Source of the DNA: Roseburia hominis A2-183
GTDB lineage: Bacteria; Bacillota; Clostridia; Lachnospirales; Lachnospiraceae
NCBI RefSeq assembly: GCF_000225345.1
Contig: NC_015977.1
Span: 692,001 to 756,000 of the forward strand
Direction of reading: 5' to 3'
Length of the DNA: 64,000 nucleotides
Part shown: piece by piece, positions 1 through 64,000 of the stretch
Numbering within the stretch: the first letter of the stretch is position 1
Layout: each line of letters starts with the position of its first letter
Made by a program: the position numbers and the translations under genes
Notes under the pieces: model-generated
Seen by the model: only the letters and a program-made list of their open reading frames with translations
Told to the model about the DNA's origin: nothing
Databases searched by the model: none

Positions 1-1
1 T

Positions 2-556
2 GTAGACCTTGAGGCTGGTTTCCAGAACATTCTGGATCACAACATCGTATCTTTCCCGAAGGCATTATGGTACATGAGCCGTTTCACAAACTATATGCCT
101 GAGGAGAGCGGTAACTGGTACATTGCTAAGTGCCCGGTATTTGAGGCAGGTCAGAAGTGCTCCGTTGGTATCGGTGGTACAGGTACCGTTGTGACACAGC
201 AGTCTGCGAGCGCAGATCTTGCAGCTGAGTTCCTTTGCTGGGCAAAGATGTCTGACGAGGGTGAGAAGAACATCTGGGATACATTAGGATTCGACGTATG
301 CAACACCGCATGCTGGACAGATGATGCTTTCGCACATGACGACAGCAACCAGTACAACGCATACTTCAGAAACTATCCGTACGATGTATTGAATTCCATC
401 GGTATGGACAACATCGGTAAGATCTCTGTTGTAGCGATCAGCCCGACAATCAACGAGTATGTATGCAACACAACATTAAATGAGGTACTTGAGGACGGCA
501 TGGATGTATCTGATGCTCTCCAGGAGTTACAGGATGCAGTCGATCTTGAGCAGTAG
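2..556 (+). CDS. Carbohydrate ABC transporter substrate-binding protein, C-terminal part (5' end outside window)
   Basis: The frame is open from base 2 to the stop at 556, so about 185 C-terminal residues are visible and the signal peptide and N-lobe lie upstream. The text looks like the C-lobe of a family 1 extracellular sugar-binding lipoprotein: a Gly/Thr/Ser-rich stretch followed by helices, and a tail with LQELQDAVDLEQ typical of the last helix. Two inner-membrane permease genes and arabinofuranosidases follow on the same strand, so it probably captures arabino-oligosaccharides outside the cell. The sugar is inferred from neighbours only. Family assignment is fairly sure; specificity is not. 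Confidence 0.8.
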   Translation, partial: VDLEAGFQNILDHNIVSFPKALWYMSRFTNYMPEESGNWYIAKCPVFEAGQKCSVGIGGTGTVVTQQSASADLAAEFLCWAKMSDEGEKNIWDTLGFDVCNTACWTDDAFAHDDSNQYNAYFRNYPYDVLNSIGMDNIGKISVVAISPTINEYVCNTTLNEVLEDGMDVSDALQELQDAVDLEQ

Positions 557-575
557 GACATAAGTTTTGGGAATG

Positions 576-610
576 GGGATGTCTGGAGGGTTCTCCTCTG
601 GCATCCCTGT
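576..610 (+). terminator. Intercistronic hairpin between binding-protein and permease genes
   Basis: An imperfect stem pairs GGGATGTCTGGAG with CTCTGGCATCCC and is followed by a short T-rich run. In sugar ABC operons such a hairpin often stabilises the abundant binding-protein mRNA or partly terminates transcription before the permeases. Function is inferred from position. Confidence 0.5.
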
Positions 611-636
611 TTTCATAAGAAGGAGAGGGTGTTGAG

Positions 637-1533
637 TTGAAGTTAAAAAAGTTCTTGTATTCGGAAAAAGTAGCGCCATATATTTTTGTCATACCTTTTA
701 TTTTAAGCTTTGCGTTTTTCTGGATCTATCCGTTGATCACATCCGTGACAATGAGTTTTCAGGACATCGGAGCAATCAAATCAGAGTGGGTGGGTCTTGC
801 CAATTACCAGAAGTTGTTGAAGGATAATGTATTCCACACGGCAATCTGGAACAGTACAAAATACATGCTGTTTACGTTGGTGCTTTTGATTCCTTTCCCG
901 ATGCTTTTTGCAGTGCTGATGGACAGCCGTCTGGTAAAAGCAAAAGGTGTGTGGAAGGCAATTCTCTATATGCCGGCATTGACCTCCGTGGTTATTTCCG
1001 GTACATTATTTCGACTGATGTTCACGGAATATTCGACAGGACAGATGAATATTATTACCGCAGCACTGGGCCTTGGCACCTATAAATGGCTGAAAATGGG
1101 ATGGTCAGGTATGACGGCTCTTCTGGTAGTCGCATGTTGGAGATGGACGGGTGTTAATATGCTCTACTTCCTTTCAGGACTGAAGGCGATCGACTCCTCC
1201 CTCTATGAGGCATCTGAGATTGACGGTGCATCTGCATGGCAGAAGTTCCGCTATGTGACGCTTCCTCTTTTGAAGCCGACGACGGTCTACGTGCTCACGA
1301 TTTCCATCTATGCCGGACTGGCAATGTTCCTGGAATCCTACATGTTATGGGCGGGCAACAACTCACCGAACAACATCGGACTCACCATCGTTGGATACCT
1401 GTATAAGCGTGGAATCGAGAAAAATGATATGGGTTATGCATGCGCGGTCGGCGTGGTGCTGTTAGTGATCGCACTTGCTATCAATATCGTTCAGTTGATT
1501 GCAAATGGAACATTTAAGAATGAGGAGAAATAA
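637..1533 (+). CDS. Sugar ABC transporter permease, MalF type
   Basis: A 298-residue integral membrane protein. It has a short basic N-terminus, a first hydrophobic helix and the inner-membrane binding-protein-dependent permease domain. The EAA loop that docks on the ATPase is visible as ASEIDGASAWQKFRYVTLPL near residue 190. The start is TTG at 637, seven bases after AGGAGAGGG. It follows the binding-protein gene by 80 bp and is followed almost directly by its partner permease, so the two should form the heterodimeric channel. No ATPase gene is present; MsmX-like shared ATPases usually serve such operons. Confidence in the family is high, while the substrate is inferred. Confidence 0.9.
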   Translation: MKLKKFLYSEKVAPYIFVIPFILSFAFFWIYPLITSVTMSFQDIGAIKSEWVGLANYQKLLKDNVFHTAIWNSTKYMLFTLVLLIPFPMLFAVLMDSRLVKAKGVWKAILYMPALTSVVISGTLFRLMFTEYSTGQMNIITAALGLGTYKWLKMGWSGMTALLVVACWRWTGVNMLYFLSGLKAIDSSLYEASEIDGASAWQKFRYVTLPLLKPTTVYVLTISIYAGLAMFLESYMLWAGNNSPNNIGLTIVGYLYKRGIEKNDMGYACAVGVVLLVIALAINIVQLIANGTFKNEEK

Positions 1534-1534
1534 C

Positions 1535-2425
1535 ATGGCAGATGAGAAGAACAGAAAGGGCGATAAGGGCCCGAAGAGCGGCAAGACAAAACGGACAGTG
1601 GGAACAGTTCTCGGCACAGGATTTTTCGCAGTCTTAAGCCTGATTATTATCTTCCCGGTATTCGCAGGTCTGCTTGCCTCTTTCAGACCAGGAACAGAGC
1701 TGATCCGCCGTGGATTGTCGATCGATCTCGATATCCGTACGATGAATCTGGATAACTATAAGTACCTGTTTTCCGGAAATGCGGACAGTCAGAAATATTT
1801 TATGTGGTATAAGAACTCTCTGGTTATTACGATCGTGTCGGTCGTTCTGACATTGTTCATCTGCTACTTTGTGGCATATGGACTGACAATGTACAATTTC
1901 AAGCTGAAGAATTTCCTCTTCTTCCTTGTAATTGCGACAATGATGGTACCGTTTGAGATTCTGATGCTTCCTTTATATAAGGAAATTATTGCACTGCATC
2001 TGATCGATACCTACACCGGAGTAATTATCATCGGACTATGTAACGCATCGACGATTTTCTTCTTCCGGCAGTATCTGTCGGGACTTCCGAGAGAACTTCT
2101 GGATGCGGCGCGTATTGACGGTGCGACAGAGTACGGTATTGCGACAAAAATCATTCTTCCGCTGACGAAGCCGGCATTCGCCTCCATGGGAATTCTGCAG
2201 GCAATGGGAAGCTGGAATGCGATCCTGTGGCCGCTTCTGGTACTGAAGGGAGCAGAAAAGTTCACCCTTCCGATCGGATTAAATACATTGCTGACGCCGT
2301 ACGGAAACAACTATGATGTGCTGATCGCCGGTTCCATGTTCGGAATCCTGCCGATCCTGGTGATTTTCCTGATCTTCCAGAAGTACATCATCGAAGGAAT
2401 GACAGCCGGAGCTGTAAAGGGCTGA
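1535..2425 (+). CDS. Sugar ABC transporter permease, MalG type
   Basis: A 296-residue permease with a lysine-rich cytoplasmic head of about 30 residues, then six predicted helices. The EAA loop is seen as AARIDGATEYGIATKIILPL near residue 195, and the C-terminus EGMTAGAVKG is typical of MalG-type subunits. I chose ATG 1535 because GAGGAGAAA sits just upstream; an in-frame TTG at 1499 would overlap the preceding gene by 35 bases and lacks a site. It pairs with the permease ending at 1533 to form the membrane pore of the arabino-oligosaccharide importer. The substrate is inferred from the downstream glycosidases. Confidence 0.9.
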   Translation: MADEKNRKGDKGPKSGKTKRTVGTVLGTGFFAVLSLIIIFPVFAGLLASFRPGTELIRRGLSIDLDIRTMNLDNYKYLFSGNADSQKYFMWYKNSLVITIVSVVLTLFICYFVAYGLTMYNFKLKNFLFFLVIATMMVPFEILMLPLYKEIIALHLIDTYTGVIIIGLCNASTIFFFRQYLSGLPRELLDAARIDGATEYGIATKIILPLTKPAFASMGILQAMGSWNAILWPLLVLKGAEKFTLPIGLNTLLTPYGNNYDVLIAGSMFGILPILVIFLIFQKYIIEGMTAGAVKG

Positions 2426-2481
2426 TGTGAATCAATGACAGCAAAAACTCGAAAGGGACTGATACATAACGGGAGGTTACT

Positions 2482-4002
2482 ATGGCAAAATTAGTCATCA
2501 ATAACGACAAGAAAATGAGCACGATTGCTCCGGAAATCTATGGACATTTCTCGGAGCATCTGGGAAGATGTATTTATGAGGGACTTTATGTCGGAGAGGA
2601 TTCCGATATCCCGAATGTCAACGGAATGCGCACCGATGTGGTGGAAGCATTAAAAGAAATGAAGATTCCGGTGCTGCGCTGGCCGGGCGGATGCTTTGCA
2701 GACGAATATCACTGGATGGACGGTATCGGACCGAAAGCATCCAGAAAGAAAATGATCAATACACACTGGGGCGGCGTTGTCGAGGACAACAGCTTCGGAA
2801 CACACGAGTTCTTTGAACTGTGCCGTCAGCTTGGTTGCAAGACCTATGTCAACGGCAACCTCGGAAGCGGTACGGTTCGTGAGATGAGCGAGTGGGTAGA
2901 GTACATTACGTTCAACGGCGTATCCCCGATGGCAGACCTGCGCAAGCAGAACGGTCATGAGGAGCCGTGGAAGATCGATTACTTCGGTGTCGGCAATGAG
3001 AACTGGGGATGCGGCGGAAATATGCGCCCGCAGCATTATGCAGATGAGTACCGCAGATACCAGACATATGTGAGAAACTATGCTGGAAATGACCCGATCG
3101 CAAAGATCTGCTGCGGACCGAACGTGGATGATTACGAGTGGACGAAAAAGGTGATGGAGACCTGCTTTGATCACTGCGAGCCGCGTTTCCATGGAATGAT
3201 GGATGGTCTTTCCCTTCATTATTATACACTTCCTGAGGTGGAGGATGACTGGAATAAGAAGGGAAGCGCAACAGACTTCACGGAGGAGATTTTCTACCAG
3301 ACCTTAAAGAGAGGTTATTTCATGGACGAACTCATCAACCGCCACGGTGCGATTATGGATGAGTACGATCCGGACAAGAAGATCGGTCTGATCGTTGACG
3401 AGTGGGGAATCTGGACGGACGTAGAGCCGGGAACCAACCCGGGATTTTTGTATCAGCAGAACACCATGCGTGATGCACTTGTGGCAGGTATGACACTCAA
3501 CATCTTCAACAAACATTCCGACCGTGTGAAGATGGCATGCATCGCACAGCTCATCAATGTACTCCAGTCTGTCATGCTGACCGACGGCGAGAAGATGATC
3601 AAGACACCGACCTATCATGTATTCCATATGTATCGTCATCATCAGGGAGCAACTCTTCTCAGAAGCGATCTGATCGGTGCTGGAACCGTAGGAGCAGGCA
3701 AGAACGAACTGCCGAAGGTGATTGAGTCTGTATCGGAGAACGCGGACGGCGTGATCACGGTGACACTGACCAACAATTCACTGGAAGCTGCGGAGAATGT
3801 GACCATCCAGCTGACGGACGACGGCGCTGCATACGGCGTATGCGAGGCGAGTGTTGTGGCAGGAACGATGAATGCACACAACACGTTTGAGGCACCGGAA
3901 GTGGTGACGGAGCAGGCATTTGCAGATTACGAGAAGACGGCGGACGGCATACGGGTACAGATTCCGGCATGCAGCGTGGTAAGCATCCGTCTGAAAAAAT
4001 AA
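2482..4002 (+). CDS. Alpha-L-arabinofuranosidase, GH51
   Basis: A 506-residue protein of usual GH51 length with no signal peptide, so it acts in the cytoplasm on imported oligosaccharides. The family releases terminal alpha-L-arabinofuranose from arabinan or arabinoxylan fragments by a retaining mechanism. The acid/base glutamate lies in GVGNENWG (E173) and the nucleophile in IVDEWGIW (E307). The barrel is followed by the usual beta-sandwich from about residue 400. ATG 2482 follows GGGAGG by a good distance. With the GH127 gene downstream, the operon could process both alpha- and beta-linked arabinofuranose. Family call is very secure. Confidence 0.95.
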
Positions 4003-4032
4003 CCGAATGGCTTAGACCGGAATGGAGGGCAT

Positions 4033-4686
4033 ATGAATCAGTTTTTTGATTACAACAACAACGTTTTCCGCATACTGGGAGGACTGGCGGACTGCCTGAT
4101 TCTCGGCGCGCTGTGGATTGTATGCAGCATTCCGGTCGTTACCATGGGAGCCGCCACAGCGGCGGTGTACCATGCGGTCAATAAAAGCATTGTACATGGA
4201 CAGGGCTATGCATTCCGGGAATATTGCACGGCTCTGAAAACGGATTTGAAACAGACCACAGGAGCATGGCTGCTGTGGGGAATACTGGCAGCGTTTCTTG
4301 CGGCGGACCTTGTGGTGACCAGACAGTTTCTGGCACAGGGCTCGGCGCTTGGTGCGCTGTATTATTTTTTTATTGTACTTTCTGCCATGGCGCTGGCGTG
4401 GGAGTTTTACCTGACGGCGTATATGGCGAGGTTTGAGGGAACCATACGGGAGTCCATGAAGAAGACGCTTGTGATGGTGGTGGCAAATCTGGGATGGTCG
4501 GCGCTTTTAGTAGCTGTGTTTGTGCTGTTTGTTCTGATGTGCAACGATACACAGTGCCTGATTGTACTGTTTCCGGGAGTGTTTGCACTGGTGAAAAACT
4601 ATGTGCTCGAGAAGGTATTCCGCAAGTACAGGACGCCGGAGGATCTCGCCAGAGAATTGGAAATGACCCGTGAATATCGGAACTGA
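4033..4686 (+). CDS. YesL-like (DUF624) membrane protein
   Basis: A 217-residue membrane protein beginning MNQFFDYNNNVFRILGGLAD, the typical opening of the DUF624/YesL family, with about five hydrophobic helices and the conserved SIPVVTMGAATAAVYH segment near residue 35. The family occurs beside carbohydrate ABC operons in Firmicutes; its biochemical role is not settled, so none is claimed. GGAGGGC lies ahead of ATG 4033. Its 3' end overlaps a possible GTG start of the next gene, but that gene's better start lies after the stop. Confidence 0.85.
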   Translation: MNQFFDYNNNVFRILGGLADCLILGALWIVCSIPVVTMGAATAAVYHAVNKSIVHGQGYAFREYCTALKTDLKQTTGAWLLWGILAAFLAADLVVTRQFLAQGSALGALYYFFIVLSAMALAWEFYLTAYMARFEGTIRESMKKTLVMVVANLGWSALLVAVFVLFVLMCNDTQCLIVLFPGVFALVKNYVLEKVFRKYRTPEDLARELEMTREYRN

Positions 4687-4699
4687 TGGGGGAAAAGAG

Positions 4700-6610
4700 A
4701 TGAGCAAAGAGATTGCATTACAGCAAATTCGGATCAAAGACCCGTTCTGGAGCGGTATGCAGGAAAAGATCACAGATACTGTGATACCGTTTCAGGAGAG
4801 GGTATTAAACGATAAAGAAGAAGGCGTGGAGAAGAGCCATGCGCTGGATAATTTCCGCATTGCGGCAGGACTGATGGAAGGTGAGTTCTACGGGATGGTA
4901 TTCCAGGACAGCGATGTGGCAAAATGGCTGGAAGGTGTGGCGTACTCGCTCGTGATCAAGCCGGATGCGGCGTTGGAACAGCGCGCGGACGACATCATTG
5001 ACATTATCGCAAAGGCACAGCAGCCGGACGGTTATCTGAATACATTTTTCACGATCAAGGAGCCGGAGCACCGCTGGCAGAATCTGTTAGAGTGCCATGA
5101 ACTCTACTGCGCAGGCCATATGATGGAGGCGGCAGTGGCGTATTACGAGGCGACCGGAAAAGACAAGCTGCTCGGCGTGATGGAGCGGATGGCGCAGCAT
5201 ATCATGAACCGGTTCGGAGAGGATAAGATTCCGGGCATTCCGGGACACCAGGAGGTGGAGATCGGTCTGATGCGCATGTACCATGCGACCGGAAAGGAAG
5301 CCTACAAGGACATGGCGCGCTATTTCCTCGAGGAGCGTGGAAAGAATCCGAACTTCTTTAAGGAGGAGACCGAGCGCAGGGGCTGGACGCATTTTGGCAA
5401 TATGATCCCGGACGACACAAAGTACAACCAGAGCCATGCGACAATCTACGAGCAGGATGAGGCTGTGGGACACAGTGTGCGCGCCGTATATATGTACACG
5501 GCGATGGCAGATCTTGCGGCGGAGGATCACGATGAGAAGTTGTTTGCAGCGTGCAGACGGCTCTGGGAGAATATGACGCAGAAAAAGATGTTCATCACCG
5601 GAGGCATCGGCTCGACCGTGGAGGGCGAGGCATTCACAAAAGAGTATGAACTGCCGAACGATATGAACTATGCGGAGACCTGTGCGTCGATCGGTCTGGT
5701 CTTTTTTGCGAGAAATATGTTAAAGACGGAGAAGAACGGAAGATATGCCGATGTGATGGAGCGGGCGCTCTACAATGGCATCATCAGCGGTATGCAGCTC
5801 GACGGAAAGCGGTTTTTCTACGTCAATCCGCTGGAGGTCAATCCGGGTGTGTCCGGCGAGATTTTCGGTTACAAACATGTGATTCCGGAGCGTCCGGGCT
5901 GGTATGCGTGCGCATGCTGCCCGCCGAACCTGGTCCGCATGGTGACCTCCCTTGGAAAATATGCGTGGGATGAGGACGAGACGGCGGTGTATTCCCATCT
6001 GTTTCTGGGACAGGAGGCGGCGCTCGGCAAGGCGGACATCCGCGTGGAGAGCGCATACCCGTGGGAGGGAAGCGTGACTTACCATGTGTCCGCGAAGATC
6101 GACGAACTCTTTACACTTGCCATTCATATCCCGGCTTATGTGAAAGACCTGCGCGTGACGGTCAACGGGGAGGCGTTTGATACTGCCGGAGAAATCCGTG
6201 ATGGCTATTTGTACATCAGCAGAAAATGGGGAAGCGACGATCAGGTGGAACTTCATTTTCCACTGCCGGTGCGCAAAATTTATGCGAGTACGCATGTACG
6301 CGAGGACGTCGGATGCGTGGCGCTGATGCGCGGACCTGTGGTCTACTGCTTTGAGGGCGCTGACAACGGAGCCAATCTGCAGGCGCTTGCGGTAAAAAAA
6401 GAACTGGATGCAAAGGCTCTCGTATGCACGGAAGGCAGGCTTTCCGGTCTCACACTGCTCGATGTGGCGGGGATCCGGCTTGTGCCGTCGGAGGAACTCT
6501 ACACCGAGGAACCGCCGAAGGAAGAAACGGTTACGCTTCGCGCAATCCCTTATTTTGCATGGGGAAACCGCGGTTTAAACCAGATGCGCGTCTGGATGCA
6601 CGAAAAATAA
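4700..6610 (+). CDS. Beta-L-arabinofuranosidase, GH127
   Basis: A 636-residue cytoplasmic enzyme matching GH127 in length and layout: a short N-terminal strand region, an alpha/alpha barrel to about residue 430, then beta domains. The metal and catalytic set is visible: E326 and C328 in YAETCASIG, and adjacent C406-C407 in ACCPPN, one of which is the nucleophilic cysteine of the characterised family member HypBA1. The enzyme removes beta-L-arabinofuranose from plant cell-wall oligosaccharides. I chose ATG 4700 behind GGGGGAAAAG; an in-frame GTG at 4670 lies inside the upstream gene. Last gene of the arabinose operon; a terminator follows at once. Confidence 0.95.
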   Translation: MSKEIALQQIRIKDPFWSGMQEKITDTVIPFQERVLNDKEEGVEKSHALDNFRIAAGLMEGEFYGMVFQDSDVAKWLEGVAYSLVIKPDAALEQRADDIIDIIAKAQQPDGYLNTFFTIKEPEHRWQNLLECHELYCAGHMMEAAVAYYEATGKDKLLGVMERMAQHIMNRFGEDKIPGIPGHQEVEIGLMRMYHATGKEAYKDMARYFLEERGKNPNFFKEETERRGWTHFGNMIPDDTKYNQSHATIYEQDEAVGHSVRAVYMYTAMADLAAEDHDEKLFAACRRLWENMTQKKMFITGGIGSTVEGEAFTKEYELPNDMNYAETCASIGLVFFARNMLKTEKNGRYADVMERALYNGIISGMQLDGKRFFYVNPLEVNPGVSGEIFGYKHVIPERPGWYACACCPPNLVRMVTSLGKYAWDEDETAVYSHLFLGQEAALGKADIRVESAYPWEGSVTYHVSAKIDELFTLAIHIPAYVKDLRVTVNGEAFDTAGEIRDGYLYISRKWGSDDQVELHFPLPVRKIYASTHVREDVGCVALMRGPVVYCFEGADNGANLQALAVKKELDAKALVCTEGRLSGLTLLDVAGIRLVPSEELYTEEPPKEETVTLRAIPYFAWGNRGLNQMRVWMHEK

Positions 6611-6618
6611 AAGAGCAC

Positions 6619-6657
6619 AAAAAAGGGGCTGCCGCGTGAAACGGGCAGTCCCCTTTT
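6619..6657 (+). terminator. Terminator of the arabino-oligosaccharide operon (also outer left edge of palindrome A)
   Basis: GGGGCTGCC and GGGCAGTCCCC pair and are followed by TTTT. A mirrored near-copy lies at 7236-7276, so the two terminators form the outer arms of the long palindrome between them. Confidence 0.75.
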
Positions 6658-6930
6658 GGCGTGACACGTAATGGAATGATAAGTAATAGGACAAGAAGAT
6701 CATGCCTCACGATTTCAGATGGAAATGCAGATGGAAATTCTGTTCAAAAATGCGGCATTTCTAACCAGCCGGATATTTGCATCCGCGATGATCCGTGTCT
6801 TTCCAAGTTTGGAACACTCCACGGGTCATGTCCGCACCCCGAAGACAATTTGTAGGACTTTTGTGCCGCCCTTACCAGTACCAAACACCGGATGGCATAA
6901 ATCAGCCATCCTTATGTCGCAATAAAACAT

Positions 6931-7012
6931 AACCGCGCGAAGCCGATGTCTGAATTGTCATCTGCCTTGTTTTTAATAGCAGATGGCAACGAGTTTCGGT
7001 TCGCGCGGTTTT
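6931..7012 (+). ncRNA. Central hairpin of palindromic element A
   Basis: AACCGCGCGAA pairs with TTCGCGCGGTT at the base, and TTGTCATCTGC with GCAGATGGCAA at the tip around a T-rich loop. Compared with element B, the outer pairs of the tip stem change U-A to C-G, U-G to G-C and U-A to U-G. This pattern supports a selected plus-strand RNA stem. Confidence 0.5.
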
Positions 7013-7235
7013 ATATTGTCTATGAGGGAGTACAGTTAGGGCGGCTAGAAAGTCCGCCCATTGTCTTTGGTGTGCCGGACATGTCCCCGTCGGATTGTCC
7101 AAACGTGGAAGAGACACGGAATCCGATGCAAATATCCGGCAGAAAGAAATGCTCTCATTTTTTCACAAAAAATATTCCATCTGCATTCCATCTGAAATCG
7201 AAGGGCATGATTCTCTTGTCCTATTTCTTCTCATG

Positions 7236-7276
7236 CCAAACGGGACTGCCTGCTTAAAGCGACAGCCCCGTTTTTG
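7236..7276 (+). terminator. Mirrored terminator hairpin between element A and the spore-protein gene
   Basis: ACGGGACTG pairs with CAGCCCCGT around a 17-nt loop, with TTTTT following on the plus strand. It is a near mirror image of the terminator at 6619-6657. It lies just past the 3' end of the minus-strand spore-protein gene and may serve that gene too. Confidence 0.6.
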
Positions 7277-7300
7277 GTGCAATGGGCAGAAGAAGCCGGT

Positions 7301-7522
7301 TTATTTGCCGGACATCTGCTCTTCCTGCTTCATGATCATTTTCTTGACCATCTCGCCGCCGATGCTTCCGGCCTGTGCGGAAGTCAAGTCGCCGTTGTAG
7401 CCGTCCTTTAACGGTACACCGATCTCACTTGCAACTTCCTGCTTAAAACGGTTCATTGCCTCTTTTGCCTGCGGCACTGCCATCTGGTTTGTGCCGGAAT
7501 TAGAATTGCTAGATCCACTCAT
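7301..7522 (-). CDS. Alpha/beta-type small acid-soluble spore protein
   Basis: A 73-residue protein with the alpha/beta SASP pattern: a polar Ser/Asn/Gly head, then AMNRFKQEVASEIGVPL and the second conserved block containing GDLTSAQAGSIGGEMVKKMI. These proteins coat forespore DNA and protect it from UV and chemicals, and are degraded at germination after cleavage near the first block. On the minus strand GGAGGG lies ahead of the ATG at 7522; an in-frame ATG 15 bases earlier overlaps that site and is not the start. Expression is expected from a forespore sigma-G promoter, which I could not place convincingly. Good evidence that the organism forms spores. Confidence 0.95.
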   Translation of the reverse strand: MSGSSNSNSGTNQMAVPQAKEAMNRFKQEVASEIGVPLKDGYNGDLTSAQAGSIGGEMVKKMIMKQEEQMSGK

Positions 7523-7663
7523 GGTTTTTCCCTCCATATTGTCGTCTGTTTTCCCGGAACATCTTCCGGTGTGATTTAGGAGTACAATAATGAATTACTG
7601 TAATTCCTAATCCTATTATTTGCACGAAATCAAATATTATAATGGTAAATTATGAGAATTTTC

Positions 7664-7693
7664 TTGACATTTAAAAAGAGGTATGCGTATACT
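7664..7693 (+). promoter_or_regulatory. Sigma-A promoter of the ABC-exporter leader
   Basis: TTGACA at 7664-7669 and TATACT at 7688-7693 are separated by 18 bp. This near-consensus promoter would start a leader transcript about 330 nt upstream of the first exporter gene. Confidence 0.75.
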
Positions 7694-7747
7694 GGTTTTT
7701 GTAAGACAACATGTAATCTAAATTTTAAGGAAAGAGAGGTAAGCATT

Positions 7748-7831
7748 ATGAGTAGAATTACAAGTAACGTCGTGGAAGTGAAAAAGCAGAATCATATGAT
7801 TGCCTCGGTGGGGAGTAACGGTCAGAAGTAA
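7748..7831 (+). CDS. 27-codon leader peptide upstream of the ABC exporter
   Basis: A 27-residue ORF reads MSRITSNVVEVKKQNHMIAS and then VGSNGQK. It starts at ATG 7748 behind GGAAAGAGAGG, about 50 bases from a near-consensus promoter, and is followed by two intrinsic terminators before the exporter pair. This mirrors bmrB, the short coding leader of Bacillus subtilis bmrCD, in which ribosome stalling on the leader allows read-through. The peptide has no signal sequence and no bacteriocin-like features. It is probably a regulatory leader whose peptide product has no job of its own; this is inference from layout. Confidence 0.6.
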   Translation: MSRITSNVVEVKKQNHMIASVGSNGQK

Positions 7832-7896
7832 TGCACATGCCGTATGAGAAGATGCGGATGGCGTGAAAATGTGACAATACCATTCCTGATGATAGA

Positions 7897-7929
7897 CCGT
7901 GGTGATCGAAAGATGCCACGGATTTTTTT
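7897..7929 (+). terminator. First leader terminator of the ABC exporter
   Basis: CCGTGG pairs with CCACGG, and inside it ATC-GAAA-GAT closes with a GNRA tetraloop. A run of seven T follows. It lies between the leader ORF and the exporter genes. Confidence 0.7.
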
Positions 7930-7934
7930 ACGCA

Positions 7935-7977
7935 AAAAGCGAGGAGAATCCGTAACGGGATGCCCCCTCGCTTTTTT
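7935..7977 (+). terminator. Second leader terminator of the ABC exporter
   Basis: AAAAGCGAGG pairs with CCTCGCTTTT, with an inner ATCC/GGAT stem, followed by further T residues. Two stacked terminators imply that exporter transcription needs antitermination. Confidence 0.75.
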
Positions 7978-8029
7978 GTTTTGCAGGAAGGTGACACCGG
8001 GGAACTGACAAGAAGGAGGAGATTAGGGA

Positions 8030-9790
8030 ATGAAAAAGTTATACACCTATATCGGACGCTATTGGTATGGGTATCTGTTTGCGGTATTTTCGATGGTGAC
8101 GGCGATCGTTCTGGATATGCTGTATCCGAAGATCACACAGCAGATTGTGGATGATGTCATCATAGGCGGAAAACTGGAGCTTTTGACGAAACTTCTGGTT
8201 GGAATCGTGATCGTGGGAATCGGCAGGAGTATTTTCGGCTACTGCAAGGAGTTCACGTTCGACGTGCTGGCATCCAAGATCGGATCGGCAATGCGCAAGG
8301 ATCTGTTCGACCATATCCAGTCGCTGTCCATGGGATATTTTGAGGACACGAACACGGGAGAACTGATGGCGCGTGTCAAGGATGACGTGGATAAAATCTG
8401 GAATGCGATGGGCTATGTGGGCATGCTTGTCATCGAGGTTATCATTCATGTGTCCATGGTACTGTACTGCATGTTTTCGCTCAACTGGAAGCTGGCGTTC
8501 GTGCCGCTTGCCACAATGATCCTGTGCGGTACGGTCGCGATCATCATGGAGCGCAAGCTCGACAAGATTTACGAGGACATCAGTGAGGAAAATGCCGTGC
8601 TGACAACTGTGGCGGAGGAGAATCTTGCAGGCGTGCGCACAGTCAAGGCGTTTGCAAGGGAAAAGCATGAGATTGAAAAATTTTTATCCCACAACAACCG
8701 GTATTACGAACTGAATGTTTCACAGGCAAAGGTACTGACAAAGTATTACCCGCTGTTTTCGTTTGTGGGAAAGGTGCTTCCGGTTTGTTCGACGATCCTG
8801 GGCGGTATTTTTGTCATGAACGGTGAGATGACACTGGGTGCGCTGGTGGCGTTTGTGGAGTACAGCAGGAACTGTACCTGGCCGATGGAGATGCTGGGCT
8901 GGCTGACGAACGATGTGTCGTCCGCGGTGGCATCTTATAAGAAGATCCGCAAGATTTATGCGGAGCAGCCGAAGATCAAAAACGACGAGCATCCAAAGGT
9001 GCTTGACGAAATCCGGGGAGAGATCTGTTTTGACCACGCGGGCTTTGTCATGGACGGGCAGAAGATTCTGCAGGACATCAATGTTACCGTTCCGGCAGGA
9101 AAGACGCTCGGTATCATGGGGGCGACCGGTTCCGGCAAATCCTCCATCGTCAATCTGCTCCAGCGGTTTTACGATGTGACGGACGGCGCGGTGAAGATTG
9201 ACGGTGTGGATGTGCGAAATATGGATGTGCATCAGCTCCGCAGCAACATCGCGGTTGTTTTGCAGGATGTGTTCCTTTTCTCGGATACGATCGAGGAGAA
9301 CATCAAGATGGGACAGCGCAAGGAACTTCAGATGGAGGCGGTGCGCCTCGCGGCAGAGGATGCCAAAGCACGCGGGTTCATTGAGAAGATGGATGAACAG
9401 TACGAGACTGTCATCGGGGAGCGCGGTGTCGGACTTTCGGGCGGACAGAAGCAGCGGATCAGCATTGCGCGCGCGCTGGCAAAGCACGGCCCGATTCTGG
9501 TGCTTGACGACTCGACCTCGGCGCTTGATATGGAGACGGAGCATGAGATCCAGCAGACGTTAAACGCTCTGCGCGATACGACAAAGATTATCATTGCACA
9601 CCGCATCTCGGCGGTGCGTCATGCGGATGAGATTATTTATCTTGCAGACGGAAAGATTGCGGAGCGCGGGACACACGAGGAGCTTCTCGCAAAGAAAGGC
9701 TTGTACTACGACACCTACATGGCACAGTATGGTGCGTTAGCAATGAGCAGCGCCTCTGCAGGAGAGCCGGCACCAGCAGCGTGCTGCTGA
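8030..9790 (+). CDS. Heterodimeric ABC exporter subunit with degenerate ATPase site (BmrC-like)
   Basis: A 586-residue half-transporter with six N-terminal membrane helices (about residues 15-300) and a C-terminal ATPase domain. Walker A is GATGSGKSS (K370), the signature is LSGGQKQR, and Walker B is ILVLDDSTSALD. Asp494 stands where the catalytic Glu normally sits, as in BmrC and TM287, so this subunit should carry the degenerate nucleotide site. ATG 8030 has AGGAGGA nine bases upstream. The partner gene follows 114 bp later. The family exports drugs, lipids or peptides; the leader with double terminators suggests induction by translation inhibitors. Substrate unknown. Confidence 0.9.
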   Translation: MKKLYTYIGRYWYGYLFAVFSMVTAIVLDMLYPKITQQIVDDVIIGGKLELLTKLLVGIVIVGIGRSIFGYCKEFTFDVLASKIGSAMRKDLFDHIQSLSMGYFEDTNTGELMARVKDDVDKIWNAMGYVGMLVIEVIIHVSMVLYCMFSLNWKLAFVPLATMILCGTVAIIMERKLDKIYEDISEENAVLTTVAEENLAGVRTVKAFAREKHEIEKFLSHNNRYYELNVSQAKVLTKYYPLFSFVGKVLPVCSTILGGIFVMNGEMTLGALVAFVEYSRNCTWPMEMLGWLTNDVSSAVASYKKIRKIYAEQPKIKNDEHPKVLDEIRGEICFDHAGFVMDGQKILQDINVTVPAGKTLGIMGATGSGKSSIVNLLQRFYDVTDGAVKIDGVDVRNMDVHQLRSNIAVVLQDVFLFSDTIEENIKMGQRKELQMEAVRLAAEDAKARGFIEKMDEQYETVIGERGVGLSGGQKQRISIARALAKHGPILVLDDSTSALDMETEHEIQQTLNALRDTTKIIIAHRISAVRHADEIIYLADGKIAERGTHEELLAKKGLYYDTYMAQYGALAMSSASAGEPAPAACC

Positions 9791-9904
9791 GAGCAGGCGA
9801 ACGGCAGGGATGCGGCGAATGCCGTACAGCGAGGGAGGCGAAGCCGCCCGAGCGGGCGCAGCGAATGAAAATGTTTATTATAGAGGAAAAGGGGATGAGA
9901 GTTC

Positions 9905-11695
9905 ATGGCAGTTAATTCCTATCGTGAAGATGAATTTATGGAGAACACTGACAAAAAGAAGATTTTCCGAAGGTTGTTCTCCTACTTACTGGAATATAAA
10001 GCAATCCTGATCGGCGTGCTGCTCTGCATGGCTGTGACGGTTGCCATTTCACTGGTCAATCCGCTTCTGATTGAGGAGGCGATCGACCATTATATTGCAA
10101 ATAAAGATATGAAAGGTCTGATGGGACTCGGTCTGTTTGCGCTGGGACTGAATATTATTTTTATCATTATGGTGAAGATCCGTATGTACGTGATGGCGGT
10201 GGTATCGAACAAGATTCTGCTGCGCATCCGTCAGGATCTGTACGAACACATTCAGACGCTGTCGTTTTCTTTTTTTGACAGCAGACCGACCGGAAAGATT
10301 CTGGCGAGAATCATCGGCGATGTGAATTCGCTGCGGGATGTTCTGGTAAATGTAGTGACAACATTGATTCCGGAACTGATCACGGTCATCGGTGTTGTGG
10401 TGATCATGCTGATAAAGGACTGGCGTCTGGCACTTGCATCACTCAGCACGATTCCGCTGATGATCGGCGGCATTTGGTTTGTGCAGACTGCCTCGCATAA
10501 GCGCTGGCAGATTTTCCGCAAAAAATCATCCAACCTCAATGCCTATGTGCATGAGGACATTGCGGGAATGAATGTGGTGCAGAGTTTTGGCGCCGAGGAG
10601 GAGACAAGAGAGATTTTCGGAAATCTGACAGATGAGCATCAGCAGTCGTTCGTGGACGCGGTGCGCTATGCGGATATGTTCGGACCGGTGATTGATTTCT
10701 GTTGGGGAATCGGCGCGATGATGCTCTATCTGGTCGGCGTCCGCTTTCTCGGTTTTGAAAAGGTTTCAGTCGGACTTCTGGTTGCATTCGGCACGTACAT
10801 CAATATGTTCTGGAACCCAATTATGAATCTGAGTAATTTTTATAATAATCTGGTGACAAACTTAACGGCGGCGGAGCGAATTTTTGATATTCTGGATACA
10901 AAGGCAGATATCGTGGATGCGGCGGACGTGACGGAACTGCCGGAAGTACAGGGAAGAGTGGAATTTTCCCATGTCAGCTTCACATACGATAAGGGAACGC
11001 CGGCGGAGACAAAGGTGCTTTCCGATGTGAGTTTTGTGGTGGAGCCGGGAGAGACGATTGCGCTTGTCGGACCGACAGGCGCGGGCAAGACGACGATCGT
11101 GAATCTGATCAGTCGATTCTATGACATTGAGGATGGTGTCATTTCGGTGGATGGCTACGATCTCACGAAGATTTCCATCGAAAGCCTGCGGCGGCAGATG
11201 GGTGTCATGACACAGGACAATTTTATTTTCCACGGCACTGTGCGTGAAAATATTTTATATGGAAAGCTTGACGCTACGGATGAGGAGATGATCGCTGCGG
11301 CGAAGGCCGTCAATGCGCACGAGTTCATTATGAAAATGGAAAAAGGGTATGACACGGAGTTGAAGGAACATGGAGCAGGACTTTCGATCGGACAGCGCCA
11401 GCTGATTGCGTTTGCGCGGACGATGATCTCGATGCCGAAGATTCTGATTCTGGATGAGGCAACGTCCAGTATTGATACACACACCGAGATTCTTGTGCAA
11501 AAGGGAATTGAGGCACTGCTGTCCGGCAGAACCAGTTTCGTGATTGCACACCGCCTTTCGACCATCCAGAATGCAGACCGCATTTTTGTCATCGACCAGG
11601 GCTGCATCTTAGAGCAGGGAAGTCCGGCAGAGCTGATGAAGAAAAAAGGTGCTTATTACGATCTTTACATGGCGCAGTTCGCGGGGCTGGAATAA
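9905..11695 (+). CDS. Heterodimeric ABC exporter subunit with intact catalytic Glu (BmrD-like)
   Basis: A 596-residue half-transporter with six membrane helices and an ATPase domain. Walker A is GPTGAGKTT (K395) and Walker B is ILILDEATSSID, with catalytic E518 present. The signature is LSIGQRQ, where the second Gly of LSGGQ is lost. In heterodimers the altered signature of one subunit faces the altered Walker B of the other. The pair therefore forms one working and one degenerate site, as in BmrCD. ATG 9905 follows a purine-rich GGAAAAGGGG; an ATG 33 bases on is possible. The product sits in the cytoplasmic membrane with the upstream subunit. Confidence 0.9.
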   Translation: MAVNSYREDEFMENTDKKKIFRRLFSYLLEYKAILIGVLLCMAVTVAISLVNPLLIEEAIDHYIANKDMKGLMGLGLFALGLNIIFIIMVKIRMYVMAVVSNKILLRIRQDLYEHIQTLSFSFFDSRPTGKILARIIGDVNSLRDVLVNVVTTLIPELITVIGVVVIMLIKDWRLALASLSTIPLMIGGIWFVQTASHKRWQIFRKKSSNLNAYVHEDIAGMNVVQSFGAEEETREIFGNLTDEHQQSFVDAVRYADMFGPVIDFCWGIGAMMLYLVGVRFLGFEKVSVGLLVAFGTYINMFWNPIMNLSNFYNNLVTNLTAAERIFDILDTKADIVDAADVTELPEVQGRVEFSHVSFTYDKGTPAETKVLSDVSFVVEPGETIALVGPTGAGKTTIVNLISRFYDIEDGVISVDGYDLTKISIESLRRQMGVMTQDNFIFHGTVRENILYGKLDATDEEMIAAAKAVNAHEFIMKMEKGYDTELKEHGAGLSIGQRQLIAFARTMISMPKILILDEATSSIDTHTEILVQKGIEALLSGRTSFVIAHRLSTIQNADRIFVIDQGCILEQGSPAELMKKKGAYYDLYMAQFAGLE

Positions 11696-11738
11696 AAAAT
11701 TGGAAGATGAGGCGTTGCGGCTGCGGTTGGGCTGGAAC

Positions 11739-12060
11739 GGTAGACTTGGTCTGCAACTGAGTTGGAAGGGTGGACCTGGTCTGCAGCCGAGTTAGAAAGG
11801 TTCACCCTGCGGGTCTGAGAGAGGAAAAAGAGCCCGTGAGACCCGCGAAGAGCGAAAAAACAGAGGAAATTTGTGAAAAAGAGGTGCCCTGCGGGTCTGA
11901 GAGGGGAAAAAGAGACCGTGAGACCCGAAAAAAGAGAAAAAACGGGTCTAGGAAAGAAAAAAGAGCTCGTGAGACCCGCGGAGAGCGAAAAACAGAAGAA
12001 ATTCGTGAAAAAGAGGTGCCCTGCGGGTCTGAGAGAGGAAAAAGAGACCGTGAGACCCGC
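11739..12060 (+). repeat. Tandem hairpin array before the nicotinamidase-like gene
   Basis: First come two copies of a unit of about 30 bp around CTTGGTCTGCAACTGAGTTG and its variant (11739-11800). Then come four purine-rich hairpins with arms GCGGGTCT and AGACCCGC at 11809-11846, 11891-11927, 11943-11979 and 12023-12060. The spacer containing GTGAAAAAGAGGTGCCCT is shared by hairpin pairs 1-2 and 3-4, so a larger unit was duplicated. The tract stays open in one frame with the next gene, but that gene's ribosome site comes after the array, so I treat it as non-coding. Function unknown. Confidence 0.8.
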
Positions 12061-12084
12061 GAAGTTTCAGAAGGAGGAGAAAAG

Positions 12085-12606
12085 ATGCAGAAAATATTGA
12101 TTGTGGTGGACATGCAGAATGATTTTATCAATGGAGCGCTTGGAACACCGGAGGCGGTCGCCATTGTCCCACGGGTGGAGCAGAAAATCCGCGAGTTTCC
12201 GGGAAAAGTGATTTTCACGCGGGATACACATGGAGAGCGGTATTTAGAGACACAGGAGGGAAAACATCTTCCGGTGCCGCACTGCATCAAGGGCACGAAA
12301 GGCTGGGAGATCTGTCCGCAGCTAGAGGCGCTCCGGGAGGCGGAGGCGATTGATAAGGTGACATTCGGTTCGGAGAAGCTTGGCGAGTTGCTGCAGGAGG
12401 AGAATAGAAAAGAGCAGATCGAGGACATTACGCTGGTTGGACTCTGCACGGACATTTGTGTGATCTCAAATGCATTGTTATTGAAAGCATTTTTGCCGGA
12501 GACACCGATTATCGTGGATGCATCCTGCTGTGCAGGGGTAACGCCGAAAAGCCACGAGATAGCGCTTGATGCAATGCGCATGTGCCAGATCAATATAGAA
12601 AGATAA
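12085..12606 (+). CDS. Nicotinamidase-like cysteine hydrolase
   Basis: A 173-residue isochorismatase-fold hydrolase. The triad is visible: D9 in VVDMQNDF, K91 in DKVTFGSEK and C125 in GLCTDICVISNA. The best guess is nicotinamide deamidation to nicotinate for NAD salvage, but the fold also includes other amidases and isochorismatases. The start is ATG 12085 after AAGGAGGAG. A longer in-frame ORF from 11770 would translate the upstream hairpin array and is not credible. The last 11 codons lie in the first unit of a 37-bp tandem repeat, so the C-terminus has probably been reshaped by slippage. Confidence 0.8.
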   Translation: MQKILIVVDMQNDFINGALGTPEAVAIVPRVEQKIREFPGKVIFTRDTHGERYLETQEGKHLPVPHCIKGTKGWEICPQLEALREAEAIDKVTFGSEKLGELLQEENRKEQIEDITLVGLCTDICVISNALLLKAFLPETPIIVDASCCAGVTPKSHEIALDAMRMCQINIER

Positions 12607-12668
12607 GAGTGCGCGCATGCGCCGGATCGACATAGAAAGATAAGAGTACGCGCATGCGCCGGAACAAT
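12574..12668 (+). repeat. 37-bp tandem repeat across the 3' end of the nicotinamidase-like gene
   Basis: Two full units and one partial unit share GCGCATGCGCCGGATCGACA followed by TAGAAAGATAAGAGT. The first unit is inside the coding region and contains the stop codon; the later ones are intergenic. Each unit holds the palindrome GCGCATGCGC. Confidence 0.8.
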
Positions 12669-12702
12669 GTGACGCAGCAGGTCAACGGAATATGGAGATA
12701 AA

Positions 12703-13317
12703 ATGAAAAATATCGTATTTGATATGGGAAATGTTCTGACAAAATATAAGCTGAGCGATTACATCGGGACATATACAGAGGATGAAGCGCAGGCAGCATT
12801 GTTGAAAAATCAGGTTTGTGCATCGGTGGAGTGGATTTGCATGGACAGAGGAACAATGACCGATGAGGAAGCGGTACGTTCCATTTGCAAGAGAATTCTG
12901 CAGAGTGAGTGGGAGCTTGTGGAGCGTTTCGTGAGGGAGTTTCGGATGAAGCAGGAGCCGAATCCGCCGATGGAGGCGCTTCTGGGAGAGTTGAAGGAAC
13001 AGGGGTACCATTTGTTTTTGATGTCAAATACATCACACCGTTTCCGGGCATTTTCAAAAAATATTCCGTCTGTAGGGTATATGGACGGCATCTGGATTTC
13101 GTGTGAGTGTGGATATCTGAAGCCGGAACGCGAAGCGTATGTGGATTTCTTCCGGAAAATGAAGATTGAGCCGCAGGAAAGCTATTTTGTGGACGACTCG
13201 CCGGCAAACATTGAAGCGGGGATACGCCTGGGAATGCGGGGATGCGTTTATCATCAGGATATGCCGGAACTGCGAAGAAATCTGCGGGAAGCAGGAATCG
13301 ATCTAAAGGATGCGTAA
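12703..13317 (+). CDS. HAD-family hydrolase, YihX-like
   Basis: A 204-residue soluble phosphatase-like protein. Motif I is FDMGNVL near the N-terminus, with D7 as the expected nucleophile; motif II is LMSNTS, motif III includes the lysine of LKPEREAY, and motif IV is YFVDDSPANIEAG. The FDxGNVL form and the size match the YihX/HAD-IA group, often sugar-phosphate phosphatases. The usual second Asp of DxD is Gly here, as is common in that group. ATG 12703 lies behind GGAGAT. No partner gene indicates the substrate. Confidence 0.85.
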   Translation: MKNIVFDMGNVLTKYKLSDYIGTYTEDEAQAALLKNQVCASVEWICMDRGTMTDEEAVRSICKRILQSEWELVERFVREFRMKQEPNPPMEALLGELKEQGYHLFLMSNTSHRFRAFSKNIPSVGYMDGIWISCECGYLKPEREAYVDFFRKMKIEPQESYFVDDSPANIEAGIRLGMRGCVYHQDMPELRRNLREAGIDLKDA

Positions 13318-13351
13318 TACATGCAAACGCATCCAGGTAAGGTCTGACACC

Positions 13352-13490
13352 GGAAAAGCATGTTCCGGTGGATGCATAAAAGAGGAAAAGCATGTTCCGG
13401 TGGATGCACAAAAAGAGGAAAAGCATGTTCCGGTGGATGCATAAAAGAGGAAAAACCGATTCCGGTGGATGCACAAAAAGCGGAAAAGCC
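13352..13490 (+). repeat. 32-33 bp tandem repeat (four units plus a stub)
   Basis: Units start at 13352, 13384, 13417 and 13449, with a stub at 13482. Each reads GGAAAAGCATGTTCCGGTGG then ATGCATAAAAGA or ATGCACAAAAAGA. The fourth has ACCGA in place of GCATG. The alternating 32 and 33 bp period breaks any reading frame, so the tract is non-coding. Confidence 0.85.
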
Positions 13491-13503
13491 GGGACTATCA
13501 TGA

Positions 13504-13649
13504 CGCATCGTGTCAGAGAAACCTGTTTTTGCCGGGATTTGCGGCGGCAGCGATACCGTGCAGATCGACTTTTTGACGATCACGGAAGAAAATGTGGAAA
13601 AAATAAAGTGCCGGAGTGATACAGATCACAGGGAGGAGACCCAATTATG
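13504..13649 (+). other. Possible small ORF or gene remnant before the acetyltransferase
   Basis: One frame is open from 13504 to TGA 13649, and its stop overlaps the ATG of the next gene. From a GTG at 13510 it would give 46 residues including VFAGICGGSDTVQIDFLTI and EENVEKIK, which look protein-like. No good ribosome site is visible, so it could be the tail of a decayed gene. Family not recognised. Confidence 0.25.
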
Positions 13650-14198
13650 ATTTATGAACCAAGAGAAATTACCTGTCGGGACGGGCGAAGCTGTATTCTG
13701 CGCAGTGCAGCAGTGACGGATGCAAATGATCTGATCCGGTATCTGAAAGTGACTGCCGGGGAGACGCCATTTCTGATACGTGAGCCGGATGAGATCAGTC
13801 TTACACCGGAGCAGGAGGAACATTTTATAGAAGGAATCGTAAAAGAACCGCGGGAACTGATGTTGATCGGAACCGTTGCTGGAGAACATGTCGGAAACTG
13901 TTCCCTGATGTCTCTGGGAAATTATGAGCGCTATGCGCATCGCTGCAGTGTTGCGATTGCCCTCTATCAGAAATACTGCGGGCTCGGAATCGGCAGGGAA
14001 ATGCTAAAGACGGTGCTTACGGTGGCGAAGCAGTGCGGATATGAGCAGGCAGAACTTGAAGTGGTGAGCACAAACACACCTGCCATCCGACTGTACGAGA
14101 GCCTCGGGTTTGAGATCTGGGGAACGCAGCCGCACAGTGTCCGGTATCGGGACGGCAGCTATGCGGACGATCACTTTATGGTGAAGCGCCTGGTATAA
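13647..14198 (+). CDS. GNAT-family N-acetyltransferase
   Basis: A 183-residue GNAT fold protein. The acetyl-CoA motif is visible as QKYCGLGIGREML (the QxxGxG pattern) near residue 112, followed by AELEVVSTNTPAIRLYESLGF, the usual strand 5 and helix 4 region. Such proteins acetylate amines of small molecules, peptides or ribosomal proteins; the substrate cannot be told. ATG 13647 follows GGGAGGAG. It stands alone between two tandem-repeat tracts. Confidence 0.9.
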   Translation: MIYEPREITCRDGRSCILRSAAVTDANDLIRYLKVTAGETPFLIREPDEISLTPEQEEHFIEGIVKEPRELMLIGTVAGEHVGNCSLMSLGNYERYAHRCSVAIALYQKYCGLGIGREMLKTVLTVAKQCGYEQAELEVVSTNTPAIRLYESLGFEIWGTQPHSVRYRDGSYADDHFMVKRLV

Positions 14199-14231
14199 AT
14201 CTGCGATTATGTTGGAAAACCCGGAGACTGG

Positions 14232-14334
14232 AAGCCGGCAATGCTTGTTGAAAAATGGATGTTGCAAGCCGGCAATGCTTATTGAAAAATGGGTGTTGCA
14301 AGCCGTCGATTGCTTTTTACAATCTGGAAACGGC
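14232..14334 (+). repeat. 34-bp tandem repeat (two units and a degenerate third)
   Basis: AAGCCGGCAATGCTT starts at 14232 and 14266 with a 34-bp period, and a degenerate third unit starts at 14300. The second half of the unit is TTGAAAAATGGNTGTTGC. It lies in the 460-bp gap between the acetyltransferase and rsgA. Confidence 0.75.
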
Positions 14335-14407
14335 AATCCGGCACAAAAAACAGAATGAATGAAGGCAGAAGCATTGCGGTGCAGGAATGTGGCAGGAATG
14401 CTTTTTA

Positions 14408-14562
14408 ATTTCATAGGAAATACCGTGATACATTCATGTGTGAAAGTGGAACTTTCCTATGAAATAAAAAACGCTCCGCGAGGATGCGCAGCTCGCGGTA
14501 AGGAAAATATCGCTTTGCGAACCGCTCGCGTGCGGAGAATCTCGCAAGCGAGATTCTTTTTA
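14408..14562 (+). promoter_or_regulatory. Structured leader upstream of rsgA, ending in a terminator
   Basis: ATTTCATAGGAAA (14408-14420) pairs perfectly with TTTCCTATGAAAT (14453-14465). A GC-rich region follows in which CTCCGC and GCGGAG can pair, and the block ends in a strong terminator (14536-14562). The layout is like an attenuator or riboswitch, but it matches no class I know. It could also be the terminator region of the upstream gene. Confidence 0.4.
14536..14562 (+). terminator. Intrinsic terminator upstream of rsgA
   Basis: AGAATCTCG and CGAGATTCT form a perfect 9-bp stem with a CAAG loop and a run of T. An AAAGGAGGA ribosome site lies only a few bases downstream. Confidence 0.75.
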
Positions 14563-14581
14563 ATAAAGGAGGAATGTAAAA

Positions 14582-14707
14582 ATGGAGAAAAACAGAATGG
14601 AGATTGTAGGAATGGAAAGAAACAGTGAATGGAAAATTGAGAGGAAAGAGGAAAACGGATGGAACATACAGGAAATAAAACAGAAAATACGAAAGCGACG
14701 GCACTGA
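14582..14707 (+). CDS. Possible 41-residue leader ORF overlapping the start of rsgA
   Basis: ATG 14582 follows AAAGGAGGA at ideal spacing and opens a highly charged ORF (MEKNRMEIVGMERNSEWKIE and on) that overlaps the first 49 bases of rsgA in another frame. The strong site is the only argument; composition is low-complexity. It may be a leader peptide or just a second ribosome entry. Confidence 0.3.
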   Translation: MEKNRMEIVGMERNSEWKIERKEENGWNIQEIKQKIRKRRH

Positions 14708-15696
14708 TCACAGCGGTACACAGAGAACGTTATGAGATTCTTGTGGAACAGGAAACGTCAGATACAAAGCTTAATGCCAGGTTAAAGACCGGTGTGTATT
14801 ATCAGGACAAGGGCGGGGAGGCATTTCCGACAGTGGGTGACCGGGTGCGTATTCAGACAAACCGGTGCGGGGATGCACTGATCCTTGAGACGCTTCCCAG
14901 AACGAGCGTGTTTTACCGGGAAAATCCGACGCCCGGCATGGAGCGCCAGGCGGTGGCGGCAAACTTTGACTATGTGTTTCTGGTCATGTCGATGAATCAT
15001 GATTTTAACCAGAACCGGCTGGACCGTTATCTGACAGCCGCGTGGGAGAGCGGGGCGACGCCGGTTGTCATACTGACGAAAAAAGATCTCTGCGAGGAAC
15101 CGGAATATTATGTAAATCTTGTGGAGAGGCAGGCGCCGGGAGTTGCAGTGTGTGCGGTAAGTGCGGTAACGGGCGAAGGGATGGAACACGTGCAACGCTA
15201 TCTGGGTGCGGGAAAAACGGTAGTGCTGCTGGGATCATCCGGTGTCGGCAAATCCACGTTTGTGAATGCGCTGTGTGGGGAGACGGTTATGGATACCGGC
15301 GCGATCCGGGAGGATGATTCCAAAGGACGCCATACGACGACTTACCGGCAGATGATCCTTCTGCCGGATGGCTCCCGTGTCATAGATACACCGGGAATGC
15401 GCGTACTTGGCGTAGGGGATGCAAAATGCGGGATGGATACGACATTTTCGGATATTGAGGAATTGGCGCAGCATTGCAGATTCAGAGACTGCAGACATGA
15501 AAAAGAGACGGGGTGTGCGGTGCAGGAGGCAGTGCGGGACGGAAGACTGCCGGAACGCCGGCTGCTTAACTATAAGAAGCTTCTGGCGGAGGCGGCGCAT
15601 GCGAAGCGACGGGAAGAGACCGCGCGGAAGAAGCAGCTGCGGAGCGTGGAGCGGAAAAAGAACCCCGTGAGAAAAAAGCAGTACGAAGCCGAATGA
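14659..15696 (+). CDS. rsgA: Small-ribosomal-subunit GTPase RsgA
   Basis: A 345-residue circularly permuted GTPase that assists late maturation of the 30S subunit. It has an N-terminal OB fold, G4 TKKD near residue 140, then G1 GSSGVGKST and G3 DTPGMR, and a zinc site CRFRDCRHEKETGC near residue 275. The C-terminus is unusually long and basic (KRREETARKKQ and similar), and its last 28 bases are duplicated 63 bp downstream. ATG 14659 lies after GAGGAAAGAGG. Identification is secure; the ragged basic tail may be recent. Confidence 0.93.
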   Translation: MEHTGNKTENTKATALITAVHRERYEILVEQETSDTKLNARLKTGVYYQDKGGEAFPTVGDRVRIQTNRCGDALILETLPRTSVFYRENPTPGMERQAVAANFDYVFLVMSMNHDFNQNRLDRYLTAAWESGATPVVILTKKDLCEEPEYYVNLVERQAPGVAVCAVSAVTGEGMEHVQRYLGAGKTVVLLGSSGVGKSTFVNALCGETVMDTGAIREDDSKGRHTTTYRQMILLPDGSRVIDTPGMRVLGVGDAKCGMDTTFSDIEELAQHCRFRDCRHEKETGCAVQEAVRDGRLPERRLLNYKKLLAEAAHAKRREETARKKQLRSVERKKNPVRKKQYEAE

Positions 15697-15754
15697 GAGA
15701 GGCGGAAGGGTGTACCGTGAAAAAAACCCGTGAGAAAAAAGCAGTACGAAGCCG
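15664..15754 (+). repeat. 28-bp direct duplication at the end of rsgA
   Basis: The block beginning CCCGTGAGAAAAAAGCAG occurs at 15664-15691, inside the rsgA C-terminus, and again at 15727-15754 after the stop. The period is 63 bp. Confidence 0.8.
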
Positions 15755-15790
15755 GGTGAGAGAGTAAGAAAGCCGCGCAGCGAAAAGCGG

Positions 15791-16009
15791 ATGCGGCTTG
15801 ACAGAACCTCCATCATTCGCTATATAAAAAAGTGCAAAAACGTGATTGAGTGTAACTGTGTGACCGGCGACTATTCCATGCTGTTAGAGGTTTTGTTTGA
15901 AAATACGATGGAACTCGACCGTTTTATCGGGGAATTACAGTATTTTGGACGGACAAAGACGCTGATTGTGTTCTCTACCTCTGTAGAACATCGCGGTGTG
16001 GAGCTCTAG
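15791..16009 (+). pseudogene. Lrp/AsnC-type effector-binding (RAM) domain fragment without HTH
   Basis: The 72-residue product aligns by eye with the C-terminal part of Lrp/AsnC regulators: VIECNCVTGDYSMLLEV, then ELDRFIGEL and a final STSVEHRGVEL. The N-terminal helix-turn-helix and the first half of the RAM domain are missing, and upstream is only the duplicated 3' tail of rsgA. It is either a decayed regulator or a small stand-alone ligand-binding protein. No convincing ribosome site precedes ATG 15791, which favours decay. Confidence 0.7.
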
Positions 16010-16053
16010 GGCGTGTTTTTGGCGGAAAAACCGCAAAGAAATCAAAAAAAAGC

Positions 16054-16082
16054 TAGTATTTTCCGGTCTTGTATGTTATAAT
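16054..16082 (+). promoter_or_regulatory. Promoter of the tig region
   Basis: TATAAT at 16077-16082 has an upstream TG (extended -10); the -35 TAGTAT at 16054-16059 is weak, with 17-bp spacing. A leader of about 150 nt with CGCCCTTTTTTCC and AAAAAAGGGCTG able to pair precedes the tig ribosome site. Confidence 0.55.
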
Positions 16083-16239
16083 CCTTAAATGACTGTGATA
16101 GTCGTAGTACGCCCTTTTTTCCGAAAGACAGGCAGGAACCCTTAAAAAAGGGCTGCAGGCGACTGGCGTGACGAATGTCATGCGATGGACGGAAGATGTA
16201 CATGATATTTCATATATATTAAGGAGGAAGATAGTTACA

Positions 16240-17583
16240 ATGAGTGTACAGGTAGAAAACTTAGAAAAGAATATGGCAAAGCTTACCATTGAAGTGGCTG
16301 CCGAAGAAGTAGAGAAAGCAATCCAGGCTGCTTACCTGAAAGAAAAAGGCAAGATCAGCATGCCTGGTTTCCGTAAAGGTAAAGTTCCGAGAAAGATGAT
16401 CGAGAAGATGTACGGCGAGGCAGTGTTCTATGAGGACGCAGCAAACACCCTGATCCAGGAGAACTATCCTGCAGCAGTAGAGGAGAGCGGTATTGACATC
16501 GTATCCAGACCGACCATCGACGTGGTACAGATCGAGTCCGGCAAGCCTTTCATCTTCACAGCAGAGGTTGCTGTAAGACCGGAAGTAAAGCTTGGCAAGT
16601 ATCTTGGTGTTCAGGTAACCAAGATCGATACCTCCGTATCTGACGAAGAGGTAGAGGCAGCAGTAGAGAAAGAGAGAAATAACAACGCAAGAACTGTTAC
16701 CGTTACAGACAGACCGATCGCAAACGGCGATACCGCAGTGATCGACTTCGAGGGATTTGTTGATGGCGTTGCATTTGAGGGCGGCAAGGGTGAGAATCAT
16801 CCGCTTGAGATCGGTTCCCATTCCTTCATCGATACGTTCGAGGATCAGCTCGTAGGCAAGAATGCCGGCGACGAAGTAGAAGTAAACGTAACCTTCCCTG
16901 AGAAGTATCAGGCAGCAGATCTTGCCGGAAAGCCTGCAATGTTCAAGGTTAAGATCCACGAAGTAAAGTGCAAGGAGCTTCCGGAACTGAACGATGAGTT
17001 CGCACAGGATGTATCCGAGTTCGATACCTTAGAGGAGTACAAGGCTGACGTTAAGAAGCACCTTGAGGTAGAGAAGGAGAACGAGGCTAAGAAGACCAAG
17101 GAGGACGAGGCAATCCAGAAGATCATTGACAAGTCCACCATGGAGATCCCGGAGGCAATGATCGAGACACAGTGTGAGAACATGGTCAATGAATTTGCTC
17201 AGAGACTGGCACAGAGCGGTCTTTCCATGGAGCAGTACATGCAGTTCTCCGGTCTGACACTCGACAAGTTAAAAGAGCAGGTTCGCCCGGAAGCTGAGAC
17301 ACGCATCAAGAGCAGCCTGGTATTAGAGCAGATTGCAAAGGATGAGAAGATCGAGATCACCGATGAAGAGCTTGATGCTGAGATTGAGAAGATGGCAGCA
17401 CAGTACGGTATGGAAGCTGACAAGCTCAAAGAGTACATCGGCGACAACGAGAAGGAATCCATGAAGAGAGACCTTGCAGTGACCAAGGCAGTAGACCTGA
17501 TCATGGAGAACGTGAAGGAGAGAGCGAAAGCAAAATCCAAGAAAGAAAAAGAAGCAGAAGAGAAAGAGGGAACAGAGGAGTAA
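16240..17583 (+). CDS. tig: Trigger factor
   Basis: A 447-residue ribosome-associated chaperone and prolyl isomerase. The N-terminal ribosome-binding domain shows the signature GFRKGKVPRKM near residue 45. The FKBP-like domain (about 155-245) starts DTAVIDFEGFVDG, and the C-terminal chaperone arms follow with a charged tail. ATG 16240 follows AAGGAGGAAG; an upstream in-frame GTG at 16168 has no site. It heads a proteostasis cluster with clpP, clpX and lon, as in other Firmicutes. It is probably transcribed from the extended -10 promoter at 16077. Confidence 0.96.
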   Translation: MSVQVENLEKNMAKLTIEVAAEEVEKAIQAAYLKEKGKISMPGFRKGKVPRKMIEKMYGEAVFYEDAANTLIQENYPAAVEESGIDIVSRPTIDVVQIESGKPFIFTAEVAVRPEVKLGKYLGVQVTKIDTSVSDEEVEAAVEKERNNNARTVTVTDRPIANGDTAVIDFEGFVDGVAFEGGKGENHPLEIGSHSFIDTFEDQLVGKNAGDEVEVNVTFPEKYQAADLAGKPAMFKVKIHEVKCKELPELNDEFAQDVSEFDTLEEYKADVKKHLEVEKENEAKKTKEDEAIQKIIDKSTMEIPEAMIETQCENMVNEFAQRLAQSGLSMEQYMQFSGLTLDKLKEQVRPEAETRIKSSLVLEQIAKDEKIEITDEELDAEIEKMAAQYGMEADKLKEYIGDNEKESMKRDLAVTKAVDLIMENVKERAKAKSKKEKEAEEKEGTEE

Positions 17584-17607
17584 TTCCCCTGTCAGTTCTT
17601 ATTGCAA

Positions 17608-17642
17608 AACAGACAGACTGGCTCTATTGGGCCGGTCTGTTT
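17608..17642 (+). terminator. Terminator after tig
   Basis: AGACTGGC and GCCGGTCT pair around a 7-8 nt loop, extended by flanking CAGAC and GTTT sequence, and end in a short T run. This may reduce read-through into clpP. Confidence 0.6.
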
Positions 17643-17688
17643 AAGCTTATAAGTAATTATTAAAAAAGTATAAAATGGAGGATCGAAT

Positions 17689-18294
17689 ATGAGTTTAGTA
17701 CCTTACGTCGTAGAGCAGACCAGCCGCGGAGAACGCAATTATGATATTTATTCCCGCCTGTTAAAAGATCGTATTATTTTCCTTGGAGAGGAAGTCAATG
17801 AGACAACGGCAAGCCTTGTTGTGGCACAGCTGCTGTTTTTGGAGTCCGAAGATCCGAACAAGGACATCCAGCTTTACATCAACTCCCCGGGCGGTATGGT
17901 GACAGCGGGTATGGCGATTTACGATACAATGCAGTACATCAAGTGTGATGTGTCCACCATCTGCATCGGACTTGCAGCAAGCATGGGTGCATTCCTGCTC
18001 GCGGGAGGAACAAAGGGCAAGCGCTATGCGCTTCCGAATGCGGAGGTCATGATCCATCAGCCGTCCGGCGGAGCCAAAGGACAGGCGACAGAGATCCAGA
18101 TCGCAGCGGAGAACATTTTAAAGACCAAGAAAAAGTTAAATGAGATTCTCGCTGCCAACACCGGCAAGCCGTACGATGTGGTTGCTGCCGATACCGAGCG
18201 CGATTACTACATGTCTGCCGAGGAGGCAAAGGCGTACGGACTGATCGACGATGTCATCATCCGCAAGGACACCAAGAAGGAAGAAAGCAAATAA
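17689..18294 (+). CDS. clpP: ATP-dependent Clp protease proteolytic subunit
   Basis: A 201-residue serine peptidase, standard ClpP length. The catalytic triad is S98 in LAASMGAF, H123 in VMIHQP and D172 in DTERDYYMS. It forms the tetradecameric chamber that degrades substrates unfolded by ClpX or ClpC. ATG 17689 follows ATGGAGGAT. clpX follows 48 bp downstream, so the two are probably co-transcribed. Confidence 0.97.
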
Positions 18295-18342
18295 GACCTG
18301 ATTTTGGCAGGAAGTAAGATAGAACATGGAGAATAGTTAAAA

Positions 18343-19602
18343 ATGGCAGGAAGAAGTGATGATGAGATCCGCTGCTCCTTTTGCGGAAAATCTCAGGGAC
18401 AGGTGCGCAAGCTGATCGCAGGACCGAAAGGGGCATATATCTGTGATGAGTGTGTGGACATCTGTGCAGAGATTATTGAGGAAGAGTTTGAGAACGAGGA
18501 AGAGACCGGCACCGCAGAAGAGACGGAGCAGATCAACCTTTTAAAACCGGAAGAATTAAAAGCCTTTCTGGACGATTATGTGATCGGACAGGATCAGGCG
18601 AAAAAGGTTCTTTCCGTTGCAGTATATAACCATTACAAGAGAATTATGGCAGGGGACGATCTGGGCGTGGAACTGCAGAAGAGCAACATCCTGATGCTTG
18701 GCCCGACCGGTTCCGGTAAGACGCTGCTGGCGCAGACGCTGGCGCGTGTCTTAAATGTGCCGTTTGCGATTGCAGATGCCACGACGTTGACAGAGGCAGG
18801 TTATGTCGGTGAGGATGTAGAGAATATCCTCTTGAAGATTATTCAGGCGGCAGATTACAACATTGAGCGTGCCCAGCACGGTATCATCTATATCGATGAG
18901 ATCGATAAGATCTCCAAGAAGTCCGAGAACGTGTCTATCACGAGAGATGTATCCGGCGAGGGTGTACAGCAGGCGCTGCTTAAGATCCTTGAGGGAACGA
19001 TTGCATCGGTACCGCCGCAGGGAGGCAGAAAGCATCCGCAACAGGAACTGATCCAGATCGATACGACGAACATTCTGTTCATCTGCGGAGGAGCATTTGA
19101 CGGACTTGAGAAGATCATTGAGACGCGTATGGATCAGAAGGCAATCGGTTTCAACGCGGACATCAAGTCAAAGAATGAGTACAATATCGGCGATGTGTTG
19201 AAGCATGCGCTGCCGCAGGATTTTGTGAAGTTCGGTCTGATCCCGGAGTTCATAGGCCGTGTGCCGGTGACGGTATCTTTGGATATGTTAGACCGCGACG
19301 CCCTGATCCGCATCTTAAAAGAGCCGAAGAATGCGCTGACCAGACAGTACGAGAAGCTGTTTGAGCTGGATGGCGTGAAGCTTGCATTTGACGCGGACGC
19401 ACTGGAGGCGATCGCTGACAAGGCGCTCGAGCGCAAGACGGGAGCGAGAGGACTGCGCGCGATTATGGAGGCTGTGACGCTGGATCTGATGTACCATATT
19501 CCGTCGGATGAGAGCATCACCGAGTGTGAGATCACCAAGGATCTGGTGGAGGAGAAGCTTTCCATTGAGGAGCAGAAATTAAAGACCATAGAAGAAAAAT
19601 AG
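18343..19602 (+). CDS. clpX: Clp protease ATP-binding subunit
   Basis: A 419-residue AAA+ unfoldase. The N-terminal zinc-binding domain shows CSFCGKSQ and ICDECVDIC. Walker A is GPTGSGKT near residue 125, Walker B is [10 protein letters not shown], and the IGF-like loop that docks on ClpP is in the KAIGFNADI segment. ATG 18343 has a modest GGAGA site. It recognises tagged or native substrates and feeds them to ClpP, encoded just upstream. lon begins five bases after its stop, so translational coupling is likely. Confidence 0.97.
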
Positions 19603-19607
19603 AGGAT

Positions 19608-21935
19608 ATGTTGGATACAGAAATCTTAAAAATACCTGCGGTTGCGCTTCGCGGGATGGTCATTCTTCCGGGAATGATTGCGCATTTTGACATCAGCCGT
19701 GACCGGTCCATCCGTGCGATCGAACAGTGCATGATGGATTCCCAGAAGATTTTCCTGTCGGCGCAGAAGAATGTCGAACAGGAAGAACCGGGAGCGGACG
19801 ATGTATACCATATCGGTGTGATCGCTGAAGTAAAGCAGGTAATCAAATTACAAAACAATATCGTAAGAATTCTGGTTGAGGGTATCGAGCGAGCCGAACT
19901 TTCGGCTTTTGCACAGACGGATCCGTATCTTCTGGCAGAGGTGGTGCCGTGCGTGCTGCCGGAGGAGGGGCTTTCGGAAGAGACCAAAGCTGCGATGGTG
20001 CGCAGTGTACAGGAGACATACAGCCGGTATCAGACAGTAAATCCGCGTGCCGGAAAAGAATTGCTGCGCCAGATCGGTACCATACAGGATCTGCCGAAGC
20101 TGATGGATCAGGTTGCGAACAATCTGCCGGTTTCTTACGAAGAAAAGCAGAAGATTCTGGAGGCAATGACACTTACGGAGCGCTATGAGGTATTGATGGC
20201 GCTCCTTTTAAAAGAGATTGAAATCACTGCCATCCAGAATGAATTCCAGAGCAAAGTCAAAGAGCGCGTGGATAAGAACCAGAAGGAATACATACTGCGC
20301 GAGCAGATGAAGCTCATCCGGGAGGAACTCGGCGAGGACAATACGGAATCGGATGCGGACGAGTACCAGAAAGCACTGGATGCGCTGGATGCCGACCAGG
20401 AAGTGAAAAACCGCATCAAGAAGGAGATTGACCGCTTCAAGAGCATCAGCGCGAATTCATCGGAGAGCGCGGTGACCCGCGGTTATATCGAGACGCTGCT
20501 GGAGCTTCCGTGGAATAAAGCGTCCGAGGACAACAAAGACCTTGCAAACGCAGAGCGGATTCTGGAGGAAGATCACTACGGTCTGGAGAAAGTCAAGGAG
20601 CGTATGTTGGAGTTTCTCGCGGTACGCAATCTGACGAGCAAGGGAGAAAGCCCGATCATCTGTCTGGTGGGACCTCCGGGAACCGGCAAGACAAGCATTG
20701 CGCGCTCTGTGGCACGTGCGCTGGATAAGAAATACGTGCGGATCTGCCTCGGCGGTGTGCGCGATGAGGCGGAGATCCGGGGACACCGGAAGACTTACGT
20801 CGGAGCCATGCCAGGACGCCTTGTGAACGGTCTGCGCAGCGCCGGTGTGAAGAATCCGCTGATGCTTCTGGACGAGATCGACAAGATGAGCAGTGACTAT
20901 AAGGGAGACACTGCCTCGGCGCTGCTTGAGGTGCTGGATTCGGAACAGAATCATAAGTTCCGGGATCACTATGTGGAGCTCCCGATCGACCTTTCGGAGG
21001 TGCTTTTTATTGCGACGGCGAACTCCATGCAGGGGATTCCGAGACCGCTATTGGATCGTATGGAGCTCATTGAGGTAACTAGCTACACGGAGAACGAAAA
21101 GCTTCACATTGCGAGAGAACATCTGCTGGCAAAGCAGACGGAGCGCAACGGCTTAAAGGAAGATCAGTTCAAAGTCAGCGACGGAGCCCTCGCGAAGATC
21201 ATAAGCGGTTATACCAGAGAGGCGGGAGTCCGCGGGTTAGAGCGCAGGATCGGGGAGATTGCGCGCAAGGCGGCGCGCGAGATCTACGAAGGAAAAAGCA
21301 GCACGGTCGATGTGACGGTGCGCAATCTTGAGAAGTATCTCGGCAAGGAAAAATACAGCCAGGATATGCGCGGTGAGACCGATGAGGTCGGGATCGTGCG
21401 CGGACTTGCATGGACGAGCGTGGGCGGAGATACGCTGGAGATCGAGGTCAACGTGATGCCGGGCAAGGGGGAATTCCAGCTGACCGGTCAGCTGGGCGAT
21501 GTCATGAAAGAGTCGGCACAGACAGGAATCAGCTATATCCGGTCGGTCGGCGGACAGTATGACATTCCGGCGGAATTTTTCCAGAAAAATGATATTCACA
21601 TCCACATCCCGGAAGGTGCGGTTCCGAAGGATGGACCGTCTGCCGGCATTACGATGGCGACGGCGATGCTCTCGGCAATTACCGGGACACCGGTGCGGGC
21701 GGATGTTGCGATGACGGGAGAGATTACGCTCCGCGGCAGGGTGCTGCCGATCGGCGGCTTGAAGGAAAAGCTGCTCGCAGCCAAAAACGCCGGCGTCCGT
21801 ACGGTCTGTGTGCCGAAGAAGAACGAGAAGGATGTCGAGGAAATATCAGGTGAGATCAAAAAGGGACTGGAGATCGTCTATGTAGAGACGATGGAGCAGG
21901 TGCTTCGCGTCGCTTTTTGCGAAAAGAAGGAGTAG
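19608..21935 (+). CDS. lon: ATP-dependent protease Lon
   Basis: A 775-residue LonA protease with an N-terminal substrate domain (about 10-200), coiled-coil linker, AAA+ module with GPPGTGKTS near residue 350, and C-terminal peptidase. The catalytic dyad is S678 in PKDGPSAGI and K721 in [10 protein letters not shown]. It degrades misfolded and regulatory proteins in the cytoplasm. ATG 19608 follows the clpX stop so closely that its AGAGGA overlaps the stop, suggesting coupling. ysxC follows after three bases, forming a tight unit. Confidence 0.97.
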
Positions 21936-21938
21936 AAC

Positions 21939-22535
21939 ATGGTCATCAAAAATGTAAATCTTGAAATTGTCTGCGGAATTACGAGCAAGATACCGGATAC
22001 GGCCTACAACGAAGTGGCATTTGCGGGAAAGTCAAACGTCGGGAAATCATCATTGATCAATGCGCTGATGAACCGGAAGGCGCTGGCGCGTACCTCCGCA
22101 CAGCCGGGCAAGACGCAGACGATCAATTTCTACAACATCAATGACGCCATGTATCTGGTGGATCTTCCGGGTTATGGCTATGCCAAGGCGTCCGAGGAAG
22201 TGAAGGCAAAGTGGGGGAAAATGATCGAGAACTATCTTCACACCTCCAAGCGTCTGAAGGCGGTCTTTCTCCTGATCGATATCCGGCATGATCCGTCTGC
22301 CAACGACCGGATGATGTACGAGTGGATGGTGTATCAGGGATTTGCCCCGATCATCATTGCAACGAAGCTGGACAAGATCAAGCGAAGCCAGATTCAGAAA
22401 AATGTCAAGGCAATCCGGGAGGGACTCGGCGTGCAGCCGGGAACGATGATCATACCGTTTTCGGCGGAGACCAAGCAGGGTAGAGAGGAGATCTGGGAAC
22501 TGATCGATTCGCTTGTCCTGCCGCAGGACGAATAG
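21939..22535 (+). CDS. ysxC: Ribosome-biogenesis GTPase YsxC/EngB
   Basis: A 198-residue TRAFAC GTPase. G1 is GKSNVGKSS, G3 is DLPGYGYAKA and G4 is TKLDK. The family is needed for 50S subunit assembly. ATG 21939 has AAGGAG ahead, inside the end of lon. The lon-ysxC neighbourhood is conserved in Bacillus and Clostridia. A strong terminator follows, ending the proteostasis cluster. Confidence 0.95.
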   Translation: MVIKNVNLEIVCGITSKIPDTAYNEVAFAGKSNVGKSSLINALMNRKALARTSAQPGKTQTINFYNINDAMYLVDLPGYGYAKASEEVKAKWGKMIENYLHTSKRLKAVFLLIDIRHDPSANDRMMYEWMVYQGFAPIIIATKLDKIKRSQIQKNVKAIREGLGVQPGTMIIPFSAETKQGREEIWELIDSLVLPQDE

Positions 22536-22609
22536 GAGCCGGGCAGAAGTTTGGGCAAGACGAAGCCGGTAAATTCCGGCCGGAAAAACGGGAGATTAGA
22601 AAACACAGG

Positions 22610-22656
22610 GCGGGAATCGCACATACGAAAAACGTGTGTGCGGTTCCCGCTTTTTG
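22610..22656 (+). terminator. Terminator after ysxC
   Basis: An 18-bp near-perfect stem starts GCGGGAATCGCACATACG, has an AAAAA loop, and is followed by TTTTT. Confidence 0.9.
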
Positions 22657-22701
22657 CGTTCTGGTGCGGCAAACTTTAACGCTTCCGTGACAAGTTGCCC
22701 A

Positions 22702-22731
22702 TTGCGCATGACAGAGGGTTCGTGATAAAAT
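22702..22731 (+). promoter_or_regulatory. Probable promoter of the carbamate kinase gene
   Basis: TTGCGC (22702-22707) and TAAAAT (22726-22731) are separated by 18 bp, after the ysxC terminator. Both boxes deviate from consensus. Confidence 0.4.
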
Positions 22732-22810
22732 AAAACTGGTAAAATTTTTTGGTGTATACAGGGAAAAGGGATTACAAATGCGCGCATAAAAGCGTTGGAG
22801 GATGATAAAA

Positions 22811-23743
22811 ATGAAGAAAAAGAAGATCGTTATCGCACTGGGACATGACGCACTGGGAACGACACTGCCGGAGCAGAAGGAAGCTACGAAGCGCACGGCA
22901 AAAGCGGTCGCTGATTTTATCCGCGAGGACTATCAGGTGGTCATCACGCACAGCAACGGCCCGCAGGTCGGCATGATTCACACGGCGATGAATGAGTTCT
23001 GCCGTCTGTATCCGGAATATACGGCGACGCCGATGTCTGTCTGCTCGGCGATGAGCCAGGGATATATCGGATATGATCTGCAGAATGCGATTCGTGCAGA
23101 GCTTCTGAACAGAGGTATCTACAAGACGGTATCCACGATCCTGACACAGGTGGTGGTTGACCCGTACGATGAGGCATTTTACAAGCCGAGCAAGATCATC
23201 GGCCGTGTGATGACGGAGGAAGAGGCAGAGGCAGAGGAGAAAAAAGGCAACCATGTGACGAAGGTGGCAGACGGCTACCGCCGTATCGTGGCAGCGCCGA
23301 AGCCGGTCGATATTGTGGAGATGGATGCGATCCGCGCACTGACAGATGCGGATCAGATCGTTGTTGCCTGCGGAGGAGGCGGTATACCGGTTCTTTCCCA
23401 GGACAATAACTTAAAGGGAGCAAGTGCAGTGATCGAGAAGGACCTGGCAGCCGGAAAGCTCGCAGAGCTTCTGGAGGCAGATATGCTCGTGATCTTGACA
23501 AGCGTAGACAATGTGTGCCTAGATTACGGCACAGAGAATGAACGCCCGCTGAATTCCATGACAGTGGCGGAAGCAAAGAAATATATGGAGCAGGGACAGT
23601 TCGGCGAAGGGGATATGCAGCCGAAGATTCAGGCTGCGATCGACTTTATCGGTGATTCGGCGATCCGCTCCGTATTGATTACAAAGCTTCATGTGGATGG
23701 AAGCCAGGTAACTCCGGGCATGGGCACCATGATTACAAAATAA
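22811..23743 (+). CDS. arcC: Carbamate kinase
   Basis: A 310-residue amino-acid-kinase fold protein. It should make ATP from carbamoyl phosphate and ADP, the last step of the arginine deiminase or allantoin/agmatine-type routes. Seen: THSNGPQVGM, YDLQNAIRAEL, PKPVDIVEMDAI, VVACGGGGIPV and MQPKIQAAI, all in family order. The glycine-rich start reads IALGHDALG rather than the more common ALGGNAL. ATG 22811 is nine bases from GGAGG; an earlier in-frame ATG at 22802 is too close to it. No arginine deiminase or ornithine carbamoyltransferase gene lies in the window. Confidence 0.9.
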   Translation: MKKKKIVIALGHDALGTTLPEQKEATKRTAKAVADFIREDYQVVITHSNGPQVGMIHTAMNEFCRLYPEYTATPMSVCSAMSQGYIGYDLQNAIRAELLNRGIYKTVSTILTQVVVDPYDEAFYKPSKIIGRVMTEEEAEAEEKKGNHVTKVADGYRRIVAAPKPVDIVEMDAIRALTDADQIVVACGGGGIPVLSQDNNLKGASAVIEKDLAAGKLAELLEADMLVILTSVDNVCLDYGTENERPLNSMTVAEAKKYMEQGQFGEGDMQPKIQAAIDFIGDSAIRSVLITKLHVDGSQVTPGMGTMITK

Positions 23744-23769
23744 AGTGACAGAATAAAGAGAGGAATATT

Positions 23770-25548
23770 ATGTTAAGAAAGACAAAAATTGTATGTACGT
23801 TAGGACCGTCGACGGATGATGAGAATGTGATGCGCAGCCTGATCGAGGAAGGCATGAATGTGGCGCGCTTTAACTTTTCACATGGAGGACACGAGGAGCA
23901 GTTTGGAAGACTTACGATGCTTCGCAAGCTGCGAGAGGAAATGAAGCGTCCGGTGGCGGCTCTACTGGATACAAAGGGGCCGGAGATCCGTCTGAAAGAG
24001 TTCGCAAGCGGCAAGGTGGAGCTGAAGAACGGACAGACATTTACTCTGACGACGGAGGATATCGTGGGCGATGAGAGCCGTGTGGCGATCACGTACAAGG
24101 ATCTGCCGGACGATGTGAAGCCGGGAGATACCATTCTGATCGATGACGGACTGATCGGTCTGGAAGTCAAGAAGATCCAGAAAGTATCGGGCACAAAGGC
24201 GGATGCAGAGGGCAAAATGCCGATGGATATTGTCTGTACCGTTATGAACGGCGGTATGGTTTCCAATAAAAAGGGCGTGAATGTTCCGAACGTGGAGCTT
24301 TCCATGCCGTACATCAGCGAGAAAGACTACGGCGATATTGTATTTGCGGTGGAGAACGACTATGATTTCATTGCGGCATCCTTCGTGCGCTGCGCGGATG
24401 ACGTGCTTGCAATCCGCAAGATTCTTGAGGAAAAAGGCGGCGAGGACATTCATATCATCGCGAAGATCGAGAACATGCAGGGTGTGCAGAACATCGATGA
24501 GATCATCCGCGTCTCCGACGGTATCATGGTTGCCCGTGGCGACATGGGTGTAGAGATTCCGCTTGAGGACGTTCCTGTCATTCAGAAGATGATTATCAAG
24601 AAAGTCAGCGGTGCCGGAAAAGTGGTTATCACGGCGACCCAGATGTTGGATTCCATGATGAAACATCCGCGTCCGACCCGCGCGGAGGCGACAGACGTTG
24701 CCAACGCAATCTATGACGGAACAAGTGCGATCATGCTTTCCGGTGAGACGGCTGCCGGCCAGTATCCGATCGAGGCATTGAAGACGATGGTCCGCATTGC
24801 GGTTCGCACCGAGTGCGATATCAACTATCTGCAGCGTTTCAAGGACCGTAAGAATATGAGCAGCCCGGATGTGACGAACGCGATTTCCCATGCAACCTGT
24901 ACGATGGCGGGAGACCTCAATGCGGCGGCGATTCTGGCAGTATCCAAGTCCGGACGCACAGCGCGCATGATCTCCAAGTACCGCCCGTACTCTCCGATCA
25001 TCGGCGCGTGCCTGACGGAGAAAGTATACCGTCAGCTCGGACTTTCCTGGGGCGTTGCACCGCTGCTTCTTGAGCAGAAGAATAAGGCGGAAGAACTGTT
25101 TGACTATGCGGTTGACACTGCAGAGACGGCAGGTCTGATCAGCAAGGGCGATGTGGTTGTTCTGACTGCCGGCGTACCGCTTGGCGTATCCGGAACGACC
25201 AACCTCATCAAGGTGCAGGTGGCAGGACATATCCTGGTAAAAGGAAAAGGAATTGCAGGTAAGAAGATTGCAGCAAACCTGTGCGTCTGCCACAGCGAGG
25301 AAGATCTTGCGAACTTCAAAGAGGGAGACATCATCGTTGCTGCAGATACCAACAACTGCATGATGAAGCAGATGCGTCAGGCATCCGGTCTCATCGTGGA
25401 GGCGGACAGCGACAGCTGCCATGCAGCGATTGCAGGACTCAGCCTGGATATTCCGGTACTGATCGGCGCGAAGAACGCACTGGAGGTATTAAAGTCCAGC
25501 GCTTATGTAGAGCTTGACAGCGAAAACGGAGTTGTGACAGCGATCTAA
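23770..25548 (+). CDS. pyk: Pyruvate kinase with extra C-terminal domain
   Basis: A 592-residue enzyme, longer than the 470-residue E. coli form. The core barrel and B domain hold KIVCTLGPS, FNFSHGGH, the DTKGPEIR loop and MVARGDMGVEIP. The C domain follows. A last segment of about 110 residues is a PEP-synthase-like mobile domain, as in Bacillus and many clostridial enzymes, ending SDSCHAAIAGLSLDIPVLIG, with Cys replacing the usual Ser/Thr before His. It makes pyruvate and ATP from PEP. ATG 23770 follows AGAGGAA, 26 bp after carbamate kinase. Both genes are substrate-level ATP producers. Confidence 0.96.
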   Translation: MLRKTKIVCTLGPSTDDENVMRSLIEEGMNVARFNFSHGGHEEQFGRLTMLRKLREEMKRPVAALLDTKGPEIRLKEFASGKVELKNGQTFTLTTEDIVGDESRVAITYKDLPDDVKPGDTILIDDGLIGLEVKKIQKVSGTKADAEGKMPMDIVCTVMNGGMVSNKKGVNVPNVELSMPYISEKDYGDIVFAVENDYDFIAASFVRCADDVLAIRKILEEKGGEDIHIIAKIENMQGVQNIDEIIRVSDGIMVARGDMGVEIPLEDVPVIQKMIIKKVSGAGKVVITATQMLDSMMKHPRPTRAEATDVANAIYDGTSAIMLSGETAAGQYPIEALKTMVRIAVRTECDINYLQRFKDRKNMSSPDVTNAISHATCTMAGDLNAAAILAVSKSGRTARMISKYRPYSPIIGACLTEKVYRQLGLSWGVAPLLLEQKNKAEELFDYAVDTAETAGLISKGDVVVLTAGVPLGVSGTTNLIKVQVAGHILVKGKGIAGKKIAANLCVCHSEEDLANFKEGDIIVAADTNNCMMKQMRQASGLIVEADSDSCHAAIAGLSLDIPVLIGAKNALEVLKSSAYVELDSENGVVTAI

Positions 25549-25565
25549 GCGATAGCGAATATGTG

Positions 25566-25616
25566 AAAAAGCCTCACGCGGTTCTTCCATGGGAAGACCG
25601 CATGAGGCTTTTTTTA
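25566..25616 (+). terminator. Terminator after pyk (outer left edge of palindrome B)
   Basis: A long stem pairs AAAAAGCCTCACGCGG with CCGCATGAGGCTTTTT, capped by CTTCC-ATGG-GAAG pairing, with T residues after. GAGGCTTTT recurs inverted just past the end of the convergent GH94 gene, at 26216-26226. Confidence 0.9.
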
Positions 25617-26226
25617 AAGGAACTGTCACAATAAGCATAGTCACTTTTGTGTGATAAGTAATATTATAAGATCACACCGTGGGATTTCAGATGGAAATGC
25701 AGGTGGAAATTCGGATCAAAAAATGTGGCATTTCTAACCAGCCGGATGTTTGCATCTTCGATGATCCGTGTCTTTCCAAGTTTGGAGCACTCCGCGGGTC
25801 ATGTCCGCATCCCGGAAGACAATTTGTAGGACTTTTGTGTGTGTCCCTTATGGGCACCTCTGAACAAAACATAACCGCGCGAAGCCGCTGTCTGAGTCGG
25901 CATCTGCCCTATTTTCAATAGCAGATGCCGGCGAGTTCGGTTCGCGCGGTTTTATATTGTCTGTGAAGAGGTGCCATTAGGGACACCAGAAAGTCCGCCC
26001 ATTGTCTCCGGTGTGTCGGACATGCACCCGTCGGATTGTCCAAACGTGGAAGAGACACGGAATCTGATGCAAACATTCGACCGGAAGAAATACTCACATT
26101 TTTCTCTAACGAATATTCCATCTGCATTTCCACACGAAATCCGCAAGTGTGTTTCTTATAATATTACTTATCACTCCCAAAGCGGTCTATGTTTATTGCG
26201 ACAATTCTTTGTGACAAAAGCCTCAG
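25604..26226 (+). repeat. Long imperfect palindromic repeat, copy B
   Basis: This is the second copy of the element at 6619-7276, in the same orientation and filling the gap between convergent pyk and GH94. A perfect 21-bp inverted repeat beginning GTGATAAGTAATATT (25651-25671 with 26154-26174) anchors the arms, and weaker pairing continues outward to GAGGCTTTT on both sides. The left core CCGTGTCTTTCCAAGTTTGG is near 25767-25786; the right core TCCAAACGTGGAAGAGACAC is at 26039-26058. A central hairpin lies at 25873-25951. A one-base length change in an A run against copy A breaks any shared frame, arguing against coding. Confidence 0.85.
25873..25951 (+). ncRNA. Central hairpin of palindromic element B
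   Basis: AACCGCGCGAA pairs with TTCGCGCGGTT, and CGGCATCTGC pairs perfectly with GCAGATGCCG at the tip. Relative to element A several tip pairs differ on both sides yet still pair. Confidence 0.5.
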
Positions 26227-26230
26227 CGGG

Positions 26231-28696
26231 TTATCCCATTACAACCTCGACATTCACGTCTTTCTTTCCGTCCGCGAGTGCGATCGGAATCATGCCGCCG
26301 GAGATGCCGGATACATCGACATCCTTGCCGTCGACGGTCATGGAAATGACGCCCTTCTCCACATGGTTCGGGTTCTTGACAGTCACATGGTAAGTCGTAC
26401 CGCGGAAATCTCTTCTGGCGGTAAAGTCGTCGAGAGAGGACGGAATACACGGATCGATCACCAGTCCGTCATAATCCGGGCGGATACCCAGAATATACTG
26501 GGAGACGTCAAGGAATGTCCATGCAGCTGTTCCGGTCAGCCAGCTGTTCTTGGCCTCCCCGAAATTCCTGGCATCCTTGCCCGCGATCATCTGTGAGTAG
26601 ACATACGGCTCGGTGCGGTGGATTTCGCTGATGTCCTCGATGTAGGCGGGACAGGTTCTGGTGTATACCTGCCATGCACGGCTGCCGCGTCCGACGACCG
26701 TCTCAGCGATTGAGATCCACGGATTGTTGTGGCAGAAGATACCTGCATTTTCCTTGTATCCCGGCGGATAGGAAGAAATCTCGCCAAGTTCTACGTGATA
26801 TCTGTGGTAAGCCGGCTGCAGCAGGACAATGCCATACTTGGTGTCGAGATACTTCTCGACAGACTGCATTGCCTTTAAGCAGTTGCCCTCCTTGAGACCG
26901 ATCTCCGCCATGACGCAGAAGCCCTGTGGCTCGATGAAAATCTTGCCTTCTTCACACTCCTTGGAACCGACTTTGTTCTTGTAGTGGTCATAGGCGCGCA
27001 GGAACCATTCACCGTCCCAGCCGGCGTCAAGAACCGTTTTCTCCATATCGGCGATCGCTTTCTCTGCAACCGCTGCCTCGTCATCCATGCCTCTGTGACG
27101 GCAGATTGCCGCATAGTCTTTTCCGTAGCGCACGAACATGCCGGCGATAAAGACGGACTCGGCATTCGGACCTTCGGACGGACCGAACGTCTGGAACGAT
27201 TCTCCCGGTTCGGTGGAGAAGCAGTTCAGATTCAGACAGTCATTCCAGTCAGCGCGGCCGATTAACGGCAGACCGTGCGGACCGAGGTGCTCCATCGTGT
27301 AGTGGAAGGAGCGGCGCAGGTGCTCCATGAAGTCTGTTGCCTTGGAAGGATCACTGTCGTATGGCGTCATCTCATCTAAGATCGTGTAGTCGCCGGTCTC
27401 CTTGATGTAGGCGGCAGCACCCGCAATCAGCCACAGCGGATCATCGTTGAAACCGCTTCCGATGTCGGAGTTGCCCTTCTTGGTGAGCGGCTGGTACTGA
27501 TGGTATGCGCTTCCGTCCTCAAACTGTGTTGCGGCGATGTCGAGGATGCGCTCCCTGGCACGATCCGGGATCAGATGAACGAAACCGAGCAGATCCTGAC
27601 AGGAATCACGAAATCCCATGCCGCGTCCGATGCCGGACTCAAAATAGGAAGCGGAACGGCTCATGTTGAAGGTAACCATACACTGATACTGGTGCCATAC
27701 GTTCACCATGCGGTCGAGCTTCTCCTCGGAGGAAGAGATGGTGAAGTGGGAGAGCAGTTTGTCCCAGTATTCCTTTAATGCGGCAAGTGCGGCATCCGCC
27801 TTCTCGGTGGTGTCGTAGCGCGCCATCAGGGCTTCTGCCGGTGCGCGGTTGATCACGCCGTCCTCCGGGCGTCCGACCCATTTTTGGTCGATGGGGTTCT
27901 CAATGTAGGCGAGAACGAACACGAAAGTTTTAGATTCGCCCGGTGCCAGCGACACGGAAAGGTGATGCGAGCCGACCGGAGCCCAGCCGCTTGCCATGGA
28001 ATCCTTGGAAGCACCGGTGACAACCACCTCGGGAGCGGAATTCTCTCCGTATGCGCCGAGGAAGGAATCACGGTCGGTGTCAAAACCTGCGATCGGAGCG
28101 TTGACCGCATAGAGCGCGTAGTGATTGCGGCGCTCGCGGTATTCCGTCTTGTGGTAAATTGCGGAACCGTGAACCTCTACCTCACCGGTGGAAAAATTAC
28201 GCTGGAAGTTCGTCATGTCATCCATGGCGTTCCAGAGGCAGAATTCCACGTAGGAGAAAACGGAGAACGTCTTTGGCGCGCTGCCGTTGTTGGTGAGTGT
28301 GAGCTTGTTGATCTCGCAGCTGTCGTCGACCGGAACAAAAGCGGTCAGCTCTGCGGAGAGATCATTCTTGGAACTGCGGAAGGTGGAATATCCCATGCCG
28401 TGATGGCACTCATAGGAATCCAGCTCGGTCTTTGTGGGCATCCATCCAGGATTCCAGATTGTATCGCCTTCCTTAATATAGTAGTAATGACCGTTGCTGT
28501 CGAACGGGACGTTGTTATAGCGGTATCTGGTCAGACGCAGGAGCTTTGCGTCTTTATAAAAACTGTATCCGCCGCAGGTGTTGGAGATCAGGGAAAAGAA
28601 ATCCTTTGATCCCAGATAGTTGATCCACGGAAGCGGTGTCCGCGGAGACGTGATGACGTATTCTTTCTTCGCATCATCAAAATAGCCGAATTTCAT
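26231..28696 (-). CDS. Cellobiose phosphorylase, GH94
   Basis: An 821-residue cytoplasmic enzyme beginning [15 protein letters not shown], as in known cellobiose phosphorylases. It has an N-terminal beta-sandwich, an alpha/alpha barrel and a C-terminal strand domain. Conserved catalytic-site text includes [17 protein letters not shown] and RADWNDCLN, whose Asp is the expected general acid. It converts cellobiose and phosphate to glucose 1-phosphate and glucose, saving ATP. The ATG at 28696 lies behind GGAGGT; an upstream in-frame ATG overlaps that site. It is divergent from a LacI regulator with shared operators and a binding-protein ABC importer, so it should act on imported cellobiose or cellodextrins. 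Confidence 0.93.
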
Positions 28697-28789
28697 GGGC
28701 TTACCTCCATTCATATCATGTAAGCATACGCATTTCCGAAACGTCCGTTACGAAAATAGGTAAGTGAATTGTTCAGATTGAAATAATTG

Positions 28790-28804
28790 CGAAAACGATT
28801 AAGT
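28790..28804 (+). promoter_or_regulatory. LacI-type operator 1
   Basis: CGAAAACGATTAAGT is identical to a site at 29119. The GAAAACG core fits the GNAANCG core of LacI/CcpA-type operators. It lies about 12-26 bases downstream of the expected GH94 transcription start. Confidence 0.65.
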
Positions 28805-28822
28805 AAACAATTTCTACCTAAA

Positions 28823-28851
28823 AGTATAAACTGTAAAAATAAAAAAATCAA
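28823..28851 (-). promoter_or_regulatory. Promoter of the GH94 gene (minus strand)
   Basis: On the minus strand TTGATT (28851-28846) and TATACT (28828-28823) are 17 bp apart. The following operator would block transcription when bound. Confidence 0.65.
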
Positions 28852-28958
28852 TTAAAATACTCTTAAATGCAAGGAAAATGGCAGATTGAACAAAAAAGCG
28901 GGCAAAATATGGAAGAAAGATACAAAGCCGTTAAAACTGGAAATATAGACATAAAAAG

Positions 28959-28972
28959 CGAAAACGTGTAAG
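28959..28972 (+). promoter_or_regulatory. Possible weaker LacI-type operator between the two promoters
   Basis: CGAAAACGTGTAAG shares the GAAAACG core and spacing with the two perfect sites in this 460-bp divergent gap. The rest of the gap is AT-rich with no gene seen. Confidence 0.35.
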
Positions 28973-29082
28973 AATGATAGGGAAAATACAACTTATAATA
29001 GAAGCAAAAGAAACAGAACAAGCAAATATGCACAAAAAATCAGCAAAAAAAGTGTTAAACTCGCCGAAATGACAAATATGTA

Positions 29083-29111
29083 TTGCATTTTTGCAAAAGA
29101 TAGCATATAGT
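29083..29111 (+). promoter_or_regulatory. Promoter of the LacI regulator gene
   Basis: TTGCAT (29083-29088) and TATAGT (29106-29111) are 17 bp apart. Operator 2 follows directly, implying autoregulation. Confidence 0.6.
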
Positions 29112-29118
29112 AAAAGTA

Positions 29119-29133
29119 CGAAAACGATTAAGT
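29119..29133 (+). promoter_or_regulatory. LacI-type operator 2
   Basis: An exact second copy of CGAAAACGATTAAGT, at the expected start point of the regulator transcript. Confidence 0.65.
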
Positions 29134-29159
29134 GATGTTTCGAAAGTGTGGAGGACGCA

Positions 29160-30179
29160 ATGGTATCATTAAAAACGATAGCTGAGAAATGCGGTGTCTC
29201 CACTGCAACGGTAAGCAAGGCACTCAACGACCAGAAGGATGTCAGCGAAGAGACGAAGCATCGGATCAAGAAGACAGCAGAAGCACTCGGGTATTTTCCC
29301 AATGCGGCAGCGAGAGCACTCAAGACCAACCGTTCCTATAATATAGGAGTCCTCTTTGAGGAAGAGGCGGGCAGCGGTCTTACCCATGAATATTTCTCGG
29401 GCGTGCTCAACGGTCTTAAAGTTCAGGCAGAGAAGCAGGGGTACGATATCACATTTATCAATACCTGTTTTGAGAACCGCAAGATGTCCTATTATGAACA
29501 CTGCAGATACCGGAACTTTGAAGGAGTCGCAATCGTCTGTGCCGATTACAATGATCCGGACGTCCTGGAACTGATGAACAGTGATCTGCCGGTAGTAACG
29601 ATCGACTATGTACATCATAACTGTACGGCGGTAAGCTCCAACAACATTCAGGGCATAGAAGACCTTGTGAAGTATATTTACCAGCAGGGGCACCGGAAAA
29701 TTGCATATATCCACGGTCAGGAGAATTCCTATGTTACCAAGGACCGGCTGGCAAGCTTTTACCGGACGATGGATGAACTGGGACTGGAGGTGCCGGATGA
29801 ATATATCCGGACTGCCGATTATCTTGAGACGAAGGAAGCAGCAAGGCAGACCAGAGAGCTTTTAAATCTCGCTGATGTGCCGACCTGCATCATCTACCCG
29901 GATGACACCGCCCTGATCGGCGGAAGGAATGTCATCATTGAGATGGGACTTCGGATTCCGAGAGATATCTCCGTGGCAGGTTACGATGGAACGCGCATCT
30001 CACAGCTGCTACATCCCAAACTTACCACAATCCGTCAGAACACAGAGCTGATTGGAAGCGAAGCAGCCAAGCGATTGATTGGCACAATTGAAAAACCGCG
30101 AACAACTCTCGTTGAGAGAGTCGTTATAGAAGGAAGCTTAGTACCAGGGCAATCCGTAGGAAAATTTTTGCAGAAATAA
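29160..30179 (+). CDS. LacI-family transcriptional regulator of the cellobiose locus
   Basis: A 339-residue repressor. The N-terminal helix-turn-helix and hinge read VSLKTIAEKCGVSTATVSKA, followed by a periplasmic-binding-protein-like effector domain ending with the usual TTIRQNTELIG and LVERVVIEGSLV. ATG 29160 follows GGAGG; the in-frame GTG at 29148 overlaps that site. It stands between a divergent cellobiose phosphorylase gene and the importer genes, and identical operators occur at both promoters. The likely effector is cellobiose, a cello-oligosaccharide or a derived sugar phosphate; this is inferred. Confidence 0.92.
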   Translation: MVSLKTIAEKCGVSTATVSKALNDQKDVSEETKHRIKKTAEALGYFPNAAARALKTNRSYNIGVLFEEEAGSGLTHEYFSGVLNGLKVQAEKQGYDITFINTCFENRKMSYYEHCRYRNFEGVAIVCADYNDPDVLELMNSDLPVVTIDYVHHNCTAVSSNNIQGIEDLVKYIYQQGHRKIAYIHGQENSYVTKDRLASFYRTMDELGLEVPDEYIRTADYLETKEAARQTRELLNLADVPTCIIYPDDTALIGGRNVIIEMGLRIPRDISVAGYDGTRISQLLHPKLTTIRQNTELIGSEAAKRLIGTIEKPRTTLVERVVIEGSLVPGQSVGKFLQK

Positions 30180-30249
30180 CAGCGGGGCGCAGGAAAAGGT
30201 TTCCCAAACCAATGGCGAAAGCCAGACATCTTAAGGAGGAGGGTTTTCT

Positions 30250-31671
30250 ATGAAGAAGAAAATCATTAGCGCACTCTTATGTGCATCCATGGTAGCATCC
30301 ATGGCAGCAGGATGTGGATCATCCGACACAGCAGACACGACGACAACAGACAACACAGCATCAACTCCTGCAACAGAGGCAGCACCTGCAGCAGATGCAG
30401 GCACAGAGGCAGCTACAGATGCAACAGCATCCGATGAAGGCAAAGTCCTCAACATCTACTGCTGGAATGAGGAGTTTAAGTCCAGACTGGAAGATCATTA
30501 TCCGGGCTACACCATCGTAGACGGAACCACAGGAACCATCGGTGATGTAACCGTAAAATGGAACATCACACCGAACGATGACAACGCATACCAGAATAAC
30601 CTGGATGCTACCTTATTAAAGCAGGCAGATGCAGCAGCTGATGACAAGATCGATCTGTTCCTTGTAGAGGCTGATTACGCATTGAAATATGTAGATACCG
30701 ATTACACGATGGCTGTGAAGGATCTCGGCATCACAGATGCAGATCTGGCAGATCAGTATCAGTACACCAAGGATATCGTTACCGATTCCAACGGCGTATT
30801 AAAGGGTGTATCGTGGCAGGGCTGCCCGGGCGTATTATTCTACAACCGCGAAGCAGCAAAGGAAGTTCTCGGATCTGATGATCCTGCAGATGTACAGGAA
30901 TATGTAAAAGACTGGGATACTTTCAATGACACAGCAGCAAAATTAAAAGATGCCGGTTACAAGATCACATCTTCCGCAAACGATTCTTACCGTGTATACT
31001 CTAACAACGTATCTTCCAAGTGGGTTACAGACGGCAAGATCACGATCGATGACAACATCATGAAATGGGTTGACGATTCCAAGGAGCTTGTAGATGCAGG
31101 CGAGACCAGCACAGCAGAGCTTTGGAGCGATGACTGGAAGAAAGGCTTCTATCCGGAAGGAAAGGTATTCTGCTACTTTGGACCGGCCTGGTTAGTAAAC
31201 TTCTCCATGGCAGCTGAGGACGAAGGCAGTATCGCAAACCTCGGCGGATGGGGCGCAACACAGGGACCGCAGGGATTCTTCTGGGGTGGTACATGGATCT
31301 GTGCAGCAAACGGAACAGATAACCCAAGCCTTGTAAAAGATATCATGCTTCAGATGACAACCAACGCTGATATCATGAAGGATATCGTTGTTGCAGATGA
31401 TGACTTTGTAAACAACAAGACCACAATGGAAGCTATGGCAGAAGACACCAGCTACTCCAGCAAGGTATTAGGCGGACAGAATCCGTTAGCTATGTACTGC
31501 GCAGGTGTTGACGGTCTTGACTTAAGCAACCTTTCCGCATATGACCAGGGCTGCAACGAGGAGTTCCAGAACGCAATGAAGAACTACTTCGAGGGCAACG
31601 CAACGAAGGATGAGGCACTGGATCTGTTCTACAAGGCAGTAGAGGAGAAATATCCGGAACTGACACACTAA
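30250..31671 (+). CDS. Carbohydrate ABC transporter substrate-binding lipoprotein
   Basis: A 473-residue exported protein. The signal peptide MKKKIISALLCASMVASMAA ends in the lipobox AAGC, so C22 should be lipidated. A Thr/Ala/Asp-rich linker (about 23-62) precedes the family 1 sugar-binding domain. AAGGAGGAG sits just before ATG 30250. It is 70 bp after the LacI gene and is separated from the permeases by a strong hairpin. It probably binds cellobiose or cellodextrins outside the membrane; specificity is inferred from the GH94 neighbour. Confidence 0.9.
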   Translation: MKKKIISALLCASMVASMAAGCGSSDTADTTTTDNTASTPATEAAPAADAGTEAATDATASDEGKVLNIYCWNEEFKSRLEDHYPGYTIVDGTTGTIGDVTVKWNITPNDDNAYQNNLDATLLKQADAAADDKIDLFLVEADYALKYVDTDYTMAVKDLGITDADLADQYQYTKDIVTDSNGVLKGVSWQGCPGVLFYNREAAKEVLGSDDPADVQEYVKDWDTFNDTAAKLKDAGYKITSSANDSYRVYSNNVSSKWVTDGKITIDDNIMKWVDDSKELVDAGETSTAELWSDDWKKGFYPEGKVFCYFGPAWLVNFSMAAEDEGSIANLGGWGATQGPQGFFWGGTWICAANGTDNPSLVKDIMLQMTTNADIMKDIVVADDDFVNNKTTMEAMAEDTSYSSKVLGGQNPLAMYCAGVDGLDLSNLSAYDQGCNEEFQNAMKNYFEGNATKDEALDLFYKAVEEKYPELTH

Positions 31672-31765
31672 TCGTGGAACTGTAATCTCAGCAACTGAGA
31701 GAATGAGCATCACTAGCTGACGCATCGATGGATGCCAGAAAAAGATGCGAAGGATAGAATGACAG

Positions 31766-31811
31766 GAGCCACGCCTGCCGGCCATCAGGAAGGCGGGTGT
31801 GGCTCATTCTA
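31766..31811 (+). terminator. Strong hairpin between binding-protein and permease genes
   Basis: GAGCCACGCCTGCCG pairs with GGCGGGTGTGGCTC, extended outward by AGAATGA and TCATTCT, with only a weak T run. It fits partial termination or 3'-end protection that keeps binding-protein mRNA in excess. The rest of the 314-bp gap shows nothing else clear. Confidence 0.7.
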
Positions 31812-31985
31812 TGTCAAAATACAGGTAATCTGTGTAGAAATGCAGAGCTGACAGCAGGTCTGCAAAAAAAAGGAAGGGCTGCTGTGAGCTCTGTATACAA
31901 AGGATAGGGGTTCCGATGGATCTCCGGGAGCGGAAGACCAGCCGGAACGCGTATCCGGCAATTATAAAAGAAGGGGGCAAATGCT

Positions 31986-32897
31986 ATGAAAAAGAAGTCA
32001 AAAGCCGTTCGGTATAATAAATGGGGCTATATCTTTTTACTTCCATTTATTATCGTGTATGTGATTTTTCAGTTGATTCCGATGGTAACAACCATTTACA
32101 ACAGTTTCTTTGAGAATTATCTGTCGGGCCTGACACAGATCGGACCGAATTTTGTCGGACTTGCAAACTATAAAAAGCTGTTTTCAGACGGTGACATCTG
32201 GGTTTATGCCAAGAATACCATGGTGATGTGGATTATGTGTTTTATTCCGCAGATCTTCCTGTCACTGCTTTTGGGCGCATGGTTCTCGGATGTGAGCCTG
32301 AAATTAAAAGGACAGCGGTTCTTTAAGACAGTGATGTATCTGCCGAACCTGATTATGGCATCTGCATTTGCCATGTTGTTCTTCACATTGTTTTCTGACA
32401 GCGGTCCTATCAACTCACTGCTCATGCAGATTGGCTTTATCGATACACCTTACAAATTCCTTTCCAATGTTGGAAGCACAAGAGGACTGGTTGCATTCAT
32501 GAATTGCCTGATGTGGTTCGGCAATACGACAATCCTTCTCATGGCAGGAATGATGGGAATTGATACCTCCCTCTTTGAGGCTGCCGAGGTAGACGGGGCG
32601 ACTTCCATGCAGGTATTTTTCAAGATTACACTGCCGCTGCTGCGCCCGATCCTTGTATATGTACTTGTAACTTCCTTGATCGGTGGTCTCCAGCTGTTCG
32701 ATGTGCCGCAGATTTTGACAAACGGAACCGGAGATCCGATGCGTTCCTCCATGACGCTGATTATGTTCTTGAATAAGCATCTGTACAGTAAGAACTATGG
32801 TATGGCGGGTGCGTTGTCAGTTGTATTGTTCTTCATCACCGGTGTATTAAGTCTTGTAGTATTTAAGATTACCGGCAATGACAAGAGAAAGGGGTGA
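31986..32897 (+). CDS. Sugar ABC transporter permease, MalF type (cellobiose locus)
   Basis: A 303-residue membrane protein with a lysine-rich start, six predicted helices, and the EAA loop seen as AAEVDGATSMQVFFKITLPL near residue 200. ATG 31986 follows AGAAGGGGG. It partners with the permease that begins six bases after its stop. The system lacks its own ATPase gene, as in the arabinose locus. Confidence 0.9.
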   Translation: MKKKSKAVRYNKWGYIFLLPFIIVYVIFQLIPMVTTIYNSFFENYLSGLTQIGPNFVGLANYKKLFSDGDIWVYAKNTMVMWIMCFIPQIFLSLLLGAWFSDVSLKLKGQRFFKTVMYLPNLIMASAFAMLFFTLFSDSGPINSLLMQIGFIDTPYKFLSNVGSTRGLVAFMNCLMWFGNTTILLMAGMMGIDTSLFEAAEVDGATSMQVFFKITLPLLRPILVYVLVTSLIGGLQLFDVPQILTNGTGDPMRSSMTLIMFLNKHLYSKNYGMAGALSVVLFFITGVLSLVVFKITGNDKRKG

Positions 32898-32902
32898 GCT
32901 GT

Positions 32903-33760
32903 ATGGAAACAAGAGAAGTACATAAAGGAATGAATATTCATACAAGAAGAGCCATTGCATATGTGGTATTGACGATTATTTCGTTTTTCTGTCTGTTCTG
33001 GTTCTACATCCTGTTTGTGAATGCAACGAGATCAAACGGACAGCTGCAGTCCGGATTCACACTGGCACCGAGCTCGCATCTTCTGGAGAACTGGAAGAAT
33101 CTGCTCGCGGGAACACTTCCGGTATGGAACGGTATGTTAAACAGTATTATCGTAGCAGGCTTAAGCGCACTGGTTTCGGTCTACTTTTCAACCATGACGG
33201 CTTACGCGATTCATGCATATGATTTCGGACTGAAAAAGTTCATCTATCCGTTCATCCTGATGATCATGATGATCCCGACACAGGTAACGGCACTTGGATT
33301 CGTACAGCTGGTTGGAAAGATGCATCTGGAGGATTCCTTTATTCCTCTGATTGTGCCGACGATCGCAGCACCGGTTACATTTTTCTACATGAAACAGTAC
33401 ATGGAAAGCGCTCTGCCGCTGTCCCTCATCGAGGCGGCGCGTATCGACGGCTCCGGCGAGTTCCATACCTTTAATCAGATCGTACTTCCGCTGATGAAAC
33501 CGGCGATTGCGGTTCAGGCGATCTTCACATTCGTAAGCAGCTGGAACAATTACTTTACACCGGCATTGATTTTACACGATGACAAGAAGAAAACCCTCCC
33601 AATCCTGATCGCGCAGCTTCGTGCGGCAGACTGGCTGAAGTTCGATATGGGGCAGGTGTACGTCATGATCGCGTTCTCCATATTCCCGGTTATCGTTGTA
33701 TATCTGATCCTCTCCAAACACATTGTGCAGGGTGTTGCCCTCGGAAGTGTGAAGGGTTAA
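32903..33760 (+). CDS. Sugar ABC transporter permease, MalG type (cellobiose locus)
   Basis: A 285-residue permease with six predicted helices. The EAA loop is AARIDGSGEFHTFNQIVLPL near residue 180, and the end HIVQGVALGSVKG is typical of MalG-type subunits. I chose ATG 32903 because AAAGGGG lies eight bases upstream; an in-frame GTG at 32894 overlaps the preceding stop and sits too close to that site. Last gene of the importer; palindromic element C begins right after its stop codon. Confidence 0.9.
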   Translation: METREVHKGMNIHTRRAIAYVVLTIISFFCLFWFYILFVNATRSNGQLQSGFTLAPSSHLLENWKNLLAGTLPVWNGMLNSIIVAGLSALVSVYFSTMTAYAIHAYDFGLKKFIYPFILMIMMIPTQVTALGFVQLVGKMHLEDSFIPLIVPTIAAPVTFFYMKQYMESALPLSLIEAARIDGSGEFHTFNQIVLPLMKPAIAVQAIFTFVSSWNNYFTPALILHDDKKKTLPILIAQLRAADWLKFDMGQVYVMIAFSIFPVIVVYLILSKHIVQGVALGSVKG

Positions 33761-34223
33761 AAAATGTGGCTGTCACACGGAACGATGGCATTGTGATAAG
33801 CTGCAACTGTTAAAAGACGGGAAGGCTCAAGTTCCGGATGAACCCGGGCGTGAACATTCGTTGGAGCAAAATACGTGAAATTCTTTTCTGCCGTGTTTTT
33901 CATCTCATTCTGTGTCTTTGCCACGTTTTGACAATCCACAGGAGGTGTCCGACAAGCTGCAGACAATGAGCGAACTTCCTAGCGTGCCACAAGGCACACA
34001 CGAAAGTTCTAAAATTGTCTGCGGCTTGCGAACATCTCCTCGTGGAGTGTTCAAAACTTGGAAAGACACGGATCATCGCAGATGGCAAACACGGCAGAAT
34101 TAGAAATTCCGTATTTTGCGCTCCGAATGTCCACGCTCCGGGTTTGATCTGGAACGTTGTCCTTTCCGATTTTTTCAGTGTAATATATGACATAGCCGTC
34201 CGTTCGCGTGACAGCCTTATTTT
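33761..34223 (-). repeat. Long imperfect palindromic repeat, copy C (opposite orientation)
   Basis: This third family member starts one base after the permease stop. The outer ends AAAATGTGGCTGTCAC (33761 on) and the reverse complement of 34208-34223 match. The right arm carries the core CCGTGTCTTTCCAAGTTTTG (reverse complement of 34052-34071), which is the left-type core of A and B. The left arm has the right-type core. C is therefore reversed. The tip is GCGTGCC-ACAA-GGCACAC (33982-34000), with no large central hairpin domain. No gene is supported in this 590-bp gap. Confidence 0.8.
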
Positions 34224-34277
34224 GTGGAGACATCGTCAACATCCCGGTATCTGTTGTGCAGATATTCTGCCCTGTGA

Positions 34278-34306
34278 TTGACTTTTTTCAGAAAATTATG
34301 TAGTAT
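34278..34306 (+). promoter_or_regulatory. Promoter of the EAL-domain gene
   Basis: TTGACT (34278-34283) and TAGTAT (34301-34306) are 17 bp apart, ending 46 bp before the start codon. Confidence 0.65.
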
Positions 34307-34352
34307 GGAGTAAGACTAAAGTACGATAGATGCGGGATCTGGGGGTGCTAAG

Positions 34353-36032
34353 ATGAAGGCGGAAGTGGCGCATTTTACGACGGAACAAATGGTTGATATG
34401 GTAGGGCTTTTAAGCCCTTGTATGGATGATTACTTGTATGTGTGTGATTTTAAGGAAGATTATTACCAGATTTCACCGAATGCGGTGAAGCGTTTTTGTC
34501 TGCCGGCAGATCATTTTCACAATGTAGTGGAAATGCACAGACAGGTTGTATATCCGGATGATCTTGATTTGCTGCTGGTAGAGCTGGAGCTTCTCTCCAC
34601 GGGCAGGAAAGTATTCCACAATCTGCACTATCGCTGGATGGGGAAGAATCATGAAACGATCTGGATCAACTGCAGGGGCAGAGTATTGAGCGATCCGGAG
34701 GATGGATCACCCAGATACCTTGTGGGCTGCATCAATGAGATCGGGGCAAAACAGAAGGCGGACAATGTCAGCGGCCTGTTGGGAGAATATAGTCTGAAGA
34801 TTTTTTATGAGAGCCGCAGTCCAAAGCTGCCACAGGGATTTTTGCTCAGAATCGGCATCGATGATTTCAAGAACATCAACGAGAGCCACGGCAACGAATA
34901 CGGAGATTATATTTTAAGAAGAACGGCACAGTGTATTGAGGAAAATATAGGCCCGGAACAGAGCCTGTTCCATATTGTGGCGGATGAGTTCGCAGTTGTG
35001 GATTTTTCCGGCGGCAGTGTGCAGCAGGCCGAAGATCTTTTCCATGAGATCAAGAAATCCATCTACGCATTTATTGAGCAGAACCAGTACAAAGCGGTGT
35101 ATACGGTGTCCGGAGGTATCGTGAAGAACGGCGATGTGGACAATTCCTTTGAAAATGCCATGAAGCTTTCGGAGTTTGCACTCAGCGAGGCGAAGGAGCG
35201 CGGAAAAAACAGCTGCTATGTATTTGAGGAGGAGGAATACGAAGATTATCTGAAAAGCCGCACACTGCTGCGGCAGCTGCATCATGCGGTAAATAATGGA
35301 TTTGAGGGATTTGAGGCATATTTCCAGCCGTTGGTAAATGCTGCAAACGGTGAACTGACCGGGGCGGAGACGCTGCTCCGCTTCCATTCACCGGAGGGTG
35401 GGATGGTATCGCCCGGCGAATTTATCCCGATTCTCGAAGAATCCGGTCTGATTATTCCGGTCGGCAGGTGGGTGCTGCGCCAGGCGCTGGATGCATGCAG
35501 GGAATGGCAGAAGATTCTTCCGGAGTTCAAGGTGAATGTTAACCTGTCCTATGTGCAGGTGTTAAAGAGCCGTGTTCTCACGGATGTGCGCAGGATTGTT
35601 GATGAGTTCGGAGTCAAGCCGTCGAGTGTCTGCATCGAGCTGACAGAGAGCGGTTATCTGGAGGAGAATGAGCGCTTTGACAAAGTCTGGAACGGACTCA
35701 AAGAATACGGTGTATTGCTGGCACTGGATGATTTTGGCACAGGATATTCCAACCTGCGTTGTTTAAGCGATTTAAAGCCTGCATATATTAAGATTGACCG
35801 GTCGTTCACATTAAAAGCGCTGAACCGTGAATATGAGTACCGGCTTTTAAATCATATCGTGGAGATGTCCCACAGCCTGGGGCTTCACGTATGCGTTGAG
35901 GGAATCGAGACAGAGGGCGAACTTACAAAGGCAAAACAGACAGAGCCGGATTATATACAGGGGTTTCTGTTCGGAAAACCTTGCAGCAGGGCGGAATTCA
36001 CACAGAAGTTCTTCACAAAACAGGCCGGATAA
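34353..36032 (+). CDS. PAS-GGDEF-EAL protein, probable c-di-GMP phosphodiesterase
   Basis: A 559-residue soluble protein. An N-terminal PAS-like sensor (about 20-135) is followed by a GGDEF-type domain whose active-site motif reads HIVADEFA, so cyclase activity is unlikely. A C-terminal EAL domain runs from about residue 310. Its metal and substrate residues look intact: GAETLLRF in the EAL position, NVNLSYVQ, IELTES, ALDDFGTGYS, IKIDRSF, EGIET and QGF. It should break down c-di-GMP, with the degenerate domain possibly acting as a GTP sensor. ATG 34353 follows GGGGG. It stands alone, so the regulated process is unknown. Confidence 0.88.
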   Translation: MKAEVAHFTTEQMVDMVGLLSPCMDDYLYVCDFKEDYYQISPNAVKRFCLPADHFHNVVEMHRQVVYPDDLDLLLVELELLSTGRKVFHNLHYRWMGKNHETIWINCRGRVLSDPEDGSPRYLVGCINEIGAKQKADNVSGLLGEYSLKIFYESRSPKLPQGFLLRIGIDDFKNINESHGNEYGDYILRRTAQCIEENIGPEQSLFHIVADEFAVVDFSGGSVQQAEDLFHEIKKSIYAFIEQNQYKAVYTVSGGIVKNGDVDNSFENAMKLSEFALSEAKERGKNSCYVFEEEEYEDYLKSRTLLRQLHHAVNNGFEGFEAYFQPLVNAANGELTGAETLLRFHSPEGGMVSPGEFIPILEESGLIIPVGRWVLRQALDACREWQKILPEFKVNVNLSYVQVLKSRVLTDVRRIVDEFGVKPSSVCIELTESGYLEENERFDKVWNGLKEYGVLLALDDFGTGYSNLRCLSDLKPAYIKIDRSFTLKALNREYEYRLLNHIVEMSHSLGLHVCVEGIETEGELTKAKQTEPDYIQGFLFGKPCSRAEFTQKFFTKQAG

Positions 36033-36084
36033 AGGACTTTTCATGCGGGTGTAAATATGCTATACTTGCATCAGGAGTGAGATT

Positions 36085-36150
36085 ATGCCGGAAGAGGTGC
36101 GGCGGGATGTGCGGCATCTGCTGACAGAAAGACGAGGAGAAGGAGAATGA
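36085..36150 (+). CDS. 21-residue micro-ORF coupled to a small membrane protein
   Basis: ATG 36085 follows AGGAG at good spacing and encodes MPEEVRRDVRHLLTERRGEG plus E, a charged amphipathic peptide. Its stop overlaps the next start as ATGA, and its last codons supply the AGGAGAAGGAG ribosome site for that ORF. TGCTATACT at 36058-36066 may be an extended -10 box. It could be a translational control leader. Confidence 0.4.
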   Translation: MPEEVRRDVRHLLTERRGEGE

Positions 36151-36281
36151 CAGAGACGGGTTTTTTGATCTTTATGGGGATCTTATTGCTGCTGGTTGTA
36201 ATTGTGGTCGTGGTTGTGGTGGCTTCTTCGGTAGCCGGAACAGCGGCGGCAATTGCGGATGACGACGATGAGGAAGAATAA
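36147..36281 (+). CDS. Small single-helix membrane protein (44 residues)
   Basis: The product starts MTETGFLIFMGILLLLVVIV, continues in a valine-rich helix of about 25 residues, then a small-residue stretch and an acidic tail DDDDEEE. It has a very strong purine-rich ribosome site and is coupled to the 21-codon ORF before it. The charge pattern suggests the N-terminus outside or buried and the acidic tail inside. It lies 130 bp before the RND transporter gene. The family is not recognised. Confidence 0.5.
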   Translation: MTETGFLIFMGILLLLVVIVVVVVVASSVAGTAAAIADDDDEEE

Positions 36282-36315
36282 GTATCGTAAGACAGCAGAA
36301 TAGACAAACGCAGAT

Positions 36316-36350
36316 ATGCTGCGGAGAATCGAAAGATTCTCGCGCAGCAT
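36316..36350 (+). other. Perfect hairpin with GAAA tetraloop upstream of the RND operon
   Basis: ATGCTGCG-GAGAATC and GATTCTC-GCGCAGCAT pair around GAAA. No T run follows on the plus strand (AAAAAA instead). It may be a terminator of unusual form or an mRNA structure. Confidence 0.45.
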
Positions 36351-36365
36351 AAAAAATGTCAAAAG

Positions 36366-36381
36366 CCGACCGACTGGTCGG
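36366..36381 (+). promoter_or_regulatory. TetR-type operator before the RND transporter gene
   Basis: CCGACCGACTGGTCGG is an inverted repeat (CCGACC and GGTCGG) of the kind bound by TetR-family repressors. It lies 33 bp before the transporter start. A TetR gene ends the operon. Confidence 0.7.
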
Positions 36382-36413
36382 ACGGAATACAAAGTCAAAG
36401 AGAGGATACAGAT

Positions 36414-39400
36414 GTGATTTCAAAATTTAGTGTAAAAAGACCGTACACTGTCATTGTGGGTGTAATCCTGGTGATCGTTCTGGGAGTGGTGTCATTTACC
36501 AGAATGACGACTGATCTGCTGCCGGATATGAACCTGCCCTATGCGCTGGTAATTACAACGGATGTGGGCGCGAGCCCGGAGGAGGTTGAGACGGATGTGA
36601 CGGCACCGGTTGAAGCCTCCATGGCGACGACATCCAGCATCAAAAACGTGAGCTCCGTATCGTACGACAACTATTCCATGGTTATTCTGGAATACGAGCA
36701 GAGCGCCAACATGGATTCCATTCTGATTGAGATCCAGCAGAAGCTGGACCAGCTGGAGGGAAGTTTTTCAGACAGCGTCGGAAAGCCGATGATTATGCAG
36801 ATCGACCCGGATATGATGCCGGTCATGGTGGCGTCGGCGGATGTGGAAGGCATGGATGAGTCAGAGGTGTCTTCCTATGTGGAAAATGAATTTTCACCGG
36901 CACTCGAGAGCGTGGAGGGTGTGGCTTCGGTAAGCGCTACCGGCGTGCTTGAGGAATCCGTGCAGGTGACCATGGATCAGGACAAAATCGATGCTCTGAA
37001 TGATAAGATTCAGGAAAAGATCGAGGAACAGTTTGCAGATGCGCAGAAGGAACTGGATGATGCATCCGCAGAGCTGGAAAATGGCGAGAAAAAGCTGGAG
37101 AGTGGCAAGAGCGAACTGGCAAACCAGGTCAGTGCCGCAGCCAATCAGATTGAAAATGGAAAGATTCAGGCGTATGTCGGCGCATCAGAATTAAAGACGA
37201 ATATGACCATGATGACTGAGGCAAAAAAGATCATGGAGAAGGCAATTCCGGCACTGCAGCAGCTTTATAATGATGGAATTGCAGCCAGACAGCAGCTGGA
37301 AGCGCTGAAGAATATGCTGACACCGGAACAGCAGGAGGCGATTGCGGCAGGCAGCGCACAGATCGAGCAGCAGGCAAATGCACAGCTTGCAACAATCAAT
37401 GAATCGATCGCCGCATGGGGACAGCAGCTGGAGAGCCTTGGCATCAAAGTACAGACACTCGATGATCTGCCCTATGCAATCGCAGATATGACGCAGAAGC
37501 TTGCCGAGATCAATACGGGAATTGCGACCATGCAGGAGGCGCAAAAACAGGTGGACGCAGGTAAAATTGCGCTGGATGAAGCCTCCGCGCAGCTGACGAA
37601 GAACCAGATTGAGGGAATCCTGCAGCTGAGCGAGGCGACAGCGCAGCTTGCCGATGCAAAGAATCAGCTGGCGCAGGGACAGAGCCAGCTGGATGCGGCA
37701 AAGGATAGCGCAAAGGAATCTGCGGATCTGGATCAGATTCTCACGGTCGACATGCTCGGTAACCTGCTCGCGGCACAGAATTTTTCCATGCCGGCAGGCT
37801 ATGTCGGGGAAGGCGAGAACCGCTACATGGTGCGTGTGGGCGATAAGCTGGATTCCGTGGACGAATTAAAGCAGGTGGTTTTGATTGATCTTGGTCTGGA
37901 CGGAATCGGGCCAGTCTGCCTTAGCGATGTGGCGGCAGTGGAACTGGTGAACAACGCCGGTGAGTCTTATTCCAAGGTAAACGGAAACCCCGCAATCATG
38001 CTTTCCATTGAAAAGCAGACCGGGTACTCGACCGGGGATGTGACAAAGCGGATCCAGCAGAAATTAAAGGCGATGGAGGCAGATAATCCCGCACTTCACA
38101 CGGCGATCTTGATGAATCAGGGAATTTATATCGATATCATTGTGCAGTCGGTATTGGAAAATATGATCGTGGGCGCGCTGCTGTCCGTCATCGTGCTGAT
38201 TCTGTTTTTAAAAGACATCCGGCCGACGCTCGTGATTGCATGCTCCATCCCGCTCAGTGTTATTTTTGCGGTGGTGTTGATGTATTTTTCAAATATTTCC
38301 TTAAACATTATCTCGTTGTCGGGACTGGCGCTTGGCATCGGTATGCTTGTGGATAACTCTATCGTGGTCATTGAGAACATCTATCGCCTGCGGAGCGAGG
38401 GATATTCCATCAAAAAGGCGGCGGTTGAGGGAGCCGGCGGCGTGACCGGAGCCATTATTGCATCGACCTTAACGACGGTGTGTGTGTTCGTTCCGATTGT
38501 GTTCACAGAGGGAATCACGAGGCAGCTGTTTGTGGACATCGCACTCACAATTACGTTTACATTGACAGCCAGCCTCATCGTGGCGCTGACGTTCGTGCCG
38601 ATGATGGCGGCGGGACTACTTAAAAATCCCAAAGAGGTGCGGCACGCCTTCTTTGAAAAAGTGCAGCAGGGATATGCGAAGCTTTTGGAACTGGCACTCA
38701 GGTTCAAACCGGTCGTGTTCATCGGTGTGACTGTCCTGCTTGTGACGAGTGCGCTTGCCGCGTATTCCAGAGGATTTTCCTTTATGGATATGAATATGGA
38801 AACCGATCAGTTGACCGTGACAGTGGCGGCGAAGGAGGACGAAAAACTGACGTTTGAGGAACTCTGCGAGCGCGCGGATGAGGTGACGGAGAAGATTGCG
38901 GGCATTGACGGCGTGGAGACGATCGGAGCGATCGCCGGAGGAGACAGCGCCCTGATGTCCATGGGCGGCAGCAGTGACAGTGTGACGATGTATCTGCTTC
39001 TGGATGAGAATTCCTCCGTCACGGCGGGAGAGATCACGGCGCAGATTGCGGAGCTGACCAAAGATATGGACTGTCAGGTTGACACGGACAATTCGGCGTC
39101 GGATATGAGTTCCTTCCTCGGAAGCGGTATTACGGTGCAGATCAAGGGAAGTGACCTTGGCACCCTCCAGGAACTGGCAGGGAAAGTGGCCGGTGTGGTG
39201 GAAGCACAGGAAGGAACGGTGGATGTGGATGACGGGCTGGATAATACGACGCAGTCCTACACGATTCATGTCGACAAGGAAAAGGCAGCGGAATACGGCA
39301 TGACAACAGCGCAGGTATTCCAGCTGGTCTATGCAAAATTGGCGTCCCAGACCGCGGTGACGGCGATCTCTGCCGGCGTGCAGGATTACGAGGTGTATGT

Positions 39401-40343
39401 AAGGAGCGAGGAGCAGGCGAATGTGACGCTCGACGATATTAAGAACCTCACGTTTTCCTACGAGGATAAGATGGCGCAGTTAAGCAGTACGGGTAGCAAC
39501 GGGGAGAAAGAGACGGACGAAAAACTGTCGGAGGATACCAAGGATACAGGGGATGCCAAGGATATCGAAGACACAGAAGATACCGGGGATACCGGGGATA
39601 CGGTAAAGGAGATTCCACTTACCGAGATTGCGACGTTTGAGGCTGGCAGCAGCTTAAACGCAGTGTCCAGGGATTCCCAGACGCGCTATATCAGCGTCAC
39701 AGCAGGTGTGGATGACACACACAACGTCACGCTTGTCGCAAACGCACTGATGAAAGAACTGAATAAAATAGATCTGCCGGAAGGATACTCAATTGAGATG
39801 ACGGGTGAGGATGAGATGATAGCAGATGCCATGCAGCAGTTGTACCTGATGCTGATTCTGGCGGTCGTATTTATCTATCTGATCATGGTGGCACAGTTCC
39901 AGTCATTCCTGTCTCCGTTCATCATCATGTTCACGATTCCGCTGGCGTTTACCGGAGGTCTGTTTGCCCTGTTTTTCACCGGAAATGAGATCAGTGTTGT
40001 CGCAATGATCGGATTCGTCATGCTTGCAGGAATTATCGTCAACAACGGTATCGTTATGGTGGATTACATCAACCAGCTCCGCAGGGGCGGCATGACGAAA
40101 AAAGAGGCGATCTTAAATTCAGCAAAGACGCGTCTGCGCCCGATCTTAATGACAGCGCTCACGACGATCCTGTCGATGTCCACGATGGCGCTCGGACTCG
40201 GTGACGGTTCGGAAATGATGCAGCCGATGGCAATTGTGACCGAGGGAGGCCTGATTTACGGTACGCTTCTGACCCTGTTTGTGGTTCCGTGTATCTATGA
40301 CGCGTTCAACAGGGAGAAAAATATGGTGGAGGAAGAATTATAA
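36414..40343 (+). CDS. RND-superfamily efflux transporter (HAE1/SwrC-like) with coiled-coil insert
   Basis: A 1309-residue membrane transporter, longer than the 1040-residue norm. It has the RND layout: helix 1 near residue 10, first porter loop, helices 2-6 (about 575-760), second porter loop, and helices 8-12 (about 1140-1300), with ALGIGMLVDNSIVVIENIYR in helix 4 supplying the proton-relay aspartate. A coiled-coil insert rich in Ala, Gln and Glu fills about 200-440, and a DT/DE-rich linker lies near 1040-1066. Start is GTG 36414 after AGAGGA. The following TetR gene overlaps by one base. It probably exports lipophilic or toxic compounds; substrate unknown. Confidence 0.88.
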   Translation: MISKFSVKRPYTVIVGVILVIVLGVVSFTRMTTDLLPDMNLPYALVITTDVGASPEEVETDVTAPVEASMATTSSIKNVSSVSYDNYSMVILEYEQSANMDSILIEIQQKLDQLEGSFSDSVGKPMIMQIDPDMMPVMVASADVEGMDESEVSSYVENEFSPALESVEGVASVSATGVLEESVQVTMDQDKIDALNDKIQEKIEEQFADAQKELDDASAELENGEKKLESGKSELANQVSAAANQIENGKIQAYVGASELKTNMTMMTEAKKIMEKAIPALQQLYNDGIAARQQLEALKNMLTPEQQEAIAAGSAQIEQQANAQLATINESIAAWGQQLESLGIKVQTLDDLPYAIADMTQKLAEINTGIATMQEAQKQVDAGKIALDEASAQLTKNQIEGILQLSEATAQLADAKNQLAQGQSQLDAAKDSAKESADLDQILTVDMLGNLLAAQNFSMPAGYVGEGENRYMVRVGDKLDSVDELKQVVLIDLGLDGIGPVCLSDVAAVELVNNAGESYSKVNGNPAIMLSIEKQTGYSTGDVTKRIQQKLKAMEADNPALHTAILMNQGIYIDIIVQSVLENMIVGALLSVIVLILFLKDIRPTLVIACSIPLSVIFAVVLMYFSNISLNIISLSGLALGIGMLVDNSIVVIENIYRLRSEGYSIKKAAVEGAGGVTGAIIASTLTTVCVFVPIVFTEGITRQLFVDIALTITFTLTASLIVALTFVPMMAAGLLKNPKEVRHAFFEKVQQGYAKLLELALRFKPVVFIGVTVLLVTSALAAYSRGFSFMDMNMETDQLTVTVAAKEDEKLTFEELCERADEVTEKIAGIDGVETIGAIAGGDSALMSMGGSSDSVTMYLLLDENSSVTAGEITAQIAELTKDMDCQVDTDNSASDMSSFLGSGITVQIKGSDLGTLQELAGKVAGVVEAQEGTVDVDDGLDNTTQSYTIHVDKEKAAEYGMTTAQVFQLVYAKLASQTAVTAISAGVQDYEVYVRSEEQANVTLDDIKNLTFSYEDKMAQLSSTGSNGEKETDEKLSEDTKDTGDAKDIEDTEDTGDTGDTVKEIPLTEIATFEAGSSLNAVSRDSQTRYISVTAGVDDTHNVTLVANALMKELNKIDLPEGYSIEMTGEDEMIADAMQQLYLMLILAVVFIYLIMVAQFQSFLSPFIIMFTIPLAFTGGLFALFFTGNEISVVAMIGFVMLAGIIVNNGIVMVDYINQLRRGGMTKKEAILNSAKTRLRPILMTALTTILSMSTMALGLGDGSEMMQPMAIVTEGGLIYGTLLTLFVVPCIYDAFNREKNMVEEEL

Positions 40344-40972
40344 TGAATGGGAGATATGAAAACGGGGCACTGCCGGAGAAAGTGCGGCTGCTGTACGAGG
40401 CGGTGCTTGCCATGGTAACCGACGGCTGGGATATCAACCGCATGAAGGTGTCGGACATCACGGCGCAGGCGGGGATCGGCAAAGGAACAGCGTACGAGTA
40501 TTTTTCCTCCAAGGAGGAGATCATTGCGAATGCGGTCCTCTACGATGTGGAGATGCGGCTTGCGCACGTACTGGAAATCACCAAAGGTGAGGGAGATTTT
40601 GCAGGAAAATTTGTACAGATTCTTACTTATATGGAAGAGGTGTTCGCGAAGCGACAGGCGTTCTGTCTTCTGGTACGGATCGGAACTGGTTCGTATGAGG
40701 TCTCTGAGTCCATGCGCAGGGAATGTGAAAAGAGACAGCAGGCTCTGGGCTGCCATCTGGCGGATAGGATTGTGGAGTCCCTGATGTGCCAGGGCGTGTC
40801 GGAAGGCACGATCGGGGAGACGAATCCGTACTTGCAGAAGCTGGCGTTCGTGGCGCAGATGACAGCGTTTGCAGGATACCTGGTCGATCTGGAAAAAGGA
40901 GAGAAGATGGCGGTAAGCAGGGAAGAGGCGAAGCGCTTTGTCTATGAGGCGCTGGTGAAGAGTCTGAACTAA
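40343..40972 (+). CDS. TetR-family regulator
   Basis: A 209-residue protein with an N-terminal TetR helix-turn-helix: KVSDITAQAGIGKGTAYEYF, with FSSKEEII after it. The C-terminal domain is helical and variable, as usual for ligand binding. Its ATG overlaps the transporter stop by one base, with GGAGGAAG ahead. It most likely represses its own operon through the CCGACCGACTGGTCGG site before the transporter gene and is released by a transported ligand. Confidence 0.92.
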   Translation: MNGRYENGALPEKVRLLYEAVLAMVTDGWDINRMKVSDITAQAGIGKGTAYEYFSSKEEIIANAVLYDVEMRLAHVLEITKGEGDFAGKFVQILTYMEEVFAKRQAFCLLVRIGTGSYEVSESMRRECEKRQQALGCHLADRIVESLMCQGVSEGTIGETNPYLQKLAFVAQMTAFAGYLVDLEKGEKMAVSREEAKRFVYEALVKSLN

Positions 40973-40979
40973 AAATTTC

Positions 40980-41008
40980 TTGACAAAACGGGACGCTGCA
41001 CGTATCAT
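40980..41008 (+). promoter_or_regulatory. Promoter of valS
   Basis: TTGACA (40980-40985) and TATCAT (41003-41008) are separated by 17 bp, just before the T-box leader. Confidence 0.8.
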
Positions 41009-41014
41009 TAACAG

Positions 41015-41308
41015 TATGTAAAAGGTAGAGAGAAAGAGGAGTACATGCAGACTCGCCGCAGAGAGAGAGACCCATCGGCTGCAAGGTTTCTTGGAAGGAG
41101 ATGCGTGGAAGGTAGCTTTTGAACCGGAACACCCAGAAAGCGGTACAGAAGATGTACGGCAGCAAGTGTTCACGCCCGGTTCCCGTTAACGAACCGCTGG
41201 TTAGAGAGCATCTGACCGGAGCGAAGACCGGCTGTATACAGCTGGTGAACAAAGGTGGTACCGCGATAAGTCGCCCTTTGTATCCTTACGGATACAAAGG
41301 GCGTTTTT
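41015..41308 (+). ncRNA. T-box leader of valS
   Basis: The hallmark T-box sequence AAAGGTGGTACCGCG lies at 41251-41265 and is followed by a perfect terminator stem. Upstream is a long structured region with the expected stem I size. GTA at 41112-41114, within GGAAGGTAGC, is a candidate valine specifier codon, which would fit the valS gene downstream. Uncharged tRNA-Val should pair with the specifier and with GGTG to prevent termination. The specifier position is inferred without folding. Confidence 0.9.
41272..41308 (+). terminator. T-box terminator of valS
   Basis: CGCCCTTTGTATCC and GGATACAAAGGGCG form a perfect 14-bp stem with a TTAC loop and TTTTT. Confidence 0.92.
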
Positions 41309-41339
41309 ATGTAATTAGGAAAGAAAAGGAGAGAGGACA

Positions 41340-44003
41340 ATGTGCCAGAATTGCAGCAAAGAACTTGCCAAGACATATGATCCGAAGGGGATCGAGGGAA
41401 GACTTTACAAAAAATGGGAGGACAACGGCTATTTCCATGCGGAAGTTGACCGTAGCAAGAAACCGTTTACCATCGTGATGCCTCCGCCAAATATTACCGG
41501 ACAGCTTCATATGGGACATGCGCTCGACAACACCATGCAGGATATTTTGATCCGTTACAAGAGAATGCAGGGGTACAATGCACTGTGGCAGCCGGGAACC
41601 GACCACGCCTCCATTGCGACTGAGGTAAAGGTTATTGAGAACCTGAAAAAGCAGGGAATTGACAAGCACGATCTGGGACGCGAAGGGTTTCTCGAGAAAT
41701 GCTATGAGTGGAAGGACGAGTACGGCAGCCGCATCATCAACCAGTTAAAGAAGATGGGTTCCTCCGCAGACTGGCAGAGAGAGCGTTTTACCATGGACAA
41801 GGGCTGCTCTGACGCAGTGCTTGAGGTATTTGTGAAGTTATATGAAAAAGGACTGATCTACAAGGGCTCCCGCATTGTCAACTGGTGCCCGGTCTGCAAG
41901 ACCTCCATTTCCGATGCCGAGGTAGAGCATGAGGAGCAGGACGGATTTTTCTGGCACATCAACTATCCGGTAGTCGGCGAGGAAGGCAGATTCGTTGAGA
42001 TCGCAACAACCAGACCGGAGACGCTGTTCGGTGATACCGCAGTCGCTGTCAATCCGGACGATGAGCGCTACAAGGACATCGTTGGAAAAATGTTAAAGCT
42101 TCCGATGACAGACCGTGAGATTCCGGTCATCGCAGACCCATATGTCGACAAGGAGTTCGGAACCGGCTGCGTGAAGATCACACCGGCACATGACCCGAAC
42201 GACTTTGAGGTTGGAAAGCGCCACAACTTAGAGGAGATCACCGTCATTAACGACGATGCGACGATGAACCATTTCGCAGGAAAATACGAGGGGATGGACC
42301 GCTACGAGTGCAGAAAGGCACTGGTGGACGACTTGAAGGAGCAGGGACTTCTGGTAAAGGTGGAGCCGCACTCTCATAATGTAGGAACACACGACCGCTG
42401 CGGTACGACGGTAGAGCCGATGGTGAAGCAGCAGTGGTTTGTAAAGATGGATGAGCTGATCAAACCGGCAGTGGAGGCAGTGAAGAACGGAGATATCCAG
42501 CTGCTGCCGAAGCGCATGGAGAAGACCTATTTTAACTGGACGGACAACATCCGCGACTGGTGCATCTCCAGACAGCTCTGGTGGGGACACCGCATTCCGG
42601 CTTACTACTGTCCGGACTGTGGTGAGATGGTTGTGGCAAAGAGTGCGCCCCAGAAGTGCCCGAAGTGCGGATGCGGCCACATGGAGCAGGATCCGGATAC
42701 GCTCGACACCTGGTTCTCCTCCGCACTGTGGCCGTTCTCGACACTGGGCTGGCCCAAGAAGACCGAGGATCTGGACTACTTCTTCCCGACCGATGTGCTG
42801 GTAACAGGTTACGACATTATTTTCTTCTGGGTCATCCGCATGATCTTCTCGGGTTACGAGCAGATGGGAAAAGCGCCGTTCCACACGGTACTGTTCCACG
42901 GACTGGTGCGCGATTCCCAGGGACGCAAGATGAGCAAATCGCTCGGCAATGGTATCGATCCGCTTGAGGTCATCGACAAGTACGGCGCAGATGCGCTCCG
43001 TCTGACGTTAATTACCGGAAATGCACCGGGCAACGACATGCGTTTCTACTGGGAGAGAGTCGAGTCATCCAGAAACTTTGCCAACAAAGTCTGGAATGCA
43101 TCCCGTTTTATCATGATGAATCTGGAGGGGGCTGCGATAACCGAGCCGTCCGCGGATGAGTTACAGCCGGCGGACAAGTGGATTCTCTCAAAGGTGAATA
43201 CACTTGCCAAGGACGTGACCGAGAACATGGACAAGTACGAGATGGGAATCGCAGTGCAGAAGGTTTACGACTTCATCTGGGATGAGTTCTGTGACTGGTA
43301 CATTGAGATTACCAAGACGCGCACCTACAACAAAGAGCAGGATCCGGTTTCAGCAAATGCGGCGTTCTGGACATTAAAGACGGTGCTCACAGAGGCGTTA
43401 AAGCTGCTGCATCCGTTTATGCCGTTTATCACGGAGGAGATTTTCTGCACACTGCATCCCAAAGAGGAGACGATCATGCTGGCAAAATGGCCGGAGTACC
43501 GCGCAGACTGGAATTTCCCGGCAGAGGAAGAGATGTTAGAGCACTGCAAGGATCTGGTAAAAGGTGTCCGCAACGTGCGTACGGAGATGGATGTGCCGCC
43601 TTCAAGAAAAGCAAAGATTTTCATTGTGGCAGACGATGCCGCACTGCGTGAGACATTTGAGAAGACAAGAGAGGCATATCAGAATCTGGCAGGCGCAAGC
43701 GATGTGAGTGTACAGGCAGACAAGAACGGAATCGAGGATGATGCGGTATCTGTCGTAATTCCGGGAGCAACACTGTATCTGCCGCTTGAGGATCTGGTCG
43801 ATTTTGAGAAGGAGAAGGAACGCCTCTTAAAAGAAAAAGAGCGTCTGACCAAAGAACTCGCCCGTTCCAGAGGAATGCTTTCCAATGAAAAATTCTTAAG
43901 CAAGGCTCCGGAGGCAAAGGTTCAGGAGGAAAAAGAGAAACTCGCAGGGTACGAGCAGATGATGGCACAGGTCGAGGAACGGCTCGCACAGATGAACCGC
44001 TAG
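41340..44003 (+). CDS. valS: Valyl-tRNA synthetase
   Basis: An 887-residue class I synthetase. HIGH-type motif PPPNITGQLHMGHAL is near residue 47, the KMSKS loop GRKMSKSLGNG near residue 525, an editing domain lies between about 190 and 340, and zinc-ribbon cysteines occur in YYCPDCGE and KCPKCGCG. The C-terminal coiled coil that binds tRNA (FEKEKERLLKEKERLTKEL) is present. It charges tRNA-Val with valine. ATG 41340 follows AAAGGAGAGAGG. It is controlled by the T-box leader directly upstream. Confidence 0.97.
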   Translation: MCQNCSKELAKTYDPKGIEGRLYKKWEDNGYFHAEVDRSKKPFTIVMPPPNITGQLHMGHALDNTMQDILIRYKRMQGYNALWQPGTDHASIATEVKVIENLKKQGIDKHDLGREGFLEKCYEWKDEYGSRIINQLKKMGSSADWQRERFTMDKGCSDAVLEVFVKLYEKGLIYKGSRIVNWCPVCKTSISDAEVEHEEQDGFFWHINYPVVGEEGRFVEIATTRPETLFGDTAVAVNPDDERYKDIVGKMLKLPMTDREIPVIADPYVDKEFGTGCVKITPAHDPNDFEVGKRHNLEEITVINDDATMNHFAGKYEGMDRYECRKALVDDLKEQGLLVKVEPHSHNVGTHDRCGTTVEPMVKQQWFVKMDELIKPAVEAVKNGDIQLLPKRMEKTYFNWTDNIRDWCISRQLWWGHRIPAYYCPDCGEMVVAKSAPQKCPKCGCGHMEQDPDTLDTWFSSALWPFSTLGWPKKTEDLDYFFPTDVLVTGYDIIFFWVIRMIFSGYEQMGKAPFHTVLFHGLVRDSQGRKMSKSLGNGIDPLEVIDKYGADALRLTLITGNAPGNDMRFYWERVESSRNFANKVWNASRFIMMNLEGAAITEPSADELQPADKWILSKVNTLAKDVTENMDKYEMGIAVQKVYDFIWDEFCDWYIEITKTRTYNKEQDPVSANAAFWTLKTVLTEALKLLHPFMPFITEEIFCTLHPKEETIMLAKWPEYRADWNFPAEEEMLEHCKDLVKGVRNVRTEMDVPPSRKAKIFIVADDAALRETFEKTREAYQNLAGASDVSVQADKNGIEDDAVSVVIPGATLYLPLEDLVDFEKEKERLLKEKERLTKELARSRGMLSNEKFLSKAPEAKVQEEKEKLAGYEQMMAQVEERLAQMNR

Positions 44004-44055
44004 AAAAGAGTTAGAGAAACCCTGCGTATTGTACCGGAAACGCAAAAAGATGTAC

Positions 44056-44084
44056 TTGAAAAAGTACCATCGGACTAGTATGAT
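44056..44084 (+). promoter_or_regulatory. Promoter of the FapA-like gene
   Basis: TTGAAA (44056-44061) and TATGAT (44079-44084) are 17 bp apart. Confidence 0.7.
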
Positions 44085-44144
44085 AGAATGTAGATGGATT
44101 GACAGTAGCAGGTGGGATTTACACAGATTGGGGAGCGGCAGACT

Positions 44145-45542
44145 ATGGCGGAACTTACACAACAGAAACCTATTATACGCATAACATTTGATGAGATGGA
44201 GGCCTATATGCTGCTCCCGGAGCCGGAACAGGGAACAGGGTATACGGACTCCCAGATCCGGCAGGAGATGGCAGCGAGAGGAATCACCACAGGCATAGAT
44301 GAGCAGCGGATTTCCGATATGCTGGAGGGGCATACATACAATGCAGAGCTTCTGGTCGCGCAGGGGAAGAAGCCGGTGGATGGAACGGACGGTTACTACG
44401 AATACAAGTTCGACACGAACTTTGACGGCAAGCCGAAGCTTCTGCCGGACGGTTCTGTGGATTACTGGTCGGTACATTCGATCGAGTCTGTGACTGCCGG
44501 TCAGGTGATTGCCGTGTATCACCCTGCTGTGTCTGGCGAGGATGGAATGTCGGTCAAGGGCAGGCTGGTGCCTGCCAAGCACGGAAGAGAACAGATGCCG
44601 TTAAAGGGCAAAGGTTTCGATCGTATGGACGATGAGGTAACTTATACGGCTTCCATGGACGGTAAGATCGAGATGCAGAATGACCGGATTGTGGTTCTTC
44701 CGGTACATGAAGTCTCGGGGAATGCAGAGCTAGCAGAGGGTAATATCGACTTCCGCGGAGATATTGTCATTCACGGGAATGTGGAGAGCGGCGTCAACAT
44801 CCGGGCAACCGGATCAATCACGATCGACGGTGTCGCCGAAGCGTGCATGCTGGAAGCCGGCAAGGACATCATCCTAAGAGGCGGTATGCTCGGCGGCAAC
44901 AAGGCGTCTGTGAAGACGAAGGGCGCGATTACTGCGAAGTTTTTTGAGTTCACGAACATTCTGTGTGAGGGTGATCTGCAGGCGGATGTGCTGATGGATT
45001 GTTCGGTGATCTGCCATGGGCAGATACGTCTGACCGGAAGAAAGGGCAGTATTATCGGCGGTAAGGTACAGGCGATCCGCGGACTGATTGCAACCTCGCT
45101 TGGCAATGATGCCGAGAAGCGCACCGAGATCTTTGTCGGTGCCGGAATTGATGTGTACAGCCGCCTGCGTGTCATGGAGAAGAAGATCGAGATGACGAGG
45201 GAGGAACTGGCGAAGATCGAGGAAGGATTGGAGAAGTTCGAGATTCTCTCCAAGGAGCGTGGCGTCAGCTACACGAACGATCCGCGCCGGACGTCGCTGC
45301 TTCGGATTAAGATCAAGGATTCTGCAATGCTTGCCAGCGACGAGGAGGAAGTGCGGAAGCTCCGTATTCTTGCAGAGAGTTCAAAAGGGGCTTGTGTCTC
45401 GGTGCTCCAGGAGATTTATCCCGGTGTGGTCATCAATATGGACGAGTTGAAGCTTGCCTTGAAAAATATGGCAACCGGAGTGGAATTTTACAAATTACCG
45501 GACAAGATCGGAACAAGACCGTGCAGCGCCGGTGTCGAATAG
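44145..45542 (+). CDS. FapA-family (DUF342) protein
   Basis: A 465-residue protein of the DUF342/FapA type. The N-terminal region is followed by the conserved IAVYHPAVSGEDGMSVKGRLV-like segment (shortened here: HPAVSGEDGMSVKG) and then beta-helix repeats such as GDIVIHGNVESGVNIRATGS and ILRGGMLGGNKASVKTKG. A C-terminal coiled coil comes after about residue 345. The family is polymer-binding or cell-surface related and not well defined. ATG 44145 follows GGGGAG; an in-frame GTG at 44112 is less likely. Promoter at 44056. A small ORF and a TPR protein follow. Confidence 0.85.
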   Translation: MAELTQQKPIIRITFDEMEAYMLLPEPEQGTGYTDSQIRQEMAARGITTGIDEQRISDMLEGHTYNAELLVAQGKKPVDGTDGYYEYKFDTNFDGKPKLLPDGSVDYWSVHSIESVTAGQVIAVYHPAVSGEDGMSVKGRLVPAKHGREQMPLKGKGFDRMDDEVTYTASMDGKIEMQNDRIVVLPVHEVSGNAELAEGNIDFRGDIVIHGNVESGVNIRATGSITIDGVAEACMLEAGKDIILRGGMLGGNKASVKTKGAITAKFFEFTNILCEGDLQADVLMDCSVICHGQIRLTGRKGSIIGGKVQAIRGLIATSLGNDAEKRTEIFVGAGIDVYSRLRVMEKKIEMTREELAKIEEGLEKFEILSKERGVSYTNDPRRTSLLRIKIKDSAMLASDEEEVRKLRILAESSKGACVSVLQEIYPGVVINMDELKLALKNMATGVEFYKLPDKIGTRPCSAGVE

Positions 45543-45567
45543 CAGAAGTTTCTGCGTCAAAAATAGC

Positions 45568-45595
45568 TTGATTATTAGCACCACTATATTATAAT
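45568..45595 (+). promoter_or_regulatory. Possible promoter overlapping the FapA-gene terminator
   Basis: TTGATT (45568-45573) and TATAAT (45590-45595) are 16 bp apart; the -10 lies in the left arm of the terminator stem. Confidence 0.45.
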
Positions 45596-45624
45596 GAGAA
45601 AGTGAATAATATAGTGGTGTTTTT
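45579..45624 (+). terminator. Terminator after the FapA-like gene
   Basis: CACCACTATATTA and TAATATAGTGGTG form a perfect 13-bp stem, followed by TTTTT. Confidence 0.85.
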
Positions 45625-45648
45625 ATATTGATGACAGAGGTGATAACA

Positions 45649-45792
45649 GTGATCAATTTTGAAGAAGAATTAAAGAATTTTAAGCCGAGCCTGGAAGTGG
45701 AAGAGGCGGAGCAGGCTATCTATAATCATGAACTCACGGATATGACGGACGTATTGCAGGAGATCCTGCAGGATATGAAGCGCGGCATGTAG
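45649..45792 (+). CDS. Small acidic hypothetical protein (47 residues)
   Basis: GTG 45649 follows AGAGGTG at good spacing and gives MINFEEELKNFKPSLEVEEA, then a helix-rich stretch ending QEILQDMKRGM. An in-frame ATG at 45631 would add six residues but lacks a site. The sequence looks like two short amphipathic helices, plausible as a small adaptor. It lies 38 bp before the zinc-ribbon/TPR gene, probably co-transcribed. Family not recognised. Confidence 0.6.
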   Translation: MINFEEELKNFKPSLEVEEAEQAIYNHELTDMTDVLQEILQDMKRGM

Positions 45793-45830
45793 AAGCAGGC
45801 AGGGTCAGGATTGATAAAGTGAGGTTTTCC

Positions 45831-47195
45831 ATGGAATGTTATAATTGCGGGGCGAAGCTGGGCAAGGGCGATATCTGCCAGAACTGCGGAGCCAATGTTA
45901 AAATATACAAAAAGATCATTATGGCGTCCAATGCCTACTATAATGATGCGTTAGAGAAGGCGGCAGTGCGGGACCTGTCCGGCGCGATAGAGAGTCTTAG
46001 GACCAGCCTTCGTTTTTATAAGATGAATATCGATGCGCGCAACCTGCTCGGACTGGTCTACTTCGAGACGGGCGAGGTGGTCGAAGCGTTGACGGAGTGG
46101 GTCATCAGCAAGAATTACCAGCCGAGGGACAACGCCGCAAGCCGGTATTTAAATGAGATCCAGAACAATCCGTCAAGGCTGGATACGATCAACCAGACGA
46201 TCAAAAAATACAACCAGGCGCTGCTGTACTGCAGACAGGACAGCCGGGATCTGGCGATCATCCAGCTCAAGAAAGTGCTGTCCTTAAATCCGAAGCTGGT
46301 AAGCGGTCATCAGTTGCTGGCGCTCCTCTACATTCAGGAGAAGAAGTACGACCTTGCCAAGAAGTCGCTTCGGAATGCGGGAAAAATTGACGCCAACAAC
46401 ACCACGACGCTGCGCTATTTAAAAGAAGTCAACGCCGGATTGCGTGAGAATAACCCGAAAAAGCAGAAGAACGAGGATCTGATCTCCTATCAGAGCGGCA
46501 ATGAGACCATCATCCAGCCGCGCTATCTCAAGGACAATTCCGCAATCGGAACGATCATCAATATGGTGATCGGAATTGCAATCGGTGCGGCGATCACCTG
46601 CTTTCTGATTGTGCCGGGAGTGCGCAGGGAGATCCAGAATCAGGCGAAAGCGGAGGTTCTTGACGCCAACAATGCCGTGGCATCCAAGAATCAGAGCATC
46701 AGTTCCTTAGAAGCGCAGATTGAAGATCTCACATCACAGATCACGGATGCGAAGAACGAGGAGGAGAGCAGCGCCGGAAAGGTCAACACTTACGAGCAGC
46801 TTCTGCAGGCGTATGTGGCGTACACCGACGGTGACATCGAGAAGGCGGGGACGGCACTCGGCAACGTCAATACCGATTATCTTTCGGATGACTCCATGAC
46901 TGTGTACGATACGATCAATGCACAGGTAAACGCGGAGTATATCAGCGCCGTATATAAGGAAGCAACAGATGCTTACAATGCGCAGGAGTTTACACAGGCA
47001 ATCGAGGATTACCTCAAGGTGATCGAACTCGATGAAACCTACGACAACGGCAATGCGCTGTACTACCTTGCGCAGTCTTACCGCAGGAATGACGACATGG
47101 ACAATGCCAAGACCTATTATCAGAAGTTTGCGGATCTGTATCCGGGAACCGAGCGCGCTGCCAATGCACAGAGGTATCTGAACACCGAAGAATAA
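45831..47195 (+). CDS. Zinc-ribbon and TPR membrane protein
   Basis: A 454-residue protein. It opens with a zinc ribbon (MECYNCGAKLGKGDICQNCG), then TPR helices (about 25-210), a basic stretch, a single membrane helix IINMVIGIAIGAAITCFLIV near residue 245, a coiled coil (about 280-315), and C-terminal TPR-like repeats (about 320-450) outside the membrane. This layout suggests a scaffold linking cytoplasm and cell surface; no catalytic motif is seen. ATG 45831 follows GAGG; an in-frame GTG at 45819 overlaps that site. The partner is unknown. Confidence 0.8.
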   Translation: MECYNCGAKLGKGDICQNCGANVKIYKKIIMASNAYYNDALEKAAVRDLSGAIESLRTSLRFYKMNIDARNLLGLVYFETGEVVEALTEWVISKNYQPRDNAASRYLNEIQNNPSRLDTINQTIKKYNQALLYCRQDSRDLAIIQLKKVLSLNPKLVSGHQLLALLYIQEKKYDLAKKSLRNAGKIDANNTTTLRYLKEVNAGLRENNPKKQKNEDLISYQSGNETIIQPRYLKDNSAIGTIINMVIGIAIGAAITCFLIVPGVRREIQNQAKAEVLDANNAVASKNQSISSLEAQIEDLTSQITDAKNEEESSAGKVNTYEQLLQAYVAYTDGDIEKAGTALGNVNTDYLSDDSMTVYDTINAQVNAEYISAVYKEATDAYNAQEFTQAIEDYLKVIELDETYDNGNALYYLAQSYRRNDDMDNAKTYYQKFADLYPGTERAANAQRYLNTEE

Positions 47196-47265
47196 GCGGG
47201 GACAGGAAGAAGCAGGGTACTGCGCAAACAGACACAACAGTGATAAGACAAAAGAATTATGATAC

Positions 47266-47306
47266 AAAAGACGTCGAACGGAGCAGTCCGTACCGGCGTC
47301 TTTTTT
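47266..47306 (+). terminator. Terminator before the spoIIA operon
   Basis: AAAAGACG and CGTCTTTT pair, with extra CG pairing inside, and the stem runs into TTTTTT. Confidence 0.75.
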
Positions 47307-47372
47307 GTTTCATAGGAAACTTTGTTCCTATTATACAAAAATGCCATAAAGAAAAGAAAGGGAGGAAAAAGG

Positions 47373-47723
47373 ATGGAAAGATATTGCGAACAGGAAAAAA
47401 ACTGCCTGCGGGTGTATGTCCCGAGGGAACTCGATCATCATGAGGCAGACCGCCTGAAACAGGAGGCGGATTTCTTTATTGAGACCGGTCAGGTGAAGAC
47501 GCTCGTGTTTGATTTTGCGGGAACGGAGTTCATGGACAGCTCCGGAATCGGGGTGATTATCGGGCGGAGCCGGAAGATGGGATATTTTGGCGGTGAGGTG
47601 TATGCGGAACATTTAAGCGGCAGAATCCTTAAGATTTTTAAGGTGTCCGGACTTCACACGCTGATACGGACAAGCGTACCTAAGCAGCAGAAAGAGCGGG
47701 AAGGGGAGAATCACAATGCATAG
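47373..47723 (+). CDS. spoIIAA: Anti-sigma F factor antagonist SpoIIAA
   Basis: A 116-residue STAS-domain protein. The phosphorylation loop reads [13 protein letters not shown], with S57 at the position of the SpoIIAB-phosphorylated serine. Once dephosphorylated it captures SpoIIAB and frees sigma F in the forespore. ATG 47373 follows GGAGG. It is first of the canonical three-gene spoIIA operon and overlaps spoIIAB by 8 bp. Expression is probably from a sigma-H or sigma-A promoter just upstream, where ATAGGAA-N6-TTCCTAT also forms an inverted repeat. Confidence 0.95.
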
Positions 47724-48150
47724 TAAGAATGAAGTGGAATTAAGTTTTGATGCGCGTTCCGTCAATGAGGGATTTGCCAGAATGGCGGTGGCTGCGTTTA
47801 TCACAGAGCTGAATCCGACGATGGATGAACTCTCGGATGTCAAGACGGCCGTGTCGGAGGCGGTGACCAATGCAATCATTCACGGGTATGACAATCCGGG
47901 GGAAAAGGTACATATGACATGCAGGATCATGGGACGGGAAGTGGAGATCATCGTCTGTGATACGGGCAGGGGGATTGAGGATGTGGCGCGGGCAATGGAA
48001 CCGTTCTACACCACAAAGCCGGAACTGGAGCGCTCCGGGATGGGATTTGCGTTCATGGAAGCGTTTATGGATGAAGTTCAGGTTCAGTCTGCGCCCGGAA
48101 AAGGAACCAGCGTGCGCATGAAAAAATACATTGGCGTGCAGGAAGGCTGA
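47716..48150 (+). CDS. spoIIAB: Anti-sigma F factor and kinase SpoIIAB
   Basis: A 144-residue GHKL-fold serine kinase. The N box is [14 protein letters not shown], the G1 box CDTGRGIED, and the lid and G2 region [20 protein letters not shown]. It binds sigma F and phosphorylates SpoIIAA. ATG 47716 overlaps the end of spoIIAA, and spoIIAB is followed six bases later by sigF, so the three are translated as a unit. Confidence 0.95.
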
Positions 48151-48155
48151 ACGTT

Positions 48156-48899
48156 ATGGAGCTTTGGACGGAACAGATCAGACAGGCTCACGCGGGGGAC
48201 AAGGACGCAAGGAACCGGCTGGTGGCAGAAAACTTGGGACTGGTGCACGCGGTGACGAGGCGTTTTGAACACAGAGGACATGACAGGGAGGAACTGTTCC
48301 AGATCGGCTGCATCGGGCTGATGAAGGCTATCGACAAATTTGACGTATCGCTGCAGCTTGCCTTTTCCACCTACGCGGTACCGATGATTACCGGGGAGAT
48401 CAGGCGTTTTCTGCGGGATGACGGTATGGTAAAAGTCAGCAGAACCTTAAAGGAGAACGGCTATAAAATCCGCAGGGCGGGAGAAATGCTTACCAGGGAA
48501 CTGGGGAGAGAGCCGACGATGGAGGAACTGGCGGAAGCCGCCGGGCTGGAGCACGAGGAGATCGTGCTGGCACTTGAGGCAAACCGGGAGGTGGCGTCCA
48601 TTTATCAGCCGGTCTATGAGCGCGACGGGGAGGAGCTGCTGCTGATCGATCAGATGGAGGGAAGCGGAGGGCAGAGCGCGGAGCGGGAGGAGCCGGAGAA
48701 GGAAGCGGTCCTAAACCACATTCTGGTGGAACAGCTGTTGGAGACCGTCGGCGAGCGTGAGCGCCGTCTGCTGCAACTCAGATACTACGAGGGAAAGACA
48801 CAGTGCGAGGTGGCAGAACTGCTGTCGATGAGTCAGGTGCAGGTAAGCCGCCTGGAAAAAAAGCTGCTGCTGCAGCTGCGTGAGCGCGTCCGCATGTGA
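48156..48899 (+). CDS. sigF: Forespore sigma factor F
   Basis: A 247-residue sigma-70 family protein. Region 2 reads LFQIGCIGLMKAIDKFDVS and FSTYAVPMITGEIRRFLRDD. Region 3 follows, and region 4 ends with the HTH KTQCEVAELLSMSQVQVSRLEK. It directs the first forespore-specific genes. Its ATG lies just after the spoIIAB stop with AGGAAGG in the spoIIAB end. A terminator follows and the next gene is a chemoreceptor; spoVA genes, which often follow, are absent here. Confidence 0.96.
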   Translation: MELWTEQIRQAHAGDKDARNRLVAENLGLVHAVTRRFEHRGHDREELFQIGCIGLMKAIDKFDVSLQLAFSTYAVPMITGEIRRFLRDDGMVKVSRTLKENGYKIRRAGEMLTRELGREPTMEELAEAAGLEHEEIVLALEANREVASIYQPVYERDGEELLLIDQMEGSGGQSAEREEPEKEAVLNHILVEQLLETVGERERRLLQLRYYEGKTQCEVAELLSMSQVQVSRLEKKLLLQLRERVRM

Positions 48900-48919
48900 C
48901 AGAAAAGAAAGTTGGATTT

Positions 48920-48959
48920 GTCCAATTTTCAAAAAATGTTAAAAATTGGACGAGTTTTT
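48920..48959 (+). terminator. Terminator of the spoIIA operon
   Basis: GTCCAATTTT and AAAATTGGAC pair, followed by GAGTTTTTATT. Confidence 0.8.
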
Positions 48960-49039
48960 ATTACAAATATTGCGACAGGGCGAAAAAAATGATACTTTAG
49001 AGTAAAAGAATGGTGTCAAGGTGTACGGAGGAATGACAA

Positions 49040-50515
49040 ATGGACAAAAGAACGTTATCTGATATGGCGCGCTGCAACCGGACGGCTATGATCTGCCATC
49101 TGGTGGAGGCGTCGATGATTACAATTACGTTTATCGCACAGCTTCTGGTGGGCAGCAGGGGACTGCTGTACTCTCTGCTGGTTGTTGTGCTGGCGATGGG
49201 ACCGCCTCTGATGGAGCTTTTTTTCTGGAGCAGGGACAAGGAAAGCCCGGCGATCAAGCACCTGGTGGCGCAGGGATTCGCTGTGATGTACACGGTCATT
49301 TTGTTTACGACGACCAACAACATGCTGTTTTTGTATGTATTTCCGATGATTGTTGTGATTTCCGTATACAATGACAAGGCGTATGCCCTCAAGGTCAATA
49401 TCGGGGTTGTGATAGAGAATCTTCTGGTTGTGATTCTTGGAGCGACAACCGGCAGATTCGGTTTCCGTGATATGAGTTCCGGCGTGATCCAGATTCTGGC
49501 GGTACTTTTGTTCTGCGCGTATTCCTATATCGCAGCGGCGACTTCCGAGACGAACAGCAGGGAGAAGCTGCAGCAGGTAAAGGATGCGCAGGGCGAGACC
49601 GAAAAGGTTCTCGGGGATGTCTCCCGGAATGCGGATGTGATGAGACGCGGAATCAATGAGATCCATGCAAAAGTGGAGCAGCTGCAGTCGGCATCGGAGA
49701 CGACCAAGGACGCGATGGGACAGGTAACCATCGGCGCGACGGACACGGCGGAGGCAGTGCAGAGACAGCTGGCACAGACGGAGACAATCGGAGAGAAAGT
49801 AGGGCTTGTCAGTACGGTTGCATCGGATATTACCGAGCGCATGGAAAAGACGCTTTCTGTGCTGGAAAAGGGAAAAGCGGATATGGATACCCTGGTGGGA
49901 GAGGTTGAAGTATCTGTGCGAAACAGTGCCAATGCCGCGGATAAGCTCGAGACGCTGAATCAGTATATCAGTGAGATGAATACAATTGTAGAACTTATCA
50001 ACGGTGTGACTTCCCAGACCAGCCTGCTGGCGTTAAATGCAAGTATTGAGGCGGCACGCGCAGGAGAGGCAGGAAAAGGGTTTGCGGTCGTGGCATCCGA
50101 GATCTCGGAGCTTGCAACCCAGACCAAGAGCGCAACGACCAACATCACACAGCTGATCGGCAATGTGTCCGGTTCTATCACGGAGGTTGTGACAGTCATC
50201 CGTGAGATGATTGACGGAATCAATGAGGAAAAGGAAATGTCCGGAAATGCGTCGGCAAGCTTTGGTACGATTGAGGAACATACCTATGCGATCCGCGATA
50301 ATGTGGCGAGACTGACGGAGAGCGTTTCACAGCTTGAGGCGGCAAATCAGGAGATTGCTGATTCCGTGCAGACGATCTCGGCAGTGTCGGAGGAGGTATC
50401 GGCACATGCGAACGAGACGCTTGCGGCGGAGCAAGAAAATATGCAGCATCTTTTAACGATCGCCGGACGCTCACAGGAGCTGATCGCGCTGACACAGACG
50501 GAGGAGCAGCAGTAA
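49040..50515 (+). CDS. Methyl-accepting chemotaxis protein
   Basis: A 491-residue receptor. The N-terminal third holds about six hydrophobic helices (20-185) with only short loops, so sensing may be within the membrane; no HAMP domain or large external domain is visible. The cytoplasmic helical hairpin follows, with the hallmark tip region QTSLLALNASIEAARAGEAG and GFAVVASEISELA near residues 330-355. It should signal through CheW and CheA. ATG 49040 follows ACGGAGGAA. The next gene encodes a coiled-coil protein, possibly co-transcribed. Confidence 0.9.
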   Translation: MDKRTLSDMARCNRTAMICHLVEASMITITFIAQLLVGSRGLLYSLLVVVLAMGPPLMELFFWSRDKESPAIKHLVAQGFAVMYTVILFTTTNNMLFLYVFPMIVVISVYNDKAYALKVNIGVVIENLLVVILGATTGRFGFRDMSSGVIQILAVLLFCAYSYIAAATSETNSREKLQQVKDAQGETEKVLGDVSRNADVMRRGINEIHAKVEQLQSASETTKDAMGQVTIGATDTAEAVQRQLAQTETIGEKVGLVSTVASDITERMEKTLSVLEKGKADMDTLVGEVEVSVRNSANAADKLETLNQYISEMNTIVELINGVTSQTSLLALNASIEAARAGEAGKGFAVVASEISELATQTKSATTNITQLIGNVSGSITEVVTVIREMIDGINEEKEMSGNASASFGTIEEHTYAIRDNVARLTESVSQLEAANQEIADSVQTISAVSEEVSAHANETLAAEQENMQHLLTIAGRSQELIALTQTEEQQ

Positions 50516-50558
50516 CACACGGAGACGTATTCTGGTTTGATACGGGGGGAAAATGAGT

Positions 50559-51572
50559 ATGAAACTGACAGTTAATGCGGCAGGTTTTAACAACAGTGTC
50601 CATATGGGAACAAAGGATGGACAGAGCGTACGGACAGTAAAAAACGCAGCGTTCGGCGGCGCGACAAAGCTCGGGGAAGATCCAGTGGCAAAGCGCAGGG
50701 AGGAAGCGAGACGGCAGGCGTGGAAGGTTGTGGAAAATGCGTGGAAAAATGACCGGTCGGTAGATGACACCATACAGAGCCACCGGGACAGCTACGCGGA
50801 GCTGGAGAACCGCAAAAAGGGAGCACTGGCTGCAATCGATAAGACGAACCGGCAGAAGGAAACATTGCGGGAGCAGTGCGGCGTGGACGCGGATTCCCAG
50901 GAGCAGCAGGATCTGCTCCTTCTGGAAAAAGAACAGGATTATAAGAACGGCGTTCTGGATGAAGGGCTGACGGACGAAGAATACGACAGACTGGCGGAGA
51001 TCCACAAAAAGCCGCTGACTGAGTATCAGAAGCAGGCGCTGGAGCTGAACAATTATGCGGCGGATCACAAGAGGGAGATCCGGAGAGCTGATTACGGTAT
51101 GACTGCGGAGAAACAGAACGTCTCCCGTATCAAGCTGGAGCGCTTGAAGACGCATGCGATGGTTGACGCGCAGGGAGCTGCGGATGACATCATGGATGCG
51201 GCAAACGACGAGATTATCGGAATGCTTGTGCAGGAGGTAAAAGACCAGCAGGATGAGAAGATGGACGAGGCGAAGGAAAAAGCCGACGAAGCCATGAAGG
51301 AGAGGGAAAAGCGCGAGGAAAAGCTGGATGAGATGAAGCTGGAGCGCGCGATTGAGCGCGCGATGATCGAGGGAACCGATGAAGCAGTGGAAGAGGCGGA
51401 GCGCATCAAGCGCCAGAATGACAGCCCGGACATTCAGATGACGGACATGGTGGATCTGGCGGACAGCGCAGATCTGAAGAAGAGTGTGGATCAGAACCTG
51501 GGCGACATCAAGAGCAGCATGAAAGTGCTTGAAGCGGATCTGAAGGGAATCAAGGTGGATGAGAAGGCGTAA
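50559..51572 (+). CDS. Coiled-coil hypothetical protein
   Basis: A 337-residue, highly charged protein rich in Lys, Glu, Asp and Arg, with predicted long helices and no membrane segment or signal peptide. The N-terminal 30 residues look unstructured (MKLTVNAAGFNNSV), and KAKE/EKREEK-type heptads fill about 215-270. ATG 50559 is eight bases after GGGGGGA; ATG 50553 is possible but too near. It follows the chemoreceptor by 43 bp. No recognised domain; function unknown. Confidence 0.65.
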   Translation: MKLTVNAAGFNNSVHMGTKDGQSVRTVKNAAFGGATKLGEDPVAKRREEARRQAWKVVENAWKNDRSVDDTIQSHRDSYAELENRKKGALAAIDKTNRQKETLREQCGVDADSQEQQDLLLLEKEQDYKNGVLDEGLTDEEYDRLAEIHKKPLTEYQKQALELNNYAADHKREIRRADYGMTAEKQNVSRIKLERLKTHAMVDAQGAADDIMDAANDEIIGMLVQEVKDQQDEKMDEAKEKADEAMKEREKREEKLDEMKLERAIERAMIEGTDEAVEEAERIKRQNDSPDIQMTDMVDLADSADLKKSVDQNLGDIKSSMKVLEADLKGIKVDEKA

Positions 51573-51631
51573 GATAGCATGAACCGGCAGAAAATGCGTG
51601 CCGGCAGGGGATAACAGGCAATTCTGAACAG

Positions 51632-51642
51632 TGGTCATACCA
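51632..51642 (+). promoter_or_regulatory. GntR/FadR-type operator, upstream copy
   Basis: TGGTCATACCA matches the TGGTNNNACCA pattern of FadR-subfamily GntR regulators. It lies 27 bp before the -35 box at 51669. Confidence 0.6.
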
Positions 51643-51668
51643 GATTTTGTTAATAATTGTAAAAATAC

Positions 51669-51697
51669 TTGTAATTTTCTAAAAAAAGTATTAAAAT
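51669..51697 (+). promoter_or_regulatory. Promoter of the tryptophan-rich membrane protein gene
   Basis: TTGTAA (51669-51674) and TAAAAT (51692-51697) are 17 bp apart, flanked by two identical operators. Confidence 0.6.
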
Positions 51698-51708
51698 TCA
51701 TTTGTGGA

Positions 51709-51721
51709 CTGGTCATACCAG
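51709..51721 (+). promoter_or_regulatory. GntR/FadR-type operator, downstream copy
   Basis: CTGGTCATACCAG is centred 78 bp from the upstream copy and lies just after the expected transcription start. Binding at both sites could form a repressing loop. Confidence 0.6.
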
Positions 51722-51783
51722 ATACCTGGCATGACGGTTCGAGGGAGTATCATATTTTTAATAAGACAAAGGAGGAAAAAGTT

Positions 51784-52836
51784 ATGTTATTCCAGATTAA
51801 CAGCATGTGGCAGCTCCTGGGATGGGTTCTCGTATTTGCAGGACTTGTAATCTTAAATGAGATTGAGCGCCGCACAAAACTTGGCGGTTATGGTATTTTC
51901 GTAGGAGTTCTTGCAATTCTTACTGTATACTTTATCGCTATTCAGATCAGCGCCGCAAATGGTGGCTGGGGTGCAACCAATGATACCTATGTATATATGG
52001 GTGGCTGGTTCCATTATGCAAAGTTATATGCAGCAGCATTTGGATGCATCGGTTTCATGTTCTTAAAGTACAAGCAGTGGATCGGTAAGACCAATTGGTT
52101 CAAGGTTTGGCCGTTTGTAATCGTTGCAATCAACATCATGATTGCAGTTGCTTCTGATTTTGAGTCCGCAATCAAAGGCGCACAGGCAGTCAATGGCTGG
52201 TGGTATTCCATCGAGGATGTATGGCTGAACGGTGGCTGGTGGAACTGGGTTAATGGTATCGCAGGTATCCTCAACATCTTCTGTATGACAGGCTGGTGGG
52301 GAATTTATGCATCCAAGGACAAGAATCATCAGGATATGTTATGGCCGGATATGACGGTATGGTTTATCGTGGCATATGATCTTTGGAACTTTACCTATAC
52401 ATACAATAACCTGCCGACGCATTCCTGGTATTGCGGTCTGGCTCTGCTTCTTGCACCGACATTCGCAAATGCACTTTGGAACAAGGGTGGCTGGATTCAG
52501 AACCGTGCCAATACGCTGGCAACCTGGTGTATGTTCGCACAGGTGGTTCCGATGTTCCAGATCAAGGGACGTTTCTCTGTACTTCCGGTACTCTACTCTA
52601 ACGTAGAGGGCTTTGAGTCTCTGGATGCGTTCTCCTTAACGACAATGGATCTGACCAGCGTAGCACCGAACACCAAGGTACAGGGATTCATGGCAATCAT
52701 TGCATTGGTTGCAAATGTCATCTGCTTAAGCGTAATCATCAAGCGCGCAATCGAGCAGAAGAAGAATCCTTACAAGAACGAGATCTTTGCAGATACCAAG
52801 GATTTCAAGGTTGCAATCGCACGTGCTGAGAAATAA
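51784..52836 (+). CDS. Tryptophan-rich multi-pass membrane protein (DUF5692-like)
   Basis: A 350-residue protein with about nine hydrophobic segments and unusually many Trp residues (for example GGWWNWVNGIAG and NGWWYSIEDVWLNGG). I believe it belongs to the DUF5692 group found in Lachnospiraceae, from memory of its style only. No transport or catalytic motif is recognised. ATG 51784 follows AAAGGAGGAAAAA. It has its own promoter bracketed by two GntR-type operators and ends in two strong terminators, so it is probably a single-gene unit. Its role is unknown. Confidence 0.65.
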   Translation: MLFQINSMWQLLGWVLVFAGLVILNEIERRTKLGGYGIFVGVLAILTVYFIAIQISAANGGWGATNDTYVYMGGWFHYAKLYAAAFGCIGFMFLKYKQWIGKTNWFKVWPFVIVAINIMIAVASDFESAIKGAQAVNGWWYSIEDVWLNGGWWNWVNGIAGILNIFCMTGWWGIYASKDKNHQDMLWPDMTVWFIVAYDLWNFTYTYNNLPTHSWYCGLALLLAPTFANALWNKGGWIQNRANTLATWCMFAQVVPMFQIKGRFSVLPVLYSNVEGFESLDAFSLTTMDLTSVAPNTKVQGFMAIIALVANVICLSVIIKRAIEQKKNPYKNEIFADTKDFKVAIARAEK

Positions 52837-52853
52837 AACACAGATCAGAAATG

Positions 52854-52882
52854 AAAACTCCGTCCCGGAAGGGACGGAGTTT
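52854..52882 (+). terminator. Terminator after the tryptophan-rich membrane protein gene
   Basis: AAACTCCGTCCC and GGGACGGAGTTT pair around GGAA and run into T. Confidence 0.85.
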
Positions 52883-52893
52883 GATAAGAACAT

Positions 52894-52948
52894 AAAATAA
52901 AGTGTGTAAGTTGTTGGTGTTAACAAAACTTACACACTTTATTTTTTT
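52894..52948. terminator. Bidirectional terminator between convergent genes
   Basis: A perfect 19-bp inverted repeat (AAAATAAAGTGTGTAAGTT and its complement) has T runs on both strands. It serves the membrane-protein gene and the converging PRD regulator gene. Confidence 0.9.
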
Positions 52949-53012
52949 GACTGAGAAATATATGTTTGGCAGTCTGTTTATTTCCAGATTAGAGGACAGA
53001 TAAAAATTAGGA

Positions 53013-54923
53013 TCAGGAGGTCAGTATGTCAATAAAATTATGAAAATCTGATGCGTGGATAAGCTTTTCTACGGTAGTGCTGTTCTCAAAATGCTCCAGT
53101 AAATTAGAATAGACATATTTAAAATCCATACGCTGCTGATGGTTGACGCCGATCATCATAATAATTTGAACATCAAAGGTTCCCCAGCGAAGAGGTTTTT
53201 CGTTAACGATTACAAATCCAATATTTTTTTGGGTAGAGCAGACGATGGAATGTGGGATTGCCACTTTGTTGTCAAAACTGGTGGGGGTAACAGCCTCCCG
53301 TTCCAGAACAGAGTCAGTAAAAGCTTCCGGAGCAATACCCAGAGCAACCAGTTTTTCTGCCATATAGCGTATCATATCTTCCACAGAATTTTCGTAATGA
53401 TTTTTTTCAAATAATTGCGGATCCATAAAACTAATTAGTTTATCGTGGAATATTCTGCGTTTTTTTTCAGCCAGAAGTTCGTTACAGGCAGATTGTATTT
53501 TTTTAAAATCATGCTCTGTAATAATTGTATTTGTTTGTATGACTCTGAGATTGGCCTGTGGCAGAACCTGATTCGTGGCATCAATAATCAAATCATAGTA
53601 AGCAGGATTAACGTCATCCAGAGTGTTAGTAACCTCCGCAATTTTGCATTTTCCGGATAATTTTTGAGTAATGGATTCCAGAGAATGCTTATTGTAATAG
53701 TTATAATAATTATTTACTACCAGAACTGCCTTTATTTCGGGATGTTCATCCATTTTTTTCCCAAGAACAGCACCTACATGAAGAGATATAAAAGTTATCT
53801 CATCTTTATTTAACTCATAACCAAAAGTAGTTTTAATTTCTTGTGCAATAAAAACGGCGATTTCGTAAATTAACGGATTCTGAATAAAAATCTCATCTGA
53901 CAAGGGAGTCCGGATGGAAACATTGTGCCTGCATCGAAATAGTGCATTGGAGAGATGGACAGTGAAAAAATTAATAAAATCCGTGTCATATAAATCAATA
54001 TAGTAAATGGTTTTTACCTGTTTTATAATTTCATTGACAAACTGAATAAGTGCGCTGTCCACAATCCGGGGCAGGTCAATGACATTATTGATGTTGATTG
54101 CACTTGTTTTTGTCATGATAATGAATGCCAGCTGCTGCAGTTCATTTTCGTTAAACTGTATGGGGCATAAGCGCGAGATCTGGTCAAAGATCCGGCTGGC
54201 GGCACGATATTCGGCAGTGTGAATTGTCACGCTGTCGTAAAGTGGCTTTTCTAATAGACATTCCCTGATTTTGATACGGGTCATATTGATAATGACATGA
54301 ATAATAATGCTTTTGAAAGCGTAATCGGAGGCATAAAGGTTTTCGGTCTGCAAGGCTTCATGGACAATTGCCCGCAAAGAATCTGGAGAAATATTCAAAA
54401 GCTTACAGAATGACTCTAAAGTCAGATCTATGGTAGAATCCAGATTCGAGGTAAGATAATGGGAAAAGAGAGCTCGTTTATGATGTTCTTCACCGACAAT
54501 ATCGATTGTTCCGTTTTGGCGGTGAATACTCAGATTGAAAAGGGCGAGTTTCTTTTTTACCCGGATCATATCTTTTTCAATGGTGGAATAGCTGATGTAA
54601 ATAGAGTCAGCCAGATCGTATAAATCAAGGCCGGATTTGGCCAGTATTAGCTTTTCAATAATGTAATTAATACGCTCCTCCGGAGTGGCGAATGCAAATA
54701 AAGCCTGCGATTTGTTACCAGGGCTGTCAGGCTCATCGTTCTTTATTCCGATCCAGAGATAGCCGTTTTCATTTGCGGTAATTTGTTCACCGGCGTTTCT
54801 GAGTTCCTTGATATAGTTACGGACGGAACGGTCGGAAACAGAAAGCAAAGAGCTCAATTGCCGTGACGAAAGCGGTGTATCTGATTGTTTTAAAACTGTA
54901 AGCAGCTTTTGAAGGTTATTCAT
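53013..54923 (-). CDS. PRD-domain transcriptional regulator of the PTS operon (BglG/MtlR/LicR type)
   Basis: A 636-residue multidomain regulator. Two N-terminal helix-turn-helix domains (SSRQLSSLLSVSDRSVRNYI and LYDLADSIYISYSTIEKDMI), then two PRD domains (about 190-400), an EIIB-like segment (KAVLVVNNYYNYYNKHSLES), and a C-terminal EIIA-like domain with VAIPHSIVCS, whose His is the expected phosphorylation site. This architecture is that of DNA-binding PTS activators. The start is the ATG at 54923 behind AGAAAGG; an upstream in-frame TTG is unlikely. It is divergent from the PTS genes it should control, with activity set by PTS phosphorylation. Confidence 0.88.
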   Translation of the reverse strand: MNNLQKLLTVLKQSDTPLSSRQLSSLLSVSDRSVRNYIKELRNAGEQITANENGYLWIGIKNDEPDSPGNKSQALFAFATPEERINYIIEKLILAKSGLDLYDLADSIYISYSTIEKDMIRVKKKLALFNLSIHRQNGTIDIVGEEHHKRALFSHYLTSNLDSTIDLTLESFCKLLNISPDSLRAIVHEALQTENLYASDYAFKSIIIHVIINMTRIKIRECLLEKPLYDSVTIHTAEYRAASRIFDQISRLCPIQFNENELQQLAFIIMTKTSAININNVIDLPRIVDSALIQFVNEIIKQVKTIYYIDLYDTDFINFFTVHLSNALFRCRHNVSIRTPLSDEIFIQNPLIYEIAVFIAQEIKTTFGYELNKDEITFISLHVGAVLGKKMDEHPEIKAVLVVNNYYNYYNKHSLESITQKLSGKCKIAEVTNTLDDVNPAYYDLIIDATNQVLPQANLRVIQTNTIITEHDFKKIQSACNELLAEKKRRIFHDKLISFMDPQLFEKNHYENSVEDMIRYMAEKLVALGIAPEAFTDSVLEREAVTPTSFDNKVAIPHSIVCSTQKNIGFVIVNEKPLRWGTFDVQIIMMIGVNHQQRMDFKYVYSNLLEHFENSTTVEKLIHASDFHNFIDILTS

Positions 54924-55044
54924 TATTATAATCTGCCTTTCTGTGAAAGGTGCCAATATATTATAAAACCAGCAGCTTTTTGTATTTTATAAATTTAATC
55001 TTATTTATTATAATATAAGAGATTATCTATATCAATCCATTCCT

Positions 55045-55061
55045 TTCCTAGTGGGTAGGAA
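55045..55061 (+). promoter_or_regulatory. Inverted repeat in the divergent PTS control region
   Basis: TTCCTA-GTGGG-TAGGAA lies between the divergent regulator and EIIB genes and could be the regulator's binding site. The surrounding 216 bp are very AT-rich with several TATAAT-like boxes, and I cannot assign one. Confidence 0.35.
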
Positions 55062-55139
55062 GCTCGGAGGATAGATATAAGTTTGAAAATAATGGATAAT
55101 GAATTCATCAAAAATATAACAGAGGAAGGGGATAATGTA

Positions 55140-55439
55140 ATGAGGATTTTATTTATTTGTGGAAACGGCGTATCCAGCGGAATGATTGCATCGCGGACAG
55201 GAAAAGCAGGAAAAGCCCAGGGGTATGATGTAGACACGGAAGCCTACAGTTATACAGAACTGCCGGAGGTCATTGATGACTTTGATGTGGTACTGGCAGC
55301 GCCTCAGATGAAATGTAATGAGGAGATGATTCGTGAAACCTGTGAGGAACATGGGAAAAAATATGCGATCATTGACAATTATGCATTTTCCACACTGGAT
55401 GGAACAAAATGTTTCGAGCTTGCGAAAAATCTGATTTGA
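55140..55439 (+). CDS. PTS lactose/cellobiose-family EIIB
   Basis: A 99-residue cytoplasmic phosphocarrier. The active cysteine is C7 in MRILFICGNGVSSGMIA, typical of the Lac/Cel family. It receives phosphate from EIIA and passes it to the sugar on EIIC. ATG 55140 follows GAGGAAGGGG; an in-frame start further upstream would add a polar head without a site. EIIC, EIIA and a 6-phospho-beta-glucosidase follow. Confidence 0.9.
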   Translation: MRILFICGNGVSSGMIASRTGKAGKAQGYDVDTEAYSYTELPEVIDDFDVVLAAPQMKCNEEMIRETCEEHGKKYAIIDNYAFSTLDGTKCFELAKNLI

Positions 55440-55454
55440 GAAGGAGGAGTACAT

Positions 55455-56709
55455 ATGAAATTTTATATGAAATTACAGGATTGGCTGGCAGGTCCATTTT
55501 CACAGAAAATGCAGAAGTTTATGCAGAACCCGTATATGCATGCGCTTCAGGTGTGTTTTACGATAATTCTGCCTATGATTATGGTTGGTTCATTGGCAAG
55601 TCTGGTTAATACGTTTCGGAACTTTGCTCCATGGCTTCCGGATCTGAGCCTGATCAATTCTTTTTCCTTTGGGCTGATTTCCATTTTTATGGCGTTTTTG
55701 ATTCCTTACACGATTATGGAAAGCAAGAAGCTCCAGAAGCAAAAAATGATAACGGGATTTGCGTCTGTATCTGCATTGATTGCACTGGCAAATCCTCAGT
55801 ATGTGGATGGAAATCTCGTAATAAACTCCGGCTATGTTGGGACGGGAGGCATGACAGTAGCAATGGTCATGGGGCTGGTGATTGGCTGGCTGTTTTCTGC
55901 TTACTTTAAACATGGTCTGTTTAAGAAGGACAGTTCTCTTCCGTCGGTAGTGGTTGTATGGTTTGAGTCTATCCTGATCATTTTTGTTTTGATTTTAGTA
56001 TGTATCATCATTGGACAGAACGTGGATTTATTTTCACTGTTGGAAAAAGTGTTCAGTCCGCTTGCGGCAATCGGAAATACTTATCTGGGATTCCTGCTTT
56101 TCTATATGATTATGGCATTGTGTTATTGCTGTGGACTCTCGGCGTGGACGGTTTGGCCCATCGTATGTGCGTTGTATCTGACTAATATTGCAGCAAATGC
56201 GGCTGCTGTGGCAGCAGGCCAGGCTCCGATCTATATTGCTACCGATGAATTGGTTTTCATGGGCTGGTGTTGTCTGGGAGGATTGGGATGTACACTTCCA
56301 CTGAACATTTTGATGATCCGTTCCAGGTCAAAGAAAATTAGTACCATTGGAAAAGCGGCGATTGCTTCTTCTATTTTTAATATCAACGAGCCGGTTATGT
56401 ATGGTCTGCCGGTTGTTTTAAATCCGGTTATGATGCTTGGATATATGACAGTATCCTTTGTTGTTCCTACGATTACCTATATTGTATTTAAACTGGGACT
56501 GGTGTCTATTCCGGCAGTTGCCATGATGATGAACTTCCTGCCACAGCCTATTTCCACCTTTATGGTAAACAGCGATTTTCGTGGTATTATTCTTTGGGCG
56601 GTTTTATTTGTACTGACTTATTTGATATATCTTCCGTTTTTCAAAGTTTATGAAAAACAGGAACTGGAGAGTGAACAGGAAGTAAATACTTTAAGAAAAG
56701 AGGAGAAAA

Positions 56710-56717
<8 letters not shown>
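55455..56717 (+). CDS. PTS lactose/cellobiose-family EIIC
   Basis: A 420-residue membrane permease with about ten helices. The family hallmark NINEPVMYGLPVVLNP is near residue 310, following the substrate-site region. It imports a beta-glucoside and phosphorylates it with EIIB. AAGGAGGAG precedes ATG 55455, and its end overlaps the EIIA gene by 8 bp. The coding text is more AT-rich than neighbouring regions, as is the whole operon. Confidence 0.92.
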
Positions 56718-58504
<1,787 letters not shown>

Positions 58505-58518
58505 AATAATTTACGAAT

Positions 58519-58562
58519 ACGAAAAAAACGCTTAGGATTCACAGCCTAAGCGTTTTTTTCGT
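58519..58562. terminator. Terminator of the PTS operon
   Basis: An 18-bp perfect stem (ACGAAAAAAACGCTTAGG and its complement) has T runs on both strands. Confidence 0.92.
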
Positions 58563-58680
58563 AATAAAGATAAATATAGTAAAATGATATACAGTCCCGC
58601 TTTCGAAAGAATAAAAAAATGTAAGATCTAACAAAGATTTCCAATACCATAATTATTGATAAAATTTTTCAACAATGTTA

Positions 58681-58709
58681 TTGACAACTAACTAACGTTA
58701 GATTATACT
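58681..58709 (+). promoter_or_regulatory. Promoter of the feo operon with internal palindrome
   Basis: TTGACA (58681-58686) and TATACT (58704-58709) are 17 bp apart. The spacer holds the perfect palindrome CTAACGTTAG (58692-58701), a likely repressor site. Confidence 0.8.
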
Positions 58710-58726
58710 AACCAATGCAATAGAAG

Positions 58727-58741
58727 TGAAAATGATTATCA
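58727..58741 (+). promoter_or_regulatory. Fur box of the feo operon
   Basis: TGAAAATGATTATCA differs at one base from the 7-1-7 Fur consensus TGATAATNATTATCA. It lies just downstream of the promoter, so iron-loaded Fur would block transcription. Confidence 0.8.
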
Positions 58742-58768
58742 ACAACAAGAACGAAGGAAGAGGATGAA

Positions 58769-58981
58769 ATGATGCCGTTATCTATGGTAAAAGAGGGAGA
58801 GCCGAATATCATCAAAAAAGTCGGCGGTAAGGAAGAAACCAGAAAGTTTTTGGAGAATCTCGGGTTCGTGACCGGTGGTACGGTGACAGTCATTTCCCAG
58901 ACAGGCGGCAACATGATCGTCAATGTCAAGGATTCCAGAGTTGCCATTGGAAAAGATATGGCGAACAAGATTATGGTATAG
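58769..58981 (+). CDS. feoA: FeoA-domain protein 1
   Basis: A 70-residue SH3-like FeoA protein (MVKEGEPNIIKKVGGKEETR, then LENLGFVTGGTVTVISQTGG and NVKDSRVAIGKDMANKIMV). Such proteins assist FeoB-mediated ferrous iron uptake by contacting its cytoplasmic part. ATG 58769 or the next ATG at 58772 follows GGAAGAGGA. First gene after the Fur box; a second feoA follows 44 bp later. Confidence 0.92.
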   Translation: MMPLSMVKEGEPNIIKKVGGKEETRKFLENLGFVTGGTVTVISQTGGNMIVNVKDSRVAIGKDMANKIMV

Positions 58982-59025
58982 ACATAGGCAATGCTATGAT
59001 GAACTATACAGAGAAGGAGCAGAGT

Positions 59026-59247
59026 ATGAAGACATTAAAGGAAGTTGCCTGCGGGCAGACTGTCAAGGTGAAGAAGCTGACAGGAGAGGGTCCGGTCAAG
59101 AGACGTATCATGGATATGGGTATCACCAAGGGTGTGGATATCTATGTAAGAAAGGTTGCACCGCTTGGAGATCCGGTAGAGGTCACGGTCAGAGGATATG
59201 AGTTGTCCCTGCGTAAGGCTGATGCGGAAATGATCGAAGTCGAGTAA
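59026..59247 (+). CDS. feoA: FeoA-domain protein 2
   Basis: A 73-residue FeoA protein with MKTLKEVACGQTVKVKKLTG, RRIMDMGITKGVDIYVRKVA and PLGDPVEVTVRGYELSLRK. ATG 59026 follows AGAAGGAG; an in-frame ATG at 58996 is less likely. Tandem feoA genes before feoB are common in Clostridia. The two copies differ clearly, suggesting separate roles with FeoB. Confidence 0.92.
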   Translation: MKTLKEVACGQTVKVKKLTGEGPVKRRIMDMGITKGVDIYVRKVAPLGDPVEVTVRGYELSLRKADAEMIEVE

Positions 59248-59347
59248 TTTTTTTTGATAATAGGTTAGCACGGACTAATCAAAATCGGAGAAAATGATAA
59301 AAGAAAGATAACGCAGACAAATCGCTGCGGGAAAAGAGGAGCAGAAA

Positions 59348-61543
59348 ATGGCAGTTAAAATTGCATTAGCAGGTAACCCAAACTGCGGTAAGACAACACT
59401 GTTTAACGCGCTTACGGGTTCCAACCAGTTCGTAGGTAACTGGCCGGGTGTTACAGTCGAGAAGAAGGAAGGTAAGCTGAAGGGACATAAGGATGTCACC
59501 ATCATGGACCTGCCGGGTATCTATTCCTTATCTCCGTATACACTGGAGGAAGTGGTAGCAAGAAATTACCTGATCGGTGAGCGCCCGGATGCGATCATCA
59601 ATATCGTGGATGGCACGAACATCGAGCGTAACCTTTACCTCTCCACACAGATCATGGAGCTTGGTATTCCGGTTATCATGGCTGTCAACATGGTTGATAT
59701 CTTAGAGAAGACCGGTGAGAAGGTACATATCGACAAGCTCAGCCAGAAGCTTGGATGTGAGGTTGTTGAGATCTCCGCATTGAAGGGAACCGGCATCACG
59801 AAGGCCGCAGAAAAGGCAGTGGCACTTGCACAGCAGAAGGGTGTGGTAACTCCGGTACATGAATTCTCGAAAGAAGTTGAAGATGTGATCCATGAAGTGG
59901 AAGCAAAGCTTGGATCAAGTGTAGATGAGGCGCAGAAGAGATTCTTCGCTATCAAGCTCTTAGAGCGCGATGACAAGATCGGCGAGCAGATGAAGAGCAT
60001 TCCGGATGTGTCTTACGAGATCAAGAAGCTGGAGGATGCATTTGATGATGATACCGAGAGTATCATTACCAATGAGCGTTATGTATATATTTCTTCCATC
60101 ATCGGCGAGTGCGTGACAAAGCCGAAGAACAGCCAGAAGCTGTCCACATCGGATAAGATCGACCGTGTAGTAACCAATCGCTGGGCTGCAATCCCGATCT
60201 TCGCCTTAGTCATGTTCTTAGTTTACTATGTATCTGTTACTACAGTCGGAGCCATCCTGACAGACTGGACCAACGATACCCTGTTCGGCGAGTGGATCAT
60301 TCCGGGCGCACAGTCACTGCTTGAGAATGCAGGTTGTGCAGCATGGCTGACAGGTCTTATCGTAGACGGTATTATCTCCGGTGTCGGCGCCGTACTTGGT
60401 TTCGTACCGCAGATGCTTGTGCTTTTCTTATTCCTGGCATTCTTAGAGTCCTGTGGATATATGGCACGTGTTGCATTTATCATGGATCGTATCTTCCGCA
60501 AGTTCGGTCTCTCCGGTAAATCTTTCATCCCGATGTTAATCGGCAGCGGATGTGGTGTGCCGGGTGTCATGGCTTCCAGAACGATTGAGAATGATCGTGA
60601 CCGTAAGATGACAGTTATGACAACCACCTTTATTCCGTGTGGTGCAAAGCTTCCGATCATCGCATTGATCGCAGGTGCATTCTTCGACAATGCAGGATGG
60701 GTTGCATGGAGCGCATATTTTGTAGGAGTTGCAGCAATCGTATGCTCCGGTATCATTTTAAAGAAGACAAAGATGTTCGCTGGTGATCCGGCACCGTTCG
60801 TTATGGAGCTTCCGGCATACCACTGGCCGACCGTCGGCAACGTTCTGCGCAGCATGTGGGAGCGTGGATGGTCCTTTATCAAGAAGGCAGGTACCATCAT
60901 CACATTATCGACCATCATCCTGTGGTTCTTAATGAACTTCGGATGGGCAGACGGATCCTTCGGAATGCTTGATTTCGGCGATCTGGAAGGTGCAGCACTT
61001 GAGGCGGCACAGGCTGAGTGCATTCTTGCAAAGATCGGTTCCGCAATCGCATGGATTTTCACACCGCTTGGATGGACACAGGGCGGCAACGGCTGGAAGA
61101 TGGCAGTTGCAGCAGTCAGCGGTCTGATCGCAAAAGAAAACGTCGTTGCAACATTCGGTATGCTGTTCGGTTTCGCGGGAGTGGCAGAAGATGGTGCAGA
61201 GTTCTGGGGTAACCTGGCAAGCGTTATGACACCAATCGCAGCATACGGCTATCTGGTATTTAACCTCTTATGCGCACCGTGCTTCGCAGCTATGGGAGCA
61301 ATCAAGAGAGAGATGAACAATACAAAGTGGTTCTGGTTTGCAATCGGATATCAGTGTGGTCTGGCTTACATTGTTTCCATGTGCATCTACCAGATTGGTA
61401 CACTGATCACAACCGGACATTTTGGATTCGGTACAGTCGTAGCATTCCTTTGTGTGATCGGATTCATTTATCTGCTGTTCCGTCCGTACAAGGAGAGCGA
61501 GACTTTGAACGTAAACGTAAAGAGTGCTGTAAAGGCAAAGTAA
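59348..61543 (+). CDS. feoB: Ferrous iron transport protein B
   Basis: A 731-residue membrane protein. The N-terminal G domain has GNPNCGKTTLFNAL, the switch text VGNWPGVTVEKKEG, DLPGIYSLSPYT and NMVD, followed by a helical GDI-like domain. The two Gate repeats hold the conserved cysteines in MLIGSGCGVPGVMASR and LLCAPCFAAMGA. It imports Fe(II) in anaerobic conditions. ATG 59348 follows AAAAGAGGAG. Fur box and two feoA genes lie upstream; a small Cys-rich peptide gene follows. Confidence 0.97.
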   Translation: MAVKIALAGNPNCGKTTLFNALTGSNQFVGNWPGVTVEKKEGKLKGHKDVTIMDLPGIYSLSPYTLEEVVARNYLIGERPDAIINIVDGTNIERNLYLSTQIMELGIPVIMAVNMVDILEKTGEKVHIDKLSQKLGCEVVEISALKGTGITKAAEKAVALAQQKGVVTPVHEFSKEVEDVIHEVEAKLGSSVDEAQKRFFAIKLLERDDKIGEQMKSIPDVSYEIKKLEDAFDDDTESIITNERYVYISSIIGECVTKPKNSQKLSTSDKIDRVVTNRWAAIPIFALVMFLVYYVSVTTVGAILTDWTNDTLFGEWIIPGAQSLLENAGCAAWLTGLIVDGIISGVGAVLGFVPQMLVLFLFLAFLESCGYMARVAFIMDRIFRKFGLSGKSFIPMLIGSGCGVPGVMASRTIENDRDRKMTVMTTTFIPCGAKLPIIALIAGAFFDNAGWVAWSAYFVGVAAIVCSGIILKKTKMFAGDPAPFVMELPAYHWPTVGNVLRSMWERGWSFIKKAGTIITLSTIILWFLMNFGWADGSFGMLDFGDLEGAALEAAQAECILAKIGSAIAWIFTPLGWTQGGNGWKMAVAAVSGLIAKENVVATFGMLFGFAGVAEDGAEFWGNLASVMTPIAAYGYLVFNLLCAPCFAAMGAIKREMNNTKWFWFAIGYQCGLAYIVSMCIYQIGTLITTGHFGFGTVVAFLCVIGFIYLLFRPYKESETLNVNVKSAVKAK

Positions 61544-61567
61544 TTCGGCAGAAAGCGGGGGATCGAT

Positions 61568-61705
61568 ATGGGAACATTTGTTGTAGGAGCAATTTTGGTA
61601 ATCGTTGTGTGCCTGATCGTGCGCAGCATGATTCATGACAAAAAGAACGGAAAATCCCTGCAGTGCGGCGGCGATTGTAAAAACTGCGGAGGACATTGTT
61701 CTTAA
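61568..61705 (+). CDS. FeoB-associated Cys-rich membrane peptide
   Basis: A 45-residue protein. An N-terminal hydrophobic helix (GTFVVGAILVIVVCLIV) is followed by a basic stretch and the Cys motif LQCGGDCKNCGGHCS. Small proteins of this kind follow feoB in many Firmicutes and may bind iron or anchor FeoA/FeoB; the function is not established. ATG 61568 follows GCGGGGG. The next gene, encoding a Fur-like protein, begins right after its stop. Confidence 0.85.
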   Translation: MGTFVVGAILVIVVCLIVRSMIHDKKNGKSLQCGGDCKNCGGHCS

Positions 61706-62140
61706 GTGGAACAGGACAGAAGATATCTGAGAACCCAGATGCAGAAGGAAAATATCATACAGAAGTTAAAAGAGCGCGGCTGCCGCATCACCAAACAGCG
61801 CCTGATGCTTCTGGATATTATACTGGAGGAGGATTGCTCCTGTTGTAAGGAAATCTACTACAAGGCATCCAGATTGGATGACAGGATCGGTACGGCGACC
61901 GTCTACCGCATGGTGAATACGCTAGAGGAGATCGGAGCCATCAGCAGAAAGAATATGTACCGCATTACCTGCGATCAGGACTGCGAGATGGAAAATGCAT
62001 GTACGATCGAATTTGACGACAACACGATTGTGGAGCTCTCCAGCAGCAAGTGGAATCAGATCATCCAGTCAGGACTTCTGGCATGTGGCTATCTGAATGG
62101 ACATCATGTGAGAAGTATCATGGCGAAGTCATATGAATAG
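61706..62140 (+). CDS. Fur-like regulator with degenerate metal sites
   Basis: A 144-residue protein with a Fur-type winged helix: LKERGCRITKQRLMLLDIIL and TATVYRMVNTLEEIGAISR. The usual Fur metal ligands are not seen: no HHHDH motif, and the segment reads MYRITCDQDCEMENACTIEF, with scattered Cys instead. There is no C-terminal CxxC pair. Start GTG 61706 directly follows the previous stop, with GGAGG in the end of that gene; ATG 61739 is an alternative. Placed at the end of the feo operon, it may control iron genes in a metal-independent or Cys-based way; this is inference. Confidence 0.8.
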   Translation: MEQDRRYLRTQMQKENIIQKLKERGCRITKQRLMLLDIILEEDCSCCKEIYYKASRLDDRIGTATVYRMVNTLEEIGAISRKNMYRITCDQDCEMENACTIEFDDNTIVELSSSKWNQIIQSGLLACGYLNGHHVRSIMAKSYE

Positions 62141-62157
62141 TACAAAATAGTAACAGG

Positions 62158-62201
62158 AAGTTCCGGAGCACATTAGTTAGGATGTACGCCGGGACTTTTT
62201 G
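62158..62201 (+). terminator. Terminator of the feo operon
   Basis: AAGTTCCGG and CCGGGACTT pair with one G-U, followed by T residues. Confidence 0.75.
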
Positions 62202-62353
62202 TTATATGGGAAAAGACATCAATTTTGCTTTCGCATACTTTAACCGTTCGCGAAAGAAAAATGGGCATGATAGATCATAATGTGATAATATGATATAAAT
62301 ATAGTAGAAAACAGAATTTTATAGCAAAAGCAGAAGAAAGGATGAATCTACAA

Positions 62354-62737
62354 ATGGAAGCAGGAATTACAGGAACACAGACCATTACAGTAACAGAAGA
62401 AAAGACAGCGCAGGCGATGGGAAGCGGTACGCTTCCGGTATTTGCGACACCGGCAATGATTGCCCTGATGGAGAATACGGCATACAAAAGTGTGGCGGAT
62501 GAACTGGAAGAGGGAGCAGGAACGGTCGGTACGCTGATGAATGTAAAACATGTGGCAGCCACACCGGTCGGCATGGAGGTGACCTGCGAGACAAAGCTGG
62601 TTGAGGTGGACAGAAAGCGGCTTGTATTTGAGGTAAAGGCATACGATGCAGCCGGAGTGATCGGCGAGGGAACGCACGAGAGATTTATCATCGACAATGA
62701 GCGTTTTCTGGCGAAGGCAGAAGCTAAGAAGAATTAG
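62354..62737 (+). CDS. Hotdog-fold thioesterase, fluoroacetyl-CoA thioesterase-like
   Basis: A 127-residue single-domain hotdog protein. MGSGTLPVFATPAMIALMENTAY matches the FlK/TlpK type (active-site helix PAMIALME shown in part), and VGTLMNVKHVAATPVGMEV plus GEGTHERFII complete the fold. Family members hydrolyse small acyl-CoAs; substrate unknown. I prefer ATG 62354 because the purine run GAAAGGA then has usable spacing; ATG 62342 touches it. It stands alone between the feo terminator and a possible small RNA. Confidence 0.85.
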   Translation: MEAGITGTQTITVTEEKTAQAMGSGTLPVFATPAMIALMENTAYKSVADELEEGAGTVGTLMNVKHVAATPVGMEVTCETKLVEVDRKRLVFEVKAYDAAGVIGEGTHERFIIDNERFLAKAEAKKN

Positions 62738-62766
62738 CAAATGAGAATAGTTTTCAATAAGCAGTA

Positions 62767-62795
62767 TTGCTATAGAAGACGGATTGTGCTATAGT
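62767..62795 (+). promoter_or_regulatory. Promoter of the putative small RNA
   Basis: TTGCTA (62767-62772) and TATAGT (62790-62795) are 17 bp apart, and TG precedes the -10 by one base. GTTAG-ATAAAA-CTAAC (62803-62818) at the start site is a possible operator. Confidence 0.55.
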
Positions 62796-62801
62796 AAATG
62801 C

Positions 62802-62902
62802 AGTTAGATAAAACTAACTAGCCAACCACATACAAAGCATACACATTGCTAAGGAGGCTGTCTGGCAGACGAATCGAGGTCGTTTGCCGACAGCCTTTTT
62901 TT
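62802..62902 (+). ncRNA. Putative small RNA of about 100 nt
   Basis: A promoter-like pair ends at 62795 and a very strong intrinsic terminator ends at 62902, with no ORF between. The 5' end can form GTTAG/CTAAC pairing; an exposed AAGGAGG follows at 62851-62857, directly before the terminator stem. It is a transcript candidate by layout only. It could also be a truncated leader. Confidence 0.45.
62856..62902 (+). terminator. Terminator of the putative small RNA
   Basis: GGCTGTC/GACAGCC and GGCAGACGA/TCGTTTGCC stack into a stem of about 16 bp with one bulge, followed by seven T. Confidence 0.9.
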
Positions 62903-62937
62903 ATTTGATCTTTTTCCAGAAGTTGTAAAAATGATGC

Positions 62938-62966
62938 TTGACAAAGTGTATGGCAGAGCATATTAT
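62938..62966 (+). promoter_or_regulatory. Promoter of the ArsR-family gene
   Basis: TTGACA (62938-62943) and TATTAT (62961-62966) are 17 bp apart, with an operator directly after. Confidence 0.8.
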
Positions 62967-62994
62967 AAACATATAAACAGTTGTTCATATGTTT
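62967..62994 (+). promoter_or_regulatory. ArsR-family operator 1
   Basis: AAACATATAAACA-GT-TGTTCATATGTTT is an inverted repeat of 13-bp arms with one mismatch, placed at the transcription start of the ArsR gene. Confidence 0.8.
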
Positions 62995-63014
62995 GAAGGA
63001 AAGAGGGTGAGAAG

Positions 63015-63374
63015 TTGTCTGAAGCAGAACTGGAATGTTGCGAGAGTGTGGAGATTCATCAGGATCGTCTGAAGATTGTGAGCGATCAGATGCCGGAGGA
63101 AGAGGAATTATATGATCTGGCGGAACTGTTCAAGGTTTTTGGGGATTCTACAAGAATAAGAATTCTGTTCGTGCTGTTTGAAGCGGAGGTGTGTGTGTGC
63201 GATTTGGCAGAAGCACTGCACATGACGCAGCCGGCCATCTCACATCAGCTTAAGATTTTAAAGCAGGCGAAGCTGGTGCGCAGCAGAAGAGAAGGAAAGT
63301 CCGTGTTTTATTCACTGGCGGACGGGCATGTGAGGACGATCATCGCCCAGGGCAGAGAGCATATCGAGGAGTAG
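63015..63374 (+). CDS. ArsR/SmtB-family metal-responsive repressor
   Basis: A 119-residue winged-helix repressor. The core reads LAELFKVFGDSTRIRILFVL, EVCVCDLAEALHMTQPAISH and REGKSVFYSLADGHV. CVC in the metal-binding helix plus a Cys pair near the N-terminus (LECCES) match the CadC type that senses Cd, Pb or Zn; a C-terminal His/Asp set (DGHVRTIIAQGREH) could form the SmtB-type zinc site. Start is TTG 63015 behind AGAGGG. The operator at its own promoter and before the P-type ATPase gene fits metal-released repression. Confidence 0.92.
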   Translation: MSEAELECCESVEIHQDRLKIVSDQMPEEEELYDLAELFKVFGDSTRIRILFVLFEAEVCVCDLAEALHMTQPAISHQLKILKQAKLVRSRREGKSVFYSLADGHVRTIIAQGREHIEE

Positions 63375-63461
63375 CGGGCGGTATGTGATGCAAAGAACAG
63401 GATATGTACAACAGGAAAACATATTAGGAATAAGAAAGAAAAAGAAAGGAAGGATAAGACG

Positions 63462-63680
63462 ATGAAGAAAAAATTCAAATTAGAGGATCTGGATTGTGCA
63501 AACTGCGCAGCAAAAATGGAAGAGGCAATCAAAAAGATTCCGGGCGTCAATGATGCAAATGTCAGCTTCATGACACAGAAGATGACGGTAGATGCAGAGG
63601 ATGACAAGTTCGACGACATCATGAAAGAAGTCGTTTCCGTCTGCGCAAAAGTAGAGCCGGACTGCAAGATCTTAATGTAA
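63462..63680 (+). CDS. Heavy-metal-associated (HMA) domain protein
   Basis: A 72-residue ferredoxin-like metal-binding domain with the CxxC site in LEDLDCANCAAKMEEAIKK, similar to MerP or the N-terminal domain of CadA. An extra Cys pair lies near the end (VCAKVEPDCKILM). It could deliver Cd, Zn or Cu to the ATPase that follows, or be its N-terminal domain encoded separately. ATG 63462 follows AAAGGAAGGA. It lies between the ArsR gene and the ATPase gene. Confidence 0.9.
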   Translation: MKKKFKLEDLDCANCAAKMEEAIKKIPGVNDANVSFMTQKMTVDAEDDKFDDIMKEVVSVCAKVEPDCKILM

Positions 63681-63767
63681 TAACACGGGCGTGTGCCTGA
63701 CAGAGAACGAAAGACAATTCTATGAAAGCCTGTGTGCCGGAAGGCGCGCAGGCTTAGAAAAAGGAAT

Positions 63768-63791
63768 ACATATAAACAAATGTTTATATGT
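63768..63791 (+). promoter_or_regulatory. ArsR-family operator 2
   Basis: ACATATAAACA-AA-TGTTTATATGT is a perfect 11-bp inverted repeat, nearly the same as operator 1. It lies 29 bp before the P-type ATPase start. Confidence 0.8.
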
Positions 63792-63820
63792 TTATGAAAA
63801 TCAAAAGCGAGGTGTGTGGT

Positions 63821-64000
63821 ATGACGAAGAAACAGAAACGGATGCTGGTTCGGATCATCATATCCTTTGTCCTGTTCGCAGCCCTGATGGTGGCGGAGCA
63901 TACGGGGGCATTGGAAGGAATCAATACATGGATATTATTTGTCATCTATCTGGTGCCTTACCTGGTCATCGGATATGACATTGTATATAAAGCGGTGCGG
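63821..64000 (+). CDS. Heavy-metal P-type ATPase, N-terminal part (runs off the window)
   Basis: Sixty codons are visible from ATG 63821. They encode a basic start, MTKKQKRMLVRIIISFVLFA, a first membrane helix, and a second helix leading to YLVPYLVIGYDIVYKAVR, the pattern at the beginning of CadA/ZntA-type exporters without a fused metal-binding domain. The separate HMA protein upstream may supply that domain. Phosphorylation and CPC motifs lie beyond the window. GAGGTG precedes the start, and ArsR operator 2 lies just ahead. Confidence 0.82.
   Translation, partial: MTKKQKRMLVRIIISFVLFAALMVAEHTGALEGINTWILFVIYLVPYLVIGYDIVYKAVR

Follow-up and report, generated by a model that had tools for sequence, protein, structure and literature searches.

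A near-palindromic repeat family of Roseburia hominis A2-183 whose arms covary without an overall strand signal

Prokaryotic MITEs such as ERIC, RUP, QMITE2 and others are ORF-less, repeated and intergenic sequences with inverted repeats and stable folds, as described in extracts of PMC10969869. The repeat family considered here resembles them in all of these features, and the same extracts present QMITE2 as a host of IS1111, which has a parallel in the IS110-family element lying inside two copies of the present family (L067 and L130). Unlike the MITEs, the family is near-palindromic over its whole 600 bp and has conserved asymmetric loops together with an apical module. Moreover, target duplication was not found in 29 copies and no parent insertion sequence is known, and for these two reasons the family is not filed as a proven MITE. 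REP and REPIN elements, which are associated with RAYT transposases, are likewise dispersed extragenic palindromes near gene ends (extracts of PMC3116915 and PMC3733652), but they measure 20-40 bp against 600 bp here, and five of the seven genomes that carry the present family lack the Y1 transposase.

Template switching is described, in extracts of PMC8794818 and PMC8604942, as rewriting several bases of one quasi-palindrome arm from the other, so that the arms are made alike, and one copy of the family (L097) has been rewritten in this manner. The present case differs in its arms of about 300 bp, its 83 paralogues and the resistance of most of its loops to rewriting. The attC sites of integrons share a logic with the family, namely a fold kept with little sequence conservation and with asymmetric unpaired bases (PMC2727003, in extract), whereas the present elements are far longer and dispersed singly beside terminators; the likeness is one of logic only. 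Covarying stems and conserved loops are also features of the structured RNA families in Rfam, from which the present family differs in having no wobble preference; the window, that is, the whole 64-kb stretch of DNA analysed, gave no Rfam match at gathering cut-offs and none that was credible at E values up to 5. No tRNA or tmRNA was found. Neither such a foldback family nor a comparable confusion of signals was recognised in the literature searched, at the level of titles and the beginnings of abstracts.

The family in the window, the genome and the genus

The window holds three copies. Copy B (25617..26211, plus strand), delimited by the family consensus ends and by its fold, is near-palindromic, measures about 595 bp and lies inside the interval 25604..26226 that had been singled out by a sequence-only reading. 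It stands between a pyruvate kinase gene upstream (23770-25548, plus strand) and a convergent frame of 827 aa on its far side (26231-28714, minus strand). Overlapping mechanical frames excepted, no open reading frame of at least 80 aa lies wholly within it. Its left end abuts a terminator-like hairpin 3' of the pyruvate kinase gene (inverted repeat I5, 25566..25613, plus strand), and a mirrored piece of this hairpin is found past its right end (inverted repeat I7, 26216..26239, plus strand). The apical hairpin module of B (25863..25968, plus strand), of about 106 nt, has an asymmetric internal loop and a TTTTAT tail; it is defined by its row (L047) in A2, an alignment of 71 apical modules from the source genome, by covariation and by a match to R1, a covariance model of the module, at genome positions 717863-717967. 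Copy A (6618..7276, plus strand), recognised from its inverted repeats and fold, has terminator-like hairpins in both outer arms and its apical module at 6921..7027 on the plus strand (row L046 of A2; R1 match at genome 698921-699026). Beside its apex, in the left arm only, copy A has an extra small hairpin (6878-6923), as does L064, and copies about 33 nt longer than the others seem to form a subfamily. Copy C (L131; 33759..34232, minus strand), which the sequence-only reading did not include, was located by a left-arm pattern search. Its arms are as in A and B in the opposite orientation, it lacks the apical module and it sits between tandem genes. The core of B (536 nt) folds at -291.8 kcal/mol, against a mean of -147.7 for shuffled sequences (z -24.2, reached by 0 of 100 shuffles), and the fold of A is likewise beyond chance in the shuffle test (z -22.7).

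About 83 family loci, some of them damaged or partial, are dispersed over the genome (3,592,125 bases, one contig). They comprise 74 matches to a 22-nt apical motif with up to three mismatches (58 exact; control 0), one locus found via the arms and eight found via the left-arm pattern; the motif matches lie 34 on the forward and 40 on the reverse strand. The consensus of 75 copies, among which L105 was taken on the wrong strand, has 256 paired positions, and its inverted arms reach the element ends. Terminator-like hairpins occur in the outer arms of family copies. The apical module is missing in L126, L129, L132 and L133 as it is in copy C, and in L127 (genome ~2172.1 kb) it has lost an internal segment between two direct repeats, TGTCTG. 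Conversely, L032 (genome 68112) consists of the apical module alone, without the long arms, and given this lone copy the module may be a separate unit. Two copies, L067 (~1988.2 kb) and L130 (~491.1 kb), are each interrupted near the apex by an insertion sequence. The frame in L067, which was checked against Pfam, is an IS110-family transposase, and the two inserts look like the same insertion sequence at the same relative position.

Within a set of 62 genomes of the genus, including the source genome (G000), the core query recovered diverged homologues of 68-78% identity in G077 (7), G073 (5) and G082 (1). At an E threshold of 0.001, R1 matched in 9 of the 62 genomes, with at least 63 matches in the source genome, 12 in G073, 7 in G077, 6 in G070, 4 in G010 and one each in G082, G062, G020 and G027. 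The single matches in G020 and G027 are weak and, in their sequence, not convincing. Those of G010 are weak singly (E 2e-4), but all four loci (L190, L197, L202 and L207) are long palindromes of a repeated kind that share the loop letters, and L197 and L202 have a further inserted segment in one arm. Six genomes of the genus besides the source genome carry diverged relatives. Over four genomes the internal loop TGTYTGAG / CGAGTT and the TTT.AT tail are nearly invariant. Outside the genus, a provisional search of 294 other genomes of the order, with 13 candidates scored per genome under strict filters, gave two weak matches. A BLAST search with the whole element had given no match in 59 other genomes (35 from the genus); since the core query and the structure model later found relatives, that negative is a matter of sensitivity and sampling. 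A phage or plasmid origin received no support from 50,697 phage and 72,556 plasmid records (0 matches). The apical pattern was absent from viral contigs and had two chance-like matches in genome contigs, a set from which near records of the source genome were possibly excluded. Judged by these searches, the family has so far been found in one genus.

Covariation and the strand question

The comparison of A and B from which the analysis started is sound in its details. The two sides of the tip stem are placed correctly (AACCGCGCGAAGCC at 6931-6944 and 25873-25886; GGTTCGCGCGGTT at 6998-7010 and 25939-25951), and the outer arms have changed together, with AATAGGACAAG (6685-6695) mirrored by CTTGTCCTATT (7215-7225) in A and AATATTATAAG (25660..25670, plus strand) mirrored by CTTATAATATT (26155..26165, plus strand) in B. 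The three contrasts drawn between the tip stems of A and B, U-A against C-G, U.G against G-C and U-A against U.G, are also correct (A2 columns 36/68, 38/66 and 35/69). Columns 34/70 of this stem give a fourth contrast, which had been omitted and which would favour the opposite strand: A has A.C there and B has G-C.

A shuffle test over many copies bears out the covariation. In the source genome, both partners have changed in 13 of the 32 apical pairs, a count that none of 500 shuffles reached, and the alignment exceeded every shuffle on each of the five measures. Similarly, both partners vary in 18 of 27 pairs of a four-genome alignment (25 sequences), which exceeded all 500 shuffles on four of the five measures, the fifth (further pair types) being reached by 3 of 500. 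When the partner columns are slid by 1-3 positions, the apical covariation vanishes. Along the full length of the arms, 11 pairs distinguish A from B by a double change from one Watson-Crick pair to another, and the tree has 511 single-branch double changes at the true pairs against 179-277 at 16 slid pairings. These whole-arm counts, like the clustering and tree counts given below, come from an alignment of 68 copies (251 pairs in the tree), with L032, L061, L064, L067, L071 and L076 (damaged or split), L105 and the eight loci of the left-arm pattern set aside. The observation made on A and B is hence confirmed: these are near-palindromic repeats whose arms covary far beyond chance.

Covariation is ordinarily taken to prove that an RNA is functional. 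A structured RNA would mean that one strand is transcribed into a long hairpin, that the loops are its working parts and that the compensations result from selection on the RNA, and the sequence-only reading had held that the wobble pairs favour the plus strand. A G.U pair on one strand is an A.C mismatch on the other, so that a plus-strand RNA should have more G.U than A.C. The tree gives 379 changes from Watson-Crick to G.U and 376 to A.C (510 to other mismatches; 180 returns from G.U and 203 from A.C). Self-pairing of 75 copies, with both types scored alike and L105 on the wrong strand, gives 741 G.U and 780 A.C, and the six other genomes, with 25 elements, give 345 and 377. The minus strand is therefore supported equally, which had been named beforehand as the outcome that would refute the claim. 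Between A and B themselves, one-sided steps lead to or from A.C at nine pairs and G.U at five. Given this overall equality, the data do not support the view that a plus-strand RNA gave rise to the covariation, and as a general claim that view fails.

The balance is less even locally. In the apical module of the source genome G.U cells lead A.C cells by 77 to 36, 62 of the 77 coming from three columns, and by pair columns the count is 10 against 13. In the four-genome apical alignment G.U leads by 17 to 10 cells and by 10 to 7 columns. Along the arm the two stand at 48 against 25 in one of six bins and at 42 against 69 in another. The uneven bins and the apical lead of G.U leave room for a local plus-strand signal near the apex. 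An RNA would also account for the covariation itself, for the near-invariant loop and tail in four genomes and for the retention of asymmetric loops in most copies. Against it stand the overall equality of G.U and A.C, the lack of an Rfam family, the orientation of the element at tandem sites (along the genes at 22 and opposed to them at 13; 9 of each where the context is clear) and promoter-like sites at chance level in B (2 found, 1.3 expected). A structured RNA is, all told, unlikely, and the kind of base change described next speaks further against it.

What keeps the arms alike

Compensated changes from one Watson-Crick pair to another on a single branch number 301, and 111 of these are transversional, for which there is no path through a G.U wobble. 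In L097 the sequence of the left internal loop has been replaced by one exactly reverse-complementary to the right arm, so that a perfect stem of 32 nt is formed; its sister on the tree, L100, retains the loop. L097 shows arm-to-arm copying directly. The sequence-only reading had left the paired changes to either selection for the fold or gene conversion between the arms. Conversion is favoured over plus-strand RNA because of the transversional compensations and the overwritten loop of L097, and selection for the fold keeps a possible share. The two arms of a copy are more alike than arms of different copies in 16 of 16 bins, and identity between copies, left arm to left arm, runs from about 0.5 in the outermost bins to 0.98 at the apical stem (72 copies, without L032, L067 and L071 and with L105 on the wrong strand). 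The compensated changes are clustered (23 adjacent against 11.8 expected, 1 of 500), but one-sided changes cluster as well (155 against 97, 0 of 500), and tracts of compensated changes are therefore not specific enough to prove copying. Loss of SbcD as the cause of the persistence of long palindromes was ruled out by a match above cut-off in the source genome (154 bits); such a match is found in 29 of the 62 genomes of the genus.

The evidence leans, by a modest degree, to the view that B is one of about 83 foldback, ORF-less and non-autonomous mobile-like elements of about 600 bp near terminators, whose arms are kept complementary by copying between them at the DNA level. We infer that such copying is the main cause of the complementarity and that an enzyme acts in trans. 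The element would settle immediately 3' of genes, at transcription terminators or next to them. Copying of one arm from the other, whether by template switching, by hairpin-templated repair during replication or by arm-to-arm conversion, would be the main reason for their lasting complementarity, and a putative enzyme acting in trans would move the element and read conserved features of its folded apex. Paired changes that arise by copying between DNA arms need no strand-specific transcript.

Plain copying from arm to arm should erase the loops, and their conservation counts against a purely mutational account. Clear erasure is found only in L097 among the 83 copies. Five asymmetric loops retain their left/right difference in 71-76 of the 83 copies, part of the rest being ambiguous or without the module, and the apical loop is conserved between species, so that a fold may be under selection. 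In the DNA form of this reading, a recombinase or other protein would recognise a cruciform or a folded single strand, as with attC, and would keep both the pairing and the loops. The strand symmetry is expected where both strands fold, the asymmetric loops are conserved and conservation is strongest at the apex. Nevertheless, no enzyme was found, copying is seen in L097, and in the self-pairing of 75 copies (L105 on the wrong strand) about 18% of the aligned pairs depart from Watson-Crick, so that selection on single pairs over some 250 of them would be weak. As the sole keeper of the arms, selection on a DNA fold is decidedly unlikely.

Insertion sites and significance

Gene contexts were taken from the longest open frames, and 50 of the 83 loci are clear on both sides. 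The sites are convergent at 46 loci, tandem at 35 and divergent at 2 (31, 18 and 1 among the clear 50), gene-orientation counts that stand without a genome-wide base rate for comparison. Of the 83 copies, 81 have one or both neighbouring frames directed towards them, and 105 of the 127 frames so directed stop 240-420 nt from the centre of the element. It is very unlikely that the element simply serves the host as a bidirectional terminator or intergenic spacer: these frame positions, the terminator-like hairpins of the outer arms and the apical TTTTAT tract would suit such a role, but in relatives an ordinary terminator, with no element, separates the same pairs of genes, matches occur in just 9 of the 62 genomes of the genus (two of them weak single ones), and loops conserved over 600 bp surpass the needs of termination.

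Empty sites were observed directly. At the locus of B, the pyruvate kinase gene lies within the fetched stretch in 2 of 19 relatives, where gaps of 131 and 163 bp hold no palindrome; in the other 17 no palindrome was found downstream of a pyruvate kinase gene. The neighbours of L065 we take to be scpA and scpB. Of the 24 relatives fetched for this locus, 22 have the neighbour. The site is empty in 21 of these, the terminator standing bare in G020, for example, and only G077 has a palindrome, directly after the T run of the terminator and in the orientation opposite to that of G000. Likewise, both species hold an element between the same two genes at L072/L159, again in opposite orientation. 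The element pairs at L072/L159, at L065/L165 and at four loci matched by one flank are no closer to each other than to other copies (ranks 33, 21, 50, 60, 59 and 36 of 79). Such matching loci are either sites that were hit twice or the outcome of homogenisation within each genome together with flipping.

No target-site duplication was apparent in 29 copies with recognisable ends: the longest word shared by the two flanks averages 4.28 nt within a copy and 4.43 nt across copies, and it reaches 7 nt or more in 1 of 29. The Y1 transposase (PF01797) is present in G000 and G070 and had no match in G077, G073, G082, G062 and G010, some of which are incomplete drafts. With no match in five of seven carriers, Y1/RAYT was ruled out as the mobiliser, and this check of the seven carrier genomes for Y1 yielded no mobilising enzyme.

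The flanks themselves are mirrored to some extent beyond the element. The score averages 17.0 against 14.0 in 29 copies (0 of 5000 permutations), and only three of the 29 exceed the 95th percentile of cross comparisons (20), namely B, L033 and L034 with 32, 44 and 32. A mirrored flank piece is also found at the G077 copy of the L065 locus. A more far-reaching proposal, which is doubtful at present, is a new class of bacterial mobile element that would move as a folded single strand of DNA or RNA, have its conserved asymmetric apical loop read by a dedicated enzyme, home to transcription terminators and lengthen its arms by duplicating the neighbouring terminator arm on the opposite side; the four mirrored cases bear on this last step.

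For R. hominis and its relatives, the family is an abundant set of repeats with a conserved apical structure in several species. It is also a warning case, in which very strong covariation comes with no overall strand signal. The 83 paralogues in one genome offer a test bed for how frequently arms are rewritten and for which loops resist it.
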